Translations under genes and position numbers: made by a program
In this document: in pieces, positions 1-64,000 of the stretch
Numbering within the stretch: the first letter of the stretch is position 1
Layout: every line of letters begins with the position of its first letter
NCBI GenBank assembly: GCA_022402445.1
Contig: JAKRSF010000008.1
Location: 558,001 to 622,000 of the forward strand
DNA length: 64,000 bases
Reading direction: 5' to 3'
Origin: Cyanobacteriota bacterium
GTDB lineage: Bacteria > Cyanobacteriota > Cyanobacteriia > CACIAM-69d
Notes under the pieces: model-generated
Told to the model about the DNA's origin: nothing
Database searches by the model: none
The model's input: only the letters and a program-made list of their open reading frames with translations

Positions 1-72
1 GCTGAGCAGTTCGATCTATTGACCACCTGCGGCACCGACTCCCACGGGCCAAGCATCCTGCGGCGGCTGTAG
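1..72 (+). CDS. C-terminal end of a PHP-domain phosphoesterase (partial)
   Basis: The reading frame is open from the first base of the window to a TAG at 70-72, giving 23 residues that include TTCGTDSHGP. A 'G(S/T)D(S/F)HG' motif near the C-terminus is typical of PHP-domain metal-dependent phosphoesterases (TrpH/RNase AM type), where the Asp and His bind metal. The rest of the gene lies upstream of the window, so family and function rest on this single motif. An unrelated protein ending in a similar motif cannot be excluded. Confidence 0.5.
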   Translation, partial: AEQFDLLTTCGTDSHGPSILRRL

Positions 73-414
73 GTCCGGCGTAATCTGAGACGGTTCCCCA
101 TCAATCCATCAATCAATTAACCAAGCCATTTATCAATGTCTGCAGTCGGCCCCGGTCAGGTCGGCTTTTTTTGGCCCTGGGGGAACGGTTCCCGGCCCTG
201 TGCCACCGTCGGAATTGCCCCGTGCGCTTGCCCAAATTGGCCCATTGCTTTTGCCCTAGAAGGTGGGGCTGGGAAGCGGCCCCCGCGATCGCGCCGCCGG
301 GGTGACCCAAGGGATTTCGGCTAGAATCCGATAGGTCTAAGGGCCTCCGACATCCTGATCCCCCCCGGTCATTGCCGGTCCCTCGCGTCTCCTCCTCCCC
401 CCTAAGAATTCCAC
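73..414. other. Intergenic region upstream of the amidase
   Basis: About 340 bp without a convincing gene; open frames here are short, GC-rich and resemble nothing. It contains a perfect 6-1-6 inverted repeat (GGGAAC G GTTCCC, 181-193) and a T-run near 168-174 that could belong to a terminator for the preceding gene, but I see no clean stem in front of it. The promoter of the amidase gene should lie here; I could not assign its boxes with confidence. Confidence 0.4.
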
Positions 415-1950
415 ATGGTCCTTGCACGTACCCTGCGCCGTTTGACCGTTAGCGCCCTTACCGGCTCGATCATTGCCCTTGCAGGATCCTTGCCCGCCCT
501 GGCGGCGGAACTGGTGAACTGGCGGTTTGACAGCGGCCGCAATCAACTGATCTTCACCACGGATCAAGCCGTCCAGCCCCGGGCCCAGTTGATCGAAAAT
601 CCTACACGGCTGGTGGTGGACCTGCCGGGGGTGAATTGGCGGCGGGTCACGGCGGAGCAAACCTACGGGGGGGCGGTGCGATCGGTGCGCATTGGCCAGG
701 TGCAGCCCGGTACGGCTCGCATTGTGGTGGAGCTAGCGCCCGGTTTTCGGATGGATGCTAATGGGGTGCGGGTCCAGGGCCTTGCGCCCAACCAGTGGTC
801 CGTGCAGTTGCCCACCCCCACCCGTGATGGCCGCAGTGGTCCGGGGGGCGCGATCGTCACCCAACCTGCCCCGGAGGGGGTTCAGCAGGAGCGCTGGGTG
901 CCTCGGGCCTTGGCGGAAATCCTCGAATCCCAGGGGCGATTGCCCGCCACTACCCAGGTGGGCAATGTGTCCCTCGGGGAGGATGGCATTTTTCTGGAGA
1001 CCAGCGGCGGTACACCGGCGGCTACGGTGTCGCGCAGCAGCGATCGCCGCTTCATCTATGTGGATCTACAAAATGCCACCCTGGCGACGGGGGCGGCGCG
1101 GGATAACCTGGTGCGCCGGTTGGGGGTGCAGCGGCTGATTTTGCAGGATTTGGGGGGCAATCCGCCTAGGGTGCGCCTGACGCTGCTGGTTGATCGCGAG
1201 AGCCCGGACTGGTCCGCGATCGCGGAGACGGGGGGGACCGTTGCGGTGAAGCCCACGGGACAGTCGGTGGCGGGGACGGGCGATCGCCCCAGCGGTGGCC
1301 AACGGATCCCGATCTTGCCGCCCACCTCCCGCACGCCGGTGCCGGTGAATCCCCAGCCGCTGCCGCCGCCGACGGTGACGCCCGGTGAGGTGGGACCGCT
1401 GCCCCGCCCCCAGGGACGCTATCGGATCGTGATTGATCCGGGCCACGGGGGCCAAGATCCCGGCGCGGTGGGCATCGGCGGCCTGCGGGAAAAGGACGCG
1501 GTGCTCGACATCAGCCGCCAGGTGTCCGCCCTGCTGGAGCAACAGGGGATGCAGGTGATCATGACCCGGACGGATGACTATTTCGTGACCCTGGAGGGGC
1601 GCGCGGTGATGGCGAACCGGGCCAATGCCAACCTCTTCGTGAGTATCCACGCCAATGCCATCAGCCTCAGCCGCCCGGATGTGAATGGGGTTGAAACCTA
1701 CTACCTACAGAGCGGGCAGGCCCTGGCCCAGACCATCCACAACAGCATCCTGCAGACGTTCCCCTACATGCGCAACCGGGGGGTGCGGCAGGCGCGTTTC
1801 TATGTGCTGCGCAATACGCAGATGCCAGCGGTGCTGGTGGAGACGGGGTTTGTGACGGGGCAGCAGGATGCGGCGCTGCTGAGTGATCCGCGCTGGCGAT
1901 CGCAGATGGCCGGGGCGATCGCGCGGGGGATTTTGACCTATTTGCGGTAG
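415..1950 (+). CDS. amiC: N-acetylmuramoyl-L-alanine amidase with AMIN domain (AmiC type)
   Basis: Secreted zinc amidase that cuts the bond between N-acetylmuramic acid and L-Ala in peptidoglycan; AMIN domains target such enzymes to the septum or envelope. The 511-residue product has a signal peptide (about residues 1-30, cut near ALAAE), an AMIN domain (about 32-120), a second AMIN-like segment (about 170-275), a proline-rich linker (about 285-335) and a C-terminal Amidase_3 domain. Zinc and catalytic residues are visible: His in DPGHGG (about 342), Glu in LREKD (about 359), His in SIHANA (about 412) and Glu in VETGF (about 477). In filamentous cyanobacteria AmiC-type enzymes perforate septa and form cell-cell channels, which would fit here. 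The gene stands alone, with deoC about 170 bp downstream. Family assignment is firm; the septal role is inferred. Confidence 0.93.
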   Translation: MVLARTLRRLTVSALTGSIIALAGSLPALAAELVNWRFDSGRNQLIFTTDQAVQPRAQLIENPTRLVVDLPGVNWRRVTAEQTYGGAVRSVRIGQVQPGTARIVVELAPGFRMDANGVRVQGLAPNQWSVQLPTPTRDGRSGPGGAIVTQPAPEGVQQERWVPRALAEILESQGRLPATTQVGNVSLGEDGIFLETSGGTPAATVSRSSDRRFIYVDLQNATLATGAARDNLVRRLGVQRLILQDLGGNPPRVRLTLLVDRESPDWSAIAETGGTVAVKPTGQSVAGTGDRPSGGQRIPILPPTSRTPVPVNPQPLPPPTVTPGEVGPLPRPQGRYRIVIDPGHGGQDPGAVGIGGLREKDAVLDISRQVSALLEQQGMQVIMTRTDDYFVTLEGRAVMANRANANLFVSIHANAISLSRPDVNGVETYYLQSGQALAQTIHNSILQTFPYMRNRGVRQARFYVLRNTQMPAVLVETGFVTGQQDAALLSDPRWRSQMAGAIARGILTYLR

Positions 1951-2118
1951 GGCCGTTGGGGGGATAACCGACGGCGTGGGGCCGGTCAGGGGCGGGCGTT
2001 TTGGGCCAAAATGATTCAGGCGGCCCGCTGGCTCCCCCAGGGTGGATCCTTCAGCCCGTTCGGGTGAGCCGCCGTTGGCCATGCCCCCTTGTTTCAAGTC
2101 CTTTTCCCGTGCTGTCCC

Positions 2119-2892
2119 ATGGACGCCCCCTCTGATTTGCTGCGCGATCGCGATGTGGACCCCGGCGATCGCGATGAACCACCGATCCAACCCGACGCGA
2201 TCGGATTTTTTGATGAACGGGCCTACGAGCACATCGACCTGGCTCCGATGATTGAACATGCCCTGCTGCACCCGGCGGCGGGTCCGGCCCAGGTGGTTCA
2301 GTGGTGCGCCGAGGCTGATCGCTACCGGTTCGCCACGGTCTGCGTGACGCCCGCGCTGGTGCCCCAGGCGGTGGAATTGCTCCATGGCAAGGGTCCGGCG
2401 GTATGCGCGGTGGTGGGCTATCCCCTGGGGGCCACCCTGGGGGACAGTAAAACCCACGAGGCCATGCGCTGTCTGGAGGCGGGGGCGCGGGAACTGGATG
2501 TGATGCTCAACCTGGGCTGGCTGAAAAATGGGGAGGGTGATCGCGTCCATCGGGAGCTGGCGGAAATCTGCGAAATGGCCGATGGCGAAGGGGTCAAGGC
2601 GATTTTAGAGATGGGGATGCTGACGCCAGCGGAACTGGAGCTGGCCGTGGAGGTTTGCCTCGATGCGGGGGTGCAGTTCTTCAAAACCCACACGGGCTGG
2701 AATGGGGGCGTCACCGTCGCCCAGGTGCAACTGCTCGGGGACCTGGTGCGGCAGCGGGCGGGCATCAAGGCGGCGGGGGGCATCCAAACCCTGGAGGCGG
2801 CGCTGATGCTGGCGGCGGCGGGGGCGACGCGGCTGGGCACGTCTCGGGGGGTGATGTTCCTACAGCAGCGCGGCCAGGGGCGGATGCCATGA
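2119..2892 (+). CDS. deoC: Deoxyribose-phosphate aldolase DeoC
   Basis: Class I aldolase that reversibly cleaves 2-deoxy-D-ribose 5-phosphate to glyceraldehyde 3-phosphate and acetaldehyde in nucleoside salvage; cytosolic TIM barrel. The Schiff-base Lys lies in FFKTHTG (about K189; usual family motif FVKTSTG), the second active-site Lys in GIKAAGGI (about K217) and the acidic residue in ELDVMLN (about D127). An N-terminal tail of about 35 residues rich in Asp and Pro precedes the barrel; ATG 2119 is preferred over the in-frame start at 2089. The stop overlaps the start of recO (ATGA at 2889-2892), so the two are translationally coupled. Confidence 0.93.
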   Translation: MDAPSDLLRDRDVDPGDRDEPPIQPDAIGFFDERAYEHIDLAPMIEHALLHPAAGPAQVVQWCAEADRYRFATVCVTPALVPQAVELLHGKGPAVCAVVGYPLGATLGDSKTHEAMRCLEAGARELDVMLNLGWLKNGEGDRVHRELAEICEMADGEGVKAILEMGMLTPAELELAVEVCLDAGVQFFKTHTGWNGGVTVAQVQLLGDLVRQRAGIKAAGGIQTLEAALMLAAAGATRLGTSRGVMFLQQRGQGRMP

Positions 2893-3800
2893 CGACGGCG
2901 AAAACCTACCGGGCGACGGGGATTAATTTGAAGGGGTCTCCCCTGGGGGAGGCGGATCTGCTGCTGACGATTTTGACGGCGGAGCATGGGCTGCTGCGGG
3001 CGGTGGCTCCGGGGGCGCGTAAGCCGAAGTCGAAGATTGGCGGGCGGACGGGTTTGTTCGTGGTGAATCAACTTTCCCTAGGGCGGGGGCGATCGCTCGA
3101 TCGCATTCATCAGGCGGAGGCGATCGCGTCCTATCCGCGCCTCAGTGAGGATTTGGGGAAGCTGACGGCGGGGCAATATTTGGCGGAGATGGCGCTGCAC
3201 CAGGCCCTGAGTGAACAGCCCCAGGTGGAATTATTTGGGAGCTTGACCGGGGCGATCGCGGCGGTGGAGGCGGTGAATGTGGCGGGGGGCGGTGCCGATC
3301 GGGCGGCGGCGGTGGTGGCGGCCCTGAGCCGAGGGATTTATGGTCTGCTGGCGATCGCGGGGGTGACGCCCCAGGTCTTTGACTGTGCCCTGAGCCAGGT
3401 GCCCCTGCGGCCCCCGGACCCCTCGGGCGATCGCGATCGCTGGCGGGTGGGGTTCAGTGCGGCGGCGGGAGGAGTGGTGTCCCTGGAGGCATTGGCCCAG
3501 GTGGATGGGCGGGAGTTGCTGGCGGCGCGATCTGGCGATCGATCCCGCGATCGGCCCCATGATCGATCTGGCCCCGCTCCCCCTTCGGCCCCGCCGCCGC
3601 TCCCTGGCCAGTTGATGCCCCTGCGGTTGGATGCGGTGGAGTTGGCGGCCCTGCGATCGCTGGCCCAACCGGAGGAGCCTCCCCCCTTTTCCCTGGACAC
3701 TTGGGTGCGGGTGGAGCGATCGCTTCGGCATTACACCCAATACCATTTTGGTAAGCCCATCCGCTCCGCCGCCCTTCTGGATACCTACGTCCGCCGTTAA
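2889..3800 (+). CDS. recO: DNA repair protein RecO
   Basis: RecO anneals SSB-coated single strands and helps RecR load RecA in the RecFOR recombination pathway. The 303-residue product starts with the RecO N-terminal OB fold (YRATGINLKGSPLGEADLLL, then GLLRAVAPGARKPKSK..GG), followed by the helical C-terminal domain. Near the C-terminus (about residues 200-250) there is an Arg/Asp/Pro-rich insert partly made of translated HIP1 sites (repeated 'DRSRDR'-like residues), so the usual zinc-finger segment is not recognisable. The start is fixed by the 4-bp overlap with deoC, and an MFS gene follows 16 bp after the stop, so the three probably form one transcript. Confidence 0.9.
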   Translation: MTTAKTYRATGINLKGSPLGEADLLLTILTAEHGLLRAVAPGARKPKSKIGGRTGLFVVNQLSLGRGRSLDRIHQAEAIASYPRLSEDLGKLTAGQYLAEMALHQALSEQPQVELFGSLTGAIAAVEAVNVAGGGADRAAAVVAALSRGIYGLLAIAGVTPQVFDCALSQVPLRPPDPSGDRDRWRVGFSAAAGGVVSLEALAQVDGRELLAARSGDRSRDRPHDRSGPAPPSAPPPLPGQLMPLRLDAVELAALRSLAQPEEPPPFSLDTWVRVERSLRHYTQYHFGKPIRSAALLDTYVRR

Positions 3801-3816
3801 CCCTGCCTAGCGCCCC

Positions 3817-5367
3817 ATGTCCCGCGTGTCCCAGTCCCCTAACTCGACGCCCCCCACCAACGCCCAGCCCAGCGGCCCCAACCGCCGCCCCGGCTCGGGC
3901 AAAAATCGTCCTCCCGGCCAGGGTGCGCCGGACAGCAGCAGCGATCGCGGTTTGCCGGAACGCAGCGCCCGACCCACCGAGCCCCCCGCGATCGCTCCGT
4001 CGGCCCCGGAAGCGTCCCCCACAAGCTGTGATCACGACGCGGACCATGACCCGAGCGAACCGGGCGGCTTTTGGCCCGTCCTCCGAAATCGCAACTTCCT
4101 GACCCTGTGGGGCGGCCAGGTTTTTTCGCAGATTGCCGATAAGGTCTACCTGGTCATGGCGATCGCCCTCATCGCCAGCCACTACCAGCAGCCGGACCAG
4201 GCCATCAGCGGCTGGGTGTCTGCCATCACGATCGCGTTCACCATCCCCGCCGTTCTCTTCGGCTCCGTGGCGGGGGTGTATGTCGATCGCTGGTCCAAGA
4301 AAGCCGTCCTCGTCGCCACCAACCTGGCTCGGGGCTTGCTGGTCTGGACCGTTCCCCTGGTGGTACTCCTGGGCGATCGCGGCCCCAGCCTCACCCTGTT
4401 GGGCCATCCGATCCCCTTTGGCTTCTTCCTGCTGCTGGCGGTCACCTTCGGCGTGTCCACCCTCACCCAATATTTCGCCCCCGCCGAACAGGCCGCCATC
4501 CCCCTGATCGTCCCCCGGCGGCACCTCCTGTCCGCCAACAGCCTCTACACCACCACGATGATGGCCTCGGTGATCATCGGGTTTGCCATTGGTGAACCGG
4601 TCCTGGCCCTGGCGAATCATCTGGTGGCGAGCTTCGGGGGCAGCGCGGATCTGGGGCAAGAACTCCTCGTCGGCGGCAGCTACGCGATCGCGGGGAGCCT
4701 GCTACTGCTCCTCAAAACCGGCGAAACCCAGCACCTGGAACGGCAGGAATTTCCCCACATCCTCGACGATCTGCGGGACGGCCTGCGCTACCTCAGCGGC
4801 AAACCCCTGATCCGCAATGCCCTGATCCAACTGACGATCCTGTTCTCGATCTTTGCCGCCCTCGCCGTCCTGGCCGTGCGCCTCGCGGAACTGATCCCCG
4901 CCCTCAAGGCGTCCCAATTCGGCGTCCTGCTAGCGGCGGGGGGTGTAGGCATGGCGATCGGCGCAACCCTCCTGGGCCAGTTCGCCACCCGCTATCCCTT
5001 TGCGCGGTTGGCCTTGGGGGGCTCGATCGGCGTCGGGGCGGCCCTGGCAACCCTGGCGGCCACCACCACTAACCTGTGGGCGACCATCGCGGCCATCATC
5101 GCCCTAGGTATCGCCGCCGCCTTCGTGGGCATCCCCATGCAAACCACCATCCAGCGGGAAACCCCCGAGGCCATGCGCGGCAAAGTCTTTGGGCTGCAAA
5201 ATAATGCCGTGAATATTGCCCTGAGCTTGCCCTTGGCCCTGGCGAGCGTTGCCGAAACCTGGTTTGGCCTACCCGCCGTATTCCTGGGGCTGGCGGCCCT
5301 GGCGATCGCGGGCGGCGTAGCAACCTGGTATATTTCCGTTACAGGATCGGGATCAAGCGAAACCTAA
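3817..5367 (+). CDS. MFS transporter with disordered N-terminal tail
   Basis: Integral membrane permease of the major facilitator superfamily (MFS_3, enterobactin-exporter-like group). The 516-residue protein has about 85 hydrophilic, Pro/Ser/Arg-rich residues that are probably disordered, then about 12 hydrophobic segments from FWPVLRNRNFLTLWGGQ onward. The loop VYVDRWSKKAVL matches the MFS signature between TM2 and TM3. The substrate cannot be read from the sequence. It begins 16 bp after recO and probably shares its transcript, with no functional link implied. Confidence 0.85.
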   Translation: MSRVSQSPNSTPPTNAQPSGPNRRPGSGKNRPPGQGAPDSSSDRGLPERSARPTEPPAIAPSAPEASPTSCDHDADHDPSEPGGFWPVLRNRNFLTLWGGQVFSQIADKVYLVMAIALIASHYQQPDQAISGWVSAITIAFTIPAVLFGSVAGVYVDRWSKKAVLVATNLARGLLVWTVPLVVLLGDRGPSLTLLGHPIPFGFFLLLAVTFGVSTLTQYFAPAEQAAIPLIVPRRHLLSANSLYTTTMMASVIIGFAIGEPVLALANHLVASFGGSADLGQELLVGGSYAIAGSLLLLLKTGETQHLERQEFPHILDDLRDGLRYLSGKPLIRNALIQLTILFSIFAALAVLAVRLAELIPALKASQFGVLLAAGGVGMAIGATLLGQFATRYPFARLALGGSIGVGAALATLAATTTNLWATIAAIIALGIAAAFVGIPMQTTIQRETPEAMRGKVFGLQNNAVNIALSLPLALASVAETWFGLPAVFLGLAALAIAGGVATWYISVTGSGSSET

Positions 5368-5438
5368 AGTTAACCCTCCGTTATTTACCCCCAAGGCCCC
5401 TCACCGCAACTTTAGGCCCCTTGGCATTATTTCCCCCT

Positions 5439-5462
5439 AGAACCGTCAGAAGAACCGTCAGA
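5439..5462. repeat. Two tandem copies of a 12-bp unit
   Basis: AGAACCGTCAGA occurs twice back to back just ahead of the glycosyltransferase start at 5479. It may be a slippage product or part of the 5' untranslated region; no function is apparent. Confidence 0.6.
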
Positions 5463-5478
5463 GGTTAGTCAAAGCTGA

Positions 5479-6645
5479 ATGCACATCGCGTGGCTGGGCA
5501 AGAAATCGCCGTTCTGCGGCAACGTGACCTACAGTCGGGAGATCACCAATGCGCTGCTCGATCGCGGCCATCGGGTTAGTTTTCTCCACTTTGCCCAGGA
5601 CGACGAGGCGATCGCCCCCGGCCAGGATGTGTGCGAGGTGCCGCTGCCGTTCCTCTACAAGTCGCAGATCTATACGATTCCCACCCTCGGCGCGAGTAAG
5701 GTGCTGACGGCGGCCCTGCGGGATCTCAACCCCGATGTGGTCCATGCGTCCTTGACCCTTTCGCCCCTGGATTTTGTGCTGCCGGAGATCTGCGAGGCGC
5801 TGAATTTGCCCCTAGTGGCGACGTTCCACACGCCCTTTGACCGCAAGCGCCGCAATTTCACGTCCGGCACCCAGCATTTGACCTATCAGCTCTATGCGCC
5901 CTTTTTGGCGAACTACGATCGCACGATCGTCTTTTCGCAGATCCAGCGGGAGGTGCTGATTAAATTGGGGGTTGCGCCGGAGCGGGTGTGTGTCATCCCC
6001 AACGGCGTCGATGTGCAGAAATATGCCCCCGGCCCGTCGAATTTCCGGCAGCAGTTGGGGGTGCGGCGATCGTTCACCTACCTGGGGCGCATTGCCCAGG
6101 AAAAGAACGTGGAAGCGCTCCTGAAGGCGTGGAAACAGGCGGAGATGCCCCCGGACTGCGGTCTGGCGATCGTGGGGGATGGGCCGCTGCGCCCGTCGCT
6201 CCAGGCGTTCTATGGGGACGATTTGGGGGTGAAGTGGCTGGGGTTCGTGGGGGATGAGCAGCGGCGCATTGAGATTTTGCGCGGCACGGATGTGTTCATT
6301 TTGCCGTCGTTGGTGGAGGGTTTGTCCCTGTCGCTGCTGGAGGCGATGGCCTGCGGGACCGCCTGTTTGGCGACGGATGCGGGGGCCGATGGGGAGGTGC
6401 TCGAAGGGGGCGCGGGGGTGGTCCTGAGTACCCAGCGGGTGCCGGTGCAGTTGCAGACGCTGTTGCCCCTGTTTGCGGAGCATGAGGACATGACGGTGAT
6501 GCTGGGGCAGAAGGCGCGCCAGCGGGTGCTCGATCGCTATACCCTCCGGGACAATATCAGTCGGCTGGAGGCCCTCTATGATGGGGTGCTGACTCGGCCT
6601 GCGTCGTCTCCGTCGTCGCTGCCCCTGACGCGATCGCTGCTGTAG
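5479..6645 (+). CDS. GT4-family glycosyltransferase, candidate DGDG synthase (DgdA-like)
   Basis: Retaining GT-B glycosyltransferase, 388 residues. The N-terminal Rossmann domain starts MHIAWLGKKSPFCGNVTY and carries the acceptor-side FHTPFDRKRR loop. The C-terminal donor domain has YLGRIAQEKNVEALLKAW and the E-x7-E motif in LVEGLSLSLLEAMACG (about 275-295). From memory, its start resembles the cyanobacterial GT4 enzymes assigned to digalactosyl-lipid synthesis (Synechocystis DgdA); this is recall, not an alignment, so no symbol is given. No signal peptide or TM segment is visible, as expected for a cytosolic or membrane-peripheral enzyme. It is monocistronic, and the SNF2 gene starts about 100 bp downstream. 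Confidence 0.8.
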   Translation: MHIAWLGKKSPFCGNVTYSREITNALLDRGHRVSFLHFAQDDEAIAPGQDVCEVPLPFLYKSQIYTIPTLGASKVLTAALRDLNPDVVHASLTLSPLDFVLPEICEALNLPLVATFHTPFDRKRRNFTSGTQHLTYQLYAPFLANYDRTIVFSQIQREVLIKLGVAPERVCVIPNGVDVQKYAPGPSNFRQQLGVRRSFTYLGRIAQEKNVEALLKAWKQAEMPPDCGLAIVGDGPLRPSLQAFYGDDLGVKWLGFVGDEQRRIEILRGTDVFILPSLVEGLSLSLLEAMACGTACLATDAGADGEVLEGGAGVVLSTQRVPVQLQTLLPLFAEHEDMTVMLGQKARQRVLDRYTLRDNISRLEALYDGVLTRPASSPSSLPLTRSLL

Positions 6646-6742
6646 GCGGTTGGGGCGGCGCGATCGCGGTTCGAGTTTTCTATTGGATCATTTGATCGGT
6701 TCGAGATCGATATTCTGTCGTTAGGGCAAAGTTCCAGAGTTC

Positions 6743-9700
6743 ATGGCGGTTTTACACGGTAGCTGGCAACCTCACGGGCAACGGTTATTCCTCTGGGGGG
6801 AGGTGTGGCGCTCGGTGGAGGGGCGATCGCCGGGGCGCTGGGAAATTCCTGAGCATCCGAGGGCGATGGATCCGGCCCAGTTGAAGGATTGGTTGCTGGA
6901 GCTGGGGAAATCGGGGGTGTTGGGCGATCGCGCCTTAGACAACCTGAAGCAGTGGCCCGTGAAGCAGGTGGCCCTGGGGTTGCCGACGGTGCCGGAAAGC
7001 CCTAGCCCGCTCCATTCCGGTACGCCGCCGGAGCCGGAGATGGCCGTTGCGCTCCAGCCTTGGTGGGTGCCGGGATTGGCCCTGGATCCGGAGGCGGCGT
7101 TGGCCCTGCTGCGATCGCTCCCGTTGGCCGGTGAGGCGACGGAAAGCGGTTCGTTTGTGGGCAGTGATTTGCGCTTTTGGAGCCATGTGGCCCGCTGGGC
7201 GCTGGATTTGCAGGCCCGCAGTAAGGCTTTGCCAACTTTGGCCGTGGCCGCCGACGGGAGCCCCACGGCCCAATGGACGGCGCTGCTGGAAAGTGAGGGC
7301 GATCGCCTGCGCCTGTCGCGGTTGGGGCGGTTGATGCCTGCGGCGTGCCGGTTCTATCAGCGGTTGGAGCGATCGCCGGAGGCCATGGCGGCGGCGGCAA
7401 AAACCAAGGCGGGGCGGGGGGCCGTGGGGGCGCGATCGCGATCGACCGGCAGCCGTCCATTGACCTTCACCTACGAACCGCCGTCCCTAGAATTGCCCCT
7501 GTCGCCCCGTTTGCTGCTGTCCACCTTCCTGGCTGCGGCGATGGATGTGCAGATGCGCGCGATCGCGGGAACCCTGCCGCTGCCCGGTGAACGCCGCGTC
7601 GCCGCCACCAAAAGCCGCACCGCCGCCCGTGGGGGCCTCGCCACCGCAACGCCCTTGGATCCCCCCGTGCGCGATTGGCTCTCGGGCCTGGGGGCCAAAA
7701 CCGCCACCTGCCAAAGCCCCCTCGCGGAGTTGATGCCCCTGGGCAAGGCCCTCCACACCTGGACCGCTTCCCTGCAACAGGCGGATCAGCCCACCGCCGA
7801 CGGTCCCGCCGCGATCGGCACCAACACGTTCCGGGTGGCGTTTACATTGCGGCCCCCCGACGGCCCCGACAGCAAAACCTGGACCCTGGCCTACGGCCTC
7901 CAGCCCCTCGACGATGACGCCACCTGGGTGAGCGCCGCTGACATCTGGCGACATCCCGTGGCCTATCTACAAATTGGCGATCGCGTCCTCGCCCGCCCCC
8001 AGGAAACTTTATTAAAAGGTCTTGGCTTAGCGGCACGGATTTTCCCCGCGATCGAACCGAGCCTCAACGACGCCGCCCCCGACGGCTGCCCCCTCACCCC
8101 CGTCCAGGCGTACCAATTTATTAAAGTGTTTGCGTGGCGGTTCCAGGACAGCGGCCTCGGCGTGGTGCTACCGGCCAGTCTGCGGGAGCGCGAAGGGTGG
8201 GCCAGCCGCTTGGGCCTGCGGGTGAGCGCCGAGGTGCCCGCCAACCTGGGCAACAATCGCCTCGGCCTCAGCGGCTTACTAAACTTCCGCTGGGAATTGA
8301 GCATCGGCGGCCAAACCCTGTCCCAAAAAGCCTTTCAGAAACTCATCGCCCAAAGCAACCTGGAGGAATTGCCCCTGGTGCAGATCGGCGACGAGTGGGT
8401 GGAACTGCGGCCAGCGGACGTGCGCGCGGCCCAGGACTTTTTTGAAAAGCGCCAGGGACAGGCGGCCCTGAGCCTGGAGGACGCCCTGCGCATCGGCACC
8501 GGGGACACGCCGACGATCGATAAACTGCCGGTGGTGGAATTTGAGTCGTCGGGCCTGCTGGATGAGTTCATGGGCGTCCTCCAGGACAACCAGAGTTTGG
8601 CCCCGCTGGCGGCTCCGGATACGTTCCAGGGTACACTGCGGCCCTACCAGGAGCGGGGGCTGTCGTGGCTGGCGTTCATGGAGCGCTGGGGTCTGGGGGC
8701 CTGTTTGGCGGACGATATGGGCCTGGGGAAAACCATTCAGTTGATTGCCCTGCTGCTGCATTTGAAGGGGACCGAGGCGCTGAATGGGCCGGTGCTGCTG
8801 GTGTGTCCCACGTCGGTGATGGGCAACTGGCTGCGGGAGGCGAAGAAGTTTGGCCCGTCTTTGCGGGTGATGATCCACCATGGCGATCAGCGGCTGAAGG
8901 GGAAGGCGTTGGCCCGCAAGGCGGCGTCGCTGGATTTGGTGATTACGAGCTATGCCCTGGTGTTCCGCGATGAGATGACGTTGCAGCCGGTGCCCTGGCG
9001 GGGGATTGTGCTGGATGAGGCGCAAAACATCAAAAATTCGGACTCGAAGCAGGCCCAGGCGGTGCGGCGGCTGGTGGATCCGGAGGAGGGAACGATCGCG
9101 GCTCCTGAGGATGGGGAAGAGGCGATCGCGCGATCGCGGCCGTTCCGCATTGCCCTGACGGGGACGCCGGTGGAGAATCGCCTGTCGGAGCTGTGGTCGA
9201 TCCTGGATTTTCTGAATCCGGGCTATTTGGGGGCCAAGAATTTCTTCCAGCGGCGCTTTGCGGTGCCCATTGAGCGCTATGGGGATGGGGCGTCGCTGCG
9301 GACGTTGCGATCGCTGGTGCAGCCGTTCATTTTGCGCCGATTGAAGACGGATCGGACCATCGTTCAGGATCTGCCCGAAAAGCAGGAAATGACGGTCTAT
9401 TGCGGCCTGTCGGAAAAACAAATGGGCCTCTATCAACAGTTGGTGGAGCGGGCTTTTGCGGCGATCGCGGAAAGCCAAGGAATCCAGCGCCGGGGGCAAA
9501 TCCTGGCCCTGCTGACGCGCCTCAAACAGGTCTGCAACCATCCGGAATTGCTCGGGGATGCGGTTTTGGAGGATTTGAGTAGTCTCAATGCCAATGCCAG
9601 TGACAGCGCCAGTGGCAGTGCCGCCGAGGATCTTCCGGACGATGGCGGCGAAACCCTGGCGGCGGATCCGGCGGCGGGCAAACTCAGTCCCCAGGATTCC

Positions 9701-10240
9701 CCCAAGCTGGAGCGCCTGTGCGAAATGCTCGAGGAGGTGGTGGCGGAGGGCGATCGCGCCCTGCTATTCACCCAATTCGCCCAGTGGGGCCACCTGCTGC
9801 AACCCTACCTGCAAAAAATCCTGGGCCAGGAGGTGCTGTTCCTCTACGGCGGCACGCCCCAACCCCAGCGGGAGGCGATGATCGACCGGTTCCAGAACGA
9901 TCCCCAGGGGCCAAAGCTGCTGATCCTGTCCCTCAAGGCGGGGGGCGTGGGCCTGAACCTGACGCGCGCCAACCACGTCTTCCACTACGATCGCTGGTGG
10001 AACCCGGCGGTGGAAAACCAGGCCACCGATCGCGCCTTCCGCATCGGCCAAACCCGCAATGTCCAGGTCCACAAATTCGTGTGCAGCGGCACCCTAGAGG
10101 AAAAAATCCACGACCTGATCGAAAGCAAAAAGGCCCTGGCGGAACAGGTGGTGGGCACCGGCGAAAGCTGGCTGACGGAGCTGGATACGGATGCCCTGCG
10201 GGATCTGCTGCTGCTGGATCGCACGGCGGCGATCGGTTAG
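6743..10240 (+). CDS. SNF2-family DNA translocase/helicase
   Basis: Superfamily 2 ATPase of the Swi2/Snf2 type, 1165 residues. The N-terminal 500 residues match the layout of bacterial SNF2-associated domains that precede the motor. Motor motifs: Walker A in DDMGLGKT (about 657-664), DEAQ box in VLDEAQNIKN (about 757), LTGTPVENRLSELWS, and in the second RecA domain LFLYGGTPQPQRE, LKAGGVGLNLT and DRAFRIGQT (about 1093-1101). Such proteins translocate on duplex DNA to remodel protein-DNA complexes, and the cellular role of the cyanobacterial copies is not settled. A Glu/Asp/Ser-rich insert (about 945-985) sits between the two motor lobes. Confidence 0.92.
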   Translation: MAVLHGSWQPHGQRLFLWGEVWRSVEGRSPGRWEIPEHPRAMDPAQLKDWLLELGKSGVLGDRALDNLKQWPVKQVALGLPTVPESPSPLHSGTPPEPEMAVALQPWWVPGLALDPEAALALLRSLPLAGEATESGSFVGSDLRFWSHVARWALDLQARSKALPTLAVAADGSPTAQWTALLESEGDRLRLSRLGRLMPAACRFYQRLERSPEAMAAAAKTKAGRGAVGARSRSTGSRPLTFTYEPPSLELPLSPRLLLSTFLAAAMDVQMRAIAGTLPLPGERRVAATKSRTAARGGLATATPLDPPVRDWLSGLGAKTATCQSPLAELMPLGKALHTWTASLQQADQPTADGPAAIGTNTFRVAFTLRPPDGPDSKTWTLAYGLQPLDDDATWVSAADIWRHPVAYLQIGDRVLARPQETLLKGLGLAARIFPAIEPSLNDAAPDGCPLTPVQAYQFIKVFAWRFQDSGLGVVLPASLREREGWASRLGLRVSAEVPANLGNNRLGLSGLLNFRWELSIGGQTLSQKAFQKLIAQSNLEELPLVQIGDEWVELRPADVRAAQDFFEKRQGQAALSLEDALRIGTGDTPTIDKLPVVEFESSGLLDEFMGVLQDNQSLAPLAAPDTFQGTLRPYQERGLSWLAFMERWGLGACLADDMGLGKTIQLIALLLHLKGTEALNGPVLLVCPTSVMGNWLREAKKFGPSLRVMIHHGDQRLKGKALARKAASLDLVITSYALVFRDEMTLQPVPWRGIVLDEAQNIKNSDSKQAQAVRRLVDPEEGTIAAPEDGEEAIARSRPFRIALTGTPVENRLSELWSILDFLNPGYLGAKNFFQRRFAVPIERYGDGASLRTLRSLVQPFILRRLKTDRTIVQDLPEKQEMTVYCGLSEKQMGLYQQLVERAFAAIAESQGIQRRGQILALLTRLKQVCNHPELLGDAVLEDLSSLNANASDSASGSAAEDLPDDGGETLAADPAAGKLSPQDSPKLERLCEMLEEVVAEGDRALLFTQFAQWGHLLQPYLQKILGQEVLFLYGGTPQPQREAMIDRFQNDPQGPKLLILSLKAGGVGLNLTRANHVFHYDRWWNPAVENQATDRAFRIGQTRNVQVHKFVCSGTLEEKIHDLIESKKALAEQVVGTGESWLTELDTDALRDLLLLDRTAAIG

Positions 10241-10345
10241 GAATGGCCGGATCTCTGACCCAATCGGATCCAAGATGCCGCAAGGGTTTCAGGGAAATTG
10301 ACAACGCCTCCCGCCGGGGGGAATCGGGAACGGGGGAACGGTGAC

Positions 10346-12082
10346 ATGAAAGGGCGTCAGTTGGGCAGCCGCGCGATCGCGGGACTCCAGACCCAAATCC
10401 TTGAGAGGTTGGGGGAGCGGGCCATGGTTCCCAAGCCCCTGCGGTGGCTCCACGGCCAGCGCAACCGCTGGAGTCCGGCCATCGGGGGGGGCATTTGCCT
10501 GCTCATGCTGGGGCTGCCGTTGCTGTATCCCCTGACCCGCGATCGCGATCGCACCTACATCCAAACCGTCGAACAGCGGCCCCTCAGCGCCTTCCCCGAT
10601 CGCCCCTCCTGGCGCGACTGGCTCTATCGCGGCACCTACCAGCAGCTCAACGCCTACCTGGCCGATCGCCTGCCCCTGCGCAGTACCTTCATCCAAACCA
10701 AGGGCACCCTAGAGCGGCAACTCTTTGAGCAAAACCGCAACCGGGACGTGGACCTCGGCGGCGACGGCTGGCTGTTCTATCGCAACAGCTACGGCCTGCG
10801 GGACGGCCAAGATGGCGATCGCTACACCCCCGAACGGGTGGACTACGCCCTCGAAAGCCTGCGCCGCTACCTGGCGTGGCAGACCGCCGGCCAAACCCGC
10901 GCCCAACTGCGCATCGCGATCGCCCCGAGCAAACACACCCTCTATCCCGAACATCTGCCCCCCGCCGCCCGCCGCGATTTAAATAAAACCCAGGTCAGCC
11001 GCGATCGCCTCCACCAGGCCCTCATCAACAGCCCCGATCCGCGTTTGGTGGACCTGTGGAGCGCCTACCGCAGCGCCAAACCCCAAATTTCCCAGCGGCT
11101 CTACTACCGCGAAGACACCCACCACACCCCGCGCGGTGCCCTGGTGATGGTGGAAGCCCTCGTCAATGCCTTTGTCCCCCAGCGTTTCGCCACCGCCCGC
11201 CTAGTGGCCCGCCCCGGCGATCGCGTCGAAACCGGCGACCTGCGGCGGATGCTCGGCCTCGCGGCGATCTTGAATGACCCCAGCGATCCGGTCTACAGCC
11301 TAGAGCGGCCCCGCATTGGTGAAGCGGGCGTGGAGACCGATCGCGGACGATTTGCCACCGTTGCCGACGCGATCGCCCAGGATCAGGTGATTAGCGATCG
11401 CAATCGCCGCTTTGTCCTGCACTACCGCAGCGGCGGCGACCCCCTCGTGCCGGGGCGCACCCTCGTGGTGGGCGACTCCTTCATGCACCCCCTCGCCCTG
11501 GGGCCATTTTTTGAGTCCGCCGAGTTCTATCACCACAACGTCCTGCCCCAAAATCTCCTGATGGCGGCCCCCCTCACCTATGATCAAATCCTCCTGCAAC
11601 GGGTGGAACGGCTTGCCCTGAGTTTTCTGGAAACCTTGCCCCGTTTAGGGGATCCCCTCGGTTGGTGGCGCAGCAACATCACCCCAACCCTCTGGAGCGC
11701 CACCCCCCGACAACCGGCGAGCGTCCGTCCCCTCAATGGCACCGAACTGGAACGGCGCGGCGATCGCTGGATCGTCAGTGGCCCCACCGCCAGCGATCCA
11801 CCCCGGCTGCTGCTGCCGGTGCCCCCGGTGAGGGCGGGCAAAACCTATGTCCTGCGGCTCGCCTTCGAGGCCCAGCGGCCCGGTCAAGCCCAGCTTTATT
11901 ACCCCACCGGCACCCGCCGGGGCGATGCGGCCCCCATGATCCGCGTCAATTTCGCCGCCGGAGCGGGGGAACTGTTTTTCCTCGTCCAAAGCGTCAACGT
12001 CCAGCCGGACTGGCACCTGACCTGGGAAAAGGGCACGGAGCAAATCCAAATCGACGCCCTTGAACTGCGGGAGTTGCCCTAG
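10346..12082 (+). CDS. AlgX/AlgJ-like SGNH-fold protein (polysaccharide O-acetylation family)
   Basis: The 578-residue protein has an N-terminal membrane anchor (about 44-66, WSPAIGGGICLLMLGLPLLY) and then an extracytoplasmic SGNH-hydrolase-like domain as in alginate O-acetyltransferases AlgJ and AlgX. Diagnostic motifs are DGWLFY, DTHHTPRGA (about 257; family DTHWTxxGA) and the Ser motif GDSFMHP (about 375). The last 150 residues look like a beta-rich carbohydrate-binding module. ATG 10346 follows a GGGGGAACGGTGAC leader and is preferred over an in-frame start at 10298. Family role: transfer of acetyl groups to an exported polysaccharide, normally with an MBOAT partner, which is absent from this window. 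Its stop overlaps the stop of the convergent phnE-like gene in the sequence CTAG (12079-12082). Confidence 0.82.
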   Translation: MKGRQLGSRAIAGLQTQILERLGERAMVPKPLRWLHGQRNRWSPAIGGGICLLMLGLPLLYPLTRDRDRTYIQTVEQRPLSAFPDRPSWRDWLYRGTYQQLNAYLADRLPLRSTFIQTKGTLERQLFEQNRNRDVDLGGDGWLFYRNSYGLRDGQDGDRYTPERVDYALESLRRYLAWQTAGQTRAQLRIAIAPSKHTLYPEHLPPAARRDLNKTQVSRDRLHQALINSPDPRLVDLWSAYRSAKPQISQRLYYREDTHHTPRGALVMVEALVNAFVPQRFATARLVARPGDRVETGDLRRMLGLAAILNDPSDPVYSLERPRIGEAGVETDRGRFATVADAIAQDQVISDRNRRFVLHYRSGGDPLVPGRTLVVGDSFMHPLALGPFFESAEFYHHNVLPQNLLMAAPLTYDQILLQRVERLALSFLETLPRLGDPLGWWRSNITPTLWSATPRQPASVRPLNGTELERRGDRWIVSGPTASDPPRLLLPVPPVRAGKTYVLRLAFEAQRPGQAQLYYPTGTRRGDAAPMIRVNFAAGAGELFFLVQSVNVQPDWHLTWEKGTEQIQIDALELRELP

Positions 12083-13842
12083 GCGCGGCTGGCCGATCGC
12101 ACCGCCGTCCCCAGCCAGTCCGCCAGGATCGTGACGGCCCCGAAGGCGAGCAAGGTCACGGCCACGGCCCCGTAGTCAAAACTGCTGGTCTGTTCCGCCA
12201 ACAGTCGCCCCAACCCCCCGGCCCCCACGAGGCCAACGACGGTGGTGGCCCGGATGCACACCTCCCAGCGGTAGAGGATGTAGGCCAAAAAGCGCGGCCA
12301 CACCCGGGGCAATATGCCGTAGCTGAACACTTGCAGATCCGATGCGCCGCCCGCCGCGATCGCGTGGAGGGGCCGTTCATCCAGATTTTCGACGGTTTCC
12401 GCCATCAAACGCCCCAAAATGCCCAGGTTATGGAGGCCCAGGGCAATGCCGCCCGGTAAAATGCCGGGAAACAGGACAAACAGGCACAGCAAGGCCCAGA
12501 TGGGCTCCGGAATGGCCCTGGCGATCAGCAACAGCAGGCGGGCGCTGCCCCACAGGATCCAACCGCCCCAGGATTGCCGCCAAGATTGCTCGCGGCGATC
12601 GCCCCCGAAGGCCGAGCGGGTCAAGGTGAGATTGCGGGCGGCCAAAAAGGCAAAGATCGTCCCCCCGGCTCCGGCCACCGCGATCGCCAGGGTTGCCATC
12701 GCCAAGGTGTCCCGGCAGGGTTCCCACAGGTCTAAAAATTGCTCCCAGGGCAACGGCCAGAGGCGATCGCCCATCCGTTGCAGCCGCTCCCAGGTTTGGG
12801 GTGCCCATAGTTTTTGGTAGTCGGCCCCCAGGGTGCTAAAACTCACGATGGTTAGGATCAAGGCCGCGATCGCGGAGCCCCACAAAAAGCGCGATCGCCC
12901 CGCCCCATCGCCTCGAACCGGGCCCTGACCTGGGGATGGAGTTGGCTTGGGACCGTGGGTGAGATCTAGGCGGGTCGGCGTACCCAGGCGCGATCGCACC
13001 GCCCCGCTCCACCAATCCGTCAGGCCCGTCAGCAGCGCCAGCGCCGCCAATAGCGTCCACAGTTGCCCATAGCGCAGCGATCGCAAACTCAGCAAAATCT
13101 CATAGCCCAGACCCCCCGCCCCAATGATGCCCAGGACCGCCGCCGATCGCAGGGCACATTCAAAGCGATAGAACCCATAGGCCAGCAAATTCAAAAACGC
13201 TCCCGGCAGCAACCCATAGCAAAAGGCCCCCAAGGGCGACGCCCCCGCCGCCAGCAGCGCCTGAAACGGTTCCGGCGGCGTCTCATCCAAAATTTCCGAA
13301 AACACCTTCGCCACCGCCGCCCCAAAGGGCAACGCGATCGCCGCGATCGCCACCAGCGGATCGAGGCCAAACAAACTCACAAAAAGCAGACCCCAGATCG
13401 CCTCATGGATTGCCCGGGGCACCGCGATCGCCGCCCGGATCGCCAGCCACGGCCCCCCGGCCCCCGCCGCCACACCGGGCCACACCGCCCGCCACAGCAG
13501 CCGCGAGCCCAGCAGCCCCCCCACCGCCCCCAGCCCCAGACTCGCCACCGTCCCGCACACCGCAAACGCCAAAGTCTTGAGCGTCGCCGCCCCCACCACC
13601 GCCAAAAACTCCGGGCTCAGCTCCGGCGATCGCGCCGCCCCCACAAACCGCCCCACCAGCACCCAGCCGCCCCCATTGAGCCAGGGCCGCCCATCCCCGA
13701 TCGCCACCGCCAGCACCCAGGCCACCCCCACCAGCAGCGGCAGCAGCCACGGCCATTGGCGATCCAGCGGAAACGGCCGCCGCCCCACAACCTTCACCCC
13801 CGCCGCCCCCTTCGCACCCCCTCGCGCCCCCCCTCCAGCCAT
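12079..13842 (-). CDS. phnE: Double-length phosphonate-type ABC permease (PhnE-PhnE fusion)
   Basis: Inner-membrane permease of about 587 residues with two complete BPD_transp_1 domains. Each half carries the EAA cytoplasmic-loop motif that contacts the ATPase, ending in the same signature: AAGASPLGAFCYGLLPG...IGAGGLG in the first half and AAGGASDLQVFSYGILPR...VGAGGLG in the second. A charged linker of about 60 residues separates the halves. Known PhnE proteins act with PhnC (ATPase) and PhnD (binding protein) to import phosphonate, phosphite or phosphate-like compounds. No phnC or phnD is present within the window, so partners must be encoded elsewhere or further downstream of this strand. 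ATG 13842 is preferred over a TTG at 13866. Confidence 0.87.
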   Translation of the reverse strand: MAGGGARGGAKGAAGVKVVGRRPFPLDRQWPWLLPLLVGVAWVLAVAIGDGRPWLNGGGWVLVGRFVGAARSPELSPEFLAVVGAATLKTLAFAVCGTVASLGLGAVGGLLGSRLLWRAVWPGVAAGAGGPWLAIRAAIAVPRAIHEAIWGLLFVSLFGLDPLVAIAAIALPFGAAVAKVFSEILDETPPEPFQALLAAGASPLGAFCYGLLPGAFLNLLAYGFYRFECALRSAAVLGIIGAGGLGYEILLSLRSLRYGQLWTLLAALALLTGLTDWWSGAVRSRLGTPTRLDLTHGPKPTPSPGQGPVRGDGAGRSRFLWGSAIAALILTIVSFSTLGADYQKLWAPQTWERLQRMGDRLWPLPWEQFLDLWEPCRDTLAMATLAIAVAGAGGTIFAFLAARNLTLTRSAFGGDRREQSWRQSWGGWILWGSARLLLLIARAIPEPIWALLCLFVLFPGILPGGIALGLHNLGILGRLMAETVENLDERPLHAIAAGGASDLQVFSYGILPRVWPRFLAYILYRWEVCIRATTVVGLVGAGGLGRLLAEQTSSFDYGAVAVTLLAFGAVTILADWLGTAVRSASRA

Positions 13843-14044
13843 CTCAACCCCAAACAAAAAGCCCAAGCAACTAGACGCAAACCGCGATCGCCAAAAGCAA
13901 TGGGAGGATCAGGGCACAACACCCCAATCCCCCCATCGTTCGACTGCTCAGCCCCAAAGCCCCCGGAAAACCTCCCGAAGGCCCAGGCTAGGGACGAACC
14001 CCCCGATCAACCGCCTCCAATCCTGAAGGCAACTTCACGGGTCG

Positions 14045-14176
14045 TTACAGATCCCCACCCCGGAAGGCGAGGATGAAAATCACGATCGGACCCGCGATCG
14101 TAATGGCCCCAACTGCCGACAGTTGCGCCACCACGATCCAGTTAATACCACCGAAAATTTCTAGAATTCCATCCAT
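14045..14176 (-). CDS. psb30: Photosystem II protein Psb30 (Ycf12)
   Basis: A 43-residue single-TM protein, MDGILEIFGGINWIV..., ending in GPIVIFILAFRGGDL. The pattern 'INxxVVAQLSA..I.IAGP.IIF.LA.RGG(D/N)L' is the known Psb30/Ycf12 signature. Psb30 is a peripheral PSII core subunit close to cytochrome b559 and PsbJ that stabilises the complex. A purine-rich ribosome site (GGGGAGGAG) lies about 10 bp upstream of the ATG. The gene is monocistronic and divergent from the YkgJ-like gene. It is easy to miss because of its length. Confidence 0.9.
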   Translation of the reverse strand: MDGILEIFGGINWIVVAQLSAVGAITIAGPIVIFILAFRGGDL

Positions 14177-14396
14177 GACGGTACCGCTCCTCCCCGGCGG
14201 GTGCTGCTCGCTACTACCTTGATTGAATTTAACCAGCCTGACGGCCGTTTTTGAAAGTTCGATTAAAATAACCTGGATTATCTTAAGGGCGATCGCGATC
14301 GCCTTTTAAGAAACTTAACAAAACTCTAGGGAGGTGGCCCCAGCCCCGTTTTGGGGGTACCCTCACCTAGTCCTCCTCCCCCCCAATTCCCCCGCC

Positions 14397-14762
14397 ATGG
14401 CCACCTGGCAATGCGTCCAAAACTGCGGAGCCTGCTGCCACCTCGATCCGAGCGATCGCCCGGACCTGGACACCTATCTGCCCCCCGAGGACCTCGCCCA
14501 CTACCTGAGCCTGGTGGGCCTCGACGGCTGGTGCATCAACTACGATCGCGTCGAGCGCCGCTGCAAGATCTATGACGATCGCCCCTGGTTCTGCCGGGTG
14601 CAGCTCTCCACCTTCCAGGCCATGTTTGACATCGAAGCGGAAGAACTCAACGACTTTGCGATCGACTGCTGCCGCGACCAGATCGCCGGGGTTCACGGCC
14701 CCCGCAGTGCGGAAATGCAGCAATTTGACCGGGCCGTGGGCTACCTGATCCTGCCGGACTAG
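14397..14762 (+). CDS. YkgJ-family Cys-cluster (metal-chelating) protein
   Basis: A 121-residue cytosolic protein. The start MATWQCVQNCGACC followed by HLDPSDRP, and later RCKIYDDRPWFCR and CCRDQI, is the layout of the YkgJ/CxxCxxCC family, thought to chelate zinc or iron. The start at 14397 is chosen because it places the Cys motif where family members have it; a longer in-frame start at 14334 adds unrelated Pro-rich residues. Members are widespread in cyanobacteria and plants, where some have been linked to chloroplast or PSII biogenesis. The role here is unknown. Confidence 0.8.
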   Translation: MATWQCVQNCGACCHLDPSDRPDLDTYLPPEDLAHYLSLVGLDGWCINYDRVERRCKIYDDRPWFCRVQLSTFQAMFDIEAEELNDFAIDCCRDQIAGVHGPRSAEMQQFDRAVGYLILPD

Positions 14763-14924
14763 GGCAACCATCCCGCCGCCGCCGGTCCCCCTAGACCCTG
14801 CCGGGAGCGCTCCCCAGGTTGTAGTCTAGTTAAGGATCATCTAACGATCCGGGTCAGATTCCCCCCCGGCGATCGCCGCCCTGGGAATGGCCCCCCCTTC
14901 CACCGTATTTCGGGACTTTGACTC

Positions 14925-15209
14925 GTGGCATCAGACGCGCATTCCCCCCAACAACCCCCCTGGCTGGCTGAGATCCTGGCGAGCGATCGCCTCACGGACG
15001 CCCAACGGGATCAGGCGAAGTGGATGGGGGACACCTATGAACTGCTCATGGAACTCAGCCGCTTTAGCCTCAGTGAGTACAGCGAGCAGGTGCAGAATTT
15101 AGATCGCATCAGTCTGATGGCGGGGCGGGCGCTGCTGCTGGCCCAGCGGGTGCAGCCCCTGGCCCAAACCCTGGCGGGGCCAGCCACGTCCGATTCTGCC
15201 CGGAGCTAG
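14925..15209 (+). CDS. Small conserved hypothetical protein
   Basis: A 94-residue protein starting at GTG 14925, 12 bp upstream of the prepilin peptidase gene and probably co-transcribed with it. It is predicted to be mostly helical (WLAEILASDRLTDAQRDQ; LLMELSRFSLSEYSEQ) with no Cys, signal peptide or TM segment. I do not recognise the family, and no function is assigned. The even codon usage, HIP1 in the coding frame and tight spacing to pilD support it as a real gene. Confidence 0.6.
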   Translation: MASDAHSPQQPPWLAEILASDRLTDAQRDQAKWMGDTYELLMELSRFSLSEYSEQVQNLDRISLMAGRALLLAQRVQPLAQTLAGPATSDSARS

Positions 15210-15221
15210 GGCCGTGGGCGC

Positions 15222-16049
15222 GTGGTGAGTGACCCGAGCCTGAGTACCCTGGCGGCGCTGCCGGTGTGGGGCTTGGCCCTGGTGCTGGGGGCATCGGTGG
15301 GCAGTTTTTTGAATGTGGTGATCTACCGGCTACCGGCGGGCCTGTCGCTGGTGTCGCCCCCGTCCCGGTGCCCCCGCTGTTTCTATCCCCTCAGTTGGTT
15401 TGAGAATGTGCCGATCGCGGGGTGGCTGGGGCTGCGGGGCCGCTGTCGCCACTGTCGGGCCGCGATCGCGGTGCGCTATCCCCTGGTGGAGGCGGCGATG
15501 GCGATCCTGTTCCTGGTGATTTTGGGACGCTTTGGGGCCAATGGCACGGCCTTCGGCTACTGGATTTTTGCGGCATTTTTGCTGGCCCTGGCCCTGATCG
15601 ATGCGGACACCAAAACCCTGCCCAATCGCCTTACGCAACCGCTGCTGATCCTGGGGCTGCTGTTCCAGGGGCTGACGGCGGGGGGGCCGGGGCTGGTGGC
15701 GGCGGCCCTGGGGGCGGTGGTGGGCCTGTGGAGTTTTGATGCGATCGCCCTGATTGGGTCCTGGGTTTTTGGGCGCACGGCCATGGGGGCCGGGGATGGA
15801 AAGCTGGCCGCCGCGATCGGCGCGTGGTTGGGGTGGTCGCTGCTGCTGCTGGCGGTCTTCCTGGCCTGTTTGCTCGGGGCCGTCTGGGGCGTGGGGGCGG
15901 CCTATGGGGGCTGGCGCGATCGCCGCCAAACCCTGCCCTTTGGCCCCTTCCTGGCCCTGGGGGGACTGATTGCCCTCCTGGGGGGCTCGCACCTAATTGC
16001 CCTGTACCTGAACCTGAGCGGCCTCGGCTCGATTCTGCCCGCCCCGTGA
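15222..16049 (+). CDS. pilD: Type IV prepilin peptidase/N-methyltransferase PilD
   Basis: Membrane aspartic protease (A24) that cleaves the leader of type IV prepilins and pseudopilins and methylates the new N-terminus. The 275-residue protein has the N-terminal zinc-binding Cys tetrad (C50, C53, C75, C78) in the first cytoplasmic loop and the two catalytic Asp residues, D127 in LIDADTKTLPN and D192 in GAGD. About eight TM segments are visible. Probable substrates in this window are the pseudopilin-like hps products at 37.7-45.2 kb. The start is GTG 15222 or 15225. It converges with the next gene, with only 12 bp between the stops. Confidence 0.94.
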   Translation: MVSDPSLSTLAALPVWGLALVLGASVGSFLNVVIYRLPAGLSLVSPPSRCPRCFYPLSWFENVPIAGWLGLRGRCRHCRAAIAVRYPLVEAAMAILFLVILGRFGANGTAFGYWIFAAFLLALALIDADTKTLPNRLTQPLLILGLLFQGLTAGGPGLVAAALGAVVGLWSFDAIALIGSWVFGRTAMGAGDGKLAAAIGAWLGWSLLLLAVFLACLLGAVWGVGAAYGGWRDRRQTLPFGPFLALGGLIALLGGSHLIALYLNLSGLGSILPAP

Positions 16050-16061
16050 CCGCTCCGGCCG

Positions 16062-17120
16062 CTAGCTAATCGCCCAGAGGGCCGCCGCCGCCGCCGCCCC
16101 GGAGGTCACCGCCACCGCCGGTTCCCGAGGGGTGGCCATGCTCCGGAGCCGTCCCCACCAGGACCAGCGCCCAGGACGCACCCGCCGCGATCGCGATCGC
16201 ACCTCCCCCGCCCCCGTCCCATACAAATCCAGCCGCACCTGCCCCCAATACACCTGCGGGAAGCGGCCATAGTCCAAATCACACGCCTCCAGCACCCGCC
16301 GAATGCGGCCATAGCGCCATTGGGACCAGGCCCACAGCACCCGCCACGACTCATCCTGCCAGCCCGCCGCCGCGATCGCCGGCACCACCTCCGCCTCCAA
16401 CTCGGGCAAATACACCCCCAGCCAAAACTCCATCAACCCCCCATAGCCCGGATTCGCGATCGCCGTACCCGCCAAAATCTCCGCCCGCGTCACCCCAAAG
16501 CGTACCAGCACCTCCCTCGGGAAATAGCACACCCCCTGGCGAGCATCCTCCTGCAAATCCCGAAGATTGTTATAAAACTGGTCCAAAATCCCCAAATTCC
16601 GCGCCAGGGGCCGCTCCGCATCCGTCAAAAACGGCAACACCTGAAAAAATGACCCCGCCAAGCGATCCAGCATCCGCCGATGATCCGCCAGGGTCTCCAA
16701 CTCCAGATCCACCCGGTGGTACTCCCGAATCGCCTCCAGATAGCGATCCCAAGCCATGGCAGCCGCGTGCTCAATGATACTGCCATCCGCCCCAAACCAC
16801 CGCTCCGCGATCGCCCCCAGAACATCCCGCCCCGTCTCCACTTCCCCCACGCCCCCCGTCGTCAGCAACTCCCGCCAAGCGTGACAAAAACGACTAAAAC
16901 CAACCGGGGAGTTTTCATCACCTTCATGACCATATAAAAGACAATCCTCCGCCAGCCGATCAATGGATCGAATCCACCGAATTCGCTCAATCCACTCCCC
17001 ACGAACATAGGGGGTCAGACCCATCACCCAGGCCGCATTATCGTCATCCTTAAGGGAATCATCCGTCATAGCTTGGTACAGGGAAGAGCCCACCAAGGGG
17101 GCTATTGATTGATTGTCCAT
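16062..17120 (-). CDS. Squalene/phytoene synthase-like protein (divergent)
   Basis: A 352-residue all-helical protein. The segment YNNLRDLQEDARQG followed by VCYFPREVL matches the second Asp-rich motif of squalene/phytoene synthases (D-x3-D with a downstream Y-x-P), which bind Mg-diphosphate. The first Asp-rich motif is not clean: the best match is RSIDRLAED (D-x4-D rather than D-x3-D). The Arg/Ser-rich C-terminal 60 residues look unstructured. It could be a prenyl synthase with altered chemistry or a non-catalytic homologue. ATG 17120 is used; an in-frame ATG at 17153 is possible. No isoprenoid genes are adjacent. Confidence 0.6.
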   Translation of the reverse strand: MDNQSIAPLVGSSLYQAMTDDSLKDDDNAAWVMGLTPYVRGEWIERIRWIRSIDRLAEDCLLYGHEGDENSPVGFSRFCHAWRELLTTGGVGEVETGRDVLGAIAERWFGADGSIIEHAAAMAWDRYLEAIREYHRVDLELETLADHRRMLDRLAGSFFQVLPFLTDAERPLARNLGILDQFYNNLRDLQEDARQGVCYFPREVLVRFGVTRAEILAGTAIANPGYGGLMEFWLGVYLPELEAEVVPAIAAAGWQDESWRVLWAWSQWRYGRIRRVLEACDLDYGRFPQVYWGQVRLDLYGTGAGEVRSRSRRVRPGRWSWWGRLRSMATPREPAVAVTSGAAAAAALWAIS

Positions 17121-17153
17121 GATGCACCCAACGCGCCCTGTTTTGGCCAGCAT

Positions 17154-17833
17154 TCGGGAGCCGCATCCTTTGCAGCACCGAGAATACGGCGATTATCTCG
17201 AATTGAGATCCAATGAACTAATCCTGAAGAATTAGTTACCCATGACGGCCTGCTTGCAGGTCTTATTAGATTACCCTTGCCCGGATTTGACGGGAATAAT
17301 CAACCATCGTCAACCTTGTCAGCAAGCCAGGAAGTTCCTACCTTAGGGGCCGTCTAGACTCGGGTCTATTCTACGGCGTTTTTTCTGTGCGTGGCGATGG
17401 CTGATCGGTCCAGTTTTTGGGAAGGATTCGGGGGTGTCGGGGGGCCGTGAGGGTGGGGTTGGGGGCTTTGCGTGAGGGGGATTTATGGGGCGGCGACGCC
17501 GGGGGAATCGGGCGGGGGATGGCTTCGGCTTTTGCGGAGATGGGCTGTGGCGCATCCGTATTTCTACGACCTTGCCATGGGGAAGGTTAGGGGTTGGTTT
17601 TGGGAGGACGGCGGCGGCGGGGGTGGCGGGGGCAATGGGGGGGAGGCGGCGGACCGGATAAGGCCGAATAAAACTGTAAAATTCTAGGGCTCAGTGCTCA
17701 GCGATCGCGATCGCCCCCAGTTGAAGGCGGGGCGGGGGTGGGGTTGGGCCTGGGGACGGCCCCTGGGCCATGGATCCCTATGAAGTGTAGTGTCCTGTTG
17801 TTTGGATTTTTGGTTGATTTAGGGTTGCGCTTG
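17154..17833. other. Long intergenic region between a divergent gene pair
   Basis: About 680 bp between the squalene-synthase-like gene (minus) and accD (plus). It holds the inverted repeat at 17216-17237. The only sizeable frame (17472-17687, plus, 71 residues) is Gly/Trp/Arg-rich, has a poly-Gly run and resembles no family, so I do not call it. The last part leads into the 10-bp tandem repeat ahead of accD. Promoters for both flanking genes should lie here. Confidence 0.4.
17216..17237. promoter_or_regulatory. Perfect inverted repeat, possible operator
   Basis: AACTAAT at 17216-17222 and ATTAGTT at 17231-17237 form a perfect 7-bp inverted repeat with an 8-bp centre, about 100 bp upstream of the squalene-synthase-like start. 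It has no T-run, so a protein-binding site is more likely than a terminator. Confidence 0.4.
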
Positions 17834-17863
17834 TCGCCCGTTATCGCCCGTTGCCGCCCGTTG
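17834..17863. repeat. Three tandem 10-bp units ahead of accD
   Basis: TCGCCCGTTA, TCGCCCGTTG and CCGCCCGTTG lie back to back, ending 43 bp before the accD start, followed by GTTGTT-rich sequence. They lie in or near the accD 5' leader. Length variation here could alter expression, but nothing shows that it does. Confidence 0.6.
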
Positions 17864-17906
17864 TTGTGTTGTCTGTTGTTGCCCATTGTCGGGAGCGATC
17901 GCCCTC

Positions 17907-18833
17907 ATGTCTCTATTTGACTGGTTTGCCAATCGTCGCAAAGCGGACCCCCTCAGCCAAGACCAGCAGGAGCGAGAGATCGCGGACGGTTTGTGGACCA
18001 AGTGCGACGCCTGCGGGGTTTTGGCCTATACGAAGGATTTGCAGGCGAACCAGATGGTTTGCCTCGAATGCGGCCACCACATGCGGGTGTTCAGTGACGA
18101 TCGCATCGCCCAGCTTGCGGATCCGGGCAGTTGGGTGCCCCTTGATGAGGGGGTGCAGCCGGTGGATCCGCTGGGGTTTAAGGATCGCAAGTCCTACCGC
18201 GATCGCCTCAAGGAGGCCCAGAAAAAGTCCGGCCTGTCCGATGCGGTGCAAACGGGCCTCGCCCGCCTCGATGGGCAGCCCTGCGTGCTGGCGATCATGG
18301 ACTTTCGGTTCATGGGGGGCAGTATGGGCTCGGTGGTGGGGGAGAAGATCACCCGCGCGATCGAGCAGGCCACCCGCGATGGCGTCGGCGCGATCGTCCT
18401 CTGTGCGTCCGGCGGGGCGCGGATGCAGGAGGGGATGCTCAGCCTGATGCAGATGGCCAAAATTTCCGGAGCCCTCGATCGCCACCGGGAGGCGGGCTAT
18501 CTATATATTCCCGTCCTCACCCACCCCACCACCGGCGGCGTCACCGCCAGCTTTGCCATGCTGGGGGATTTGATCCTGGCGGAGCCGAAGGCCCTGATCG
18601 GCTTTGCGGGGCGGCGGGTGATTGAACAAACCCTGCGGGAAAAGTTGCCGGACAATTTCCAGACGGCGGAATATTTGCAGCAGTACGGTTTTGTTGACGC
18701 GATCGTGCCGCGCACCCAGCTCAAACGCACCCTGGCGCAACTGCTGCGGATGCACCAAAAGCCCAAAGTTGACGGGGCGATCGCCCCCCAGGACACCCCC
18801 CAGGGCACCCCAGCGGCCCTCCCCCAGGGCTAG
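17907..18833 (+). CDS. accD: Acetyl-CoA carboxylase carboxyltransferase subunit beta
   Basis: Beta subunit of the carboxyltransferase that moves CO2 from carboxy-biotin to acetyl-CoA, giving malonyl-CoA for fatty-acid synthesis; it works as alpha2-beta2 with AccA. The 308-residue protein has the N-terminal zinc ribbon (C33, C36, C52, C55) and the crotonase-like core with [10 protein letters not shown] and [15 protein letters not shown] 17907 ([12 protein letters not shown]) matches the family start; an in-frame start at 17886 is less likely. Other acc genes are not nearby, as is usual in cyanobacteria. Confidence 0.96.
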
Positions 18834-19094
18834 AAATTGGCGGCCAGGGCACCGTCCTAACTCCCCAAGGCCCGCAATAATCCGTCAACAATCCGTCCCC
18901 AGAGCCAGCGGCAAACCGTTGTACTATTAGGGATAATTTGCGGGCACGGCTCCCGAGATGGGATCGGGGGAGTTCCATGCACCCAGCCCAGTTTTTTGGC
19001 GCGGAATCCCATGGCACCCCATAAGAGAAAAATTTCCCTAGCCCTCCCCTAACTGACTTTTAGAGACCATCAGACAAACGTCTAGAGAGAAACT

Positions 19095-19589
19095 ATGCTG
19101 AGAAAGTGCTTTTTGCTGGCCGTGGCGGCAGTTTTTCTAATGCTGCAAGTGGCGACTCCGGCGAACGCGGTCGAAATGGATGAGGCGCTGCGGACGGTGA
19201 AGCTGAACGAGGCGGGCCAGGAAGTGGTCCTGACCATGGAGCAGGTGGCCCTTGGGAAGAAGCTGTTCAATGACACCTGCGCCCAGTGCCATGCGGGTGG
19301 GGTGACGAAGACCAGCCCGGATTTGGACCTGTCTACGGAGTCCTTGGCGGGGGCGATTCCGACCCGTGACCACATCGAAGGGTTGGTGGACTACATGAAG
19401 AATCCGACTTCCTATGATGGGGAGCTGGAGATCTATGAAATGCACCCGAGCACCCGCAGTGCGGATATCTATCCGGAGATGCGGAACCTGACGGATGATG
19501 AGCTCTACGCGATCGCGGGCCATGTGCTCAGCCAGCCGAAGGTGATTGGTGCCCGTTGGGGTGCTGGCAAGACGCGCTATTCCACCTGA
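19095..19589 (+). CDS. psbV: Cytochrome c550 of photosystem II (PsbV)
   Basis: Extrinsic lumenal PSII subunit that stabilises the Mn4CaO5 cluster. The 164-residue precursor has a signal peptide ending ANA (residue 25), a heme-binding motif CAQCH (C62, C65, H66) and the distal heme ligand His in EMHPS (H117), which gives the low-potential bis-His heme. The C-terminus (GAGKTRYST) departs slightly from the usual ending in Tyr. It starts a psbV-psbV2 pair and ends in a strong terminator-like hairpin at 19658-19698. Confidence 0.96.
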   Translation: MLRKCFLLAVAAVFLMLQVATPANAVEMDEALRTVKLNEAGQEVVLTMEQVALGKKLFNDTCAQCHAGGVTKTSPDLDLSTESLAGAIPTRDHIEGLVDYMKNPTSYDGELEIYEMHPSTRSADIYPEMRNLTDDELYAIAGHVLSQPKVIGARWGAGKTRYST

Positions 19590-19657
19590 TCCCTGGCCGA
19601 TCAATCTTGCCCATGGATCTAAGCCCCTGAGGGGTTGATCTAAGGTGGCCATTGCCC

Positions 19658-19698
19658 ATACCCGAGGTGTTTCCTAGCTTGGAAGCCTCGGGTATTTT
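19658..19698 (+). terminator. Rho-independent terminator after psbV
   Basis: A 10-bp perfect stem, ATACCCGAGG (19658-19667) and CCTCGGGTAT (19686-19695), with an 18-nt loop and followed by TTT. It lies 69 bp after the psbV stop and about 105 bp before psbV2, which suggests that psbV2 has its own promoter. Confidence 0.8.
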
Positions 19699-19803
19699 GC
19701 TGGGGGGCGATCGGGATAATTGCACCCGTTGGGCTCCTGCGGCACCATCAAAGGGCCCCCGCAGGGGTAGACCCAATACGCTGGCTCCCGTGGCCCGAAT
19801 CCT

Positions 19804-20349
19804 ATGAATTTCTCGATGTTTCGCTCGATACGATGCGCGAACCGTAACCCCTTGGCCGTGGGACGGCTGCGCCCCTGGCTCTGGGCCTTGGTGGGGGCGA
19901 TCGCCCTGTGGAGTTGGGGGACACCGGCGGGCTGGGCCGACGCGATCGATCCCTACGTGCGGCGCTACCTCCAGCCCGACACCGCCGCCCTGCGGGTGGA
20001 CGCCAGCGGCAAGCTCAAATCCTTCTCCGCCGAAGCCCTCTCGGCGGGCAAACAAATTTTTGGGGAAAGCTGCCTCAACTGCCATGTGGGCGGCTCCACC
20101 CTGGCCAACCCCCTCGTGTCCCTGTCCCTGACGGATCTGGCCGGGGCGACGCCCCCCCGAGATACCCTCACGGGGCTGGTGGCCTACATGCGCCATCCCC
20201 TGACCTATGACGGCGACGACGAGAACTACTACTGCCGCGAGGTGCCCGAAAGCTGGCTGAGCGATGGGGAGCTGGAAAATGTGGCGGCCTTCATCCTGCG
20301 GGCGGCGGAACTGGCTCCGGGCTGGGGGGGCGATCGCTTCTCCCCCTAG
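19804..20349 (+). CDS. psbV2: PsbV2, cytochrome c550-like protein
   Basis: A paralogue of PsbV found next to it in some cyanobacteria. The 181-residue precursor has a long N-terminus with a signal sequence ending near GWADA (about residue 47), heme motif CLNCH (C90, C93, H94), and shares DLAGATPPRDTLTGLVAYMR and a YDG segment with PsbV. Where PsbV has its distal ligand His, this protein has YYCREVPES (C144). The T. elongatus PsbV2 structure is known, as I recall it, to have His/Cys heme ligation, so C144 is the likely ligand. The physiological role is unclear. Confidence 0.9.
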   Translation: MNFSMFRSIRCANRNPLAVGRLRPWLWALVGAIALWSWGTPAGWADAIDPYVRRYLQPDTAALRVDASGKLKSFSAEALSAGKQIFGESCLNCHVGGSTLANPLVSLSLTDLAGATPPRDTLTGLVAYMRHPLTYDGDDENYYCREVPESWLSDGELENVAAFILRAAELAPGWGGDRFSP

Positions 20350-20498
20350 GGCAAAGACCTCTGGGCAGCTTGCCTATCCCTCAGAATCCAGGGGGCAACT
20401 CCGCGATCGCGCGGTCCCCCGGGGTTCCATTTGACAGGCCCTTGATTGCCAAAAGGCAAAAAATCCCCATTCCCCGCCCCCAAAGGTTCTAAGAAGCA

Positions 20499-20521
20499 CC
20501 ACAGGGCGATAGAATCTGTGG
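20499..20521 (+). promoter_or_regulatory. Inverted repeat enclosing a -10-like box upstream of petE
   Basis: CCACAG (20499-20504) and CTGTGG (20516-20521) are perfect inverted arms spaced by 11 bp. The spacer contains TAGAAT (20510-20515), a fair -10 hexamer about 60 bp upstream of the plastocyanin start. A repressor bound here would block the promoter. No -35 box is obvious. Confidence 0.45.
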
Positions 20522-20574
20522 AGATTCAATAGCACGTTCTCGAAAGTCAATTAGCGATTCAAGAGCCACAAAAC

Positions 20575-20967
20575 ATGATGCGTTCATTAAAGGCAACTGC
20601 CCGCCGCTTTGCGATGGGCACGCTGGCATTTGTGCTGTCCATCGGCGCACTGGTGGGATTCGCGTCGGCTGCCAATGCCGCCACCGTTGAGGTGGAGATG
20701 ACCAACCTGTTGAAATTTGCGCCCGCCTCGGTGAGCGCCAAACCGGGCGACACGATCGTGTGGAAGAACAACGCCGGTTTGCCCCATAACGTCGTGTTTG
20801 AGGATGCGTCCAAGCTGGATGCCGATGCCGCCAAGTCCCTGGGCAAACTGCTGGGCAAAGGGGAAACGGAACTGACCCTACCGGCGGATCTGCCGGCGGG
20901 CACCTATAAGTACTACTGCACCCCCCACCGTGGTGCGGGCATGGCGGGCGAAATCGTCGTCCAGTAA
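20575..20967 (+). CDS. petE: Plastocyanin
   Basis: Lumenal type-1 copper protein that carries electrons from cytochrome b6f to photosystem I. The 130-residue precursor has a twin-Arg-less signal peptide ending ANA (about residue 35) and a 95-residue mature domain. All four copper ligands are visible: H71 (GLPHN), C115 (YKYYC), H118 (CTPHRG) and M123 (GAGM). The neighbours psbV and psbV2 make a small cluster of lumenal electron carriers. The presence of petE implies a copper-dependent choice between plastocyanin and cytochrome c6. The start is one of two adjacent ATGs (20575 or 20578). Confidence 0.96.
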   Translation: MMRSLKATARRFAMGTLAFVLSIGALVGFASAANAATVEVEMTNLLKFAPASVSAKPGDTIVWKNNAGLPHNVVFEDASKLDADAAKSLGKLLGKGETELTLPADLPAGTYKYYCTPHRGAGMAGEIVVQ

Positions 20968-21105
20968 GGTTTCCTTCGCCGCCCTAGGGCCATGGCGGGC
21001 GAAATGCTGGCTCCCTAGGGCGCCGGAACGACCGCCGACTCCGCAGGCCCTTAGAGCCCATCCGGATCGTTTAAATCATCTCAAATCAGACGGATTCACC
21101 GTCGC

Positions 21106-21139
21106 CAAAGCGGGGTAGCCTTCGGGTTGCCCCGCTTTG
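21106..21139 (+). terminator. Long UUCG-capped hairpin downstream of petE
   Basis: A 15-bp stem (CAAAGCGGGG... paired with ...CCCCGCTTTG) closed by a TTCG tetraloop, with only wobble pairs near the loop. It lacks a T-run, so it may act as a 3' stabilising structure or a factor-dependent terminator rather than a classic intrinsic terminator. Confidence 0.65.
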
Positions 21140-21921
21140 ACCGTTGTGCCCCTTGGATCTAGATCCCCAGGGGAGCATCTGGGGAAATTTGGGTATGGTA
21201 GGGATGGGTGTTGAGCATGGGGTCTGGTCCCCTTGGGGAGCGCTACCCAGCGGAGCGAACCGTTGGGGGGGCAGTACACTGGGAAAGACCGTTGATTGGT
21301 TGAAAAATGGGGGCAAAAACCCCGCTCTTCTGGGCATGTTAAGGTGTGGTTGGCCGCTGGGCTAGCGGTTTCAGTCTAGGGAGCGACTGTTAGACCATAA
21401 GGCCCATCAGAGGTGGAGGCAGGTGCTATGGAGCAGCGGCCCAAATCGTGAGGTTTGGGAATGTCCTTCCCCTTGCGGCGGGGAGATGGTTCAGTTTGGC
21501 TGGACTGCTGGATTGGGGATTGTCCTTTGCAATCCGTAGCTAGCGGCTCGGTCTATAAACTGCCCTGAGTTGTACGATTCAGCCATGGCTTCCTGGGGCT
21601 AGGCTCCTGAACGGCTGTTTTTAGCGATTACGATCGACGGTCTGCGGTAGCATTTTTTCTTCACGCTTGTCTTTTGGGGTGCTGACCCGGTTCAATACTT
21701 GAGCTGTTGCCATGGCTGCTGTGCTGCTCCGCCGCGATCGCGTGCTTCGGAGGTCGTTTCCGGGGTTTGGGATCCGGGTTCTTTGGGCTTAGGGCGGGGG
21801 CAGATGGGGTCAGGTTTAGGGTAGGCAAGGTCCAACAGGAGCTAGGTAAGGACGTGGGGAAGAGGGCCGACGATGCGGGGCAGACCGTTCGGATTCCAAG
21901 TTGTCAAATCGAGCCACTTCG
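21140..21921. other. Apparently noncoding stretch upstream of the TPR gene
   Basis: About 780 bp with no convincing protein frame on either strand. It includes several local hairpins (for example GGGGG CAAAA ACCCC near 21310), a TACACT -10-like box near 21274, and two copies of GCTAGCGG (about 21361 and 21540). A structured RNA is possible, but I could not match it to 6S RNA, tmRNA, RNase P RNA, SRP RNA or a tRNA by eye. Confidence 0.35.
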
Positions 21922-23046
21922 ATGAGTGATAGGAGTTCGGGGGATAGTTTGGGCGTCGCGATCTCGTCTTCCACGGAGCTCGGCACGGTCCAGCGTCAGG
22001 CCCGTGAGCAACTGGCCCGGGGGGTTGCCCTGCACCAGCAGCGGGAGTTGGATGCGGCGGTGTTGGCTTTTCGGACGGCGGCGGAACTGTACGAGCGTCT
22101 GGGCGATCGCGTGCGGTTGGATCGGGCCTTGAGTGGTTTGGTGCTGTGCTGCTATGAGTTGGGTAACTATACGGCGGTGCTGGAGCGGGCTCAGGATTGG
22201 TTGCAACTGGCGCGGGAGTTGAAGAACCATGAGTCGGAGGAGCAGGCCCTGGGGCATTTGGGGAATGCCTGCCGCCATTTGGGGGATTTTGAGCGGGCCA
22301 TTAGCTATCAGACCCAGAGCTTGACCATTGCGGAGGCCATTGGCGATCGCCAGAGTCAGGTGGCGATTTTGAATAATTTGGCCCTGGCCTATAAGTCCGT
22401 GGGCAACCATGCTCAGGCCATTGAGTATCTGAATCAGGCGTTGCTGGTGCTGTCGAGCGATCGCGATGAGCGCGCCGAGGTGCAGGTGCTCAAAAATCTG
22501 GCTAATACCTACTACAGCCAGGGGGATCATGGGCAGGCGATGCTGCGCTATGAGCGGCTGCTGAGTTTGGCCCTGGAGCGGGATGATTATCAGTCGGCGG
22601 GGCAGGTGCTGCGGAGTTTGGCCAATGCGGCCCGCAATTTGGGGGATTTTGACCGGGCGATCGCCTACTGCAAGCAGCGCCTCTCGGTAATGCGGATTTT
22701 GAAGGATCTGCGCGGCGAGGCCCAGACCCTGGGGACGTTGGGGGTGGCCTACGATTCCCAGGGGGATTACTCCAAGGCGATTGAGTACTATCAGCAGCGG
22801 CTGGCGGTGGTGCGGCAACTCCAGGAGGTCACCCTGGAGGCGGAGGTGCTCGGGCAGTTGCAGGTGGCGTACTATGCCCTGGGCGATCGCGTGAAGTCCA
22901 ACCAGTTCATGCGCCAGAGGGATGCCCTGCTGGGATCCCCGGAGGAAGAACCGAGCGCGGAGCAGGATCACCACGTGGAAACCACCGTGAGTGTGCCGCC
23001 GGACGATGACAGCAACAACACCGCCGTGCGGGATGTGCGTATTTAG
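21922..23046 (+). CDS. Tetratricopeptide-repeat protein
   Basis: A 374-residue protein made mostly of TPR repeats (about residues 25-340), probably eight or nine, with typical helices such as NLALAYKSVGNHAQAIEYLNQAL and LGVAYDSQGDYSKAIEYYQQRL. An acidic, probably disordered tail of about 30 residues follows. It has no signal peptide or catalytic domain, so it is likely a scaffold or adaptor. ATG 21922 is preferred over an in-frame TTG at 21901. mnmH follows after 17 bp, so they may be co-transcribed; no partner can be named. Confidence 0.88.
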   Translation: MSDRSSGDSLGVAISSSTELGTVQRQAREQLARGVALHQQRELDAAVLAFRTAAELYERLGDRVRLDRALSGLVLCCYELGNYTAVLERAQDWLQLARELKNHESEEQALGHLGNACRHLGDFERAISYQTQSLTIAEAIGDRQSQVAILNNLALAYKSVGNHAQAIEYLNQALLVLSSDRDERAEVQVLKNLANTYYSQGDHGQAMLRYERLLSLALERDDYQSAGQVLRSLANAARNLGDFDRAIAYCKQRLSVMRILKDLRGEAQTLGTLGVAYDSQGDYSKAIEYYQQRLAVVRQLQEVTLEAEVLGQLQVAYYALGDRVKSNQFMRQRDALLGSPEEEPSAEQDHHVETTVSVPPDDDSNNTAVRDVRI

Positions 23047-23063
23047 GGGGGGCGGCGAAGGGG

Positions 23064-24209
23064 GTGGGAGTATTGGACTCGGTGGATGGCGCGGTGGACA
23101 TCGACGCATTTTTGAGCGGATCAGGGCCGATTTTAGATACCCGCAGTCCGGGGGAGTTCGCCCAGGGCCATGTGCCGGGGGCGCTGTCGTTTCCTCTGTT
23201 TGATGATGAGGAGCGCGCCCAGGTGGGGACGTGCTATCGCCAGGAGGGGCCGCAGGTGGCGATGGATTTGGGGTTGGCCCTGGTGGCTCCGAAGTTGGTG
23301 CCCATGGTGCAGCGGGCGCGATCGCTGGCCCAGGGTGGGGCATTGCGGATCTATTGCTGGCGGGGGGGCCTGCGCAGCCAGAGTACGGCCCAGTTGCTGA
23401 CCCTGGCGGGGCTGAAGGTGATCCGGCTGGCGGGGGGCTACAAATCCTTTCGCGGTTGGGTGCGCGAGACTTTGGCGGTGCGGCGGCCGGTGATTACCCT
23501 GGGGGGCATGACGGGGACGGGTAAGACGGCGGTGCTGGCGGCCCTGGCGGAGCTGGGGGAATGGGTGCTGGATCTGGAGGATCTGGCGAACCACCGGGGC
23601 AGTAGCTATGGGGCGTTGGGGTTGCCGCCCCAGCCGACGACGGAGCATTTTGAGAATTTGGTGGCGATCGCGTGGCGATCGCTGCCCCCGGATCGGCCCA
23701 TTTGGATCGAGGCGGAAAGTCGGGGCATTGGCACCTGCCGCGTGCCCATTGAGCTGTTCGAGCAGATGATGGCGGCTCCGGTGCTGGAGGTGGTGCGATC
23801 GCTCGAGGATCGGATCGAGCATTTGATTGGGGTGTATGGGCAAACGCCTCGGGAGCATCTGTTGACGGCCACCGAGCGCATCCGCAAACGGCTGGGGGGC
23901 GATCGCACCCGGCAGGCCCTGGCGCACATTGAGGCGGGGGAGGCGGCGGCGGCGATTAAAATCGTCCTAGGCTACTACGACAAGACCTATCGCTATGACC
24001 TGGAGCGGCGGCAGGTGCCGGTTTATCCGGTGGATGCGGTGGGCTGCTCTGCCCTGGAGACGGCGCGGCGGATGGTGGCCCAGGCGCGATCGCTCCCCCG
24101 AGTCCAGGGGACCGCTGGGGATGGGGGCGGGGAACCGGGTGCAAGCGGCCGCGATCGCGAGCGGGGGGCCGAAATGCCTGACATGGCCGCTCCACTGCCG
24201 AGGCCCTAG
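23064..24209 (+). CDS. mnmH: tRNA 2-selenouridine synthase MnmH
   Basis: Converts 2-thiouridine at the wobble position of tRNA-Lys, -Glu and -Gln to 2-selenouridine, using selenophosphate, through a geranylated intermediate. The 381-residue protein has an N-terminal rhodanese domain (about 10-130) with the active Cys in YCWRGGLRSQS (C98) and a C-terminal P-loop domain with GGMTGTGKT (about 147-155). The C-terminal 35 residues are low-complexity. The start is GTG 23064. selD, needed for selenophosphate, is not in the window; without it the enzyme may only geranylate. MnmE, which modifies the same base, is encoded at 36.2 kb. Confidence 0.92.
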   Translation: MGVLDSVDGAVDIDAFLSGSGPILDTRSPGEFAQGHVPGALSFPLFDDEERAQVGTCYRQEGPQVAMDLGLALVAPKLVPMVQRARSLAQGGALRIYCWRGGLRSQSTAQLLTLAGLKVIRLAGGYKSFRGWVRETLAVRRPVITLGGMTGTGKTAVLAALAELGEWVLDLEDLANHRGSSYGALGLPPQPTTEHFENLVAIAWRSLPPDRPIWIEAESRGIGTCRVPIELFEQMMAAPVLEVVRSLEDRIEHLIGVYGQTPREHLLTATERIRKRLGGDRTRQALAHIEAGEAAAAIKIVLGYYDKTYRYDLERRQVPVYPVDAVGCSALETARRMVAQARSLPRVQGTAGDGGGEPGASGRDRERGAEMPDMAAPLPRP

Positions 24210-24277
24210 GGGGGCGATCGCCGTTGCCTTGGGGAGAATCAAGATCCCAGGGAAAGATCCTAGGGGGAAGTTGGACC

Positions 24278-26248
24278 GTGAGCGAAGCCCACGACGAGAT
24301 GGAATTTTTCTGGCCGAGCCCTGGGGCAACGGCTCCGGCCGCTGTGCCACCGTCGGCGGATGCGCCATCGACCCCTGGGGTGGATCCTGGGAAGTCTGCC
24401 GATGCGATCGCGGATCCCCCCGCCGCCACGGGAACTGAGGCACCACCGGCGATCGCTCCGCCCCCCCAGCCGCCCAGGCCCCCAGCCAAGCCGCCAGGGA
24501 ATGCCGCGACGGGCGATCAAACGGGCGATCAAGATGGCGCGCCGCCCACCCCTTCCCCAACCTCTTCCCCAGGGGAGCCGGAGGTCACGGAAGCCCAGGC
24601 GGAGGAACTGACCGACACGATCGCGGCGTTGATGGAATTCTTCGACGCGGTGGCGCGGGAGGAACAAACGGGTCCGGCTCCGGGCACCCTATCCACGGCG
24701 GCCCCGAGCCCAGCGCCGGAGGAGGCAGCGGCCCCACGGGAGCGGCCCAAGGATTTTGCCCTGGATTTGGAGTGGGATCCGAGCGAGGACTGGACGGATC
24801 CGGTCCCCCCCGGTCCTGGCTCTGAACAAACGGAGGGCGCGATCGCCCTGAACCAGTCCTGGACCGCCGAGGCCCAGCCCATGGCCAAAGCTCCGGCGGC
24901 TCTTCCAAAGGACGATGCTGCGGGGCCGCGCGATCGCCGGGGGGAGGCCCTAGACCTCGGTTCCCTGGATCTCGATGAAGGCGGGGCTAGCCCATCCGCC
25001 GCCGCGATCGCATCCATCGCCCAGGAGGAAGCCATCTTCAGCCCAGGGCAACGGGCCGCCCCCGCCCGCCCCCCGGACACTCCCCCCGATCCTGCACCGG
25101 ACAGCGCCCCAGGGGCCACCGGGCGATCGCACCGGACCGACCGCACCGCACCGGGCCGCATCGCCAGCGGCATCCCGTGGCCATGGCTGATAACCCTAGC
25201 GATCGCGGCGATCGCGGGGACGACCCTATGGATGTCCGGCGGTCCCCGGCGGCTGTTGACCTGGCAAACGGAGCAGGAAATTGATCGCGCCCTGGCCCGC
25301 AGTCCGGATTTGGCGGTCTACCGGATCCATGCCACCGTGCGCGGATCCCTGCTGCATTTGGCGGGGCGGGTGCCGTCGGCGGAAATCCGCGATCGCGCCG
25401 TCGAGGTGGCTCGCCAGGTGGCCCCGGAGCTAGACATTGACAACGACATTCTGATCCTGCCCATTCCCCCCGCCCCCGGCCAGATGGCCGCCGATGCCAG
25501 CCGCCTCGCCGCCGCCCTCAGCCAGCAGCCAGGAACCGCGATCGCCGCCGCCCTCCAGGGGGATACGGTCATCCTGACGGGGGAAACCCTTGAGGGGACG
25601 GATCTCAATGGCCTGATCCAGCAATTTGCCGCCATTCCCGGCATCGCCGCCGTGACCAACCGCATCGCCCTGCGGCCCCTCGCCATTCCCCAGCGGATCT
25701 ATTTCCAGGGGGCTTCGGCAGACATTCCCCCCCCCGATTTCACCCATAAGCTGGGGGCCGTGGCGGAGGTGCTCAAGCGCTATCCCACCCACCGGCTGGC
25801 GGTCATTGGCTACAGCCACCCCACGGAAAATGACCCGGCCCTTGGCCTGCGGCGGGCGCAGGTGGTGCGCAATGCCCTGGAGAATTTGGGGGTTGATCGT
25901 GCCCGCATTGGGGTGCAGGGGCCGTCGGGGTTGCCGCCGGGACTGGGGGCCAATGATCTGCCGTGGCTGAGCCAGTGTGCGCTGTTTCAGGTGTTGCCGC
26001 CGGTGCCGCCGTCGCCCGCGCGATCGCCCGGAGCTTCGGGATCAGGGTCTACCCCTTCCGCTGCTGCGTCGCCCCCGTCGGTGAATGGGGTTTCTGCGCC
26101 GTCCCCTTCTCCTTCCCCTGCACCGATCGCGACTCCGGCCCCCAGAATTCCGGCGGCTCCGGCCCCGAGATCGGGATCAGGCTCGGGATCGGCTCCAGCG
26201 GCGTCTTCTTCTGCTCCAGCGTCTCCAGTTCCCGCACCGGGGCCATAG
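24278..26248 (+). CDS. Membrane-anchored BON-OmpA protein with disordered N-terminus
   Basis: A protein of about 656 residues. The first 300 or so residues are Pro/Ala/Glu-rich and probably disordered and cytoplasmic. A TM segment follows (WPWLITLAIAAIAGTTLW), then a BON domain (EIDRALARSPDL...LHLAGRVPS), a second BON-like segment, and an OmpA/MotB-like domain (RIYFQGASADIPPPDF; LAVIGYSHPTENDPALGLRR; RAQVVRNALENLGV). A Ser/Pro/Ala tail of about 75 residues ends the protein. OmpA domains bind peptidoglycan and BON domains bind membranes, so it may tether the inner membrane to the wall. GTG 24278 has a purine-rich site (GGGGGAAG) upstream; an in-frame TTG at 24224 is weaker. Confidence 0.75.
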   Translation: MSEAHDEMEFFWPSPGATAPAAVPPSADAPSTPGVDPGKSADAIADPPAATGTEAPPAIAPPPQPPRPPAKPPGNAATGDQTGDQDGAPPTPSPTSSPGEPEVTEAQAEELTDTIAALMEFFDAVAREEQTGPAPGTLSTAAPSPAPEEAAAPRERPKDFALDLEWDPSEDWTDPVPPGPGSEQTEGAIALNQSWTAEAQPMAKAPAALPKDDAAGPRDRRGEALDLGSLDLDEGGASPSAAAIASIAQEEAIFSPGQRAAPARPPDTPPDPAPDSAPGATGRSHRTDRTAPGRIASGIPWPWLITLAIAAIAGTTLWMSGGPRRLLTWQTEQEIDRALARSPDLAVYRIHATVRGSLLHLAGRVPSAEIRDRAVEVARQVAPELDIDNDILILPIPPAPGQMAADASRLAAALSQQPGTAIAAALQGDTVILTGETLEGTDLNGLIQQFAAIPGIAAVTNRIALRPLAIPQRIYFQGASADIPPPDFTHKLGAVAEVLKRYPTHRLAVIGYSHPTENDPALGLRRAQVVRNALENLGVDRARIGVQGPSGLPPGLGANDLPWLSQCALFQVLPPVPPSPARSPGASGSGSTPSAAASPPSVNGVSAPSPSPSPAPIATPAPRIPAAPAPRSGSGSGSAPAASSSAPASPVPAPGP

Positions 26249-26598
26249 TTGCCTTCGAGGGGGGCCGCGATCGCGACGATTTCCCCAGGAGTTTCCAGAT
26301 CCAGGGGCGGATCCATTGGCCCCTCGACGATCGCCCCTGGACCTTCCGGCTCCGGGTCAGGCTTGGGCGCTGGGTCTGGCGCTAGATCCGGTGCTAGATC
26401 TGACGTTGCCCTGGGTTCTGGGGTCAAGTCCGCGATCGCCCCTTGGGGACGGGGGGGCACCGCGATCGCGCGGGTCGCCTGCTTTTGGACCAGGGTATGG
26501 AACGACCAATCCAAGTAAACCCCCAGGGCATTCGAGAGGGCTTTCACGTTCATTTCCGTTGCGGTGTGGAGGTTTTGCCACCCCTGATGATTGGTCGT
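25987..26598 (-). CDS. Possible antisense-overlapping hypothetical protein
   Basis: A frame of 203 residues on the minus strand, overlapping the 3' end of the BON-OmpA gene by 262 bp. Its first 55 residues (MTTNHQGWQNLHTATEMNVK, then ALSNALGVYLDWSFHTLV) look like an ordinary helical protein and lie outside the overlap. The rest is low-complexity Asp/Pro/Gly/Ala, the antisense of a Ser/Pro tail. Either the N-terminal part is a real gene with a low-complexity extension, or the frame is open by chance in GC-rich sequence. No family is recognised. Confidence 0.3.
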   Translation of the reverse strand, partial: TTNHQGWQNLHTATEMNVKALSNALGVYLDWSFHTLVQKQATRAIAVPPRPQGAIADLTPEPRATSDLAPDLAPDPAPKPDPEPEGPGAIVEGPMDPPLDLETPGEIVAIAAPLEGNYGPGAGTGDAGAEEDAAGADPEPDPDLGAGAAGILGAGVAIGAGEGEGDGAETPFTDGGDAAAEGVDPDPEAPGDRAGDGGTGGNT

Positions 26599-27132
26599 CA
26601 TGGCGAGACTCACTGCGGACTGGATGGGGCTTCGTTTCTAGTGTCCCTTGCCCTACGGAGGATCGGTGGGAAGCCGATCGCCCTGGGCTGCGATCGCAAC
26701 GGGGCCAGGGAATGACCGCGATCGCGCGGCGTCGTAATTCGGGTCACTGGGGATCAAATGCTTCAGGGGCTAGCGATTCAACGGCGGAACCGCTGGCCCA
26801 GTGGCAAATCAGGGCAGCCTAGGACCGGCCGCGATCGGTGACGGGCACTAGGACTTTCCTCAGGGGAAGTGGGGGCGATTCCGGAGGGTTCCTCCGTCGG
26901 CAATCCGTATCGTTTTTGACCGGGTTGGTACGGTTTTATGCGGAACTACGGAGCTCTCCACCTGCGCCGGGATCTGGGCTGTGATCTGGGCTGTGATCTG
27001 GGCTGCGATTTGTGCCGTGATCTGGGCCGCGATCGCGATCGCAGCCTGTGATTTTGTAGCGGCGTTTTTGGCTATTGCGACCGTGGGAATGTCAAAGTAA
27101 ATCACGGGCCTTGGGGGACGCGGATCTTGACC
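26599..27132. other. Intergenic region with 12-bp tandem repeats
   Basis: About 530 bp ahead of the M15 peptidase gene. An 81-residue minus-strand frame (26860-27105) exists, but its centre is only the translated tandem repeat (repeated TAQI/AAQI), so I do not call it. The promoter for the peptidase gene should lie near the right end. Confidence 0.4.
26971..27042. repeat. Six tandem 12-bp units
   Basis: Units of the form GATCTGGGCTGT run from 26971 to 27042: two exact copies, one with a single change, then three progressively diverged, the last merging into HIP1 sequence (GATCGCGATCGC). Confidence 0.8.
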
Positions 27133-29292
27133 ATGGCCCTCCCCACGGCACTGATAAAACCCATGGCCAACCCTTCAGACTATCCTTTCCAGTTCGCCGC
27201 CCAGCGCTGGGGCGTCCACGGTCCGGTCCTTCTGGCCCTCTACGAAGGCAGCAATAACCCAGCCTTTGGGGTGCCCGAGGCGATCGCGGCCCTAGAGGCG
27301 GATGAACGGCGCGCCGCCCTGGCGGACCATTTGGCGGCGGGGGTGCGGCACCGGTGCGATACCCTCGCGCAGCAGGGCTGGACCGGGGCGCGCCTGTGGG
27401 ATACGGCCACCCAACGCTACGGCCGCGATTTGGTCGGTCTGCTGGCCCAGGGCTATGGCGCGACGGTGGGCGATCGCACCCTGGGCTGGGGGCCGTGCGA
27501 GCCGGTGCGCTTCGAGAGTCTCTATCGGCAATATTGCGCCCTGGATTTGGCTACGATGCCCCTCACCAATCCGGCGGCCACCCCCACGATCGCCCAGCCC
27601 CTCACCGCGATCGACTTCTTCGTCCTCGATCGCGCCCTGCTCGACACCATCGAACGGCTCAGCCAGTTCTACCAAGGCATGGCCCACCAGCGCGACGCCC
27701 TCCTCGAAGCGGTGCGGGTTTGGCGCGGCCTCGCCGATCGCGATGCCACCCTAGGCTCCCTCAACATTCCCCGCCTGAACTACACCAACACCCAACTGGA
27801 CGGGGCGCTGCTGCAATTCATCCAGCGCCTGTCCCCCTACTACGGCGGCTTTCCCCACCAGCGCGAGGCCCTGCTCCGCCTCGTGCAGCAGTGGCGACAG
27901 TTGGAATCCCGTCAGGCCGCGATCGCCTCCCTCGCCAGCAGCACCTCCCCCGAAACCACCCAAACGGTCTACGATCTGGCCCTGATCGCCTTCACCCAGC
28001 GCGTCCCGGAATATTTCACCGGCACCGCCGACCAGCGCAATGCCCTGACGGAAACCGTTCGCCTCTGGCGCAAGCTCGACACCCGCAACGCCGCCGCCGT
28101 GAGCCTGGGCATTGACCCGCTCCAGTTCACCAGCGCCGATGACCGGGTGCGCACCGACGCCTTCGCCAAGCTCGATCGCGAACTGGTGGGCTTCCTCAGC
28201 CGCCTCGCCGGAGCCTTCCAGGGCCGTCCCCACGAGCGCGGTGCCCTGCTGCGGCTGGTGCAGCTCTGGCGCGGCCTAGAAACCCAAACGGCGGTGCTGG
28301 GCTCCCTGGAAACGGACCTCAAGGGCATCGACTGGCAGGTGATGATCATCAAGGAACCCACCGCCTTCAAGTTGCGCCCCCTCCAGGCCAGTGCCCTCCC
28401 CAATGGCGAAAAGGTGTTTATGCCCGCCGGGGAATTGTCGCTGATTTCCGCGATCGAGGATGGGATCCACCACCGCATCACGACGGTTGAGCCCATCAAT
28501 AATCGGCGGGAATGGTATGTCTATCGGGGCCATGTGGATTTCCTCACCCCCGCATCCCTGGTGGTCAAGGTCAGTACGCTTTTGAAAACGAAGCCGGTCC
28601 AGTCCACGGCCCTGAAGGGGGAGGAGCGGGTGGCGATCGCGCCGGGGGAAATCGACATTCGCAGCTACGAGAGCGCGGGGGATCATCTGCGGGTGCGGCT
28701 CGTTAAACCCATCGGCGATCGCCTGGATTGGTACGTCTACCAAGGGCACATCGATCTGCTGAATGTGGATGACTATCCGGCTCCGGCGGATCCACCGGCC
28801 CCGGCCCCGACGCCTACTCCAACCCCGACGCCTAGCCCAACTCCAGCCCCTAGTCCGGCCCCGCGCGATCGCGGACGGGCCATCAGCATTCCCGGTCGGG
28901 GCACCGTTTGGACCCGCGATCCGATCATCAGCGGCGGCAATTTCACCTGGGGCGAAGCCACCAAGGACGGCACGCGGATCCCCGTCAGCACCACGATCAC
29001 CAACAACATCGTCAATATGGCCCGCCGCATGGAGGAGGTGCGCCGCCGCCTGGGCAACCGGCCCCTGTTCATCACCAGTTGGTATCGCCCGCCAGCGGTG
29101 AACCGGGCCGTGGGGGGGGCTAGCAATTCGACGCACCTCTACGGCCACGGGGTGGATTTCACGGTGTCGGGCCTGTCGGCGCGGGCGGCCCAGCGCATTC
29201 TGGATCCCTGGTGGCCGGGGGGGCTGGGCTATGGTCCCAATTTCACGCACCTGGATAACCGGGGCTACCGCGCCCGCTGGAATTACAGCTAG
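27133..29292 (+). CDS. Peptidase M15-like protein with internal helical repeats and SH3-like repeats
   Basis: A 719-residue protein in four parts. (1) An N-terminal lysozyme/peptidoglycan-binding-like region (about 1-150; FAAQRWGVHGPVLLALYEGS). (2) Four tandem helical repeats of 55-70 residues (about 160-400), each with an (H/D)QR(D/E/N)AL...RLWR(G/K)L core. (3) Two beta-rich SH3-like repeats (about 400-545), each ending EWYVY(R)GH(V)DFL or DWYVYQGHIDLL. (4) A Pro/Thr linker and a C-terminal M15 domain (SWYRPPAVNRAVGG, STHLYGHGVDF) with the His and Asp of the zinc site. M15 enzymes cleave D-Ala-containing cell-wall peptides. No signal peptide is evident. The start could also be ATG 27163. Confidence 0.82.
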   Translation: MALPTALIKPMANPSDYPFQFAAQRWGVHGPVLLALYEGSNNPAFGVPEAIAALEADERRAALADHLAAGVRHRCDTLAQQGWTGARLWDTATQRYGRDLVGLLAQGYGATVGDRTLGWGPCEPVRFESLYRQYCALDLATMPLTNPAATPTIAQPLTAIDFFVLDRALLDTIERLSQFYQGMAHQRDALLEAVRVWRGLADRDATLGSLNIPRLNYTNTQLDGALLQFIQRLSPYYGGFPHQREALLRLVQQWRQLESRQAAIASLASSTSPETTQTVYDLALIAFTQRVPEYFTGTADQRNALTETVRLWRKLDTRNAAAVSLGIDPLQFTSADDRVRTDAFAKLDRELVGFLSRLAGAFQGRPHERGALLRLVQLWRGLETQTAVLGSLETDLKGIDWQVMIIKEPTAFKLRPLQASALPNGEKVFMPAGELSLISAIEDGIHHRITTVEPINNRREWYVYRGHVDFLTPASLVVKVSTLLKTKPVQSTALKGEERVAIAPGEIDIRSYESAGDHLRVRLVKPIGDRLDWYVYQGHIDLLNVDDYPAPADPPAPAPTPTPTPTPSPTPAPSPAPRDRGRAISIPGRGTVWTRDPIISGGNFTWGEATKDGTRIPVSTTITNNIVNMARRMEEVRRRLGNRPLFITSWYRPPAVNRAVGGASNSTHLYGHGVDFTVSGLSARAAQRILDPWWPGGLGYGPNFTHLDNRGYRARWNYS

Positions 29293-29611
29293 GGCCTGAA
29301 GGGGGGATTGGACCCAAATCTGTACGGTTCTTCAATTCAATAATCTGTGGGCCAATGGTTGGGGGTCGATCAGCTTTCTAAGCCGCGATCGCGACCCCAT
29401 GCCGAACGCACCATCAACGTCAGATCGTACGCGATCGCGTTGATTTGAATGGGAGTGAACGCACCCTATCGGATGTTTTGTTTTTTGTTGATTGTTTTGA
29501 GGGGAGCCATCGACGTCAATCGGGGATTGGGAATCGAGCCATGGGGACGTGAGAGATCCTATGCCATCATGGCTTTTGGGAGATTAATGTTATTGACCTG
29601 GGTTAAGTTTT
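29293..29611. other. Intergenic region upstream of the AddB-like gene
   Basis: About 320 bp without a supported gene. It contains a separated inverted repeat, GGGGTCG (29362-29368) and CGACCCC (29392-29398), that could end the M15 transcript, and a T-rich stretch near 29475-29500 in front of the nuclease gene. Confidence 0.4.
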
Positions 29612-32296
29612 GTGAAAACCCTGTGGGTGACGGAGGATCCGCTGGCGGTGGGCCGCTGGCTGTGGGGTCAGGGGACGTTTGAGCGGGCGGTGACGCCGAC
29701 GGCCCAGGCGGCGCGGGCTTTGGGGGTGCGGCCCTGGCGGCTGGAGCAGGTGGCGAAGGGGCTGCTGGGCGATCGCCGGGAGGTGCCGTTGGTGACGGGG
29801 GCGCGGGCGTGGCGGGCGGCGGTGCAGCGGCATTTGGAACCCCAGGATGTCCATGGGACGGCCCGGTTGGCGCTGCCGATCGCGCGATCGCTGGGCCGGT
29901 GGGGGACGGATTTGCAGGCGCTCCAGACGGGGCCGGAAACTTCCCCCCGGGGTAGGCGGCTGGCCGAGGCGGTGCAGACCTGGCGGCGGACCCTGGAGGG
30001 GCAGCGGTATGTGGATCCGTCATGGCTGCTGTGGGCGGCGGCGGGGGAGGCGGCGGGAGGGGCGGCCCAACAATCACAGTCGCTGCTGGTCTATGGCTAC
30101 TTTGACCTGGGGGCCGATGGGGTGGCGCTGATCGATGTGATCGCGGCTCCGGCCAGTGCGGTGGTGTTGCCTGCGGATGAACCGGTGGCGGCGGGGGCGA
30201 TCGCGGCCTTGAGGGAGCGCGGCTGGCGGGTTGAGACCGTGGCCGGTGTCCCCCAATCGGCCCAGGGGCAGACTCAGGATCAGGCCGTCGATCTGGTCCC
30301 CCCAACCCTGCCTCGGGTTCACCATTTTTCGACCCCCCAGGCGGAGGTGCGCTGGGCGATCGCCTGCGTGAAGGATTGGCTGCTCCAGGGGATCTCACCC
30401 CAGGACATTGCCCTGGTGGCGCGGGATGAGCGGGCCTATGGGGAATGGCTGCTGGAGGCGGCCTGGGAGGCCCAGGTGCCCCTGCGGGTGCTGTTCGAGG
30501 TGCCGGTGGCGGAAACCCAGACGGGGGGCTGGGTGCTGCAATTGCTCAAGGTGGCGGCGGCGAATTTCCCCTGTGAGGAGACCACCCGCCTGCTCCACCA
30601 CCCCTTTTGTCGGCCGCGATCGCTGCCCCTCGGTGACCATGAGGCGTGGCCGGAGGTGCGGCGGCGGCGGCCCCAGGGGCTTGCTGCCTGGGCGGAGTTG
30701 GGCATTCCGCTGGACTTTTTGGCCCTACCCCAGGGACGGCGCGATCGCGCGGCTTGGGTGGGGTGGTTGCAGGGGGCCTGTTCGGCGGTGCGGCTGGGGC
30801 GGGGGGCGCGATCACGGGCGCAGGAGGCGGTGGCCTACCAAAAGCTGATGGGGCACCTGCGGGATCTGGAACAACCCAGTCGGCAAACCCTCACTTTTTC
30901 TGCCTTTTCAGAGGAGTTGCGGGAACTGTTGGCCCTGCTGACGGTGCCCGTGGAGCCGCGCCGGGGGGGCGTGGAGCTGCACCAACCCAAGGCGCTGCAC
31001 GGGGCTAGCTACCGCTATGCGATCGTCCTGGGTATGGCGGAGGGCACCTGTCCCCCCATGCCCAAGGCGGATATTTTCCTTGATGCCTGGGAGCGGAAAC
31101 AACTGCGCCAAAGGGGATTGGCGATTGAGGATGCGATCGCGGTGGCGCGGCAGGAGTGGTTTGATTTTCGGGCCATTCTGCGGGCGGCGGAGGGGGTTTT
31201 TCTCACCTATCCCCGCCTTGTCGGCCAGTCTCCCCAGCGCCCGAGCCCCTATCTCCAGCGGCTGACCTTGGCCCCTGATCCGGTCGAGGCGGATCCACCC
31301 CACCCCGTCATTGCTTCCCGCCAGCAGGCCCGCATCCTTCAGCTTCAGACGGCGGAAAGCTGGCCCAGTGATGATCCGGTGCTCCCCTGGGCGGCGCGGG
31401 CGTGGCGGGTCGAGGGCGATCGCGAGCTGGGTAAACTCACGGAATTTGATGGGGTTCTGGGGGAAGGGTATGGCATCGAACCGCGATCGCGTCTATTCAG
31501 CGCCTCCCAGTTGATTGATTTGGGCCAATGCGAATTCAAATGGTTTGCTAAACACCTCCTCAAGGCGCGGGAGTTTGATGAGGCGGACGATGAATTGAGC
31601 CCCCTCAAGGCCGGTAATATCTATCACCGCGTCCTCGAAAAAGCCCTCAAAACCCATCAATTGACCACCCCGCAAGCTTGCCTAGAACACCTTGACGCCT
31701 TGGTGGATGAAGTGGAGGAGGAGGATCGGCTCGATCAAGTTTTAGGCTGGAGCGCCCGCCGTCCGGAATTTATTAAAATTCTTCAAAACCTAATAAAAAG
31801 TGATCTATTTCTACCGGATGACACCACCGTTCTGGGATGTGAATGGGAATTTTTAGGGGAATATTTGGATCTAAAAATTCAAGGCAAAATAGATCGCATT
31901 GATCATCGTCCCGATGGCCTTGTTTTAATTGACTATAAATCTGGTAAAACGGTCACTGCCCAGGGACCAAAGGATGATCAAGGACGCAGTACGAAGGTGG
32001 ATGTGCAGCTAACGCTCTACGGCCTTGTGGCGGCTCCAGCCATTGCCAAACAATTTGGCCTAGGGGATTCCAATATGGATGCGTTCTACTACAGTATCAA
32101 GGCCGCCGAAGCTATGCAGGCGCAGCGGGATGAGGCGGCCCTTGAAGCCTTGGCGCACCAGGTTAAACGCACCCTAACCACGGGAACCTATGCGGTAAAT
32201 CCCGATCGCGATCGCCATGCCTGTCAATATTGCAGTGGCCATCTCGCCTGCCGTACGGGCGATCGTCTCCAGCAGCGCTACGCTCATCCGGCCTAA
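29612..32296 (+). CDS. addB: AddB-like PD-(D/E)XK nuclease with iron-sulfur Cys pattern
   Basis: An 894-residue protein, upstream partner of a RecB/AddA-like helicase-nuclease. The C-terminal third carries the RecB-type nuclease core: LIDYKSGK (catalytic Asp and Lys) preceded by GKIDRID, in a domain beginning LIDLGQCEFKWF. Four Cys flank the core: C640, then C871, C874 and C880 (C...CxxCx5C), the arrangement that holds a 4Fe-4S cluster in AddB and Cas4. The N-terminal region resembles the inactivated helicase half of AddB. It should act with the next gene to process double-strand breaks for RecA. The start is GTG 29612. Shorter than typical AddB (about 1150 residues). Confidence 0.75.
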   Translation: MKTLWVTEDPLAVGRWLWGQGTFERAVTPTAQAARALGVRPWRLEQVAKGLLGDRREVPLVTGARAWRAAVQRHLEPQDVHGTARLALPIARSLGRWGTDLQALQTGPETSPRGRRLAEAVQTWRRTLEGQRYVDPSWLLWAAAGEAAGGAAQQSQSLLVYGYFDLGADGVALIDVIAAPASAVVLPADEPVAAGAIAALRERGWRVETVAGVPQSAQGQTQDQAVDLVPPTLPRVHHFSTPQAEVRWAIACVKDWLLQGISPQDIALVARDERAYGEWLLEAAWEAQVPLRVLFEVPVAETQTGGWVLQLLKVAAANFPCEETTRLLHHPFCRPRSLPLGDHEAWPEVRRRRPQGLAAWAELGIPLDFLALPQGRRDRAAWVGWLQGACSAVRLGRGARSRAQEAVAYQKLMGHLRDLEQPSRQTLTFSAFSEELRELLALLTVPVEPRRGGVELHQPKALHGASYRYAIVLGMAEGTCPPMPKADIFLDAWERKQLRQRGLAIEDAIAVARQEWFDFRAILRAAEGVFLTYPRLVGQSPQRPSPYLQRLTLAPDPVEADPPHPVIASRQQARILQLQTAESWPSDDPVLPWAARAWRVEGDRELGKLTEFDGVLGEGYGIEPRSRLFSASQLIDLGQCEFKWFAKHLLKAREFDEADDELSPLKAGNIYHRVLEKALKTHQLTTPQACLEHLDALVDEVEEEDRLDQVLGWSARRPEFIKILQNLIKSDLFLPDDTTVLGCEWEFLGEYLDLKIQGKIDRIDHRPDGLVLIDYKSGKTVTAQGPKDDQGRSTKVDVQLTLYGLVAAPAIAKQFGLGDSNMDAFYYSIKAAEAMQAQRDEAALEALAHQVKRTLTTGTYAVNPDRDRHACQYCSGHLACRTGDRLQQRYAHPA

Positions 32297-32428
32297 ATCC
32301 AGATGCAGGGCATTAGGAAGATAAAAATATTGAAAATTTAATGGTGGAAAAGCGTCCTATTAATCTTGAGGAAAACAGCTAAATAGCCTATCAATTCGCC
32401 AGCCATTAATTGCGCCCTGATCCATTCC

Positions 32429-35400
32429 ATGACTGCCACCACTGCCCCCCATTTGAGCCCCCTAACCGATGAGCAGCGCGCCGCCGCCCATGCTCCCCAT
32501 AGCGTCGCCGTCACGGCCGGGGCGGGCACGGGCAAAACCCATATGTTGGCGGAACGGTATCTATTTCACCTGACGGATTTGAACCTATCTCCCCTCAATT
32601 TGGTGGCGGTCACCTTCACTAATGATGCGGCGGCGGAGTTGCGATCGCGGATTCGTCGTCAGGTGGCCCATCGGTTTGGCCTCGATAGTGATGAGGTGGC
32701 CGAAGTGGATGCGGCTCAAATTTCCACCTTTCATAACCTGGCCGCGCGCATTTGCAGAGAGCAGGCGGATGTCCTAGAAATTCCGCCGGACTTTAAGATT
32801 CTAGAGGACATTGAAGGCCGACTTTGGTATCAGGAACAGCTCAATCTTGGTTTCCATCAATTGCATCAGGTTCATCCTGAAGTTTACGAGATCTTTGGCT
32901 ATACGCGCCTGCAATCGCTTCTGGAGATACTTTTGCAGGATCCCCTCAAGGCAAGGCAAGCCTTTCGCTGTACCCAAGATGATTGGCTAAAGAGCCTTAA
33001 GGAATTACAGGATCAGGAAGTCAAAGAGCTCTTGGAAAATGAAGTTTGGCAAGATGCATTTCAGATCCTTGAAAGTCATCAGCCCACACGTGTCGATAAG
33101 CTAGAGGATTATTGTAGGCTGGCCTTTCAGGGACGAGACTATATCCTCATAGGTCAATATGGAGAGGCGGTGACCGCGATCGCGGCAATCAAAATCAACT
33201 GCGGCGTTGCCAAAAGCTGGGGCTCCAAGGAAATTCTAGAGACCGTTAAACAAGCTCTCACACGCCTCAGGGCATTATTCAAACGCGAAAAATCCTCTGG
33301 TTTGACAGAATTAGGAGAACTCTTAATCCTCAGCCCCAACGAATTCGATCAGCGGCAGAAAGATCAGAGGCGACATTTGCGAACCGCCTTTGAATTCATG
33401 ATGACCTTTTTGGATCAGGCCAAGAAGGCAGAAAAAATTCTTGAATTTAACGATTTAGAACGCTATGCCCTCCAGGCTTTGAAATCCGAGGATATTCTCG
33501 AGTATTATCAACGGCGTTGGCGGGCATTTTTAGTCGATGAATTTCAAGACACCAACTCCGTCCAGGGGGAGCTATTGGAACGGCTGACGAAAAGGGCAAT
33601 CTTGACCATTGTGGGGGACGATAAGCAGGCGATCTATGGGTTTCGGGGCGGCGATGTCAATGTTTTTCGTCAATGGCGTGATCACATTATTCAAGCTGGA
33701 AAAGCGCAGGGCCAACGGGCGGGAGTTAGTCTAACCCTGAGTTTTCGATCCCACCAGAAGCTTGTGGAGACCACCAACCAAGTTTTTCGACCTATCCTCA
33801 AGGATTTACATCAGGATTTGCGCAGCATTCGTTCAGCCCCAGAACATGAAAATCCTGTTGAATTTCACTACTTAGATTTAGAGAGCTGTGCCCTGCCGGA
33901 GGGCCAAGCAACTCGGAAATCTGAGTTGGGACAACCCCTAGAGGCCCACTGGCTAGCGGACACAATTCAAGCCCTCAAGGAAAATTCCTTTGACTGGCGA
34001 GATATGGTGATTCTAGGACGCACCTGGGATGATTTAGTGGCCTATGAACAAGCGCTCAAACGACGCAATATTCCCACCTATTTGGCTCGATCTAGCAACC
34101 TATTAGAATCCCGCGAGGCCCTCGATGCGATCGCCCTCCTGAGATTTATTGCGGATCCACGCGATAACTTGGCGTTAATTTCTCTACTGCGCAGCCCGTT
34201 TTTTGCCGTGAGCGATCGCGCCCTTTATGATGCCCACCAGCGAATTCAGGGGCAATTATCGAAGAATTTAGATCAACATAATCGCTTCTTGATCTGGTGG
34301 GATCGACTCAAGGGTGGGTTGATCGTTGATCTAAAAATTAACTCGACCCTTTTGCTTGAACAGGATGGAATACAACCCGTAGAAGAACTAGCCTTAGGTC
34401 GCGCCATCGTAATCTTGAAAAATCTGCTGAAGCAACGCTATCAATTATCCCCCACTCAGCTTTTACAGTTGGCGGATCAGGAAACGGGCTACACCGCCGC
34501 GATCGCCAACTTAAATGATGCCCAGCAGCGCCTAACCCACTGGCGAGGGTTCCATGAACTGGTGCGTCAACTCCAGGGCCATAGCCGCAGCCCGTTTGCG
34601 GTGGTTCGCACCCTCAAGGCGTTAATGGCACAGTCCTCTAATATGCCGGGGGAAAGCTCAAAAAATCAGATTCCGACGCCCCCCCTAGAGGCGGGAAATG
34701 TGGTGATGTTGCAGACGCTCCACGGTTCTAAGGGGTTAGAGTGGCCTGTCGTATTTTTGCCGGATCTGACTAAGGAAAGAAAATCCCAAGCTCATCCGAT
34801 TTTCATTGACGAACATTTGGGAATTGCGTGGAAGGAACATGGTGAACTATTGGTAGAGGCGTCGGAGATAGGCGATGAACCAGCCCAAGATCCAGCAATT
34901 TCTGGAGAAGGGACGAGGGCCAAAGGTTCTAAGTCCAAAGGAACTGGCCAATCTTGTCACTATCGCTTTCTAAAATTATTGAAGATCAGGGCAGAGGCTG
35001 AGGAGCTAAAGCGACTTTATTATGTGGGCTTCACCCGCGCCCGCGATCGCCTATACGCCAGCAGCCAAATGCCCCAAAAGGCGAACACGGCCCTTGAATT
35101 CCTAAAGCCCGCCTTGGAATCAGCCAATGTTAGTGCTTCAATCATCAATCCTGATCTAAGTGCCCTTGAGTCTGGCTTAACAAAACCAGAATTTGCGCCA
35201 CCTCTCCCACTCAAAAAACTAAAATTTAATCCACGGGCCATCGGATCAGGGTTGACGGATATTCCCGTAGTCGGCCTTGGCATCTATGCCCAGTGCCCCC
35301 AATGGTTTGAATATCAAATTATTGAAAATCGACCGTGGCAGAATGAGCTAGAGTTGCTCGATTTTGATTCCTCCATAGCTGAAAATTCAAGAAATGGAGC

Positions 35401-36142
35401 TTCATTGAACGGTGTTAATCAAGTCGATTACGATGATTCTGCCATAGTTCTTGATGAATTTGAAGATTTGCTAGACTTTGGCAATTTAGGGGAATTGGAC
35501 AGCGCCTCCATTAGTTTAGATCGCCTACCCATTGATGAGCCTGCGCGATCGCGGGAGGCTCGCAAAATTGGCCTCTTAGTACACCTGGCCCTTGAGCACG
35601 AATGTCGAACGGTTGAAGCACTAGAAATCAAGGCCAAACAGCGCCGCATGGGAGCTAGTCCAACGGAACTTGACGCCGCGATCGCCCTGGCGGAAAATTT
35701 TTGGAAAACTCCCCTCTATGGCCCCTTTTGGCAACCATTTCAAGGGCTAAATCTAGAAGAAATGATTCAGCGAGAAGTACCCCTAACCCTAACCCTAGGT
35801 TCCCTACAGTTAGTGGGTATTGCAGATTATGTTGGCCCTGATTTTGTATTAGATTTCAAGACCGGCGATCGCCACCCGGAACATGATTTTCAGGTGTGGG
35901 CCTATGCCCGAGCCCTCGGCCGCGATCGCGCCGTTCTCGCCTATTTGAAAAACCAGACCCTAGAGGAATTGAGCGCCGATCGCCAAAACGCCCTAGCCCA
36001 GGAGGCACAACACCTCGCCGCAGGCATCAGTCAAGGGAATTTTGCCCCCAAAACCGACCCCCAGCGCTGCCCCACCTGCCCCTACCTAGACCTTTGTGAG
36101 GCGGGCCAGGACGCGATCGCCCCCCTGACCCCATCCCCATAA
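32429..36142 (+). CDS. addA: UvrD/RecB-family helicase-nuclease (AddA-like) with iron-sulfur Cys pattern
   Basis: A 1237-residue SF1A helicase fused to a RecB-type nuclease. Helicase motifs in order: TAGAGTGKT (Walker A), [15 protein letters not shown] (Ia), LVDEFQDTN (II), [15 protein letters not shown] (III), LSFRSHQ (IV), [16 protein letters not shown] (V), [12 protein letters not shown] (VI). The nuclease core is VLDFKTGDR, with [10 protein letters not shown]. Unusually, it too has C956 followed by C1214, C1217 and C1223 (C...CxxCx5C), a pattern normally found in the AddB subunit. It follows the AddB-like gene by 132 bp. The middle of the gene is AT-richer than its neighbours but still contains HIP1 sites. 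Expected role: processing of DNA ends for recombination. Confidence 0.85.
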
Positions 36143-36246
36143 CCCCTCCACCGGAGCATGAACTGATCGGCAGATCGATGGACCGCCGAAACCGATACAC
36201 TAGGCGAGCTGACCTTGATCGATGCCCCATCGCCAGGAGTGACCCC

Positions 36247-37689
36247 GTGACCGGGACCGGAAGCACCATCGCCGCGATCGCCACCGCCATTGTTCCCCAG
36301 CAGGGGAGCGTGGGCATTGTACGGCTGTCGGGACCAGACTCCTGGGCGATCGCGCGCCGCCTGTTCATCGCCCCCGGCCGCCAACCCTGGGAGAGCCACC
36401 GCATTCTCTATGGTTACATTTGTGACCCAGCCAGCGGAGACACCATCGACGAGGCCCTCCTGCTACTGATGGCCGCCCCCCGCAGTTTCACCCGCGAAGA
36501 CGTGGTGGAGTTCCACTGCCACGGCGGCATTGTACCGGTTCAGCAGATTCTCAGCCTCTGTTTAGATCACGGGGCTCGCCTCGCTAAAGCAGGGGAGTTT
36601 AGTTTGCGAGCTTTTTTGAATGGGCGCATTGATCTCACACAGGCAGAAAGCATTCAGGATCTTGTGGCCGCCCAGTCCACCGAAGCCGCCCGCAGCGCCC
36701 TAGCGGGCCTCCAGGGAAAGCTCGCCGCCCCCATCCGTCGGCTGCGCCAGGACTGCATTGGGGTGTTGGCGGAAATCGAGGCGCGCATTGACTTTGAGGA
36801 CGATTTGCCGCCCCTGGATGAACCGGCCCTTCTGGCGAACCTGGGGCGCATTGCCACCGAACTGGAGCGCCTGCGCAACACGGCCGCTCGCGGTGAACTC
36901 CTGCGCAGCGGCCTCAAGGTCGCCATTATTGGCCGCCCCAATGTGGGTAAATCCAGTCTGCTCAATGCCTGGAGCCAGAGCGATCGCGCGATCGTCACGG
37001 ACCTACCGGGCACCACCCGTGACGTGGTGGAATCCCAGCTTGTGGTGGGCGGCATCCCCATCCAGGTGCTCGACACCGCCGGGATCCGCGAAACGGCCGA
37101 TCAGGTGGAACGCATTGGCGTCGAGCGATCGCGCCGCGCCGCCCAACGGGCCGATCTCCTGCTATTTGTGATTGATGCCGTCGCGGGCTGGACCGACGGA
37201 GATCGTGAGATTTTTGAGCACCTTCGTGAATCCCTCGGGGACGGCGATCGCCCCGAAGCCCCTCCCAAGCCCATCCTTTTGGTGGCCAATAAAATCGATC
37301 TGCTCGGGGGCCGTGATCGCCCCGAAATCCCCGAAGAGTTCCATGCGCCCCCCCACTTTCAGGGGGTAGTGGCCACCGCCGCTGCCGCCCCGGACCCACG
37401 CGATCGCGGTATTGACCGCCTTGAAACCGCCCTCATTGAATTGATTCACCGCGATCGCCTCGCAGCCGCCGACCTCGATCTCGCCATCAACCAGCGCCAA
37501 GCGGAAGCCATCCAGCGGGCTCACTGGGCGATCATCCGAGTCCAGACCACCGTTAGCCAGCACCTGCCCCTAGACTTTTGGACCATCGACCTGCGGGACG
37601 CCATCAGCGCCCTCGGCGAAATCACCGGCGACGACCTCACCGAATCCATCCTGGAGCGCATCTTCAGCCAGTTTTGCATCGGCAAATAG
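36247..37689 (+). CDS. mnmE: tRNA-modification GTPase MnmE
   Basis: With MnmG it forms the 5-carboxymethylaminomethyl (or aminomethyl) group on U34 of several tRNAs. The 480-residue protein has the formyl-THF-binding N-terminal domain, a central helical domain, an inserted G domain ([27 protein letters not shown]) and the conserved C-terminal FCIGK with its essential Cys. GTG 36247 gives the family-typical start [13 protein letters not shown]; an in-frame ATG at 36178 adds an unrelated Arg-rich extension. MnmH, encoded at 23 kb, modifies position 2 of the same base. Confidence 0.95.
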
Positions 37690-37737
37690 GGCATCCAGCG
37701 GGACAGCACCGCGATCGCGATCGCGATCCCCATCGTC

Positions 37738-38799
37738 CTACAAACTCGAACCGCGCTTATTCGCCACCCCTCGGTTCTGCACCTCCGTCTTCACCACCGG
37801 CAGCTTACAGGCATTATCCTCATCCCGCAGCGTCGCCTTCAGAGACTCTTTCTCACAGAACGCCCGGTCTAGGCCATAGCGCCCCTCCGGATTCCCCCGC
37901 ACAAACAGCACCACCTTCTGGTTAAACACCTGCTGCTCCTGGCCCGCCACCGCCCCCGCCGCGTCATCCCGCACACAGGCGTAGATACTGCGGAGGTTCG
38001 CAAAATCCCCCGTCAAAGCTCCCCCATCCGGCGTAATTTTATAGCCCGCTGGGCAGGTCGCCGTCTCCCGGTCATCCGGCGTCGCATCCGCAAAATCCAC
38101 CAACACCTCCGGCGAAAATTCCCTCCCCCCAAAATTCACGGCCGTTGGACTAGACCAGTTGCGGAATGAAGACCCCTCTGCCGTCGGATCCTGATAGGGC
38201 GTTGATGCAGTACCATTGGCCTGAAAACGCGGAATCTCGCCCCGCGTAATCCGGGCCTGCCCCTGCCAAATGCCATTCGGGTTATCAGTGCTCAGGAAAT
38301 AAACCACCAATGTGTAGGTGCGGCCACTGATGCGATAGTCCTCACATTCAGCGGCAGTACAAGGGGAAGGCACCGGCTCCAGCTTCCAGAAGGCAATCAA
38401 GGGAATACTATTATTCGGAGCCGTAAGACCCCCTGCCCCGTCAAACAGGCCAGGACAAGGGGCGGCGCTTCCCTGAATGCCACCGCTTAGACATTCCCCC
38501 GTGTAGACATAGACCGCCTCGCGCAGTTCATTGCTGATATATTCCGCCGCGATGCCCATATCCCGCTGGGTTTCACTGCGGGCCAACTCCCGCCGGTTCG
38601 TGGACACCAGTTCCACCACCAAACTCAGCAGGGTAATCACGATCACGCTGGAGATGATCACCGTCACCAGCAATTCCACCAGGGTGAAGCCCGCCGCCGG
38701 GGCCGATCGCCCCTGCCCTTGCAGCCCCTGAAGTTTCCGGTAGAGCGATCGCGATCGCCCCAACCACCGCTGCAACAGTCGCCATTGAAAACTTGCCAT
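37738..38799 (-). CDS. hpsC: Pseudopilin-like protein HpsC
   Basis: A 353-residue protein with a type IV pilin-like N-terminus: a charged leader, then G|FTLVELLVTVIISSVIVITL, which PilD should cut after Gly, followed by the PilW-like helix (ELARSETQRDMGIAAEYISN). The rest is a Cys-containing beta-rich domain. It is the third gene of a minus-strand run hpsA-hpsB-hpsC (gaps of about 54 and 92 bp). In Nostoc punctiforme the hps pseudopilins are needed for secretion of the hormogonium polysaccharide used in gliding. ATG 38799 follows a good ribosome site (GGGAGGGAGCGGGGAG). Assignment to HpsC rather than another hps pseudopilin is from gene order. Confidence 0.78.
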   Translation of the reverse strand: MASFQWRLLQRWLGRSRSLYRKLQGLQGQGRSAPAAGFTLVELLVTVIISSVIVITLLSLVVELVSTNRRELARSETQRDMGIAAEYISNELREAVYVYTGECLSGGIQGSAAPCPGLFDGAGGLTAPNNSIPLIAFWKLEPVPSPCTAAECEDYRISGRTYTLVVYFLSTDNPNGIWQGQARITRGEIPRFQANGTASTPYQDPTAEGSSFRNWSSPTAVNFGGREFSPEVLVDFADATPDDRETATCPAGYKITPDGGALTGDFANLRSIYACVRDDAAGAVAGQEQQVFNQKVVLFVRGNPEGRYGLDRAFCEKESLKATLRDEDNACKLPVVKTEVQNRGVANKRGSSL

Positions 38800-38891
38800 C
38801 TCCCCGCTCCCTCCCGTCTCGCATCCCCAAACAACCCAATCCACCGTCAGCCCATGCCCCTAGGAATGAATGTTCCTAGGGATCAACGTTC

Positions 38892-39689
38892 CTAGTCATC
38901 CACAGTCCCGCACTCATTGGCATTGCCCCCCAACATCCGGCAGTAATTCGAGTAGGAACTGCGGGCATCCGAGCGGGCAATTTGCGTATAGAGCACCGCC
39001 AGCGGCTTGGTGGACTGCTCCCCCGTCCCCGCCGTCAGGGCCAAGGACGCGGGGGCCGGATCCAAATTGCCCACATTCGCCCGCACCGCATCCGTATCCG
39101 CCCAGACCCGCACCCCCATCCTGAAGGCCAGGGGCACCTCCCCATCCGCCGTCGTAAAGGTGGCCCCCTCCGCATTGGGACTGCGGAACACCTGCACCAG
39201 GAAGTCCGACTTGCAATCCCCATTCACGTCCGTCGGCAGGAGCTCATTGGCCGCTGGGGCCTCGAACTGATCCTCCGTCGTATCGTCACAGGAACCGGCC
39301 CCGGCGCTGAAGGTCGAAGCCCGCTTATCGGAAATGGCGCTGGGGGCCGGGGTGCTCTGCACATCCTCATTGCCCGGTTTCGGGAGCCCCTGGAAGGTGG
39401 GGGTACTCAACTCCACCTGCACGCGCACCTTATCGATTTCCCCCTGGGCTAGCTGGATGGCCTGCTCCGCCCGGTTGGTCTGCACCCGCGAGGCCGTCGC
39501 CAGGAACAGGGGCGGCGTCACCGCAACCCCCGCCACCGCCAGCATGACGATCGCGACGATGCATTCGATCAACGTCAGCCCCTGCTCAGGGCTGGGGACC
39601 GTTTGCCCCCGGTGGCGAACCAGGTGCCGCCGTAGGGTCAACCCCCACCAGCCCCTTAGGGATTCCATCGTGCGATCGCTCTTCATCAT
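38892..39689 (-). CDS. hpsB: Pseudopilin-like protein HpsB
   Basis: A 265-residue protein. Its leader of about 35 residues ends EQG|LTLIECIVAIVMLAV, a PilD cleavage site with the conserved Glu at position 5 of the mature form. The following segment (RVQTNRAEQAIQLAQGEIDKVRVQVE) is typical of PilV-type minor pilins. The start at 39689 (or 39686) is supported by AGGGAGG a few bases upstream. It sits between hpsA and hpsC and is probably in the same transcript, where the pseudopilins would assemble a short fibre coupled to polysaccharide export. Confidence 0.78.
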   Translation of the reverse strand: MMKSDRTMESLRGWWGLTLRRHLVRHRGQTVPSPEQGLTLIECIVAIVMLAVAGVAVTPPLFLATASRVQTNRAEQAIQLAQGEIDKVRVQVELSTPTFQGLPKPGNEDVQSTPAPSAISDKRASTFSAGAGSCDDTTEDQFEAPAANELLPTDVNGDCKSDFLVQVFRSPNAEGATFTTADGEVPLAFRMGVRVWADTDAVRANVGNLDPAPASLALTAGTGEQSTKPLAVLYTQIARSDARSSYSNYCRMLGGNANECGTVDD

Positions 39690-39743
39690 TGCCTCCCTGG
39701 CCAACAACCCATTCCCAATCTCTTCAAGGACCACATCACGCCA

Positions 39744-42700
39744 TTAGCACCCATCCGGATCCGTCTCGATCTCCTGCCGCAGCAGACAGATGTAGGGATC
39801 ATTGGCCGCCGGTTCCGAGTAGAACTCACTGCGGGTGTTGCCCAGGGTGACAAAGCGGCTCGCCAGGGGTCCCGCCGGGGCATATTGCAGCCCCACGTCA
39901 TAGCCCCATTGCCGGGTAGGTGCCTGGTAATAGGTCAGAATTTCTTCCGCAAGGGGATTGCGGTTGGCCTCCCAGGCGTCCGCGTCGTAGTTCCCCGTGG
40001 AGTAGTTGCGATAGTTCAACTGGAGGAACGCCCCGGAAATCTGAATCACCACATTTCGCCAGTCCTCCAGGAAGGGTGGGAAGTTATGCAGCCCGCCGTA
40101 GGACTGTTCAGAGCGACTCGATCCAATGCCGCTGACGAAGACCGCATTGACGGTGGTTTCTTGGGCTTTCATGACGCCCCCTGGAGCGCCGCGATCGCCC
40201 CGAAGGTCCGTGGGCATGGGCACGTAGCTGTTGTAGGCATAGGGTTTGGGGCCGCCAACGGTATCGTTCGTCAGTTCCAACACCTGCCCCGTCAGGGCGA
40301 TCGCGATCGGCGAGGTCACATCAAAGCGATCCTCATGCCACCAGTTTTCCCGAACCTTCGGCGTCGAGGGGACGTTTTGGTTATGGAACGAGGTGTACCC
40401 GATGTTGCCCTGGCGGCTGTTGCAGCCGTACAAGTCCGTGATCTGACGGCCCGTGAGGGGGAGGCTGGTGAAGGCATCCTGGGCGCTGCCATCGCAGAAG
40501 TTTTTAGACAGGGGCGAAACGATGTCCGCCAGCAGTTCCACCGGTCGCCAGTTGTCCCTGGCCGGGTTGGCAAAGTCGGCATTTTGACCTGAATTGCCTC
40601 GGGAGTAGAAGTTGCCGTAGTTGGCAATGTTGAGGGGTTGGCGGAACTCTTCAAGCCTGCCGCCGCCACTGCTCTGGTGGAAGTTGAGATCCCCGAAGAT
40701 ATAGAGCGGATTGTCGGAAATGAAGGTTAATCCGAAGATGTTGTCGCCGCCGCCGCCGGGACGGGTGACGTTTTCGCCGTTTTTCAGGCGGAAGCCATGG
40801 ACGCGGCGATCAGGATCGGAGTAGTAGTCCACCGCCTTGGGGCTGATGCCCGTTTCTGGGTTGATCGGGGGATCCGTGCCGGGGTAGCGGTTCACGAGCA
40901 TCCGCTGGGCGGTGCTGTCGGGGTTGTAGCTGGTCCATGCGCCGTTGGCGGGCCGCGCGATCGCATCCTCCCGCAGGGCATCTTCCCGGAAGGCGTAGAC
41001 CAAGCCCCCCTGGCGTTCATCCTCAATGTCGCCCCGCGTGAGCCAGGTGTCGCCATTGATGGAATTGCTGCGGATCAGGTCCACATCCACATCCAGAACG
41101 CGGTTGGTGAGCAAATCTCGACCGCTGAACAGCACGCTGTCCTTGAAGGCGGTGCGGTAGACCTGGGTGGTGTTGGTCTGGTGGTTCCGCAGGGCCACCA
41201 GGTTTTCGCCCATGCAGTTGGGGGCGGAAACGGCGCAGTCGCCCGTGGGGGTAATGGCCTGATGGGGGGTGACCCAATCCGCGATCGCCAGGGGCTTCAC
41301 CGCCACCGTCGCCAGTTCCTCATTGGTCACCGGCTGGAACTGGTAGGTACCCACCGCAGCGCGGATTGCCGTGTCGCCGAGGTAGCGATCGTAGTAGGGA
41401 TTCGCAGGCAGGAGCGGCTGCCGATGATCCAGCTCGATCGTGTAGGTGTCCCCGCCCACCGTGAAGGTTTCCTGGGTCGCAGCGCCCTCAAGGCCGTGCT
41501 CATAGCGCGGGAATAGGTAGTACAGGGACGGATACTTCGGCTCCACCGGGCAGAGGGTCGCCGCCAGATGCACAAACTGTTGCTCCTCCTCGTAGTTGGT
41601 CGGCGCGCCGAACCCGAAGAAATTGTTGCCTGTCTCCTCACTCAGGTCGCAGCCAAATTTGTAGGTATCCCCCTGGTAGTAGGTCCGACCCCCAAAGGCA
41701 AAGTAGACGGTGCGGTCAAACTTGGCGGCCACATTCCCCGTGGCGGTGCGCTCCTCCGTCGGATCCACCAGGCCATTGCCATTGCCATCGCTCTCGTGGA
41801 GGATGCGCTGGCCCGGAGCCGACACCGGGTTGTTATGGCGGTAGGTGGCGGTGGGGAGAGCTTTCAGGGTCGGCGTTTCCACATCCAGGATGCCGTTGCC
41901 GTTGAGATCTTCGGAGATGGTGTCCGTGCGATCGCCATCCCCATTGAGATCAATCCCCACCGTCGCCTCATTGAGGGTATCAATCACCCCATTGCAGTTG
42001 CGATCCTCCCCAAGGCCCGTATACCGTTCAGCGCCCGTACAGGTGGCCGCACTGCCGCTGAAGGGGGCCGCGTAGCTAATCCGATAGGTGTAATTGGTGT
42101 TGATATCATTCGCCGCCGTATTCGTCGCCTTCACCGGCGCAAAACCGAACGTGCGATCGCGGTTAATCTGCTCCTTCAGGGCAATCAAACGCGCCAGCCG
42201 CTGACTCTCCGTCTCCTCAATGGCCACCGCCGGCAGGGAACCCGTCGCCGGAGCCCTACCCAACGCCATCACATAGGCTTCCGGCGGCACCATCGGCACA
42301 TCGCGCATCTTCGTCGCATCATTCGGATCATCAATCAGCCCCATATCCAACAGCGGGCTCGGCTTCTCCGCATCCGCCGCCAGGGACAGTTGCCGCTCGA
42401 TATACCGGCCCGCCTGCCCAATCTGCGCCTGGGTCGTCACCGCCCCCGCCGGATACACCCGCACCGAGAACGGACTATTGGCCGCCCCGCTGGACCGGAA
42501 CACATCCACCTTGCCCGCCGCATATTCCGCCAGTCGCCGGGTCCGCAGGTCCGCATTCCCCAGCACCGTCGTATCCGCCTCCTCCGGCAGGGTCGGATTC
42601 CCGCGCATTCGCGACTTCGAGAGGAGCGGATCATCCTTCAGGCTGCCCCCGCTCGGTTCTGACCCCACAGCCGCCGCCGACGCCGAAGTCTTATCCCCAA

Positions 42701-45167
42701 CCTGGGCAAGCTGACCCGCCAACTCCTTCAGCAGCTCCTGGTTATCCGCATTGCCGTAATCAAACGCCTCCGCATAGCTCAGGTTGTAGGCCAGCATTCC
42801 CAAATCCAGGGCCGCCGTCTCCTTATAGCTCTGGTCCGCCGGACTCGCATTGCCGTTGGGTGACAAGGCCCGCCGCAACTCCGCAAAATTGCCCCACTTG
42901 CGCATTTCCGGCAGGGGATGGGCCACCCCCGCCTCCTGCTGGGCCGGGAATGCCCCCTTCGGATCCCCCGCAAAGGTGGCGAGGTTCTCTAGGGCTTTGC
43001 CCAGGGCCGGTCGCACCGACACCGTGGTGCTGGTGTCAGAGGCGGTCACCTCCAGGTTTGACAGGGCGCTATCCACATCAAATTCCCAGCCGTTGGTGCC
43101 GCGGCCATGGAAAAAGTCAATGGCCAATTCATCGTCATCATCCCCAAACTGATCGCCAAACAGTGTGCTGAAGTCCGTCTTCACAGCGAAGGGATTTTCC
43201 ACCGTTTCCGCCGTGGCAGACCGTTTCAAAGCTTCCGGTGAACCGGGATGGACCGTCATGGCCAGGGCCGCGACGGGCTTTGCGCCACCTCCCTTGGTGC
43301 GGTGATAGAGCAAGGTGCCCTGGACCGCCGCTAGGGGATCGCGCATGTCGCGGCGCTGCAAGCCCTCATGGGGCCGACGGGCGTCAAATTCCGCCGCCAC
43401 GAGGGGATAGCCCGCAGGGTTGGTCGGGTCAACGCCTAGGTTCAGCCGCTGGCCCACCAAAATACGGAGCCCTTCGCGCATGGCCCGCCGCTCCCAATAG
43501 CCATCGAGGCCCACTTCTTGGGGGGCAGCCCGATTAACGTTGCGAACCTTATTCGCTTCTGTGACCGGCCTCCCAATTTCCCCCTTCTCTTTTGGATCAT
43601 CGGCATAGGTGGGTTTAGGACCCCAGCGGTTATCGGCTCGATAGAAGTCATCCAGGTAAGGCTTCGGTTTACTGGTGTTCTGGACCCGCCCATTGCGGAC
43701 AAAGGGGCGCTCCTGCCAAGCGGCCTCATCTGCGCCGCTGCGGAAGGTGCTTGGTCGAGCCCCATTCCGAAATTCACTGATATCTTCCGTAACCACCTTG
43801 ACGGGGTTGAGGGTCAGATCAATGGGACGCGAAATGCTATCGCGCACCGAGTCGCTGGGGGGGGTGAAGTTAGCGGAGGCTGCCCCGCCCTGGAGGGTGA
43901 TTTCGGCGGGGGCGCTATTGGGATCGCTGGAATCGGCGGGATAGTCGATCGCGGTGCGGTTGCGGTTGGTGGCAGCATTGAAGTTATTACGAGCTCCCGT
44001 AACCGTGGTGGCTGCGAACTGACCGACAAACTCCGGTTGGTCTGGATTGCTGGCATCCGGCGTGATTCTAGCCGCCGTCAATTCAGAGGCTTCGGGGCTG
44101 TAAACGCAGGACTGGGGCGCGCTAACCATGAAAAGCTTTAGGCGTGGGGCTCCACGGGTGCCGTTGCCCGAGAGGAACATGCTGCCCTCGGTGTGCATGG
44201 CCCCATTCCATGAAAAGGGGTCCCCAGGGAAGACCTCCAGATCGTTGCGGAACCAAGCGCCCCATTTGTTGCCCTTTTCGGCGAGGCGCTCCTGCTGCAT
44301 TTCTAGGGTCGCGATCGTATTGATGCCCCGCTCTTCGCCATCGAGGGGGGCGACGACGGCATTGATCTGGAAGTTTTTGCGTAGGGTGGAGGTGCGCTGG
44401 CGGTCTTGGAACCAGCCCCGCTCTAGGGGGGGGAGGGCGTCTGGATTCCGGACAGTCAGGTCTGGGCAGGAGTCGTTCTGGGCGTCGGCTCCAATGGGAC
44501 CGGTGCGGGTGATGAAGGCACGGGCGCGGCTGGCGAGGGAGGCGTTGTCCTGGCGGAATTCGACATTGCCGCCGGTGGCAACGGCGGGGGTCCGCATCAG
44601 GATGGAGTAGGCGACCTTGACGTCTTTTTCCCCGTCGCCGTCGGTGTCCTCTTCGTAGGTCCAGGCGTTGGCCTTTTGGCCGTTGAGGGTGATTTCTTCT
44701 TCGTCCGGCAGTTTGTAGGGATCACCGTCGAGTTGGAGGGTGCTGTTGCGCCCGTCATTGAGCATGAGGGCTTCGAGGTAGTCTTCGGCGGGGACGCCGT
44801 TGGTGGCGAGGCGTGGGTCGCTGGTGAAGAGTTTTTCGAGTTTGGCGCGGGCCCGGTCGATCGCGGGGGAGGCGGCGTTATAGATCACCTTTTGGCCGCG
44901 ATCGCCCGAAATCTGGGTCGCCCGGTTCAGGGTACGCAGGGACAGGGACACAACTGTTAAGGCAATCACCACCAGCAGCAGGGCCGTGGTGGGCAAAATG
45001 AACCCCTCTTGGGGACGGCGATGGCCGGGGTGCAGCAGCCGATTGAGCGATCGCGCCACCCACCGCCACAGCCGAGAACTTGCCCGCCGGAGTCGATACC
45101 GCGATCGCGACACCCCGCGCCCCAACCGATAGGTCAAAGCCAAAATCCGCCGACGCCAGCTAGCCAT
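39744..45167 (-). CDS. hpsA: Hormogonium polysaccharide protein HpsA
   Basis: A very large (1807-residue) exported protein. A basic N-terminus is followed by a pilin-like hydrophobic helix (EGFILPTTALLLVVIALTVV) and SLRTLNRATQISGDRGQ, then a long repetitive extracellular region. This size and layout match HpsA of filamentous cyanobacteria, required for hormogonium polysaccharide and gliding motility. Between about residues 1050 and 1150 there is a run of Asp/Asn-rich loops (DRNCNGVID, DLNGDGDRTD, DLNGNGILD, DGNGNGLVD), with another near 175 (DTDGDGEKD), all shaped like EF-hand calcium sites. ATG 45167 is used; a TTG lies two codons upstream. The operator-like palindrome at 45513-45529 lies upstream. 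Confidence 0.85.
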   Translation of the reverse strand: MASWRRRILALTYRLGRGVSRSRYRLRRASSRLWRWVARSLNRLLHPGHRRPQEGFILPTTALLLVVIALTVVSLSLRTLNRATQISGDRGQKVIYNAASPAIDRARAKLEKLFTSDPRLATNGVPAEDYLEALMLNDGRNSTLQLDGDPYKLPDEEEITLNGQKANAWTYEEDTDGDGEKDVKVAYSILMRTPAVATGGNVEFRQDNASLASRARAFITRTGPIGADAQNDSCPDLTVRNPDALPPLERGWFQDRQRTSTLRKNFQINAVVAPLDGEERGINTIATLEMQQERLAEKGNKWGAWFRNDLEVFPGDPFSWNGAMHTEGSMFLSGNGTRGAPRLKLFMVSAPQSCVYSPEASELTAARITPDASNPDQPEFVGQFAATTVTGARNNFNAATNRNRTAIDYPADSSDPNSAPAEITLQGGAASANFTPPSDSVRDSISRPIDLTLNPVKVVTEDISEFRNGARPSTFRSGADEAAWQERPFVRNGRVQNTSKPKPYLDDFYRADNRWGPKPTYADDPKEKGEIGRPVTEANKVRNVNRAAPQEVGLDGYWERRAMREGLRILVGQRLNLGVDPTNPAGYPLVAAEFDARRPHEGLQRRDMRDPLAAVQGTLLYHRTKGGGAKPVAALAMTVHPGSPEALKRSATAETVENPFAVKTDFSTLFGDQFGDDDDELAIDFFHGRGTNGWEFDVDSALSNLEVTASDTSTTVSVRPALGKALENLATFAGDPKGAFPAQQEAGVAHPLPEMRKWGNFAELRRALSPNGNASPADQSYKETAALDLGMLAYNLSYAEAFDYGNADNQELLKELAGQLAQVGDKTSASAAAVGSEPSGGSLKDDPLLSKSRMRGNPTLPEEADTTVLGNADLRTRRLAEYAAGKVDVFRSSGAANSPFSVRVYPAGAVTTQAQIGQAGRYIERQLSLAADAEKPSPLLDMGLIDDPNDATKMRDVPMVPPEAYVMALGRAPATGSLPAVAIEETESQRLARLIALKEQINRDRTFGFAPVKATNTAANDINTNYTYRISYAAPFSGSAATCTGAERYTGLGEDRNCNGVIDTLNEATVGIDLNGDGDRTDTISEDLNGNGILDVETPTLKALPTATYRHNNPVSAPGQRILHESDGNGNGLVDPTEERTATGNVAAKFDRTVYFAFGGRTYYQGDTYKFGCDLSEETGNNFFGFGAPTNYEEEQQFVHLAATLCPVEPKYPSLYYLFPRYEHGLEGAATQETFTVGGDTYTIELDHRQPLLPANPYYDRYLGDTAIRAAVGTYQFQPVTNEELATVAVKPLAIADWVTPHQAITPTGDCAVSAPNCMGENLVALRNHQTNTTQVYRTAFKDSVLFSGRDLLTNRVLDVDVDLIRSNSINGDTWLTRGDIEDERQGGLVYAFREDALREDAIARPANGAWTSYNPDSTAQRMLVNRYPGTDPPINPETGISPKAVDYYSDPDRRVHGFRLKNGENVTRPGGGGDNIFGLTFISDNPLYIFGDLNFHQSSGGGRLEEFRQPLNIANYGNFYSRGNSGQNADFANPARDNWRPVELLADIVSPLSKNFCDGSAQDAFTSLPLTGRQITDLYGCNSRQGNIGYTSFHNQNVPSTPKVRENWWHEDRFDVTSPIAIALTGQVLELTNDTVGGPKPYAYNSYVPMPTDLRGDRGAPGGVMKAQETTVNAVFVSGIGSSRSEQSYGGLHNFPPFLEDWRNVVIQISGAFLQLNYRNYSTGNYDADAWEANRNPLAEEILTYYQAPTRQWGYDVGLQYAPAGPLASRFVTLGNTRSEFYSEPAANDPYICLLRQEIETDPDGC

Positions 45168-45793
45168 GCTCAAGAACCTCGCGATCGCGCCCTAACCCAA
45201 TACCTGCAATGTCTCGATCAACCTGATCAATATCTTGACCAGCGCCCTAGCCAATCATCTGTGATCCCAAAACGGCAGCCCCCGTGATCTCAACCCAGCC
45301 CCCGTCACCGCCATGCCCCCAAACCGGGCCGCACCAACGATCACAACCTAGACCGCCCAGCGCCATCACCCCAAGGGACATCCCAGACCGAAAGACCCAC
45401 GAATCCAAGACCTTGACGAGAACGCTCACCGCAAAAGTTCCAGGGGAACCGGGCGTGGGGTCACACCCATCCCTAACCTACCCATCCCCATCGAACCCGG
45501 TAACAATCTCCGAATTTGTTTAACAAATTTTAATAAAGGCTTGACAGAATTCGGATTTATCTCCCGTGGGTGGATGGTCGCAAGCTCAGGCAAGTCCAGG
45601 GGCGTGAGGGTTGACCCAATAATTAGCAGAACGATCCTGTCCAGTGGCGAACCGGCTTGCCGCCCCAGATGTTGAAAATGTTTGGCGGTGCGGGCCTCTC
45701 GCCCATGGCCCCATCAAAATGTCCTAAAGATTGATGATTTGAAGAATCGGCGGGGGTGGGGCCGGTGTCTTAGGCTCCGAGGCCCAGAACACC
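45168..45793. other. Intergenic region upstream of hpsA
   Basis: About 620 bp between hpsA and the rpmB terminator, with no supported gene. The first 300 bp are GC-rich with no clear signal. An AT-rich block (45505-45560) holds the palindrome at 45513-45529 and a TTGACA hexamer (about 45541), which would be a -35 box reading right, away from hpsA. Confidence 0.45.
45513..45529. promoter_or_regulatory. Palindromic operator candidate upstream of hpsA
   Basis: AATTTGTT (45513-45520), a single T, then AACAAATT (45522-45529): a perfect 8-1-8 inverted repeat in an otherwise GC-rich region, about 345 bp upstream of the hpsA start and next to TTGACA. It looks like a homodimeric regulator site. Confidence 0.5.
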
Positions 45794-45820
45794 AAAGGCC
45801 CGGTGTGGTTGCACCGAGCC
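45794..45820 (-). terminator. Terminator of rpmB
   Basis: Read on the minus strand, a 9-bp stem (GGCTCGGTG with CACCGGGCC, one G-T pair) closes a 6-nt loop and is followed by TTT. It ends about 60 bp after the rpmB stop. Confidence 0.65.
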
Positions 45821-45878
45821 CCTAGAAAAAACCCCTCCGGGCGATCGCGTCGTGGGGGGCCCCATGGGGGTGAGCCCT

Positions 45879-46115
45879 TTAGCACTTGCTGAGGTCGAGA
45901 CCCGCTTCCTTCGCGAAGGCTTGCAGGCCCTTGCTCTCAAGGGTTTTGATGGCTTTGGTGGACAGGCGCAGGCGCACCCAACGCTTGCCCTGGGCCCACC
46001 ACACCCGCTTCCACTGGAGGTTCGCCTGTTGCAGCTTTTTGGTGCGGCGGTGGGAGTGGGAGATGGCGTAGGCGTTATTCGCTTTCTTTCCGGTCAGTTG
46101 GCATACGCGAGACAT
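45879..46115 (-). CDS. rpmB: 50S ribosomal protein L28
   Basis: A 78-residue basic ribosomal protein that begins [20 protein letters not shown], the family start, and continues [13 protein letters not shown] and [19 protein letters not shown]. It binds 23S rRNA near the L1 side. ATG 46115 is chosen because residues upstream of it do not belong to the family. Monocistronic, with its own terminator-like hairpin. Confidence 0.95.
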
Positions 46116-46251
46116 GGGGAAAATCCTCCGGCGTGGTGTCGAGACGATGGACTCGGCTTGCAAACCTTGCGATCGCAAACGTGCAGCCGTCTAGTATACC
46201 GCTTGACCTTGACCCCTGTCTGCCTCGGGGCGCGCGATCGCGCATCCCCCC

Positions 46252-46668
46252 CTAGCCCACCGTTTCTAACCGCCGCCGCAACGCCTGCATCAGGGGCGCT
46301 TCATCCACCGGCAGGCGCGGTTGGGGCAATTCATTATTCGGCCAGGAGCACAGGTCCGCGCAGGGGCACAGGTTATGTTCCGCGGGCGGCCCATGGCCGA
46401 TGGGCACGGGCATCACGCACCGGGGGCAGGGGTTCAGTTCCCAGGCGGGGGACAGTAATTGTTCAAAGGTTAGGTCGGTGCCCGTTAGGTAATAGCGGTG
46501 GGGATGGCGCAGCAGCACACGCCAGCATTGTTCAAATTCCAAACTGTAGTGTTTGCCCTGGCGAATACTGCTGGGCAGGGCTAGGACTTCCCCCTGGAGG
46601 CTACTGATGGTTTTTCCCACCTGTAGCCATAGGGCTAGGTATTGTTTGACGGCAAGTTCTGAGGCCAT
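46252..46668 (-). CDS. Conserved hypothetical Cys-rich protein
   Basis: A 138-residue cytosolic protein starting MASELAVKQYLALWLQVGKT. The C-terminal half has a Cys cluster, NPCPRCVMPVP and then NLCPCADLC, which could bind zinc. No signal peptide or membrane segment is present. I believe similar proteins exist in other cyanobacteria but do not know a function. It lies about 135 bp from rpmB on the same strand with no clear operon. Confidence 0.65.
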   Translation of the reverse strand: MASELAVKQYLALWLQVGKTISSLQGEVLALPSSIRQGKHYSLEFEQCWRVLLRHPHRYYLTGTDLTFEQLLSPAWELNPCPRCVMPVPIGHGPPAEHNLCPCADLCSWPNNELPQPRLPVDEAPLMQALRRRLETVG

Positions 46669-47028
46669 GGTCCTGGATTCCCGATGGGGCGATCGCATCT
46701 ACAGAACCATTCTATGGCTTTGGTTGGGGAGATCGGCGGGGCTATGGGTGGGGTGAGGGATTGGGGCAAATCTAGGGTTACTTTGTGGAGAAATTAGAGG
46801 ATTGATGGGGTGACGGTGGAAAATTCTCTATAGATTTTATGGGGTTTTGTTGAATTTTTGTTGAGATTTATGGGACTCTTGGTTGGTTCTTTGGGCGATG
46901 GTTTTATTTTTGTGGCGTTTTGAGAATCAAGCGCGGATGTTGCTTGGAATGATGGAAGTTTTTGGGGCTATTTTTAGGAGTTTTTTCGGAATTCTTGGCA
47001 GGTTTCTATGGATTTTCTTTGGCTTTGG
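46669..47028. other. T-rich intergenic region
   Basis: About 360 bp, markedly richer in T and TTT-runs (46800-47030) than the surrounding GC-rich DNA, and with no HIP1 site in the T-rich part. No gene is supported. It may hold the promoter of the Cys-rich gene at the left end and the end of the cobU transcript at the right. Confidence 0.4.
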
Positions 47029-47577
47029 TTAGGGGGTGGGGGTGATGGGGTGGCCCAGATGTTTGAGGTTGAGGGCGTAACCGGCGCAGATGAGGTGGGC
47101 GTCGTCTGCCCGTAGGGCGATCGCGCGGGTGAGGTGGCCGAGGCGATCGCGGAACAGCCGTCCGATGGGGTAGGCGGGGACGACGCCCCAGCCGGTTTCT
47201 TCGGCGACGCAGATGATCGTGGCGGCGCTGTGGGTGCAGGCGTCGAGGAGGGCCTGGTGGCGATCGCACCATGCCCCATCGTCCAGATCCAGGTGGTTGG
47301 CGAGCCAGGTGCCCAGGGAATCCACCAGGAGGCAGCGATCGCCCGGTGCGGCGGCCAGGGCTTCGGGTAAATCATGGGGCACTTCCAGGAGATCCCAGGT
47401 GGCGGGGCGGCGATCGCGGTGTTGGTCAATGCGCCGCTGCCAGTCGCGATCGCTCGGATCCACCAGGGCCGTGGCGACATAGGTCACGGGGGCACCGCTG
47501 GCCGTCGCCAGGGATTCGGCCCATTCGCTCTTGCCGGAACGGGCGGGGCCGGTCACCAAAATCAAACGCTGGGCCAT
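47029..47577 (-). CDS. cobU: Bifunctional adenosylcobinamide kinase / adenosylcobinamide-phosphate guanylyltransferase
   Basis: CobU/CobP, in lower-ligand assembly of cobalamin: it phosphorylates adenosylcobinamide and adds GMP. The 182-residue protein starts MAQRLILVTGPARSGKSEWA with the P-loop GPARSGKS. Other family motifs are YVATA, DQHRDRRPATW (containing the guanylylated His), LLVDSLGTWL and EETGWGVVPAYPIGRLFRD. The upstream extension from 47715 is not part of the family, so ATG 47577 is used. Other cobalamin genes are not in the window. Confidence 0.92.
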   Translation of the reverse strand: MAQRLILVTGPARSGKSEWAESLATASGAPVTYVATALVDPSDRDWQRRIDQHRDRRPATWDLLEVPHDLPEALAAAPGDRCLLVDSLGTWLANHLDLDDGAWCDRHQALLDACTHSAATIICVAEETGWGVVPAYPIGRLFRDRLGHLTRAIALRADDAHLICAGYALNLKHLGHPITPTP

Positions 47578-47653
47578 GCGATCGCTCGGGGAAAACTGGA
47601 ACAAACGTGGAAAGGGTGCAAAAAGCCTGAAAGAACGTAAAAAATCTGAAAAA

Positions 47654-48232
47654 TCAGGGAATTGCAGGGACGGACCAGCGCAGGAACAGAATCGTCGCCG
47701 CCAGGGTTCCCCCACTGCCCGCCAGGGCCAGCCACACGAACATGGACCAGCGTTTGATGCCTCGGGTGCGCAGCTCCAGCTTCGCCAGGGTTTCCGCCGC
47801 CATCAGCACCAGGAGGTGGGCCGTCGTTTCAATCCACACCAGCAGCAGCACCACCACGAAGGCACCCACGATCGCCGTGGCAAAGGACAGCACATCGGAC
47901 CCCAAGGCCCGCTGGGTGACACTGCGCCGCCCCATGAACGGCAGACTAAAAATGACCGCCAGCACGAGGGTCAGCCCCAGGGACGCCGCCGCCGCCAGGG
48001 GAATGCGCCACGCCTCCGGGAGCCCCTGGGCCAGCAGTTGGCTCCGTTGGGCAACGCTCAGGATTGACCAGGTGGCCGACAGGGACGCGATCGCCAGCAC
48101 CCCCAGGGATAGCCAAAAGAAACTGCGGCTGCCGGGAATGCCCGCCCCAAGCCGGGGCAACAGCCGCCGGAACCAGGGGACACCGCGATCGCGGCCCGAC
48201 GGGGACGGCCTAGAGGTTGGTGGAAATGGCAT
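47654..48232 (-). CDS. Conserved integral membrane protein (DUF3611-like)
   Basis: A 192-residue protein with about four hydrophobic segments after a basic N-terminal tail (RSFFWLSLGVLAIASLSATW; LAAAASLGLTLVLAVIFSL; VLSFATAIVGAFVVVLLLVW; MFVWLALAGSGGTLAATILF). This resembles DUF3611 proteins of cyanobacteria and plastids. Function unknown. Its start overlaps the end of the NIL-ferredoxin gene by 23 bp, suggesting translational coupling. Confidence 0.65.
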   Translation of the reverse strand: MPFPPTSRPSPSGRDRGVPWFRRLLPRLGAGIPGSRSFFWLSLGVLAIASLSATWSILSVAQRSQLLAQGLPEAWRIPLAAAASLGLTLVLAVIFSLPFMGRRSVTQRALGSDVLSFATAIVGAFVVVLLLVWIETTAHLLVLMAAETLAKLELRTRGIKRWSMFVWLALAGSGGTLAATILFLRWSVPAIP

Positions 48233-48614
48233 CGACGGGACAGGTGGGAATGCACTGCTCGCAGACCACGCACCGCGATCGCGTGAACTGAAGCTTAAAA
48301 GTTTCCGGTTGCAGCGTCAGGGCCTGGGTGGGACACACCCCCGTACACAGGCCGCAGTGGACGCAGGACTCTTCATTAATGGTAATTTCACGGCTGGCGG
48401 ACGACACATCAATATCCTTCGACTCCAGCCACTCCGTCGCCGCCTCGATCTCGTCAATATCCCCGAGCAGTTCCACCACCACCTTGCCCACCTGGTTCGG
48501 AGCTACCTGGGCGCGGATGATATTGGCCGCCACATTAAAATCCTTCGCCAGTCGGTAGGCGATCGGCATCTGGACGGCGTGCTTCGGAAAGGTCAGGGTG
48601 ACGCGCTTTTTCAC
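48210..48614 (-). CDS. NIL-domain 2x[4Fe-4S] ferredoxin
   Basis: A 134-residue protein: an N-terminal NIL (ligand-sensing, ACT-like) domain (KKRVTLTFPKHAVQMPIAYR) and a C-terminal two-cluster ferredoxin domain (CVHCGLCTGVCP and CVVCEQCIPTCP). NIL domains normally sit on methionine ABC ATPases, and NIL-ferredoxins occur in cyanobacteria and methanogens, where some are linked to sulfur metabolism. GTG 48614 (V/MKKRVTLTFPK) matches the family start; the upstream extension to 48671 does not. Divergent from txlA with a shared regulatory region. Confidence 0.85.
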   Translation of the reverse strand: MKKRVTLTFPKHAVQMPIAYRLAKDFNVAANIIRAQVAPNQVGKVVVELLGDIDEIEAATEWLESKDIDVSSASREITINEESCVHCGLCTGVCPTQALTLQPETFKLQFTRSRCVVCEQCIPTCPVDAISTNL

Positions 48615-48713
48615 GATCGCGGGGGGGAAAGGGCAAACGACGGCCCGCAGGGGCGCAGATCGGGCAATCAATCGATCAGAACAGGGGGCAAGGGAACTTC
48701 GAGGGGGGCGAGG

Positions 48714-48731
48714 GTAACGCTTTTGTTACAA
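48714..48731. promoter_or_regulatory. Inverted repeat overlapping a -10-like box between divergent genes
   Basis: GTAAC (48714-48718), six bases, then GTTAC (48725-48729), a perfect 5-bp inverted repeat. The right arm overlaps TACAAT (48727-48732), a good -10 hexamer reading towards txlA. The GTA-N10-TAC spacing is 2 bp longer than the usual NtcA site, so the binder is uncertain. Confidence 0.45.
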
Positions 48732-48861
48732 TCTGGTCTGGGTCGGCCTTCGGGGCGATCGCCTCGTCCTAGCGTAGCATTGGGGCCTTGGGGCGATGGC
48801 CGCCGACACCCCCGTCCATCCGTCCAGTCCGCCCAGCGTAGCGATAGGCAGCCTTGGTTTT

Positions 48862-49446
48862 ATGGCCTCTTCCCCCCCCACCGGCAACCGTTTGAGGAAT
48901 TGGGCGATCGCGATCGCGGCGATCATCCTGAGTGCAGCCCTAGCCCTGGGGTTGCGGACCGACGCGCGGGGCACCTCCTTGACGGCCCTGGCGGCGGCGG
49001 CGGTGCCCTTTGACGAAGCCCTCGCCAATGGCAAGCCCACCCTGGTGGAGTTCTATGCGGATTGGTGTACCACCTGTCAGGCCATGGCGGCGGATATGCA
49101 GAGCCTGAAGGGGGACTATGGCGATCGTGTCAATTTTTCCATGCTCAATGTGGATAACGGCAAATGGCTGCCGGAAATCCTGAGCTATCGGGTTGATGGC
49201 ATTCCCCACTTTGTCTACCTCGATGCCCAGGGCCAAACCCAGGGGGAGGCGATCGGTGAGCAGCCGCGATCGGTCCTGGCGGCGAACCTGGCGGCGTTGA
49301 TTGCCCAGCAGGTGCCCTTGCCCTATCCGTCCGGGGCGGCGGGTACCGTGTCGGACTTTAATCCCACCCTGATGCCGGGGGCTGATCACGGCGATCGCGG
49401 CGATGATCCCCGCCTCCATGGGGCGCAGGTCCAGGGCGCTTCCTAG
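48862..49446 (+). CDS. txlA: Membrane-anchored thioredoxin-like protein (TxlA/HCF164-like)
   Basis: A 194-residue protein: a single N-terminal TM (NWAIAIAAIILSAALAL), then a lumen/periplasm-facing thioredoxin fold with the redox motif YADWCTTCQ. The plant homologue HCF164 transfers reducing power into the lumen for cytochrome b6f assembly; cyanobacterial TxlA is thought to act similarly. The last 35 residues are a His/Asp/Gly-rich tail. ATG 48862 is used; an in-frame ATG at 48796 would add 22 residues. Divergent from the NIL-ferredoxin. Confidence 0.85.
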   Translation: MASSPPTGNRLRNWAIAIAAIILSAALALGLRTDARGTSLTALAAAAVPFDEALANGKPTLVEFYADWCTTCQAMAADMQSLKGDYGDRVNFSMLNVDNGKWLPEILSYRVDGIPHFVYLDAQGQTQGEAIGEQPRSVLAANLAALIAQQVPLPYPSGAAGTVSDFNPTLMPGADHGDRGDDPRLHGAQVQGAS

Positions 49447-49508
49447 ATCGATCAATCAATCCTGCCCTTCAGCGTACCGAATTCCCCACCCGTCCCCCCG
49501 CGATCGCC

Positions 49509-49982
49509 ATGGCCAAGGATCGGCACCCCAAATCCCAGCGCGTCTTTGAACAATCGATCTACATCCAGGCCAGCGCCACCGCCGTGGAACGGTGCCTAAC
49601 GGATCTCGATCTCATGCACCGTTGGCTCAATCCCGCCGTGCGCTGCGATCCCGTGGGCACCTGGGGGACAGACCTGGGCGATCGCAGCCGCTTCATCCTC
49701 AAGCTGCCCCTGGAACCGGCCTTGAATAATCAGGTGGTTGAACGGGAGCCGGGGAAAATTGTCTGGGCGTTCACGGGCTTTTTTCGGGGCTGCGATCGCT
49801 GGGAATGTGTGCCGGACGGGGCGGGGACGCTGCTGCTGAACCGCTTTGCCTTTGAAATCCCCAATCCCCTGGTGGCGTGGGGGTTTGATCGGGTGGCCGC
49901 TGGCTGGGTCAAGGGGGATATGGAAGCCCAGTTGCGGCGGCTCAAGCGCGTGGCGGAGGAGGTTTATTATTTGCAGACGTGA
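49509..49982 (+). CDS. SRPBCC (START-like) family protein
   Basis: A 157-residue protein with the helix-grip fold of the polyketide-cyclase/dehydrase (Bet v1-like) superfamily: an N-terminal strand (FEQSIYIQASATAVERCLTD), LMHRWLNPAV, KIVWAFTGFFRGCDRWEC and a long C-terminal helix (VKGDMEAQLRRLKRVAEE). Such proteins bind hydrophobic ligands. The ligand cannot be told from the sequence. It is followed within 12 bp by the Tab2 gene and is probably co-transcribed. Confidence 0.8.
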   Translation: MAKDRHPKSQRVFEQSIYIQASATAVERCLTDLDLMHRWLNPAVRCDPVGTWGTDLGDRSRFILKLPLEPALNNQVVEREPGKIVWAFTGFFRGCDRWECVPDGAGTLLLNRFAFEIPNPLVAWGFDRVAAGWVKGDMEAQLRRLKRVAEEVYYLQT

Positions 49983-49993
49983 TTGGGGATCCC

Positions 49994-50881
49994 ATGGAAC
50001 AGCATGAGTCAACGGCGGCCCAACCATCGGCCCCCGGCGATCGCGGCGTGTGGGAGGTGGACTGCGGGCGACGGCCGGTGAGCGATCGCGCGGGGCAGCC
50101 CCTGTGGGAGTGGGTGGCGTGCGATCGCGCGGGCACGTTTGTCCATCGTCAGGTGGCTCCCCAGGGGGACGTGAATCCGGCTTGGATCCGGGGGCAAATT
50201 ATCGCGGCGGCGGGGCCGGATGGGGTTTTGCCAAAGGAATTGGTGCTGTTTCGGCCCGAGGCCCTGGGGCTGGTGGCGGCGGCGGCGACGGAGCTGGGCA
50301 TTGCCGTGCGCGGATCTCGCCAGACCCCGACCCTGAAGGCGTGGCTGCGGCACCACTACCAACAACATCCCCTGCGCGATCGCGACACCGGCGGCCCCTA
50401 CGATCCCTTGGCCCTGGTCCAGCGGCCCCCCCTGCCGATCGCGGCGACGTTGCAGGGGCAGCGGTGGCGGTTTGCGGCCCTGCCCGCCGGGGAGTTTGAA
50501 CCCCTGTGGCGCGATCGCCCGGTGCCGCTCAAGTCCCTGCCCGCTGCCCATTCGCCCCTGGCCCTGGGGTTGGCGTCGGATCTGCCGCTGCCGGGGATCG
50601 TCATTGATGCGGGGCGATCGGCCATGCCCCTGGCCCGCTGGCTGTGGCAGCAGGAGCCCTTTGCGGTGCAGTTCATGCTCGGCCAGCCCGATGGGGCCAT
50701 TCTGGAGGCGGGTCTGGGCGATCGCTGGGTCCTGGCCACCAGTGCGGATGCGGAGGTGCGCGCCGCCGGTCACACGTTTGAAAACCGCAAGCGCATGGCC
50801 CGGGGGCTCCATTTCCTATTAATTCGCCCGGACGAGAGCGATCGCACCCACACGGCCCTCTGGCTCCTCAAGGGGGATTGA
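49994..50881 (+). CDS. Tab2/Atab2-family RNA-binding protein
   Basis: A 295-residue protein related to Chlamydomonas Tab2 and Arabidopsis ATAB2, which bind RNA and promote translation of PSI (and PSII) reaction-centre mRNAs. Family features: VWEVDCGRRPVSD at the start, LPKELVLFRPEAL, and GLHFLLIRPDESD with TALWLLK at the C-terminus. In cyanobacteria the family is universal but its role is less clear. ATG 49994 follows TTGGGGATCCC; the alternative GTG 49979 overlaps the previous stop. Confidence 0.87.
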   Translation: MEQHESTAAQPSAPGDRGVWEVDCGRRPVSDRAGQPLWEWVACDRAGTFVHRQVAPQGDVNPAWIRGQIIAAAGPDGVLPKELVLFRPEALGLVAAAATELGIAVRGSRQTPTLKAWLRHHYQQHPLRDRDTGGPYDPLALVQRPPLPIAATLQGQRWRFAALPAGEFEPLWRDRPVPLKSLPAAHSPLALGLASDLPLPGIVIDAGRSAMPLARWLWQQEPFAVQFMLGQPDGAILEAGLGDRWVLATSADAEVRAAGHTFENRKRMARGLHFLLIRPDESDRTHTALWLLKGD

Positions 50882-50922
50882 GCCGTTCCCTAACAGGGCC
50901 AGCCCTCGGTCAGTTCAGTAAG

Positions 50923-51549
50923 CTATGGTTTGGGGGCTGAGGGTGGGGCAATGGCTTGAAAACTCCACTCGCTGACCTGATCTCGCAGTGGAAAATCCGC
51001 ATTGAAGGGATTATATAGAACCGTATCCTGATGGATATTCCAACTGCTGTCGGGGGGAATCTCGCTGATGGAATCGGGGCAGGTTTCAATGGTGGCAGTC
51101 AAGGTTTCCTGCTTAACAATTTGCCCAGTTTTAGCGGCCACTAGTTTGACCTCTGCGGAGCGTTCGGTTCGGGGGACGGTGCCGCTGAGGCTCCCCGTGT
51201 AGCTACAGTCTTCGAGGCTTTTGCGGGGTTGGAAATTGACGCAGAGTACCAATTGGGTGTCCTGGACCGCGCTGGCTTCGGGGAAACGGCCACTGACGAA
51301 TCGTTGATCGAATTGCTGTACTTCTTGATTGAAGACGAAGCCGGCAACGGTTGGTTTTTCGGAGGCGCTGGCATCGTAGGCAACCGCGTCAGGGACGGCT
51401 TGGCCATTGCAGGCGGCCATCAGGGGCAGCATGGCTTTGGACTGGTCGCAGCCTAGCAGGGCGGGGGGCAGGGCGAGGGCTAGGGGAACAATTGCGGCCC
51501 AGCGTAGCCGAGGGCGCTGGCCTGGAGAAACTGGCTTGGATGGTGACAT
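50923..51549 (-). CDS. Putative lipoprotein of unknown function
   Basis: A 208-residue protein starting MSPSKPVSPGQRPRLRW, with a signal peptide ending in a lipobox (ALPPALLGC, Cys about residue 32), so the mature protein should be lipid-anchored. The mature part has several Cys (LVLCVNFQPRKSLEDC; TIETCPDSI) and a beta-rich look. No family is recognised. The longer in-frame extension to 51696 lacks any signal and is rejected. Adjacent to, and on the same strand as, the flotillin operon, but separated from it by about 130 bp. Confidence 0.6.
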   Translation of the reverse strand: MSPSKPVSPGQRPRLRWAAIVPLALALPPALLGCDQSKAMLPLMAACNGQAVPDAVAYDASASEKPTVAGFVFNQEVQQFDQRFVSGRFPEASAVQDTQLVLCVNFQPRKSLEDCSYTGSLSGTVPRTERSAEVKLVAAKTGQIVKQETLTATIETCPDSISEIPPDSSWNIHQDTVLYNPFNADFPLRDQVSEWSFQAIAPPSAPKP

Positions 51550-51677
51550 GGGGATGATGTGAAAAAGTGGGGCTGTTCTATACCCTGAAAAAACCGAAGA
51601 ACGGATCTGAAAAGGTCTGAAATGTAGGGGAAAATTGTCCTCCTCTACGGATCTGATCTGAAATTTGGCGGCGTGTC

Positions 51678-53240
51678 CTAGTCCTCCTGGAGCCATGCGG
51701 TGACGGCGGCGGTGGAGATACGGATGAAGGGGTTGGAGAGCACCGTGGCGATCGCTTCTTGGCCGCCTGCTTTGAGGGCACGCTTGAGCTGTTTCTTGAA
51801 TTTTGGGCTCGCGGCGATCGCTTCTTGCAAGAGGGGTTCGAGGTCCGCGCGATCAGTGCCCATGGCGGATGCGCCGGTGAAGAGGGTTTGGAGGCGATCG
51901 CGCAATTCCTCCGGTTTGGCCGTGCGCCCGTCCGTCAGATCGTGGTCCAAAATCGTCGGCGCGATCGCGGCGGCCAACGCCGGAGCCGTCTCAGGATTCG
52001 GGGGCGCATCACTGCCCAGCCAGCGGGCAAAGGCCGCCGGGAGATCAATGCCCGTGGCGTGGCGCAACTGCTCCGACAAGGACGCCACCCGCGCCGCCGC
52101 ACTGTCGCTGGCCCCGTCGATCACCGTCACATTCTGCACCGTCACCTCCGGCACCGTGGACACCAGCGCCTGCAGAAGCACATCGAGTTTTTGGAACAGG
52201 AAAATTTCCCGCGCGCTTGGTCCCGCCGATGCCCAGGATTTGGCCAGCTCCTCAATCCCCGCCGCCTGGGCGCGACCGTCTTCGACAATGCTGGCGGCGT
52301 CCCCCTTGGCCTTGGCGATCGCCTGTTTACAAGCCGCCTCCGCCGGGGCCACCACGTCCGCCTGGAGCTGTTGGCGCACCTGATCAATGCGGGCCTGCTG
52401 CACTTCCAATTCCGCGCTCACCTTAGCCACCTGGGCTCCCACCTGGGCTTGCGCCTCCGCGACGAGGGCTTGGCGCATGGTTAGGGCATCTTGCAGCCGC
52501 CGCTCCGCCTCCGCCCGCGCGATCGCCTCCTCCGTTTCAATGCGTTTGAGGGCCGTGCGTTTTTCATTTTCCGCCGCCTTAATTTTCGACTCCGCCCGGT
52601 TCCGCGCCTCGGCAATGCGCGCATCCCGCAGCAGTTCCGCCTGCTGTTTACGGCCAATGGAATCGAGGTATTTTACGTCGTCGGAAATGTTTTGAATTTG
52701 CAGGTTATCAAGCACCAGCCCCAGCTTTTCTAGATCATCTTCCGCCTCATCCAATAAACTGCGGGCAAAGGCGATTTTGTCTTCGTTCACCTGTTCCGGC
52801 GTCAGGCTCGCCAAAACCCCCCGCAAATTTCCCTCTAGGGTTTCCCTAGCTAGCTGCTCCACCTCTTGGCGGGTTTTGCCCAGGAGCCGTTCAATTGCGT
52901 TATGGATCGTCGGTTCTTCCCCGGCAATTTTAATATTGGCGACCCCTTCTACGGACAGGGGAATGCCCCCTTTGGAATAGGCATTGATCACCTTCAATTC
53001 GATGATCGTATTGGTCAAATCCATGCGAAAGGCCCGCTCCAGCAGGGGCACCCGCAGGCTTTTTCCCCCCTTGACGAGGCGATATCCAACCGTGCGGCCC
53101 GATTCCAATTCCCGCTTGGGTCCGGCAAAGATCAAGACTTCACTGGGCTCGCAAATGTAGAGCAAATTGCGAACGATTAAATTGATGGCAAACACGCTCA
53201 GGCCGGTGGCCGAAAGCAGGGCAATGAGGATTCCAACCAC
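51678..53240 (-). CDS. Flotillin-like SPFH-domain protein
   Basis: A 520-residue membrane scaffold: an N-terminal hydrophobic segment (ILIALLSATGLSVFAINLIV), an SPFH domain (about 25-200; EPSEVLIFAGPKRE, INAYSKGGIPLSVEGVANIK), then a long coiled coil rich in Glu/Ala (about 200-330), and a C-terminal segment with a short helical tail. SPFH proteins form oligomeric membrane microdomains. It starts 6 bp after the end of a second flotillin and is probably translated from the same mRNA. Confidence 0.88.
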   Translation of the reverse strand: MVGILIALLSATGLSVFAINLIVRNLLYICEPSEVLIFAGPKRELESGRTVGYRLVKGGKSLRVPLLERAFRMDLTNTIIELKVINAYSKGGIPLSVEGVANIKIAGEEPTIHNAIERLLGKTRQEVEQLARETLEGNLRGVLASLTPEQVNEDKIAFARSLLDEAEDDLEKLGLVLDNLQIQNISDDVKYLDSIGRKQQAELLRDARIAEARNRAESKIKAAENEKRTALKRIETEEAIARAEAERRLQDALTMRQALVAEAQAQVGAQVAKVSAELEVQQARIDQVRQQLQADVVAPAEAACKQAIAKAKGDAASIVEDGRAQAAGIEELAKSWASAGPSAREIFLFQKLDVLLQALVSTVPEVTVQNVTVIDGASDSAAARVASLSEQLRHATGIDLPAAFARWLGSDAPPNPETAPALAAAIAPTILDHDLTDGRTAKPEELRDRLQTLFTGASAMGTDRADLEPLLQEAIAASPKFKKQLKRALKAGGQEAIATVLSNPFIRISTAAVTAWLQED

Positions 53241-53246
53241 GATGTA

Positions 53247-54704
53247 CTAAACCTCCTCGGATTCGGGGGACTGGGTGGGTGCGGCGGGGCTGAGAACTGT
53301 TTCGGCAACGGTCGGGGACTGGAGGGCGATCGGCGTGCGACCCCCCATGAGGCTCACCTGCAAAATCTGTTCCGCCTGGGTGAGGAAATCGCGGGCCACG
53401 GCGGGATAGGCGGTCAATAGGCCGGAGAGGGTTTTGCCGTCGCCGCGATCGATCGCGTTGATCTGCTTGAGCTTGAGCCGTTCTGGGACGCGGGCCGCCT
53501 GGTGCAAAACCGTTTCGAGCTGCTGGAGGGCAAAGAGTTCGGCGGCGCTGTCGCCGGTGTCGCGCCAGACCTTGGCGAGGAGATCATTGACGGTGGCGGC
53601 GGCCTTGGCGTTTTCCGTGAAGCTGGCGGCGGCCCCCCGGGCGAGGGATTCGCGGGCCTGCCGCTGGGCGTCGGCGGGCAGCACTTGCTCCACCTCTAGG
53701 CGCAACCGTTCCAGTTCGGCGCGGATGGTTTGCAGTTCCTTTTCGGCGCGGGCGCGGGCGGCATCGGCGGCGGCTTTGGTGCGTTCCTCCTGCGATCGCG
53801 TTTCCTGATCGAGGGTGGCTTTGATTTCCCGCAGGGCGTTTTGGCGCTGTTGGATTAAAGTTTTGGCTTGGGTTTGGGCCACCTCCGCCTGGCGATCGCA
53901 GTCCGATTCCACCTGTTCTGCCTCGGCGATCGCGTCGGATTCCGCAATTTCCGCATCCCGCAGGACCACCGCAATCTGCTTGCGGCCAATGGAATCGAGG
54001 TAGTCCACGTTGTCAGAAACGCTCTGGATTTTGAGGGTATCTAAATGGAGGCCCAATTTCGCCAAATCGTCGGACACATCATTGGCGATGCGATCGGCAA
54101 ATTCTAGGCGATCTTCGTTCAACTGTTCCGGCGTGAGGGTGGCGACGACGCCGCGCAAATTCCCCTCTAAGGTTTCCCGGGCGACCCGGCGAATTTCCTT
54201 CGGATCGCGATCTAAAAACCGTTCGATCGCGTTGCGCACAATGATCGGATCGCTGGAGATTTTGACATTGGCGATCGCCTGAATATCCAGGGGCGTTCCC
54301 CCTCTCGCGTAGGCATTTTTCACCTCGACGGACACGGGCATGGTGCGCATGTCCATGGATTTGACCGTTTCGAGGATGGGAATGCAGTAGGTTTGGCCGC
54401 CGAATTCGACCCGGTAGCCCACCCGCCGCCCATCGATCACCTGCTGACGGCCCGAGACAATCAGGATTTTGTTGGGATCGCAGATGCGGATGACGGCATT
54501 GAGCAGCCAAATGATCGCCGCCGCCCCCACGAGGGGAACGAAGACAGCGATCGCGGTGCCGACGGCGGATCCAGAGGCTTGGGCCAGGAGGGGGGCCGCT
54601 GGCGGGGCGGGGGCAAGGCTGATGCTGGTTTCCGCGATCGCCGCCTCCGGGGCGAGGTGAATCCGGGGGGCGAGGGCCGTATGGCTGGGGGCAAGGTCAT
54701 TCAT
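53247..54704 (-). CDS. Flotillin-like SPFH-domain protein (second copy)
   Basis: A 485-residue protein with the same layout as its neighbour: an N-terminal extension of about 45 residues, a hydrophobic segment (VGTAIAVFVPLVGAAAIIWL), an SPFH domain sharing NAYARGGTPLDIQAIANVKI, ETLEGNLRGVVATLTPEQLNED and YLDSIGRKQ with the other copy, then a coiled coil. The two are clearly paralogues that have diverged outside the SPFH domain, so a hetero-oligomer is likely. ATG 54704 is three codons inside an in-frame GTG-type alternative at 54713. Confidence 0.88.
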   Translation of the reverse strand: MNDLAPSHTALAPRIHLAPEAAIAETSISLAPAPPAAPLLAQASGSAVGTAIAVFVPLVGAAAIIWLLNAVIRICDPNKILIVSGRQQVIDGRRVGYRVEFGGQTYCIPILETVKSMDMRTMPVSVEVKNAYARGGTPLDIQAIANVKISSDPIIVRNAIERFLDRDPKEIRRVARETLEGNLRGVVATLTPEQLNEDRLEFADRIANDVSDDLAKLGLHLDTLKIQSVSDNVDYLDSIGRKQIAVVLRDAEIAESDAIAEAEQVESDCDRQAEVAQTQAKTLIQQRQNALREIKATLDQETRSQEERTKAAADAARARAEKELQTIRAELERLRLEVEQVLPADAQRQARESLARGAAASFTENAKAAATVNDLLAKVWRDTGDSAAELFALQQLETVLHQAARVPERLKLKQINAIDRGDGKTLSGLLTAYPAVARDFLTQAEQILQVSLMGGRTPIALQSPTVAETVLSPAAPTQSPESEEV

Positions 54705-54766
54705 AGGGCGCACTGAAGTTTAGCGAAGGTTTCAAAGCCGGTCAGAAACAGGAAAACATCGGGACT

Positions 54767-55450
54767 TTAGGGGGTGCGATCGCGATCGCCCGGATCTGAG
54801 GCCACCCAGGCCCGCCCCCCTTCAAGGGCAATGACAAAGACGCGATCGCCCGGTTGAAACGGTCGCTCCTCGCGGGTGATGGCCTGCACCGCCACCGGAG
54901 AGCCCCGCACCACCAAACGCACCTTGCCGCGACTGGACGCATCAAAGGGCAACTCCACCACCCCCGCCGCCCCGATCCAATCCTCCGGGCGCAGGAGGCT
55001 ATCGCTGTCCCCTTGCAGTTGTAGCCACGCCAAAATCCAGGTGGCCGCCGTGCCGATCGCCGTGCCCGTCCCCACGGCCCACAGCAGCGCAAATCCGGGC
55101 GAAAGGGACGGTTGCAGCCACTCCAACAGCAGCCCCATCAGGCCAAAAAAGCACAGGCCAAAGGTCCAAAACCGCCACCGCAAAAAGGGCAGCCACGGAA
55201 ACCGCGATCGCGATCGACGACCCCTAGGCCGCTGGGCATCGAGATCCCCGTCGGTGAGCCCCGGCGGCCCATCGCCCTCGTCGCCCGCGCCAGCCCCAGC
55301 GCCCCCGTCGGCACCCCCCTGGGCAAAATCCAGCAGGCCCTGGGCATCCCAGTCATCGCCCGCGATGTTCGCCCCATCGAGCCCTCCGAGGGACGCCAAC
55401 AGCACGAAAATGCCGCCCCCCACTAATCCGGCCACATACAGTAGCGTCAC
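54767..55450 (-). CDS. NfeD-like membrane protein with OB fold
   Basis: A 227-residue protein and the first gene of the flotillin operon. It has an N-terminal TM, a Gly/Ala/Asp-rich loop (about 30-80) ending in an Arg-rich patch, two more TM segments (WTFGLCFFGLMGLLLEW; LLWAVGTGTAIGTAATWILAW), and a C-terminal OB fold (GAAGVVELPFDASSRGKVRL, FQPGDRVFVIALEGG). NfeD-type OB domains are the usual operon partners of flotillins (YqfA/YuaG with YqeZ/YuaF). The start is GTG 55450. Confidence 0.8.
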   Translation of the reverse strand: MTLLYVAGLVGGGIFVLLASLGGLDGANIAGDDWDAQGLLDFAQGGADGGAGAGAGDEGDGPPGLTDGDLDAQRPRGRRSRSRFPWLPFLRWRFWTFGLCFFGLMGLLLEWLQPSLSPGFALLWAVGTGTAIGTAATWILAWLQLQGDSDSLLRPEDWIGAAGVVELPFDASSRGKVRLVVRGSPVAVQAITREERPFQPGDRVFVIALEGGRAWVASDPGDRDRTP

Positions 55451-55500
55451 CGTAGTTTCGTCCTCCCGCGTCGGCTCCGCGATCGCTGCTGACCCGTTGC

Positions 55501-55556
55501 CAGCCTAGCAAGGGGCCTTTGGGGGCCATGGGATTTTGCGGCAAACCTTAACTATT
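55501..55556 (+). repeat. Left direct repeat of the low-GC island
   Basis: A 56-bp sequence, starting CAGCCTAGCAAGGGGCC, that recurs in the same orientation at 60936-60991 with three differences (53 of 56 identical). It lies 50 bp outside the NfeD start and just outside the island genes. Confidence 0.9.
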
Positions 55557-55607
55557 GGCATGGGGAGCACGGGGCGTATGGTCTTAACCACAGAACGAGT
55601 CTGGACT

Positions 55608-56489
55608 TCAGGACGGTGCTCCAGGGGTGCGGTCGCGCTCTGCCTGTTCCCTTTCGGCTTTGTCTAGCTCCTCTTCTCGGCGCTTTTTTTTGCGCTTTTC
55701 ATCATCTTCTATGACTGCTCCAATTTGGGCATTGAGTTTCTCGAATAATTCTTCCAAGACATTTGTTTTCTGGACGCAGGTACTTTTCTCAGGTGATGCA
55801 TCAGTGAGACTAAAGCCTCTAACTGCGCTCCCGCTCTCTTCAAGCACTTCAAGAAAGGATTGTATGTCACGCAAAGAATCTACCACCTGTGGCACCTGCT
55901 TGGCGAGTCCTCCAGTAGACATGGCGGTTAGGATTGTAATTGCGTCTATGATCTTAATCGACCATAAAAAGGCAGATTTTCCTAACTGACTAAAGCCCGA
56001 TCCAGAATCGTAGTCAGGCCGTATTAGTTGATTGGTTGATCTTCTGATGCCGTTAAGCTCACCAAGTATGTTTTTTTGTTCAAGCTCAAGAGCAGCAGTT
56101 TCTTCAGAGGTAATGTCAGGAATTATGGTGTCATGGGAACTAAAAATAGCGCTACCTGTATCAACCACCAAGCTGGGTGGGGGCTGATTAGGGGGTTCGA
56201 TGGAAAAATTTCTTTCCCTTACGGTTATCGGAACAGCCACGGTAGAGGAGCCTGAGCTAAGACCCAAGATTTCGCGAGTTTCATCAAGAAGACTTGAAAG
56301 ATCTTGAAGTTTAGCAATTCCCAAGTCGCAATCATCGATAAGCTGCTCGATCAGTCCCGCTAATTCTCCTATGCCCGTGCTCCCAAGATTTTGAGCAAGA
56401 TCTAACGATGACTCAGCCAGGTCCATCAGGATCAGAGTCTGACGGAGTAACCCCTCAATTACTTCCAGCAATTTCTTGTGATTGGACAT
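55608..56489 (-). CDS. Island protein with helical-hairpin N-terminus and charged coiled-coil tail
   Basis: A 293-residue protein of unknown family and the last gene of the island operon. Its first 76 residues form a helical module (LILMDLAESSLDLAQNLGST..., ending DDCDLGIAKLQDLSS) that aligns without gaps over 41 positions with the 73-residue protein encoded next to it, sharing Cys-x2-Gly and E-x-R-(D/E)-hydrophobic2-G. A middle segment has a hydrophobic stretch (FLWSIKIIDAITILTAMSTG), possibly membrane-associated. The C-terminus is a highly charged helix (DDEKRKKKRREEELDKAERE). It starts 15 bp after the 73-residue gene. Function unknown; the shared module suggests that the two proteins bind each other or a common partner. 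Confidence 0.75.
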   Translation of the reverse strand: MSNHKKLLEVIEGLLRQTLILMDLAESSLDLAQNLGSTGIGELAGLIEQLIDDCDLGIAKLQDLSSLLDETREILGLSSGSSTVAVPITVRERNFSIEPPNQPPPSLVVDTGSAIFSSHDTIIPDITSEETAALELEQKNILGELNGIRRSTNQLIRPDYDSGSGFSQLGKSAFLWSIKIIDAITILTAMSTGGLAKQVPQVVDSLRDIQSFLEVLEESGSAVRGFSLTDASPEKSTCVQKTNVLEELFEKLNAQIGAVIEDDEKRKKKRREEELDKAEREQAERDRTPGAPS

Positions 56490-56503
56490 GAGAGTTTAGA
56501 GTG

Positions 56504-56725
56504 TCAACCGACTAGATCTCGCATTTCCTCTGCAATATCTTGAGCTTTTTCATAGGTTTTTAAACCTTCTGTGCACAGATCATCTAGCTGCTGAATTTTT
56601 CTGGGAAGTGTATCAAGCTCGGCTGAAGGTAGCTGCTGAGCTTCGACGCGCAGTTCTTCGGCAATTTCCAGGACGATTTGCATGGTCTTTAGAAAATCAT
56701 CAACGAGAGGGAGTATCTGATTCAT
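56504..56725 (-). CDS. Small helical island protein, paralogue of its neighbour's N-terminus
   Basis: A 73-residue protein (MNQILPLVDDFLKTMQIVLE onward), predicted to be two long helices forming a hairpin, with a single Cys. It resembles the first 76 residues of the next gene. The size recalls WXG100 or effector-associated adaptor modules, but there is no WXG motif. An in-frame GTG at 56776 would add 17 hydrophobic residues. It lies between the FtsK-like ATPase and the 293-residue protein. Confidence 0.7.
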   Translation of the reverse strand: MNQILPLVDDFLKTMQIVLEIAEELRVEAQQLPSAELDTLPRKIQQLDDLCTEGLKTYEKAQDIAEEMRDLVG

Positions 56726-56878
56726 GGTATTGGGATGGAAAAGGATTGGCAAACCAATTGCCGTGTACAATAACACAATTACAATTCGAGAGCAACTAAA
56801 ATTAAGTTAGTCTTTGGAGTTTTATACTGCTGACATTCAGGTTAGGCAAACAGGAAAGTTGATCTTTGATCGCAGGTT

Positions 56879-58918
56879 TCATGGGGAGAGGGATTTGTTC
56901 TTTAGCTGTTCCCAAAAATTCAATTCTGTGACAAGATCGTCGTCAGGGAAACGGGGCGTTGCAACCTCTTTCAAATCTTCAGCATCACCTGCGTAATCTG
57001 GACCGAGATAAATGCCACGTCCCTTATGACGGGGTGAAAGTTTGGAAGCCTTATCACTTCCAAGGAAGCGCATACTGACCGTATCAGCACTAACTCTAAA
57101 GATCAAACGGTCTCCCACATTGTTTAGCAAGTTGTTATCGATAATACGCTCTTCTTTACTTTGGGTACAGAAAATAACGTTTGCCTTGGATGCGCGTCCT
57201 AGGCGAACGATTCTATCGAGACTTGCTTGAATAGAGTTTGCGATTTCCTTTTGGTCACGATCCTTATCATCGTAAAGGTGGATAAGTTGCGCCATCTCAT
57301 CAATGATTAGAATGTTGCGTCCCCAGGACGCTTCATCTCTTTTCTGATCCTGTTCTTCCTTGTAGCGTTGTCGCTTCTCAGGAGTCAGTGACAGAAGACG
57401 TTCTAACTCGTCTTGGATGTCTTGCTGTTTGTCAGCAACCCGGTCTTCTACTCGGCTCCAAAAATCTTTGAGGAGCTGATCGAATGCAGCGTAGTCTGTA
57501 ATCAGTTGGACATTGGGAAATATTTTGCTGACCACCTGAAAATCCACGCCTTTCTTAAAATCTGCCAGCCAAATTGGACGATTGGGATCATGCCACAGTA
57601 GCTGATAGAGTAGAACCTTCAAAAAGTTGGTTTTCCCAGCACCCACTTCGCCTGCCACAAATCGATGTGCTGAAACTCGAAAATCAGAGAGGATAGGCTG
57701 ACCAATACTATCTGTTCCGACGATATATTCATCGCTACTGATTAGATTGCCATGGCTTTGAATAAGAGATTCTAAAGTGTAGGTTTGAGCAAAAGGCTTA
57801 TTCATTTCAGTCTGTCGTAGGTTGCGGTAGTGATTAACAATTTCAATACAAGGCGCGACAAACCGCTCCGCAATCGTGATTGAAAAGTGGCTACTGAGGG
57901 GCTGTAGATCAGCAACGACAGCGGCAGGAGGTAGGTTTCCGCTATGTAGGGTGGACAGCAGGGAACCGCTCGAAGTGTCAGTTTGAGCCAGTGCCATCGA
58001 CGGCTGCCTAACCAGAGATGCACCAAACTCTTGCTTTATCGTTGAGTCGGTAAGTGAGGCAGAGGTGCTAGATTGACTATCCAAAATTTTCTGCTTAAAT
58101 GGGCTTGACAGTTTGGGCTGAGGGCTGCTGAGGGAGCCATCACCGTAACGATCAAGAAAGCCTTTTTTCGGTGGAGGAATTACCTTGTCAAAGGTTAGCT
58201 GACCAATTGTATGCTTGTATTTTGGCCAGGGCTGAAGCGGAGCAGGCTTACGCTCAGCAAAGGTATGAAGATGTTCGGCAAAGCGAGGATTGTGGGGTTC
58301 GTAGAGCTTGATCGCAGGATGCTGATCGCCTCCCAGAACTATATCAGTCCAAGTAGTGAGTAAGTTGAGCGCGTCAGCAGGGTATTCGCTGAAAGCGCGA
58401 ACGCTCAATCGATAAAGTTTTGCTGGCTGATCCTTGAGAAGTTTTTGGTAGAGAGTTAAAGCTTTATCGTAATGGAGAGTACGTTCATCTGGGTCTAGTT
58501 CTTGGAGATGTTTGATGGCTTGAACTAGAGCTCGGTTCCAGGGACGATCACTGTTGTTGGATACAGATTGGCTGATGATTTCAACAAGGATCTGACCTCG
58601 AAGTTTATTGATTTTTGCGAAGAGATCCTCAAGAGGCCATAGAGAGTTTTTTACAAAAATAGGAGGATAATAAAGTTGACTGGTGAGATCTAAGTTCTCC
58701 TCTCTCTCCCACTGAACTTCACTGATGGCAGTTACCCAATCAAGTGACCCGAATTCTTGGTCACTATCAAGCGCAAGTTCTTCAAGGTAGATCTTGACTT
58801 CCGACGATATATCTATATCAAGGGAATGGTAGCTGATCTCCGGAAATCTCTCAGAGTTGATTAGCAGGTGGAAGGCAAGTGACGATTCACTTATAATATG
58901 TTGCAGCGAACGAATCAT
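56879..58918 (-). CDS. FtsK/SpoIIIE-like ATPase of the island
   Basis: A 679-residue protein without TM segments. The N-terminal 380 residues are of unknown type: helical, with TPR-like stretches (HYDKALTLYQKLLKDQ), then a Ser-rich linker (about 255-330). The C-terminal 280 residues are an FtsK-type motor: Walker A VAGEVGAGKTN (423-430), IWLADFKKGVDF, Walker B ILIIDEM (DE at 540-541), the FtsK-specific RLGRASKANVIFCTQ (about 572-586), and RLIFRVSADTVSMRFLG. FtsK, HerA and EssC relatives move DNA or protein through a ring; this one has no gamma domain and no membrane domain. A membrane anchor could be supplied by the island's TM proteins. The substrate is unknown. Confidence 0.85.
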   Translation of the reverse strand: MIRSLQHIISESSLAFHLLINSERFPEISYHSLDIDISSEVKIYLEELALDSDQEFGSLDWVTAISEVQWEREENLDLTSQLYYPPIFVKNSLWPLEDLFAKINKLRGQILVEIISQSVSNNSDRPWNRALVQAIKHLQELDPDERTLHYDKALTLYQKLLKDQPAKLYRLSVRAFSEYPADALNLLTTWTDIVLGGDQHPAIKLYEPHNPRFAEHLHTFAERKPAPLQPWPKYKHTIGQLTFDKVIPPPKKGFLDRYGDGSLSSPQPKLSSPFKQKILDSQSSTSASLTDSTIKQEFGASLVRQPSMALAQTDTSSGSLLSTLHSGNLPPAAVVADLQPLSSHFSITIAERFVAPCIEIVNHYRNLRQTEMNKPFAQTYTLESLIQSHGNLISSDEYIVGTDSIGQPILSDFRVSAHRFVAGEVGAGKTNFLKVLLYQLLWHDPNRPIWLADFKKGVDFQVVSKIFPNVQLITDYAAFDQLLKDFWSRVEDRVADKQQDIQDELERLLSLTPEKRQRYKEEQDQKRDEASWGRNILIIDEMAQLIHLYDDKDRDQKEIANSIQASLDRIVRLGRASKANVIFCTQSKEERIIDNNLLNNVGDRLIFRVSADTVSMRFLGSDKASKLSPRHKGRGIYLGPDYAGDAEDLKEVATPRFPDDDLVTELNFWEQLKNKSLSP

Positions 58919-59045
58919 GTAGTTGAGGATTTGAGCAGGAAATGTAGTGCCCTAAATGGGTAATGATCCTGGTCTGAAAGCTCTATGACGCAAGAGTTAC
59001 GACAGAAAAGAACATTATCTTCGTAGGACTACCTAAGAATAATGG

Positions 59046-59264
59046 TCATTTAAGATCTCTCCATTCTCGCAATCTTTCTAAAAGACCATTAACTTCACTA
59101 TTAACGCTTTCTAGCTTTCCGATTTTTCGTCCTTTCAAAAGACCTCTGACTGCAAAGTATAAGGCTATCAGAAATAAACATGAAAACACTGATCCTGCTG
59201 CAATGCGCACTATTCTTACTATATCTATAAACTCCTTTGAATCCACCAACGCCAGAAACAACAT
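59046..59264 (-). CDS. Small single-TM island protein
   Basis: A 72-residue protein: a short N-terminus, one TM segment (IAAGSVFSCLFLIALYFAVR), a basic patch (GLLKGRKIGK) and a C-terminal helix (VNSEVNGLLERLREWRDLK). By the positive-inside pattern, the C-terminus should be cytoplasmic. An in-frame GTG at 59282 adds six residues. It follows the HEAT-like gene by about 46 bp and precedes the ATPase gene by 127 bp. It is a candidate membrane adaptor for the soluble ATPase. Confidence 0.6.
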   Translation of the reverse strand: MLFLALVDSKEFIDIVRIVRIAAGSVFSCLFLIALYFAVRGLLKGRKIGKLESVNSEVNGLLERLREWRDLK

Positions 59265-59310
59265 ATTTCTACAAACCTGCACTATTACCTACACTGAGTT
59301 AATTTAAAAG

Positions 59311-60786
59311 CTAACCGCCGGATCCACCGCCAGACATGGCAGCAGAAATTAATAACATGACAACGAAAATAATAAGGCCAACTATGAGAACTATCACCTC
59401 AGCAAAAACAACAATCAGCAAGAAGTAAATTGACCATTTGGCAAACATCTTGCCCGCTTCAGATAAATCTGATATTTCAGATTCTGTGGTTCTAATAACA
59501 TCGAAATTTGCATGTGAAATTTTCTCAAGATCTCTCTGCAGTTCATCTTTTATCTTCTTCAAGTGCTCATACTCTCTCAATAGAGTTGTATGTGTCTTGC
59601 GACCTACAAGTTTCCCTGAAGATATTGATCTGATTTTTACTGATTTGATTTCATCATACTCAGATGATTCCACAGATGCAACGGTTCCCAGAAGCAGACT
59701 GTAATTATAACCTAGAAGAACATCTAATCGAAGAAGGTCTTGCATTCTCTTCTCAATTGCTAATTGCCATGCCTTTTCACGCTCTAGGTATTGGTCATAG
59801 TTTTCAATACAAAACTTTTCTACACGATGAAATTCACTGAGTGATCGAATGATGTTTTTTGCGTCTTTTAAATCAGACATCTGTCTATTTGATTTGTCGA
59901 TACTCAAGCCAAGATCTTCCATTGTCTTATCCTTCAGTGAGTTAATATCATTGATTGGATATTGAAATGTAAGAATCTGAGCCAGCTTATTCGCATTTTC
60001 CCGAGAGACCGAATCCAACTTTAGAAAACATTCAAAATATGTGCTTTGCAAATAGTCAAGAGGATCAGACAAATAATTTTTTGCCATGCTTACAAGTCGA
60101 GGAAATACGATTTTTCTCTGTGTAACTTCATTTGCATCGTCAGTTTTGAAAGCTTGAACTACTCCATAGCCAGAAAGTCTATCAAGAACCTCCTCAATAT
60201 CTTGTCTTTCTGGATTTCTTGCCTGAAACAGTCGTTGGGTTGGGCCAAATATCCAGAAGTTTAGATAATCTTCATAGTCAACGGTGCGACGACCAAGAGG
60301 ATCAAGCCTTCTGACGTATTGCTGTCTTCCTAGCATTTTTTCTTCGATTTGACGCATATAAGCTTCCGGCGCTCTAGGAATAGAGGCAAGATTGAGACTG
60401 TGAGATGAATACCCAATGAGATTCATAGCCATGGCTGCAGACCATTGCGTTAGTTCACTGCCAGCCCTTGAGTTATCTAATTCTCCTTTAAAGAGCTGAA
60501 GCACGGCAGATGCATCTTTAGACTGACAATCCCTCATCTCTTTGAGAGTGTTCATACATCCTAATTGAGCCAACCCTTGAAGTGCAAGGGCTCTCAGTCG
60601 CCAATCACCATTCTTATAGCTTTTCAAAATTTCAGCAAATGCTCCCAACGCGACTTCTGGAGACTGACTAGCGAGTGAGAGGCATAGGGCAATTCGGTCT
60701 CCATCTTCTAGCTGCTCCGAAGACGTAAGAAGATAATTTAGGTCGGCGGCATTCCTAATGTTATGCACAAGATCTTTAAGGGACAT
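59311..60786 (-). CDS. HEAT-like protein with C-terminal membrane anchor
   Basis: A 491-residue protein and the first gene of the island operon. The N-terminus has HEAT/ARM-like helices (LRALALQGLAQLGCMNTLKE). The middle is helical and polar with a long coiled coil (about 395-450). The C-terminus is a hydrophobic stretch long enough for one long or two short TM segments (IYFLLIVVFAEVIVLIVGLI and IFVVMLLISA), ending in a Gly tail (MSGGGSGG). This orients most of the protein in the cytoplasm, tail-anchored. No catalytic motif is visible, so a scaffold or sensor role is the simplest guess. Confidence 0.75.
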   Translation of the reverse strand: MSLKDLVHNIRNAADLNYLLTSSEQLEDGDRIALCLSLASQSPEVALGAFAEILKSYKNGDWRLRALALQGLAQLGCMNTLKEMRDCQSKDASAVLQLFKGELDNSRAGSELTQWSAAMAMNLIGYSSHSLNLASIPRAPEAYMRQIEEKMLGRQQYVRRLDPLGRRTVDYEDYLNFWIFGPTQRLFQARNPERQDIEEVLDRLSGYGVVQAFKTDDANEVTQRKIVFPRLVSMAKNYLSDPLDYLQSTYFECFLKLDSVSRENANKLAQILTFQYPINDINSLKDKTMEDLGLSIDKSNRQMSDLKDAKNIIRSLSEFHRVEKFCIENYDQYLEREKAWQLAIEKRMQDLLRLDVLLGYNYSLLLGTVASVESSEYDEIKSVKIRSISSGKLVGRKTHTTLLREYEHLKKIKDELQRDLEKISHANFDVIRTTESEISDLSEAGKMFAKWSIYFLLIVVFAEVIVLIVGLIIFVVMLLISAAMSGGGSGG

Positions 60787-61122
60787 CGTCTTGCAGGAGC
60801 TTGATTTTTAGCTTTGGACTGAGGACAAGTTATAGAACAGATGATAGACAAGTTTTTCGTGAGCGGCAATGGATGACAGCAGTTTAGTTGCAACTTGCCA
60901 ACTGATTAGAAAAAGGCTTGCTGCTGCTTTGCCGTCAGCCTAGCAAGGGGCCTTTGGGGGCCACGGAATTTTGCGGCAAACCTTAACCATTGCCCTGGGC
61001 CAAGTTCCTCAACCCCCTCGGTTAGCATGGGGGAGATCGCGCCGTCCTTGCCCTCCCCGATCCCAAACCATGGGCGGCACCGGATCTAGGCCACTTCTAC
61101 AGCCCTTCCCAGCAACCTAGCC
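60787..61122. other. Right edge of the island and LRAT gene upstream region
   Basis: About 340 bp: first the AT-rich upstream region of the HEAT-like gene, which should hold the island operon promoter, then the right direct repeat (60936-60991), and then GC-rich native sequence leading to the LRAT gene. No additional gene is seen. Confidence 0.5.
60936..60991 (+). repeat. Right direct repeat of the low-GC island
   Basis: Second copy of the 56-bp repeat, same orientation as the copy at 55501, with T-to-C, G-to-A and T-to-C changes. Composition switches from AT-rich (left) to the native GC-rich style at this point. Confidence 0.9.
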
Positions 61123-61830
61123 ATGGCCCGAGGCGACCAAATCTACGTCCTGCGATCGCTCCTGAACCTGGACAGCCTGTATGAGCACCACGGCATCGAC
61201 TGCGGCGACGGCAGCGTGATTCACTATTCCAAATCCGGGGATGAGCCGGAAATTCGGCAAACGTCCCTCGAAAATTTCGCCAAGGGAAAACCCATCTCCC
61301 GCCGGGATTACCCCACGGCCTACATCGCGGAAACGGTGATCCATCGGGCCACCAGCCGCCTGGGGGAACGGCGCTACAACCTGCTGTTCAATAACTGCGA
61401 GCATTTCGCCACCTGGTGCAAAACCGGCGCAAGTGTCAGTAAGCAGGTGCGTGATGCGGCCCCGATGCTGGCGACATTGGACCCGGCGGCGTTGGATCCG
61501 GCCCTCAAGGATGCCCTGATGGGGGGCGATCGCGCCGATGTGCCCCAGCTTCTTGACCGCGCCCTAGCCGATGCCCGCACCCTGTGGGAAAGTTTGCAGC
61601 CTCGCTACGAAACCGCCCGCCGGGACGTGCAACAGTGGGATCGGGTCGCCAAGGAGGCCCTGCGTCGCCAGCGGGAGGATTTGGCGAAGGGGGCGATCAG
61701 AAAAAAACTCAAGGCCCAGCAGGAGGCCCAACGGCTCAAAACCGAGCTCGATCGCCTCGCCCAAAGCACGGAAACCCTGGTGCGCAACGGCCAGCGCCTG
61801 GGCATTGATCTCTCCCGCTGGCGGCGCTGA
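61123..61830 (+). CDS. LRAT-domain (lecithin retinol acyltransferase-like) protein
   Basis: A 235-residue protein. The N-terminal 110 residues are an LRAT/NlpC-P60-type papain-like fold: HHGIDCGDGSVIHYS (catalytic His) and NNCEHFATWCKTG, the NCEHF motif with the catalytic Cys. The rest is an Ala/Arg/Gln-rich coiled coil (about 125-225). LRAT enzymes make thioester intermediates and transfer or hydrolyse acyl groups of lipids. HIP1 sites and GC content show it to be native, just outside the island. Confidence 0.82.
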   Translation: MARGDQIYVLRSLLNLDSLYEHHGIDCGDGSVIHYSKSGDEPEIRQTSLENFAKGKPISRRDYPTAYIAETVIHRATSRLGERRYNLLFNNCEHFATWCKTGASVSKQVRDAAPMLATLDPAALDPALKDALMGGDRADVPQLLDRALADARTLWESLQPRYETARRDVQQWDRVAKEALRRQREDLAKGAIRKKLKAQQEAQRLKTELDRLAQSTETLVRNGQRLGIDLSRWRR

Positions 61831-61954
61831 CGGCCACGGATCTTTGAAATGTCCACCCTGAATGTCCACAATGTCCACTGCCACCCCCTGGGCAACCTCC
61901 GGGCGGGCGGGGGCGTCTGGGAAAAACGAAGAAACTGGTTCGGAGCGTGTGGTT

Positions 61955-62812
61955 ATGGCTTGGTTTGGTTCGATCGCGGCGAGACTGGTGGGGCGATCGC
62001 GGCTCCGGCGGCTGGGCTATGGGCTTTTGGCCCTGGTGACGGCGATCGCCGTGTGGGGGGCATCGCCCCAGGTGGTGCAAGCGCGGGACTGGCTGGATCT
62101 AATTTTCCGGGGCGTGCAGGTGCTCCAGTTATCGAACCTATCGGACCGCGATGAGGTGCAGCTCGGGCGACAGATTGATCAGCAGCTCACCCGCCAAACC
62201 CGCATCATCACGGATCCACGCATTAATTCCTACGTGAGTGCCATTGGCGATCGCCTGGTGCAGGCCAGCTCCCGCCCGAATATTCCCTATACGTTTCGGG
62301 TGATTGCCGATCGCGGCGTCAATGCCTATGCCACCATGGGCGGTTTTGTTTATGTGAATGCGGGGCTGATGCTGGCGGCGGACAATGAGGCCCAGCTTGC
62401 CAGTGTCATCGGCCACGAAATCGGCCATGTGGCGGCCCGTCACGCGGTGGGGCAAATGCGCCAGCGGGCGATCGCGGCGGGGGTGCTGTCGGCAACGGGG
62501 CTCGATCGCAACCGGGCGGTGCAAATCGGCGTGGATTTGGCGGTGAATCGCCCCAACAGCCGCAGTGATGAACTGGAGGCCGATCGCCTGTCGCTGGAGA
62601 TGCTGGCGCGATCGGGCTATGGGCAAATCGGCGCGATTCAGTTCTTTGAAAAGTTACTCGGTCAGCCGTCGCCGCCGAATATCCTCAGCACCCACCCGAA
62701 TACCCGCGATCGCATCGCGATCGCCCGTCAACTGATCCAGCCGCGCTATGCCGACGGGGCGGGCCTCGACAACCGCGCCTACCAAGCCCTGTTACAGTCC
62801 CTTTTCCGTTAA
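61955..62812 (+). CDS. M48-family metalloprotease
   Basis: A 285-residue zinc protease with an N-terminal signal or anchor (LGYGLLALVTAIAVWGASP, cut near VQARD) and a catalytic motif GHEIGHVAARH (H154, E155, H158), with the third zinc ligand in DELEADRL. The layout matches secreted M48 proteases of the BepA/LoiP type, which degrade misfolded outer-membrane proteins. ATG 61955 is used; a longer in-frame start at 61862 adds a non-conserved stretch. A repeat element follows immediately. Confidence 0.9.
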   Translation: MAWFGSIAARLVGRSRLRRLGYGLLALVTAIAVWGASPQVVQARDWLDLIFRGVQVLQLSNLSDRDEVQLGRQIDQQLTRQTRIITDPRINSYVSAIGDRLVQASSRPNIPYTFRVIADRGVNAYATMGGFVYVNAGLMLAADNEAQLASVIGHEIGHVAARHAVGQMRQRAIAAGVLSATGLDRNRAVQIGVDLAVNRPNSRSDELEADRLSLEMLARSGYGQIGAIQFFEKLLGQPSPPNILSTHPNTRDRIAIARQLIQPRYADGAGLDNRAYQALLQSLFR

Positions 62813-62826
62813 GAAACCAACGTCAT

Positions 62827-62933
62827 CGTAGGGGCGGGGTTTTCCCGCCCAGCCCCCACGATCCCTGATATTCCGAAGTTCGGAGGTTTTTGTGGTGATC
62901 GGTCGGGCAGGGTTGGGAAACCCAACCCCTACG
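62827..62933. repeat. Miniature inverted-repeat element between M48 and ldcA
   Basis: Bounded by CGTAGGGG (62827-62834) and CCCCTACG (62926-62933). Inside are two perfect hairpins: GGGCGGG/CCCGCCC and GGGTTGGG/CCCAACCC. The design is like the short mobile repeats common in cyanobacterial genomes. Its right end overlaps the stop codon of ldcA (62929-62931). Confidence 0.75.
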
Positions 62934-63882
62934 GCAAACACTCCAAAATGCCCTGGTCCCCATCCAACCGGGCCAGGGTACCCACCGGCAGGGCGGCGTT
63001 GGGGCCATCGTGGCCGAAGGGTAGCCCCGACACCACGGGAATGCCCAAATCCCCCAGGCGATCGCGCAGGACTTCCTCCACCGTTAGGCTCGGGCGATCG
63101 CTCGGCGGCTCACATTGGCTAAAGCGGCCGATCGCCACCCCCGCCACGGCCCCCAAGGCCCCGGTGGACCGCCATTGGGTCAGCAGGCGATCAATGCGAT
63201 AGGGGGCTTCGGTCACATCTTCAAAGGCCAGAATTGCCCCCTCTAGGGAGGGCTGCGATCGCGTTTGCAGCAGGTGGGTCGCCACGGTGAGATTGGCGGG
63301 CAGCAGCGGCCCCACCACGGCCCCGCCGCCCCAACCGTCCCCCGTCAGCGGTGCGATCACTCGGCCCATCAGCAGGTCAAACAGGCGATCGCGCATGGGT
63401 TCCGGCTCCTGGGGCAGGGTCGTGATCAGCGGCCCATGGACCCCCGCCACCCCCTGTTTTGCCAAACTCCACAGCAGCGCCGTCACGTCGGAGAAGCCCA
63501 CCAGCCACTTCGGGGCGATCGCGCTGCCCAACGTCAACGCCGACCCGCGCCCCGCCAACAGGGGCCAATCCCAGTCTTCTAACAGCCGCGCCGCCCCGTA
63601 GCCCCCCCGTGCACAGACGATCGCCCGACAGCGGGAATCCGCCAACGCCGCTGCCAATTGATCGCGCCGCTGGGCATCCGTCCCCGCCAGATAGCCCCAG
63701 CGGCGATCGCACCCCGCCGCCACGGTCACCTCAAATCCGCGCGATCGCCAAATTTCCACCCCCGCCGCGATCGCCTCCAGCGAAGGCAGGGCACCGCTCG
63801 GCGTAATCACCGTCACGCGATCGCCCGGTTGCAGCGGTTCCGGCAGGGTGCGGGGGGCCATCAGGGGAGATTGGCGACTCAT
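62929..63882 (-). CDS. ldcA: LD-carboxypeptidase (peptidase S66)
   Basis: Cytoplasmic serine peptidase that removes the terminal D-Ala from recycled murein tetrapeptides. The 317-residue protein shows RGGYGAARLL, the nucleophile Ser in VGFSDVTALLW (about S130), VHGPLITTLP, and the C-terminal ILAFEDVTEAPYRIDR (Glu) and GLPFGHDGPNAALPVG (His). ATG 63882 is chosen as giving the family start PGDRVTVITPSG with a short leader; an in-frame start at 63963 is not supported. The TAG stop falls inside a repeat element, so the C-terminal residue or two may come from it. Confidence 0.92.
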   Translation of the reverse strand: MSRQSPLMAPRTLPEPLQPGDRVTVITPSGALPSLEAIAAGVEIWRSRGFEVTVAAGCDRRWGYLAGTDAQRRDQLAAALADSRCRAIVCARGGYGAARLLEDWDWPLLAGRGSALTLGSAIAPKWLVGFSDVTALLWSLAKQGVAGVHGPLITTLPQEPEPMRDRLFDLLMGRVIAPLTGDGWGGGAVVGPLLPANLTVATHLLQTRSQPSLEGAILAFEDVTEAPYRIDRLLTQWRSTGALGAVAGVAIGRFSQCEPPSDRPSLTVEEVLRDRLGDLGIPVVSGLPFGHDGPNAALPVGTLARLDGDQGILECLP

Positions 63883-64000
63883 GAACCTAAAAACCTCGAT
63901 TGTTTGCGGAAACGGGGCATCAAACCGCGATCGCGGCCACCCTAGCAGACCCCAGCGCCCCAAGGCTAGGCAATACTGCCCCGTTTGCGCGCTTCCTTAT

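What the first reader, a model, noticed from the sequence alone, without database searches (positions are those of the whole stretch)
56879..58918. Soluble FtsK-type motor with an unknown 380-residue N-terminal region
The motor motifs are intact (Walker A 423-430, DE 540-541, RLGRAS...CTQ), but there are no TM segments, no gamma domain and no tandem ATPase as in EssC. Two island partners supply membrane anchors, which suggests a split version of a membrane-bound motor. Its cargo could be DNA or protein.
Basis: partly seen in the sequence, partly recalled or inferred. Interest (0 to 1): 0.65.

Follow-up and report, generated by a model that had tools for sequence, protein, structure and literature searches.

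The report
Cyanobacterial toxin-export operon with soluble motor
The motor gene belongs to a small, horizontally acquired cyanobacterial operon that pairs a DNA-pump-like ATPase and a membrane anchor with tiny hairpin proteins and hairpin-tagged toxin proteins, so it most likely moves protein toxins in the manner of type VII secretion, although no known secretion system has this set of parts.

Summary
In detail: window 56879-58918 (-) encodes a 679-aa FtsK-type ATPase with intact motifs, no transmembrane segment, no gamma domain and one motor core. It is one gene of a low-GC island (43% against 62-64% outside). Relatives in other cyanobacteria keep the gene order: HEAT-like protein with a membrane anchor, motor, small two-helix protein C, then protein D. 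The motor's N-terminal region is a conserved domain. It is also found fused to a HerA-type motor in Nostocales, so the motor core is swappable. In the three FtsK-type loci, D begins with a copy of C. In one of them D ends in a MafB19-type deaminase toxin domain followed by an Imm1 immunity gene; in another it ends in a nuclease-like domain. This points to a polymorphic-toxin delivery module working like type VII secretion, with protein cargo. It is not a type VII system by definition: no multi-ATPase EccC/EssC, no WXG motif. Main weaknesses: the deaminase locus has a truncated motor, the window's own D has no recognised toxin domain or immunity gene, only about 1% of sampled cyanobacteria carry the operon, and export is inferred. 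New variant of a known kind; export-type reading about 50% likely.

The parts
59311..60786 (-). Gene A: HEAT-like/coiled-coil protein (491 aa) with C-terminal membrane anchor
   Evidence: A profile built from relatives without the window finds it as top hit, E=2.6e-17, among 1225 ORFs; hydrophobic segment 447-491
59046..59282 (-). 78-aa protein with one membrane segment and a charged C-terminal helix; found only in the window among the loci examined
   Evidence: Hydrophobic segment 18-51, maximum 2.29; same strand, 28-bp gap to gene A
56879..58918 (-). Gene B: soluble motor; conserved N-domain (about 1-230), linker, FtsK-type ATPase (about 380-650)
   Evidence: PF01580 E=2.9e-10; 29% identity over residues 52-636 to the G040 motor, E=3.7e-27; N-domain Smith-Waterman z=5.8 against L032
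56504..56725 (-). Gene C: 73-aa two-helix hairpin (ATG at 56725; a GTG start at 56776 would give 90 aa)
   Evidence: Top hit of a profile built only from L032 and L031 hairpins, E=9.9e-5; model of two helices, pLDDT 87
56253..56489 (-). N-terminal hairpin of gene D, paralogous to gene C
   Evidence: z=10.6 to 12.2 against gene C; unrelated coiled-coil controls 4.1 or less for gene C and 2.3 or less for D
55608..56489 (-). Gene D: 293-aa candidate effector; helical C-terminal part of unknown function
   Evidence: Position and N-terminal hairpin match the toxin genes of L031 and L032; no family hit for the C-terminal part
55590..60800 (.). Low-GC island holding the whole operon
   Evidence: 43.2% GC against 62.6% (left) and 64.4% (right); flanking gene groups occur without it in the same family

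Best explanation
The gene is the ATPase of a mobile, operon-encoded toxin-deployment module that works like type VII secretion. Shown by sequence: (1) four gene types kept in order (anchored HEAT-like protein A, N-domain plus motor B, hairpin C, protein D) in unrelated cyanobacteria and at unrelated sites; (2) in the FtsK-type loci, D's N-terminus is a paralogue of C; (3) D's C-terminal part is variable, being a MafB19-type deaminase with an Imm1 immunity gene next to it in one locus and a nuclease-like domain in another. Inferred: C pairs with the N-terminal hairpin of D to make a four-helix targeting unit; B hexamerises, recognises this unit, is held at the inner membrane by A and the 78-aa protein, and threads D out (or into a contact-dependent route) to poison competitors. 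The variable C-terminal part is the warhead. How D crosses the outer membrane is unknown.
For: Same gene order in G040 and, with HerA-type motors, in G211, G368 and Calothrix; Sphaerospermopsis keeps motor, C and D, and its gene A runs off the contig. Deaminase tip PF14437 E=5.4e-10, above cutoff; Imm1 PF14430 E=6.7e-10, above cutoff, next gene about 8 bp downstream. The same tip caps RHS proteins and a HecA-family adhesin in other bacteria, and in Nostoc commune it sits beside an Imm1 gene on a different N-terminus. C-D hairpin paralogy above coiled-coil controls. Window C found blind, E=9.9e-5, and window A blind, E=2.6e-17. C predicted as a hairpin, pLDDT 87. One gene-A homologue carries an FKBP prolyl isomerase domain beyond its membrane segment, E=1.6e-37. 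Operon lower in GC than its flanks in every measured locus except one side of L044. Literature: Lap-type hairpins pair with toxin hairpins in T7SSb (PMC9600955); Imm1 is an immunity protein for SCP1.201 deaminases (PMC3482391).
Against: The deaminase/Imm1 locus (G225) has lost gene A and the motor's N-domain, so toxin, immunity and intact motor never occur together in this sample. The window's D has no recognised toxin domain, no relative on plasmids and no immunity gene; the G040 D also lacks an adjacent immunity gene. The HerA-type C and D proteins are not detectably homologous to those of the FtsK type. The ATPase domain's best solved match is a DNA translocase, TcpA. No outer-membrane component was seen. 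Window N-domain homology to the HerA type is not significant directly (E=0.62) and rests on L032 as the bridge.
Confidence: 0.5

Rival explanations
1. Intracellular conflict (defence) system: motor and HEAT protein sense invading DNA or phage and release the hairpin-tethered effector D inside the same cell, with hairpin C acting as an adaptor or antitoxin-like partner; nothing is exported.
For: The FtsK-type motor cores match PADLOC defence ATPase profiles mad8 (2.1e-14, window) and SspH (7.3e-20, L032) better than EccC. Patchy spread on low-GC islands. Constant parts plus variable effector also describe the cyanobacterial NTP-dependent conflict systems of PMC7159879. Window and G040 lack an immunity gene.
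Against: Imm1 beside the deaminase, and the use of the same tip in RHS and HecA-family proteins, are marks of secreted toxins. Membrane anchors in gene A and the 78-aa protein. No partner genes of Ssp/Dnd or MADS were matched in the operon.
Confidence: 0.27
2. DNA translocase or conjugation-like coupling protein: the motor moves DNA, and C and D are accessory or entry-exclusion factors.
For: Best solved homologues are TcpA (6e-24) and FtsK (2e-16). The HerA-type version matches CedD, 74 bits. A 45%-identical copy of the G040 nuclease-like tip sits beside a TraD-like ATPase in G198.
Against: No relaxase or pilus gene was seen around the motor, and no FtsK gamma domain. The tree separates it from TcpA, FtsK and the long Dpt/Ssp-like ATPases. 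Toxin and immunity domains are not expected.
Confidence: 0.13
3. The operon is a decaying remnant or the hairpin-toxin fusions are accidental; the motor has an unrelated housekeeping role.
For: G225 motor truncated just before the Walker A site. Rare: 4 of 388 cyanobacterial genomes by the gene-A profile plus synteny. No window D homologue on plasmids.
Against: Intact motor motifs and gene order kept at about 29% identity. Four HerA-type copies with 62-95% identical N-domains. No match in the five sampled family relatives, so not housekeeping.
Confidence: 0.1

Closest known systems
Type VII secretion systems (T7SSa-T7SSj; EccC/EssC + EsxA/TsxA, LXG toxins with Lap partners; PMC11217815, PMC9600955)
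   Same: FtsK-superfamily ATPase, small helical-hairpin protein, toxin with N-terminal hairpin next to a hairpin partner, variable C-terminal toxin, immunity gene in one locus
   Different: One motor core, soluble; no membrane-anchored multi-domain EccC/EssC; no WXG motif in the turn; HEAT-like anchored protein instead of EssB/EsaA/EccB/D; found here only in diderm cyanobacteria
Solo WXG proteins with three-domain YueA-like ATPase noted for several lineages including cyanobacteria (Zhang et al. 2012, PMC3482391, Table 1 footnote 6)
   Same: T7-like, mobile, includes cyanobacteria
   Different: That ATPase has three HerA/FtsK domains with only the middle one active; here a single core with its own N-domain, and the toxin is attached to the hairpin
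TcpA and related conjugation coupling ATPases
   Same: Closest solved ATPase-domain match (6o1w, E=6e-24)
   Different: Separate clade; no conjugation partners; conserved N-domain instead of a membrane-spanning one
DptH/SspH and MADS mad8 ATPases
   Same: ATPase profile matches (mad8 2.1e-14; SspH 7.3e-20 for L032)
   Different: SspH models are about 1,560-1,770 aa long; partners of those systems not matched; separate clade from long Dpt/Ssp-like ATPases of cyanobacteria
HerA/DUF87 family ATPases, incl. CedD
   Same: The Nostocales versions of the operon use a HerA-type core (CedD 74 bits, DUF87 above cutoff)
   Different: The window's core is FtsK-type; no CedA or NurA partner

Membership tests
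Type VII secretion system | EccC/EssC ATPase: membrane-anchored, several ATPase domains | tested here: not met
   Single core, no transmembrane segment; NCBIfam EccC/EssC scores 15-38 bits against cutoffs of 346-778
Type VII secretion system | Small (about 100 aa) WXG100-family helical hairpin | tested here: inconclusive
   Hairpin predicted with pLDDT 87, but no WXG in the turn and no WXG100 Pfam match; PDB alignment lists EsxOP at Z 9.2, tied with many unrelated hairpins
Type VII secretion system | Toxin substrates with N-terminal hairpin and hairpin partner, with immunity genes | tested here: met
   Met in L031 (deaminase + Imm1); L032 toxin-like without immunity gene; window D has the hairpin but an unknown C-terminal part
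Type VII secretion system | Membrane partners (EssB/EsaA/EssA or EccB/D/E) and ubiquitin-like EsaB | tested here: not met
   None among the operon ORFs; no Pfam or NCBIfam match
FtsK/SpoIIIE chromosome translocase | N-terminal transmembrane segments and C-terminal gamma domain | tested here: not met
TcpA-type conjugation coupling ATPase | Conjugation partners (relaxase, TcpD/TcpE etc.) nearby | tested here: not met
   No such ORF or family hit around the motor in the window
DptH/SspH (Dnd/Ssp) systems | Long ATPase with phosphorothioate-system partners | tested here: not met
   679 aa; no PADLOC match for partners; separate clade
MADS mad8 | Eight-gene mad operon | tested here: not met
   Only the ATPase domain matches mad8; neighbours have no mad match
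Polymorphic toxin system | Constant trafficking N-terminus + interchangeable toxin tip + immunity gene | tested here: met
   Met for the family through L031 and its relatives; for the window only the hairpin N-terminus is shown

The most novel reading that the evidence does not exclude
A distinct class of motor-driven protein export machine of diderm phototrophs: a soluble motor with a dedicated N-domain, docked by a HEAT-like membrane adaptor, whose motor core can be either FtsK-type or HerA-type, secreting hairpin-tagged toxins. It would be an independent or strongly streamlined solution to the problem solved by type VII secretion.
Probability: 0.35. Interest if true: 0.85.

Novelty: new variant of a known kind. 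Interest (0 to 1): 0.62.

Why it matters
Zhang et al. [quoted passage not shown] A four-gene module in cyanobacteria with a soluble single-core motor would be a much simpler test case for how FtsK-superfamily motors recognise hairpin substrates. The apparent exchange of FtsK for HerA cores behind one N-domain suggests that the N-domain and HEAT partner, not the core, define the cargo. That can be tested directly.

Tried and rejected
The first genome-contig scan with the motor alone and a viral-contig scan found no relatives. Most weak motor hits in cyanobacteria are a different family, a nuclease-like domain fused to an FtsK core; rejected by their N-terminal sequence and by the tree. AlphaFold model of the motor failed (mean pLDDT 39), so no fold is claimed for the N-domain. 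Foldseek with the hairpin gave only generic helical hairpins, none at E<=0.001. Profile-profile tests of window D and gene C against the HerA-type D and C gave no significant match; an apparent shared hydrophobic motif was dropped. SPFH/NfeD and LRAT neighbours were considered as partners and rejected: they occur without the operon in family relatives. No plasmid relative of window D, of the G040 gene A or of the G225 hairpin. Deciding DNA against protein cargo from the ATPase domain alone was judged impossible. Paper searches found no description of this operon, but the library holds open-licence papers only.

Full report
The observation. The ORF at 56879-58918 (-) codes for 679 residues with Pfam FtsK_SpoIIIE at E=2.9e-10. 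Walker A 423-430, DE 540-541, RLGRAS and CTQ are present, and most of these columns are invariant in the relatives found. Hydropathy shows no membrane segment (maximum 1.06), and there is no second motor core and no gamma domain. The whole own genome has only this one PF01580 protein.

The operon. Five genes lie on the minus strand in one low-GC block (43.2% against 62.6% and 64.4% outside): a 491-aa protein with a C-terminal membrane anchor, a 78-aa one-segment protein, the motor, a small hairpin protein (C) and a 293-aa protein (D). The flanking SPFH/NfeD cluster and LRAT-domain gene occur without the operon in family relatives, so they are not part of it.

Relatives. Searching 388 cyanobacterial genomes with the motor gave two true relatives. 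G040 (locus L032) has gene A, motor (29% identical over residues 52-636), C and D in the same order. G225 (L031) has a motor cut off just upstream of Walker A, then C, D and an immunity gene. A profile of gene A found two more operons, G211 (L043) and G368 (L044), and an N-domain scan of 84,980 species found Calothrix rhizosoleniae (L055, complete) and Sphaerospermopsis aphanizomenoides (L056, gene A cut by the contig end). In these four the N-domain is followed by a HerA/DUF87-type core instead of an FtsK-type core. The operon is less GC-rich than its flanks in each locus measured, except one side of L044 where it is about equal. Only 4 of 388 sampled genomes have the motor-bearing operon whole.

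Homology tests. With profiles built without the window, window gene A is the top hit of 1225 ORFs at E=2.6e-17 and window gene C the top hit at E=9.9e-5. Two further gene-A matches in that test are stand-alone genes of G276 and G122. The N-domain of the window aligns end to end with that of L032 (z=5.8, 0 of 400 shuffles), and L032 with the HerA-type N-domains at z=30. The window does not reach significance against the HerA type directly (E=0.62). Gene C and the first 80 residues of gene D are paralogues: z=10.6 to 12.2 in the window and about 17 to 22 in L031, while unrelated coiled coils give at most 4.1. The L032 hairpins are tied to the window's only through L031. HerA-type C and D proteins are not detectably homologous to the FtsK-type ones, so their equivalence is by position only.

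Toxin evidence. D of L031 ends in a MafB19-type deaminase (PF14437, E=5.4e-10), followed about 8 bp later by an Imm1 gene (PF14430, E=6.7e-10). The same tip is found on RHS proteins and a HecA-family adhesin on plasmids, and Imm1 relatives lie on the same records. In Nostoc commune the tip (95 of 123 residues identical) and Imm1 (91 of 137) sit together behind an unrelated N-terminus, which is how polymorphic toxin tips are exchanged (PMC3482391). D of L032 ends in a domain with a D...ExK pattern typical of restriction-endonuclease-like folds (reading of the sequence; no Pfam hit); a 45% identical copy stands beside a TraD-like ATPase in G198. The window's D has an unknown C-terminal part without database relatives and no immunity gene.

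Structure. The hairpin C is predicted confidently as two helices, residues 4-30 and 39-72 (pLDDT 87.4). Structural matches are generic hairpins; EsxOP appears at Z 9.2 among many unrelated rows. The motor model failed.

Motor phylogeny. The three FtsK-type cores form one clade (98/97), apart from TcpA, EccC, FtsK, long Dpt/Ssp-like ATPases and the nuclease-FtsK fusions. Branches are long, so only separateness, not the sister group, is claimed. Among solved proteins TcpA is closest.

Mechanism. Shown: parts, order, homology, toxin tip and immunity in one locus. Inferred: C and the D hairpin form a targeting unit, as Lap proteins do with LXG domains (PMC9600955); the motor recognises and threads it; gene A and the 78-aa protein dock the motor at the membrane. 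One gene-A homologue carries an FKBP prolyl isomerase domain after its membrane segment, in keeping with protein folding beside the machine; on which side of the membrane it lies is unresolved. The defence rival is serious, because the motor cores score well against defence ATPase profiles and constant-plus-variable designs without secretion are known in cyanobacteria (PMC7159879).

Verdict. The finding is real. The module works like a toxin-delivering type VII system in outline, but it fails the defining tests of that family, so it is filed as a new variant of a known kind with about even odds that export is its function.

Noticed in passing
G000 and G040 whole genomes: PF01580 search found only the island motor in each genome; no canonical FtsK chromosome translocase was detected.
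   Followed up: no
L005, L006, L007, L008, L014, L018, L019, L021 and others: Cyanobacterial family fusing a nuclease-like 'FECPRLFYLG' (Cas4/RecB-like) domain to an FtsK-type ATPase; in several loci the open frame continues upstream into an RNase D-like exonuclease, suggesting a three-part fusion.
   Followed up: partly
window 51678-55450: Two Band-7/SPFH proteins and an NfeD-like protein in a row; the same cluster occurs in family relative G064 (L098) without the motor operon.
   Followed up: partly
window 61123-61830: LRAT-type acyltransferase domain fused to a PspA/IM30-like coil; found in all six genomes of the family.
   Followed up: partly
L045:6938-8770, L046:6525-8315: Stand-alone homologues of the HEAT-like gene A with no motor beside them.
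   Followed up: no
L043:7850-10267: HEAT-like protein with membrane segment and C-terminal FKBP prolyl isomerase domain.
   Followed up: partly
L100, L101, L102, L103: Plasmid-borne relatives of the HerA-type core (Priestia, Acinetobacter, Streptomyces, Anabaena) in gene neighbourhoods of unknown function, some with Hsp70-like or GTPase genes.
   Followed up: partly
L093:9692-10684: The nuclease-like tip of the G040 D protein recurs beside a TraD-like coupling ATPase near transposase genes.
   Followed up: partly
L099:7668-8797: Deaminase tip and Imm1 gene on a Nostoc commune plasmid behind an unrelated N-terminus: an orphan toxin cassette.
   Followed up: yes
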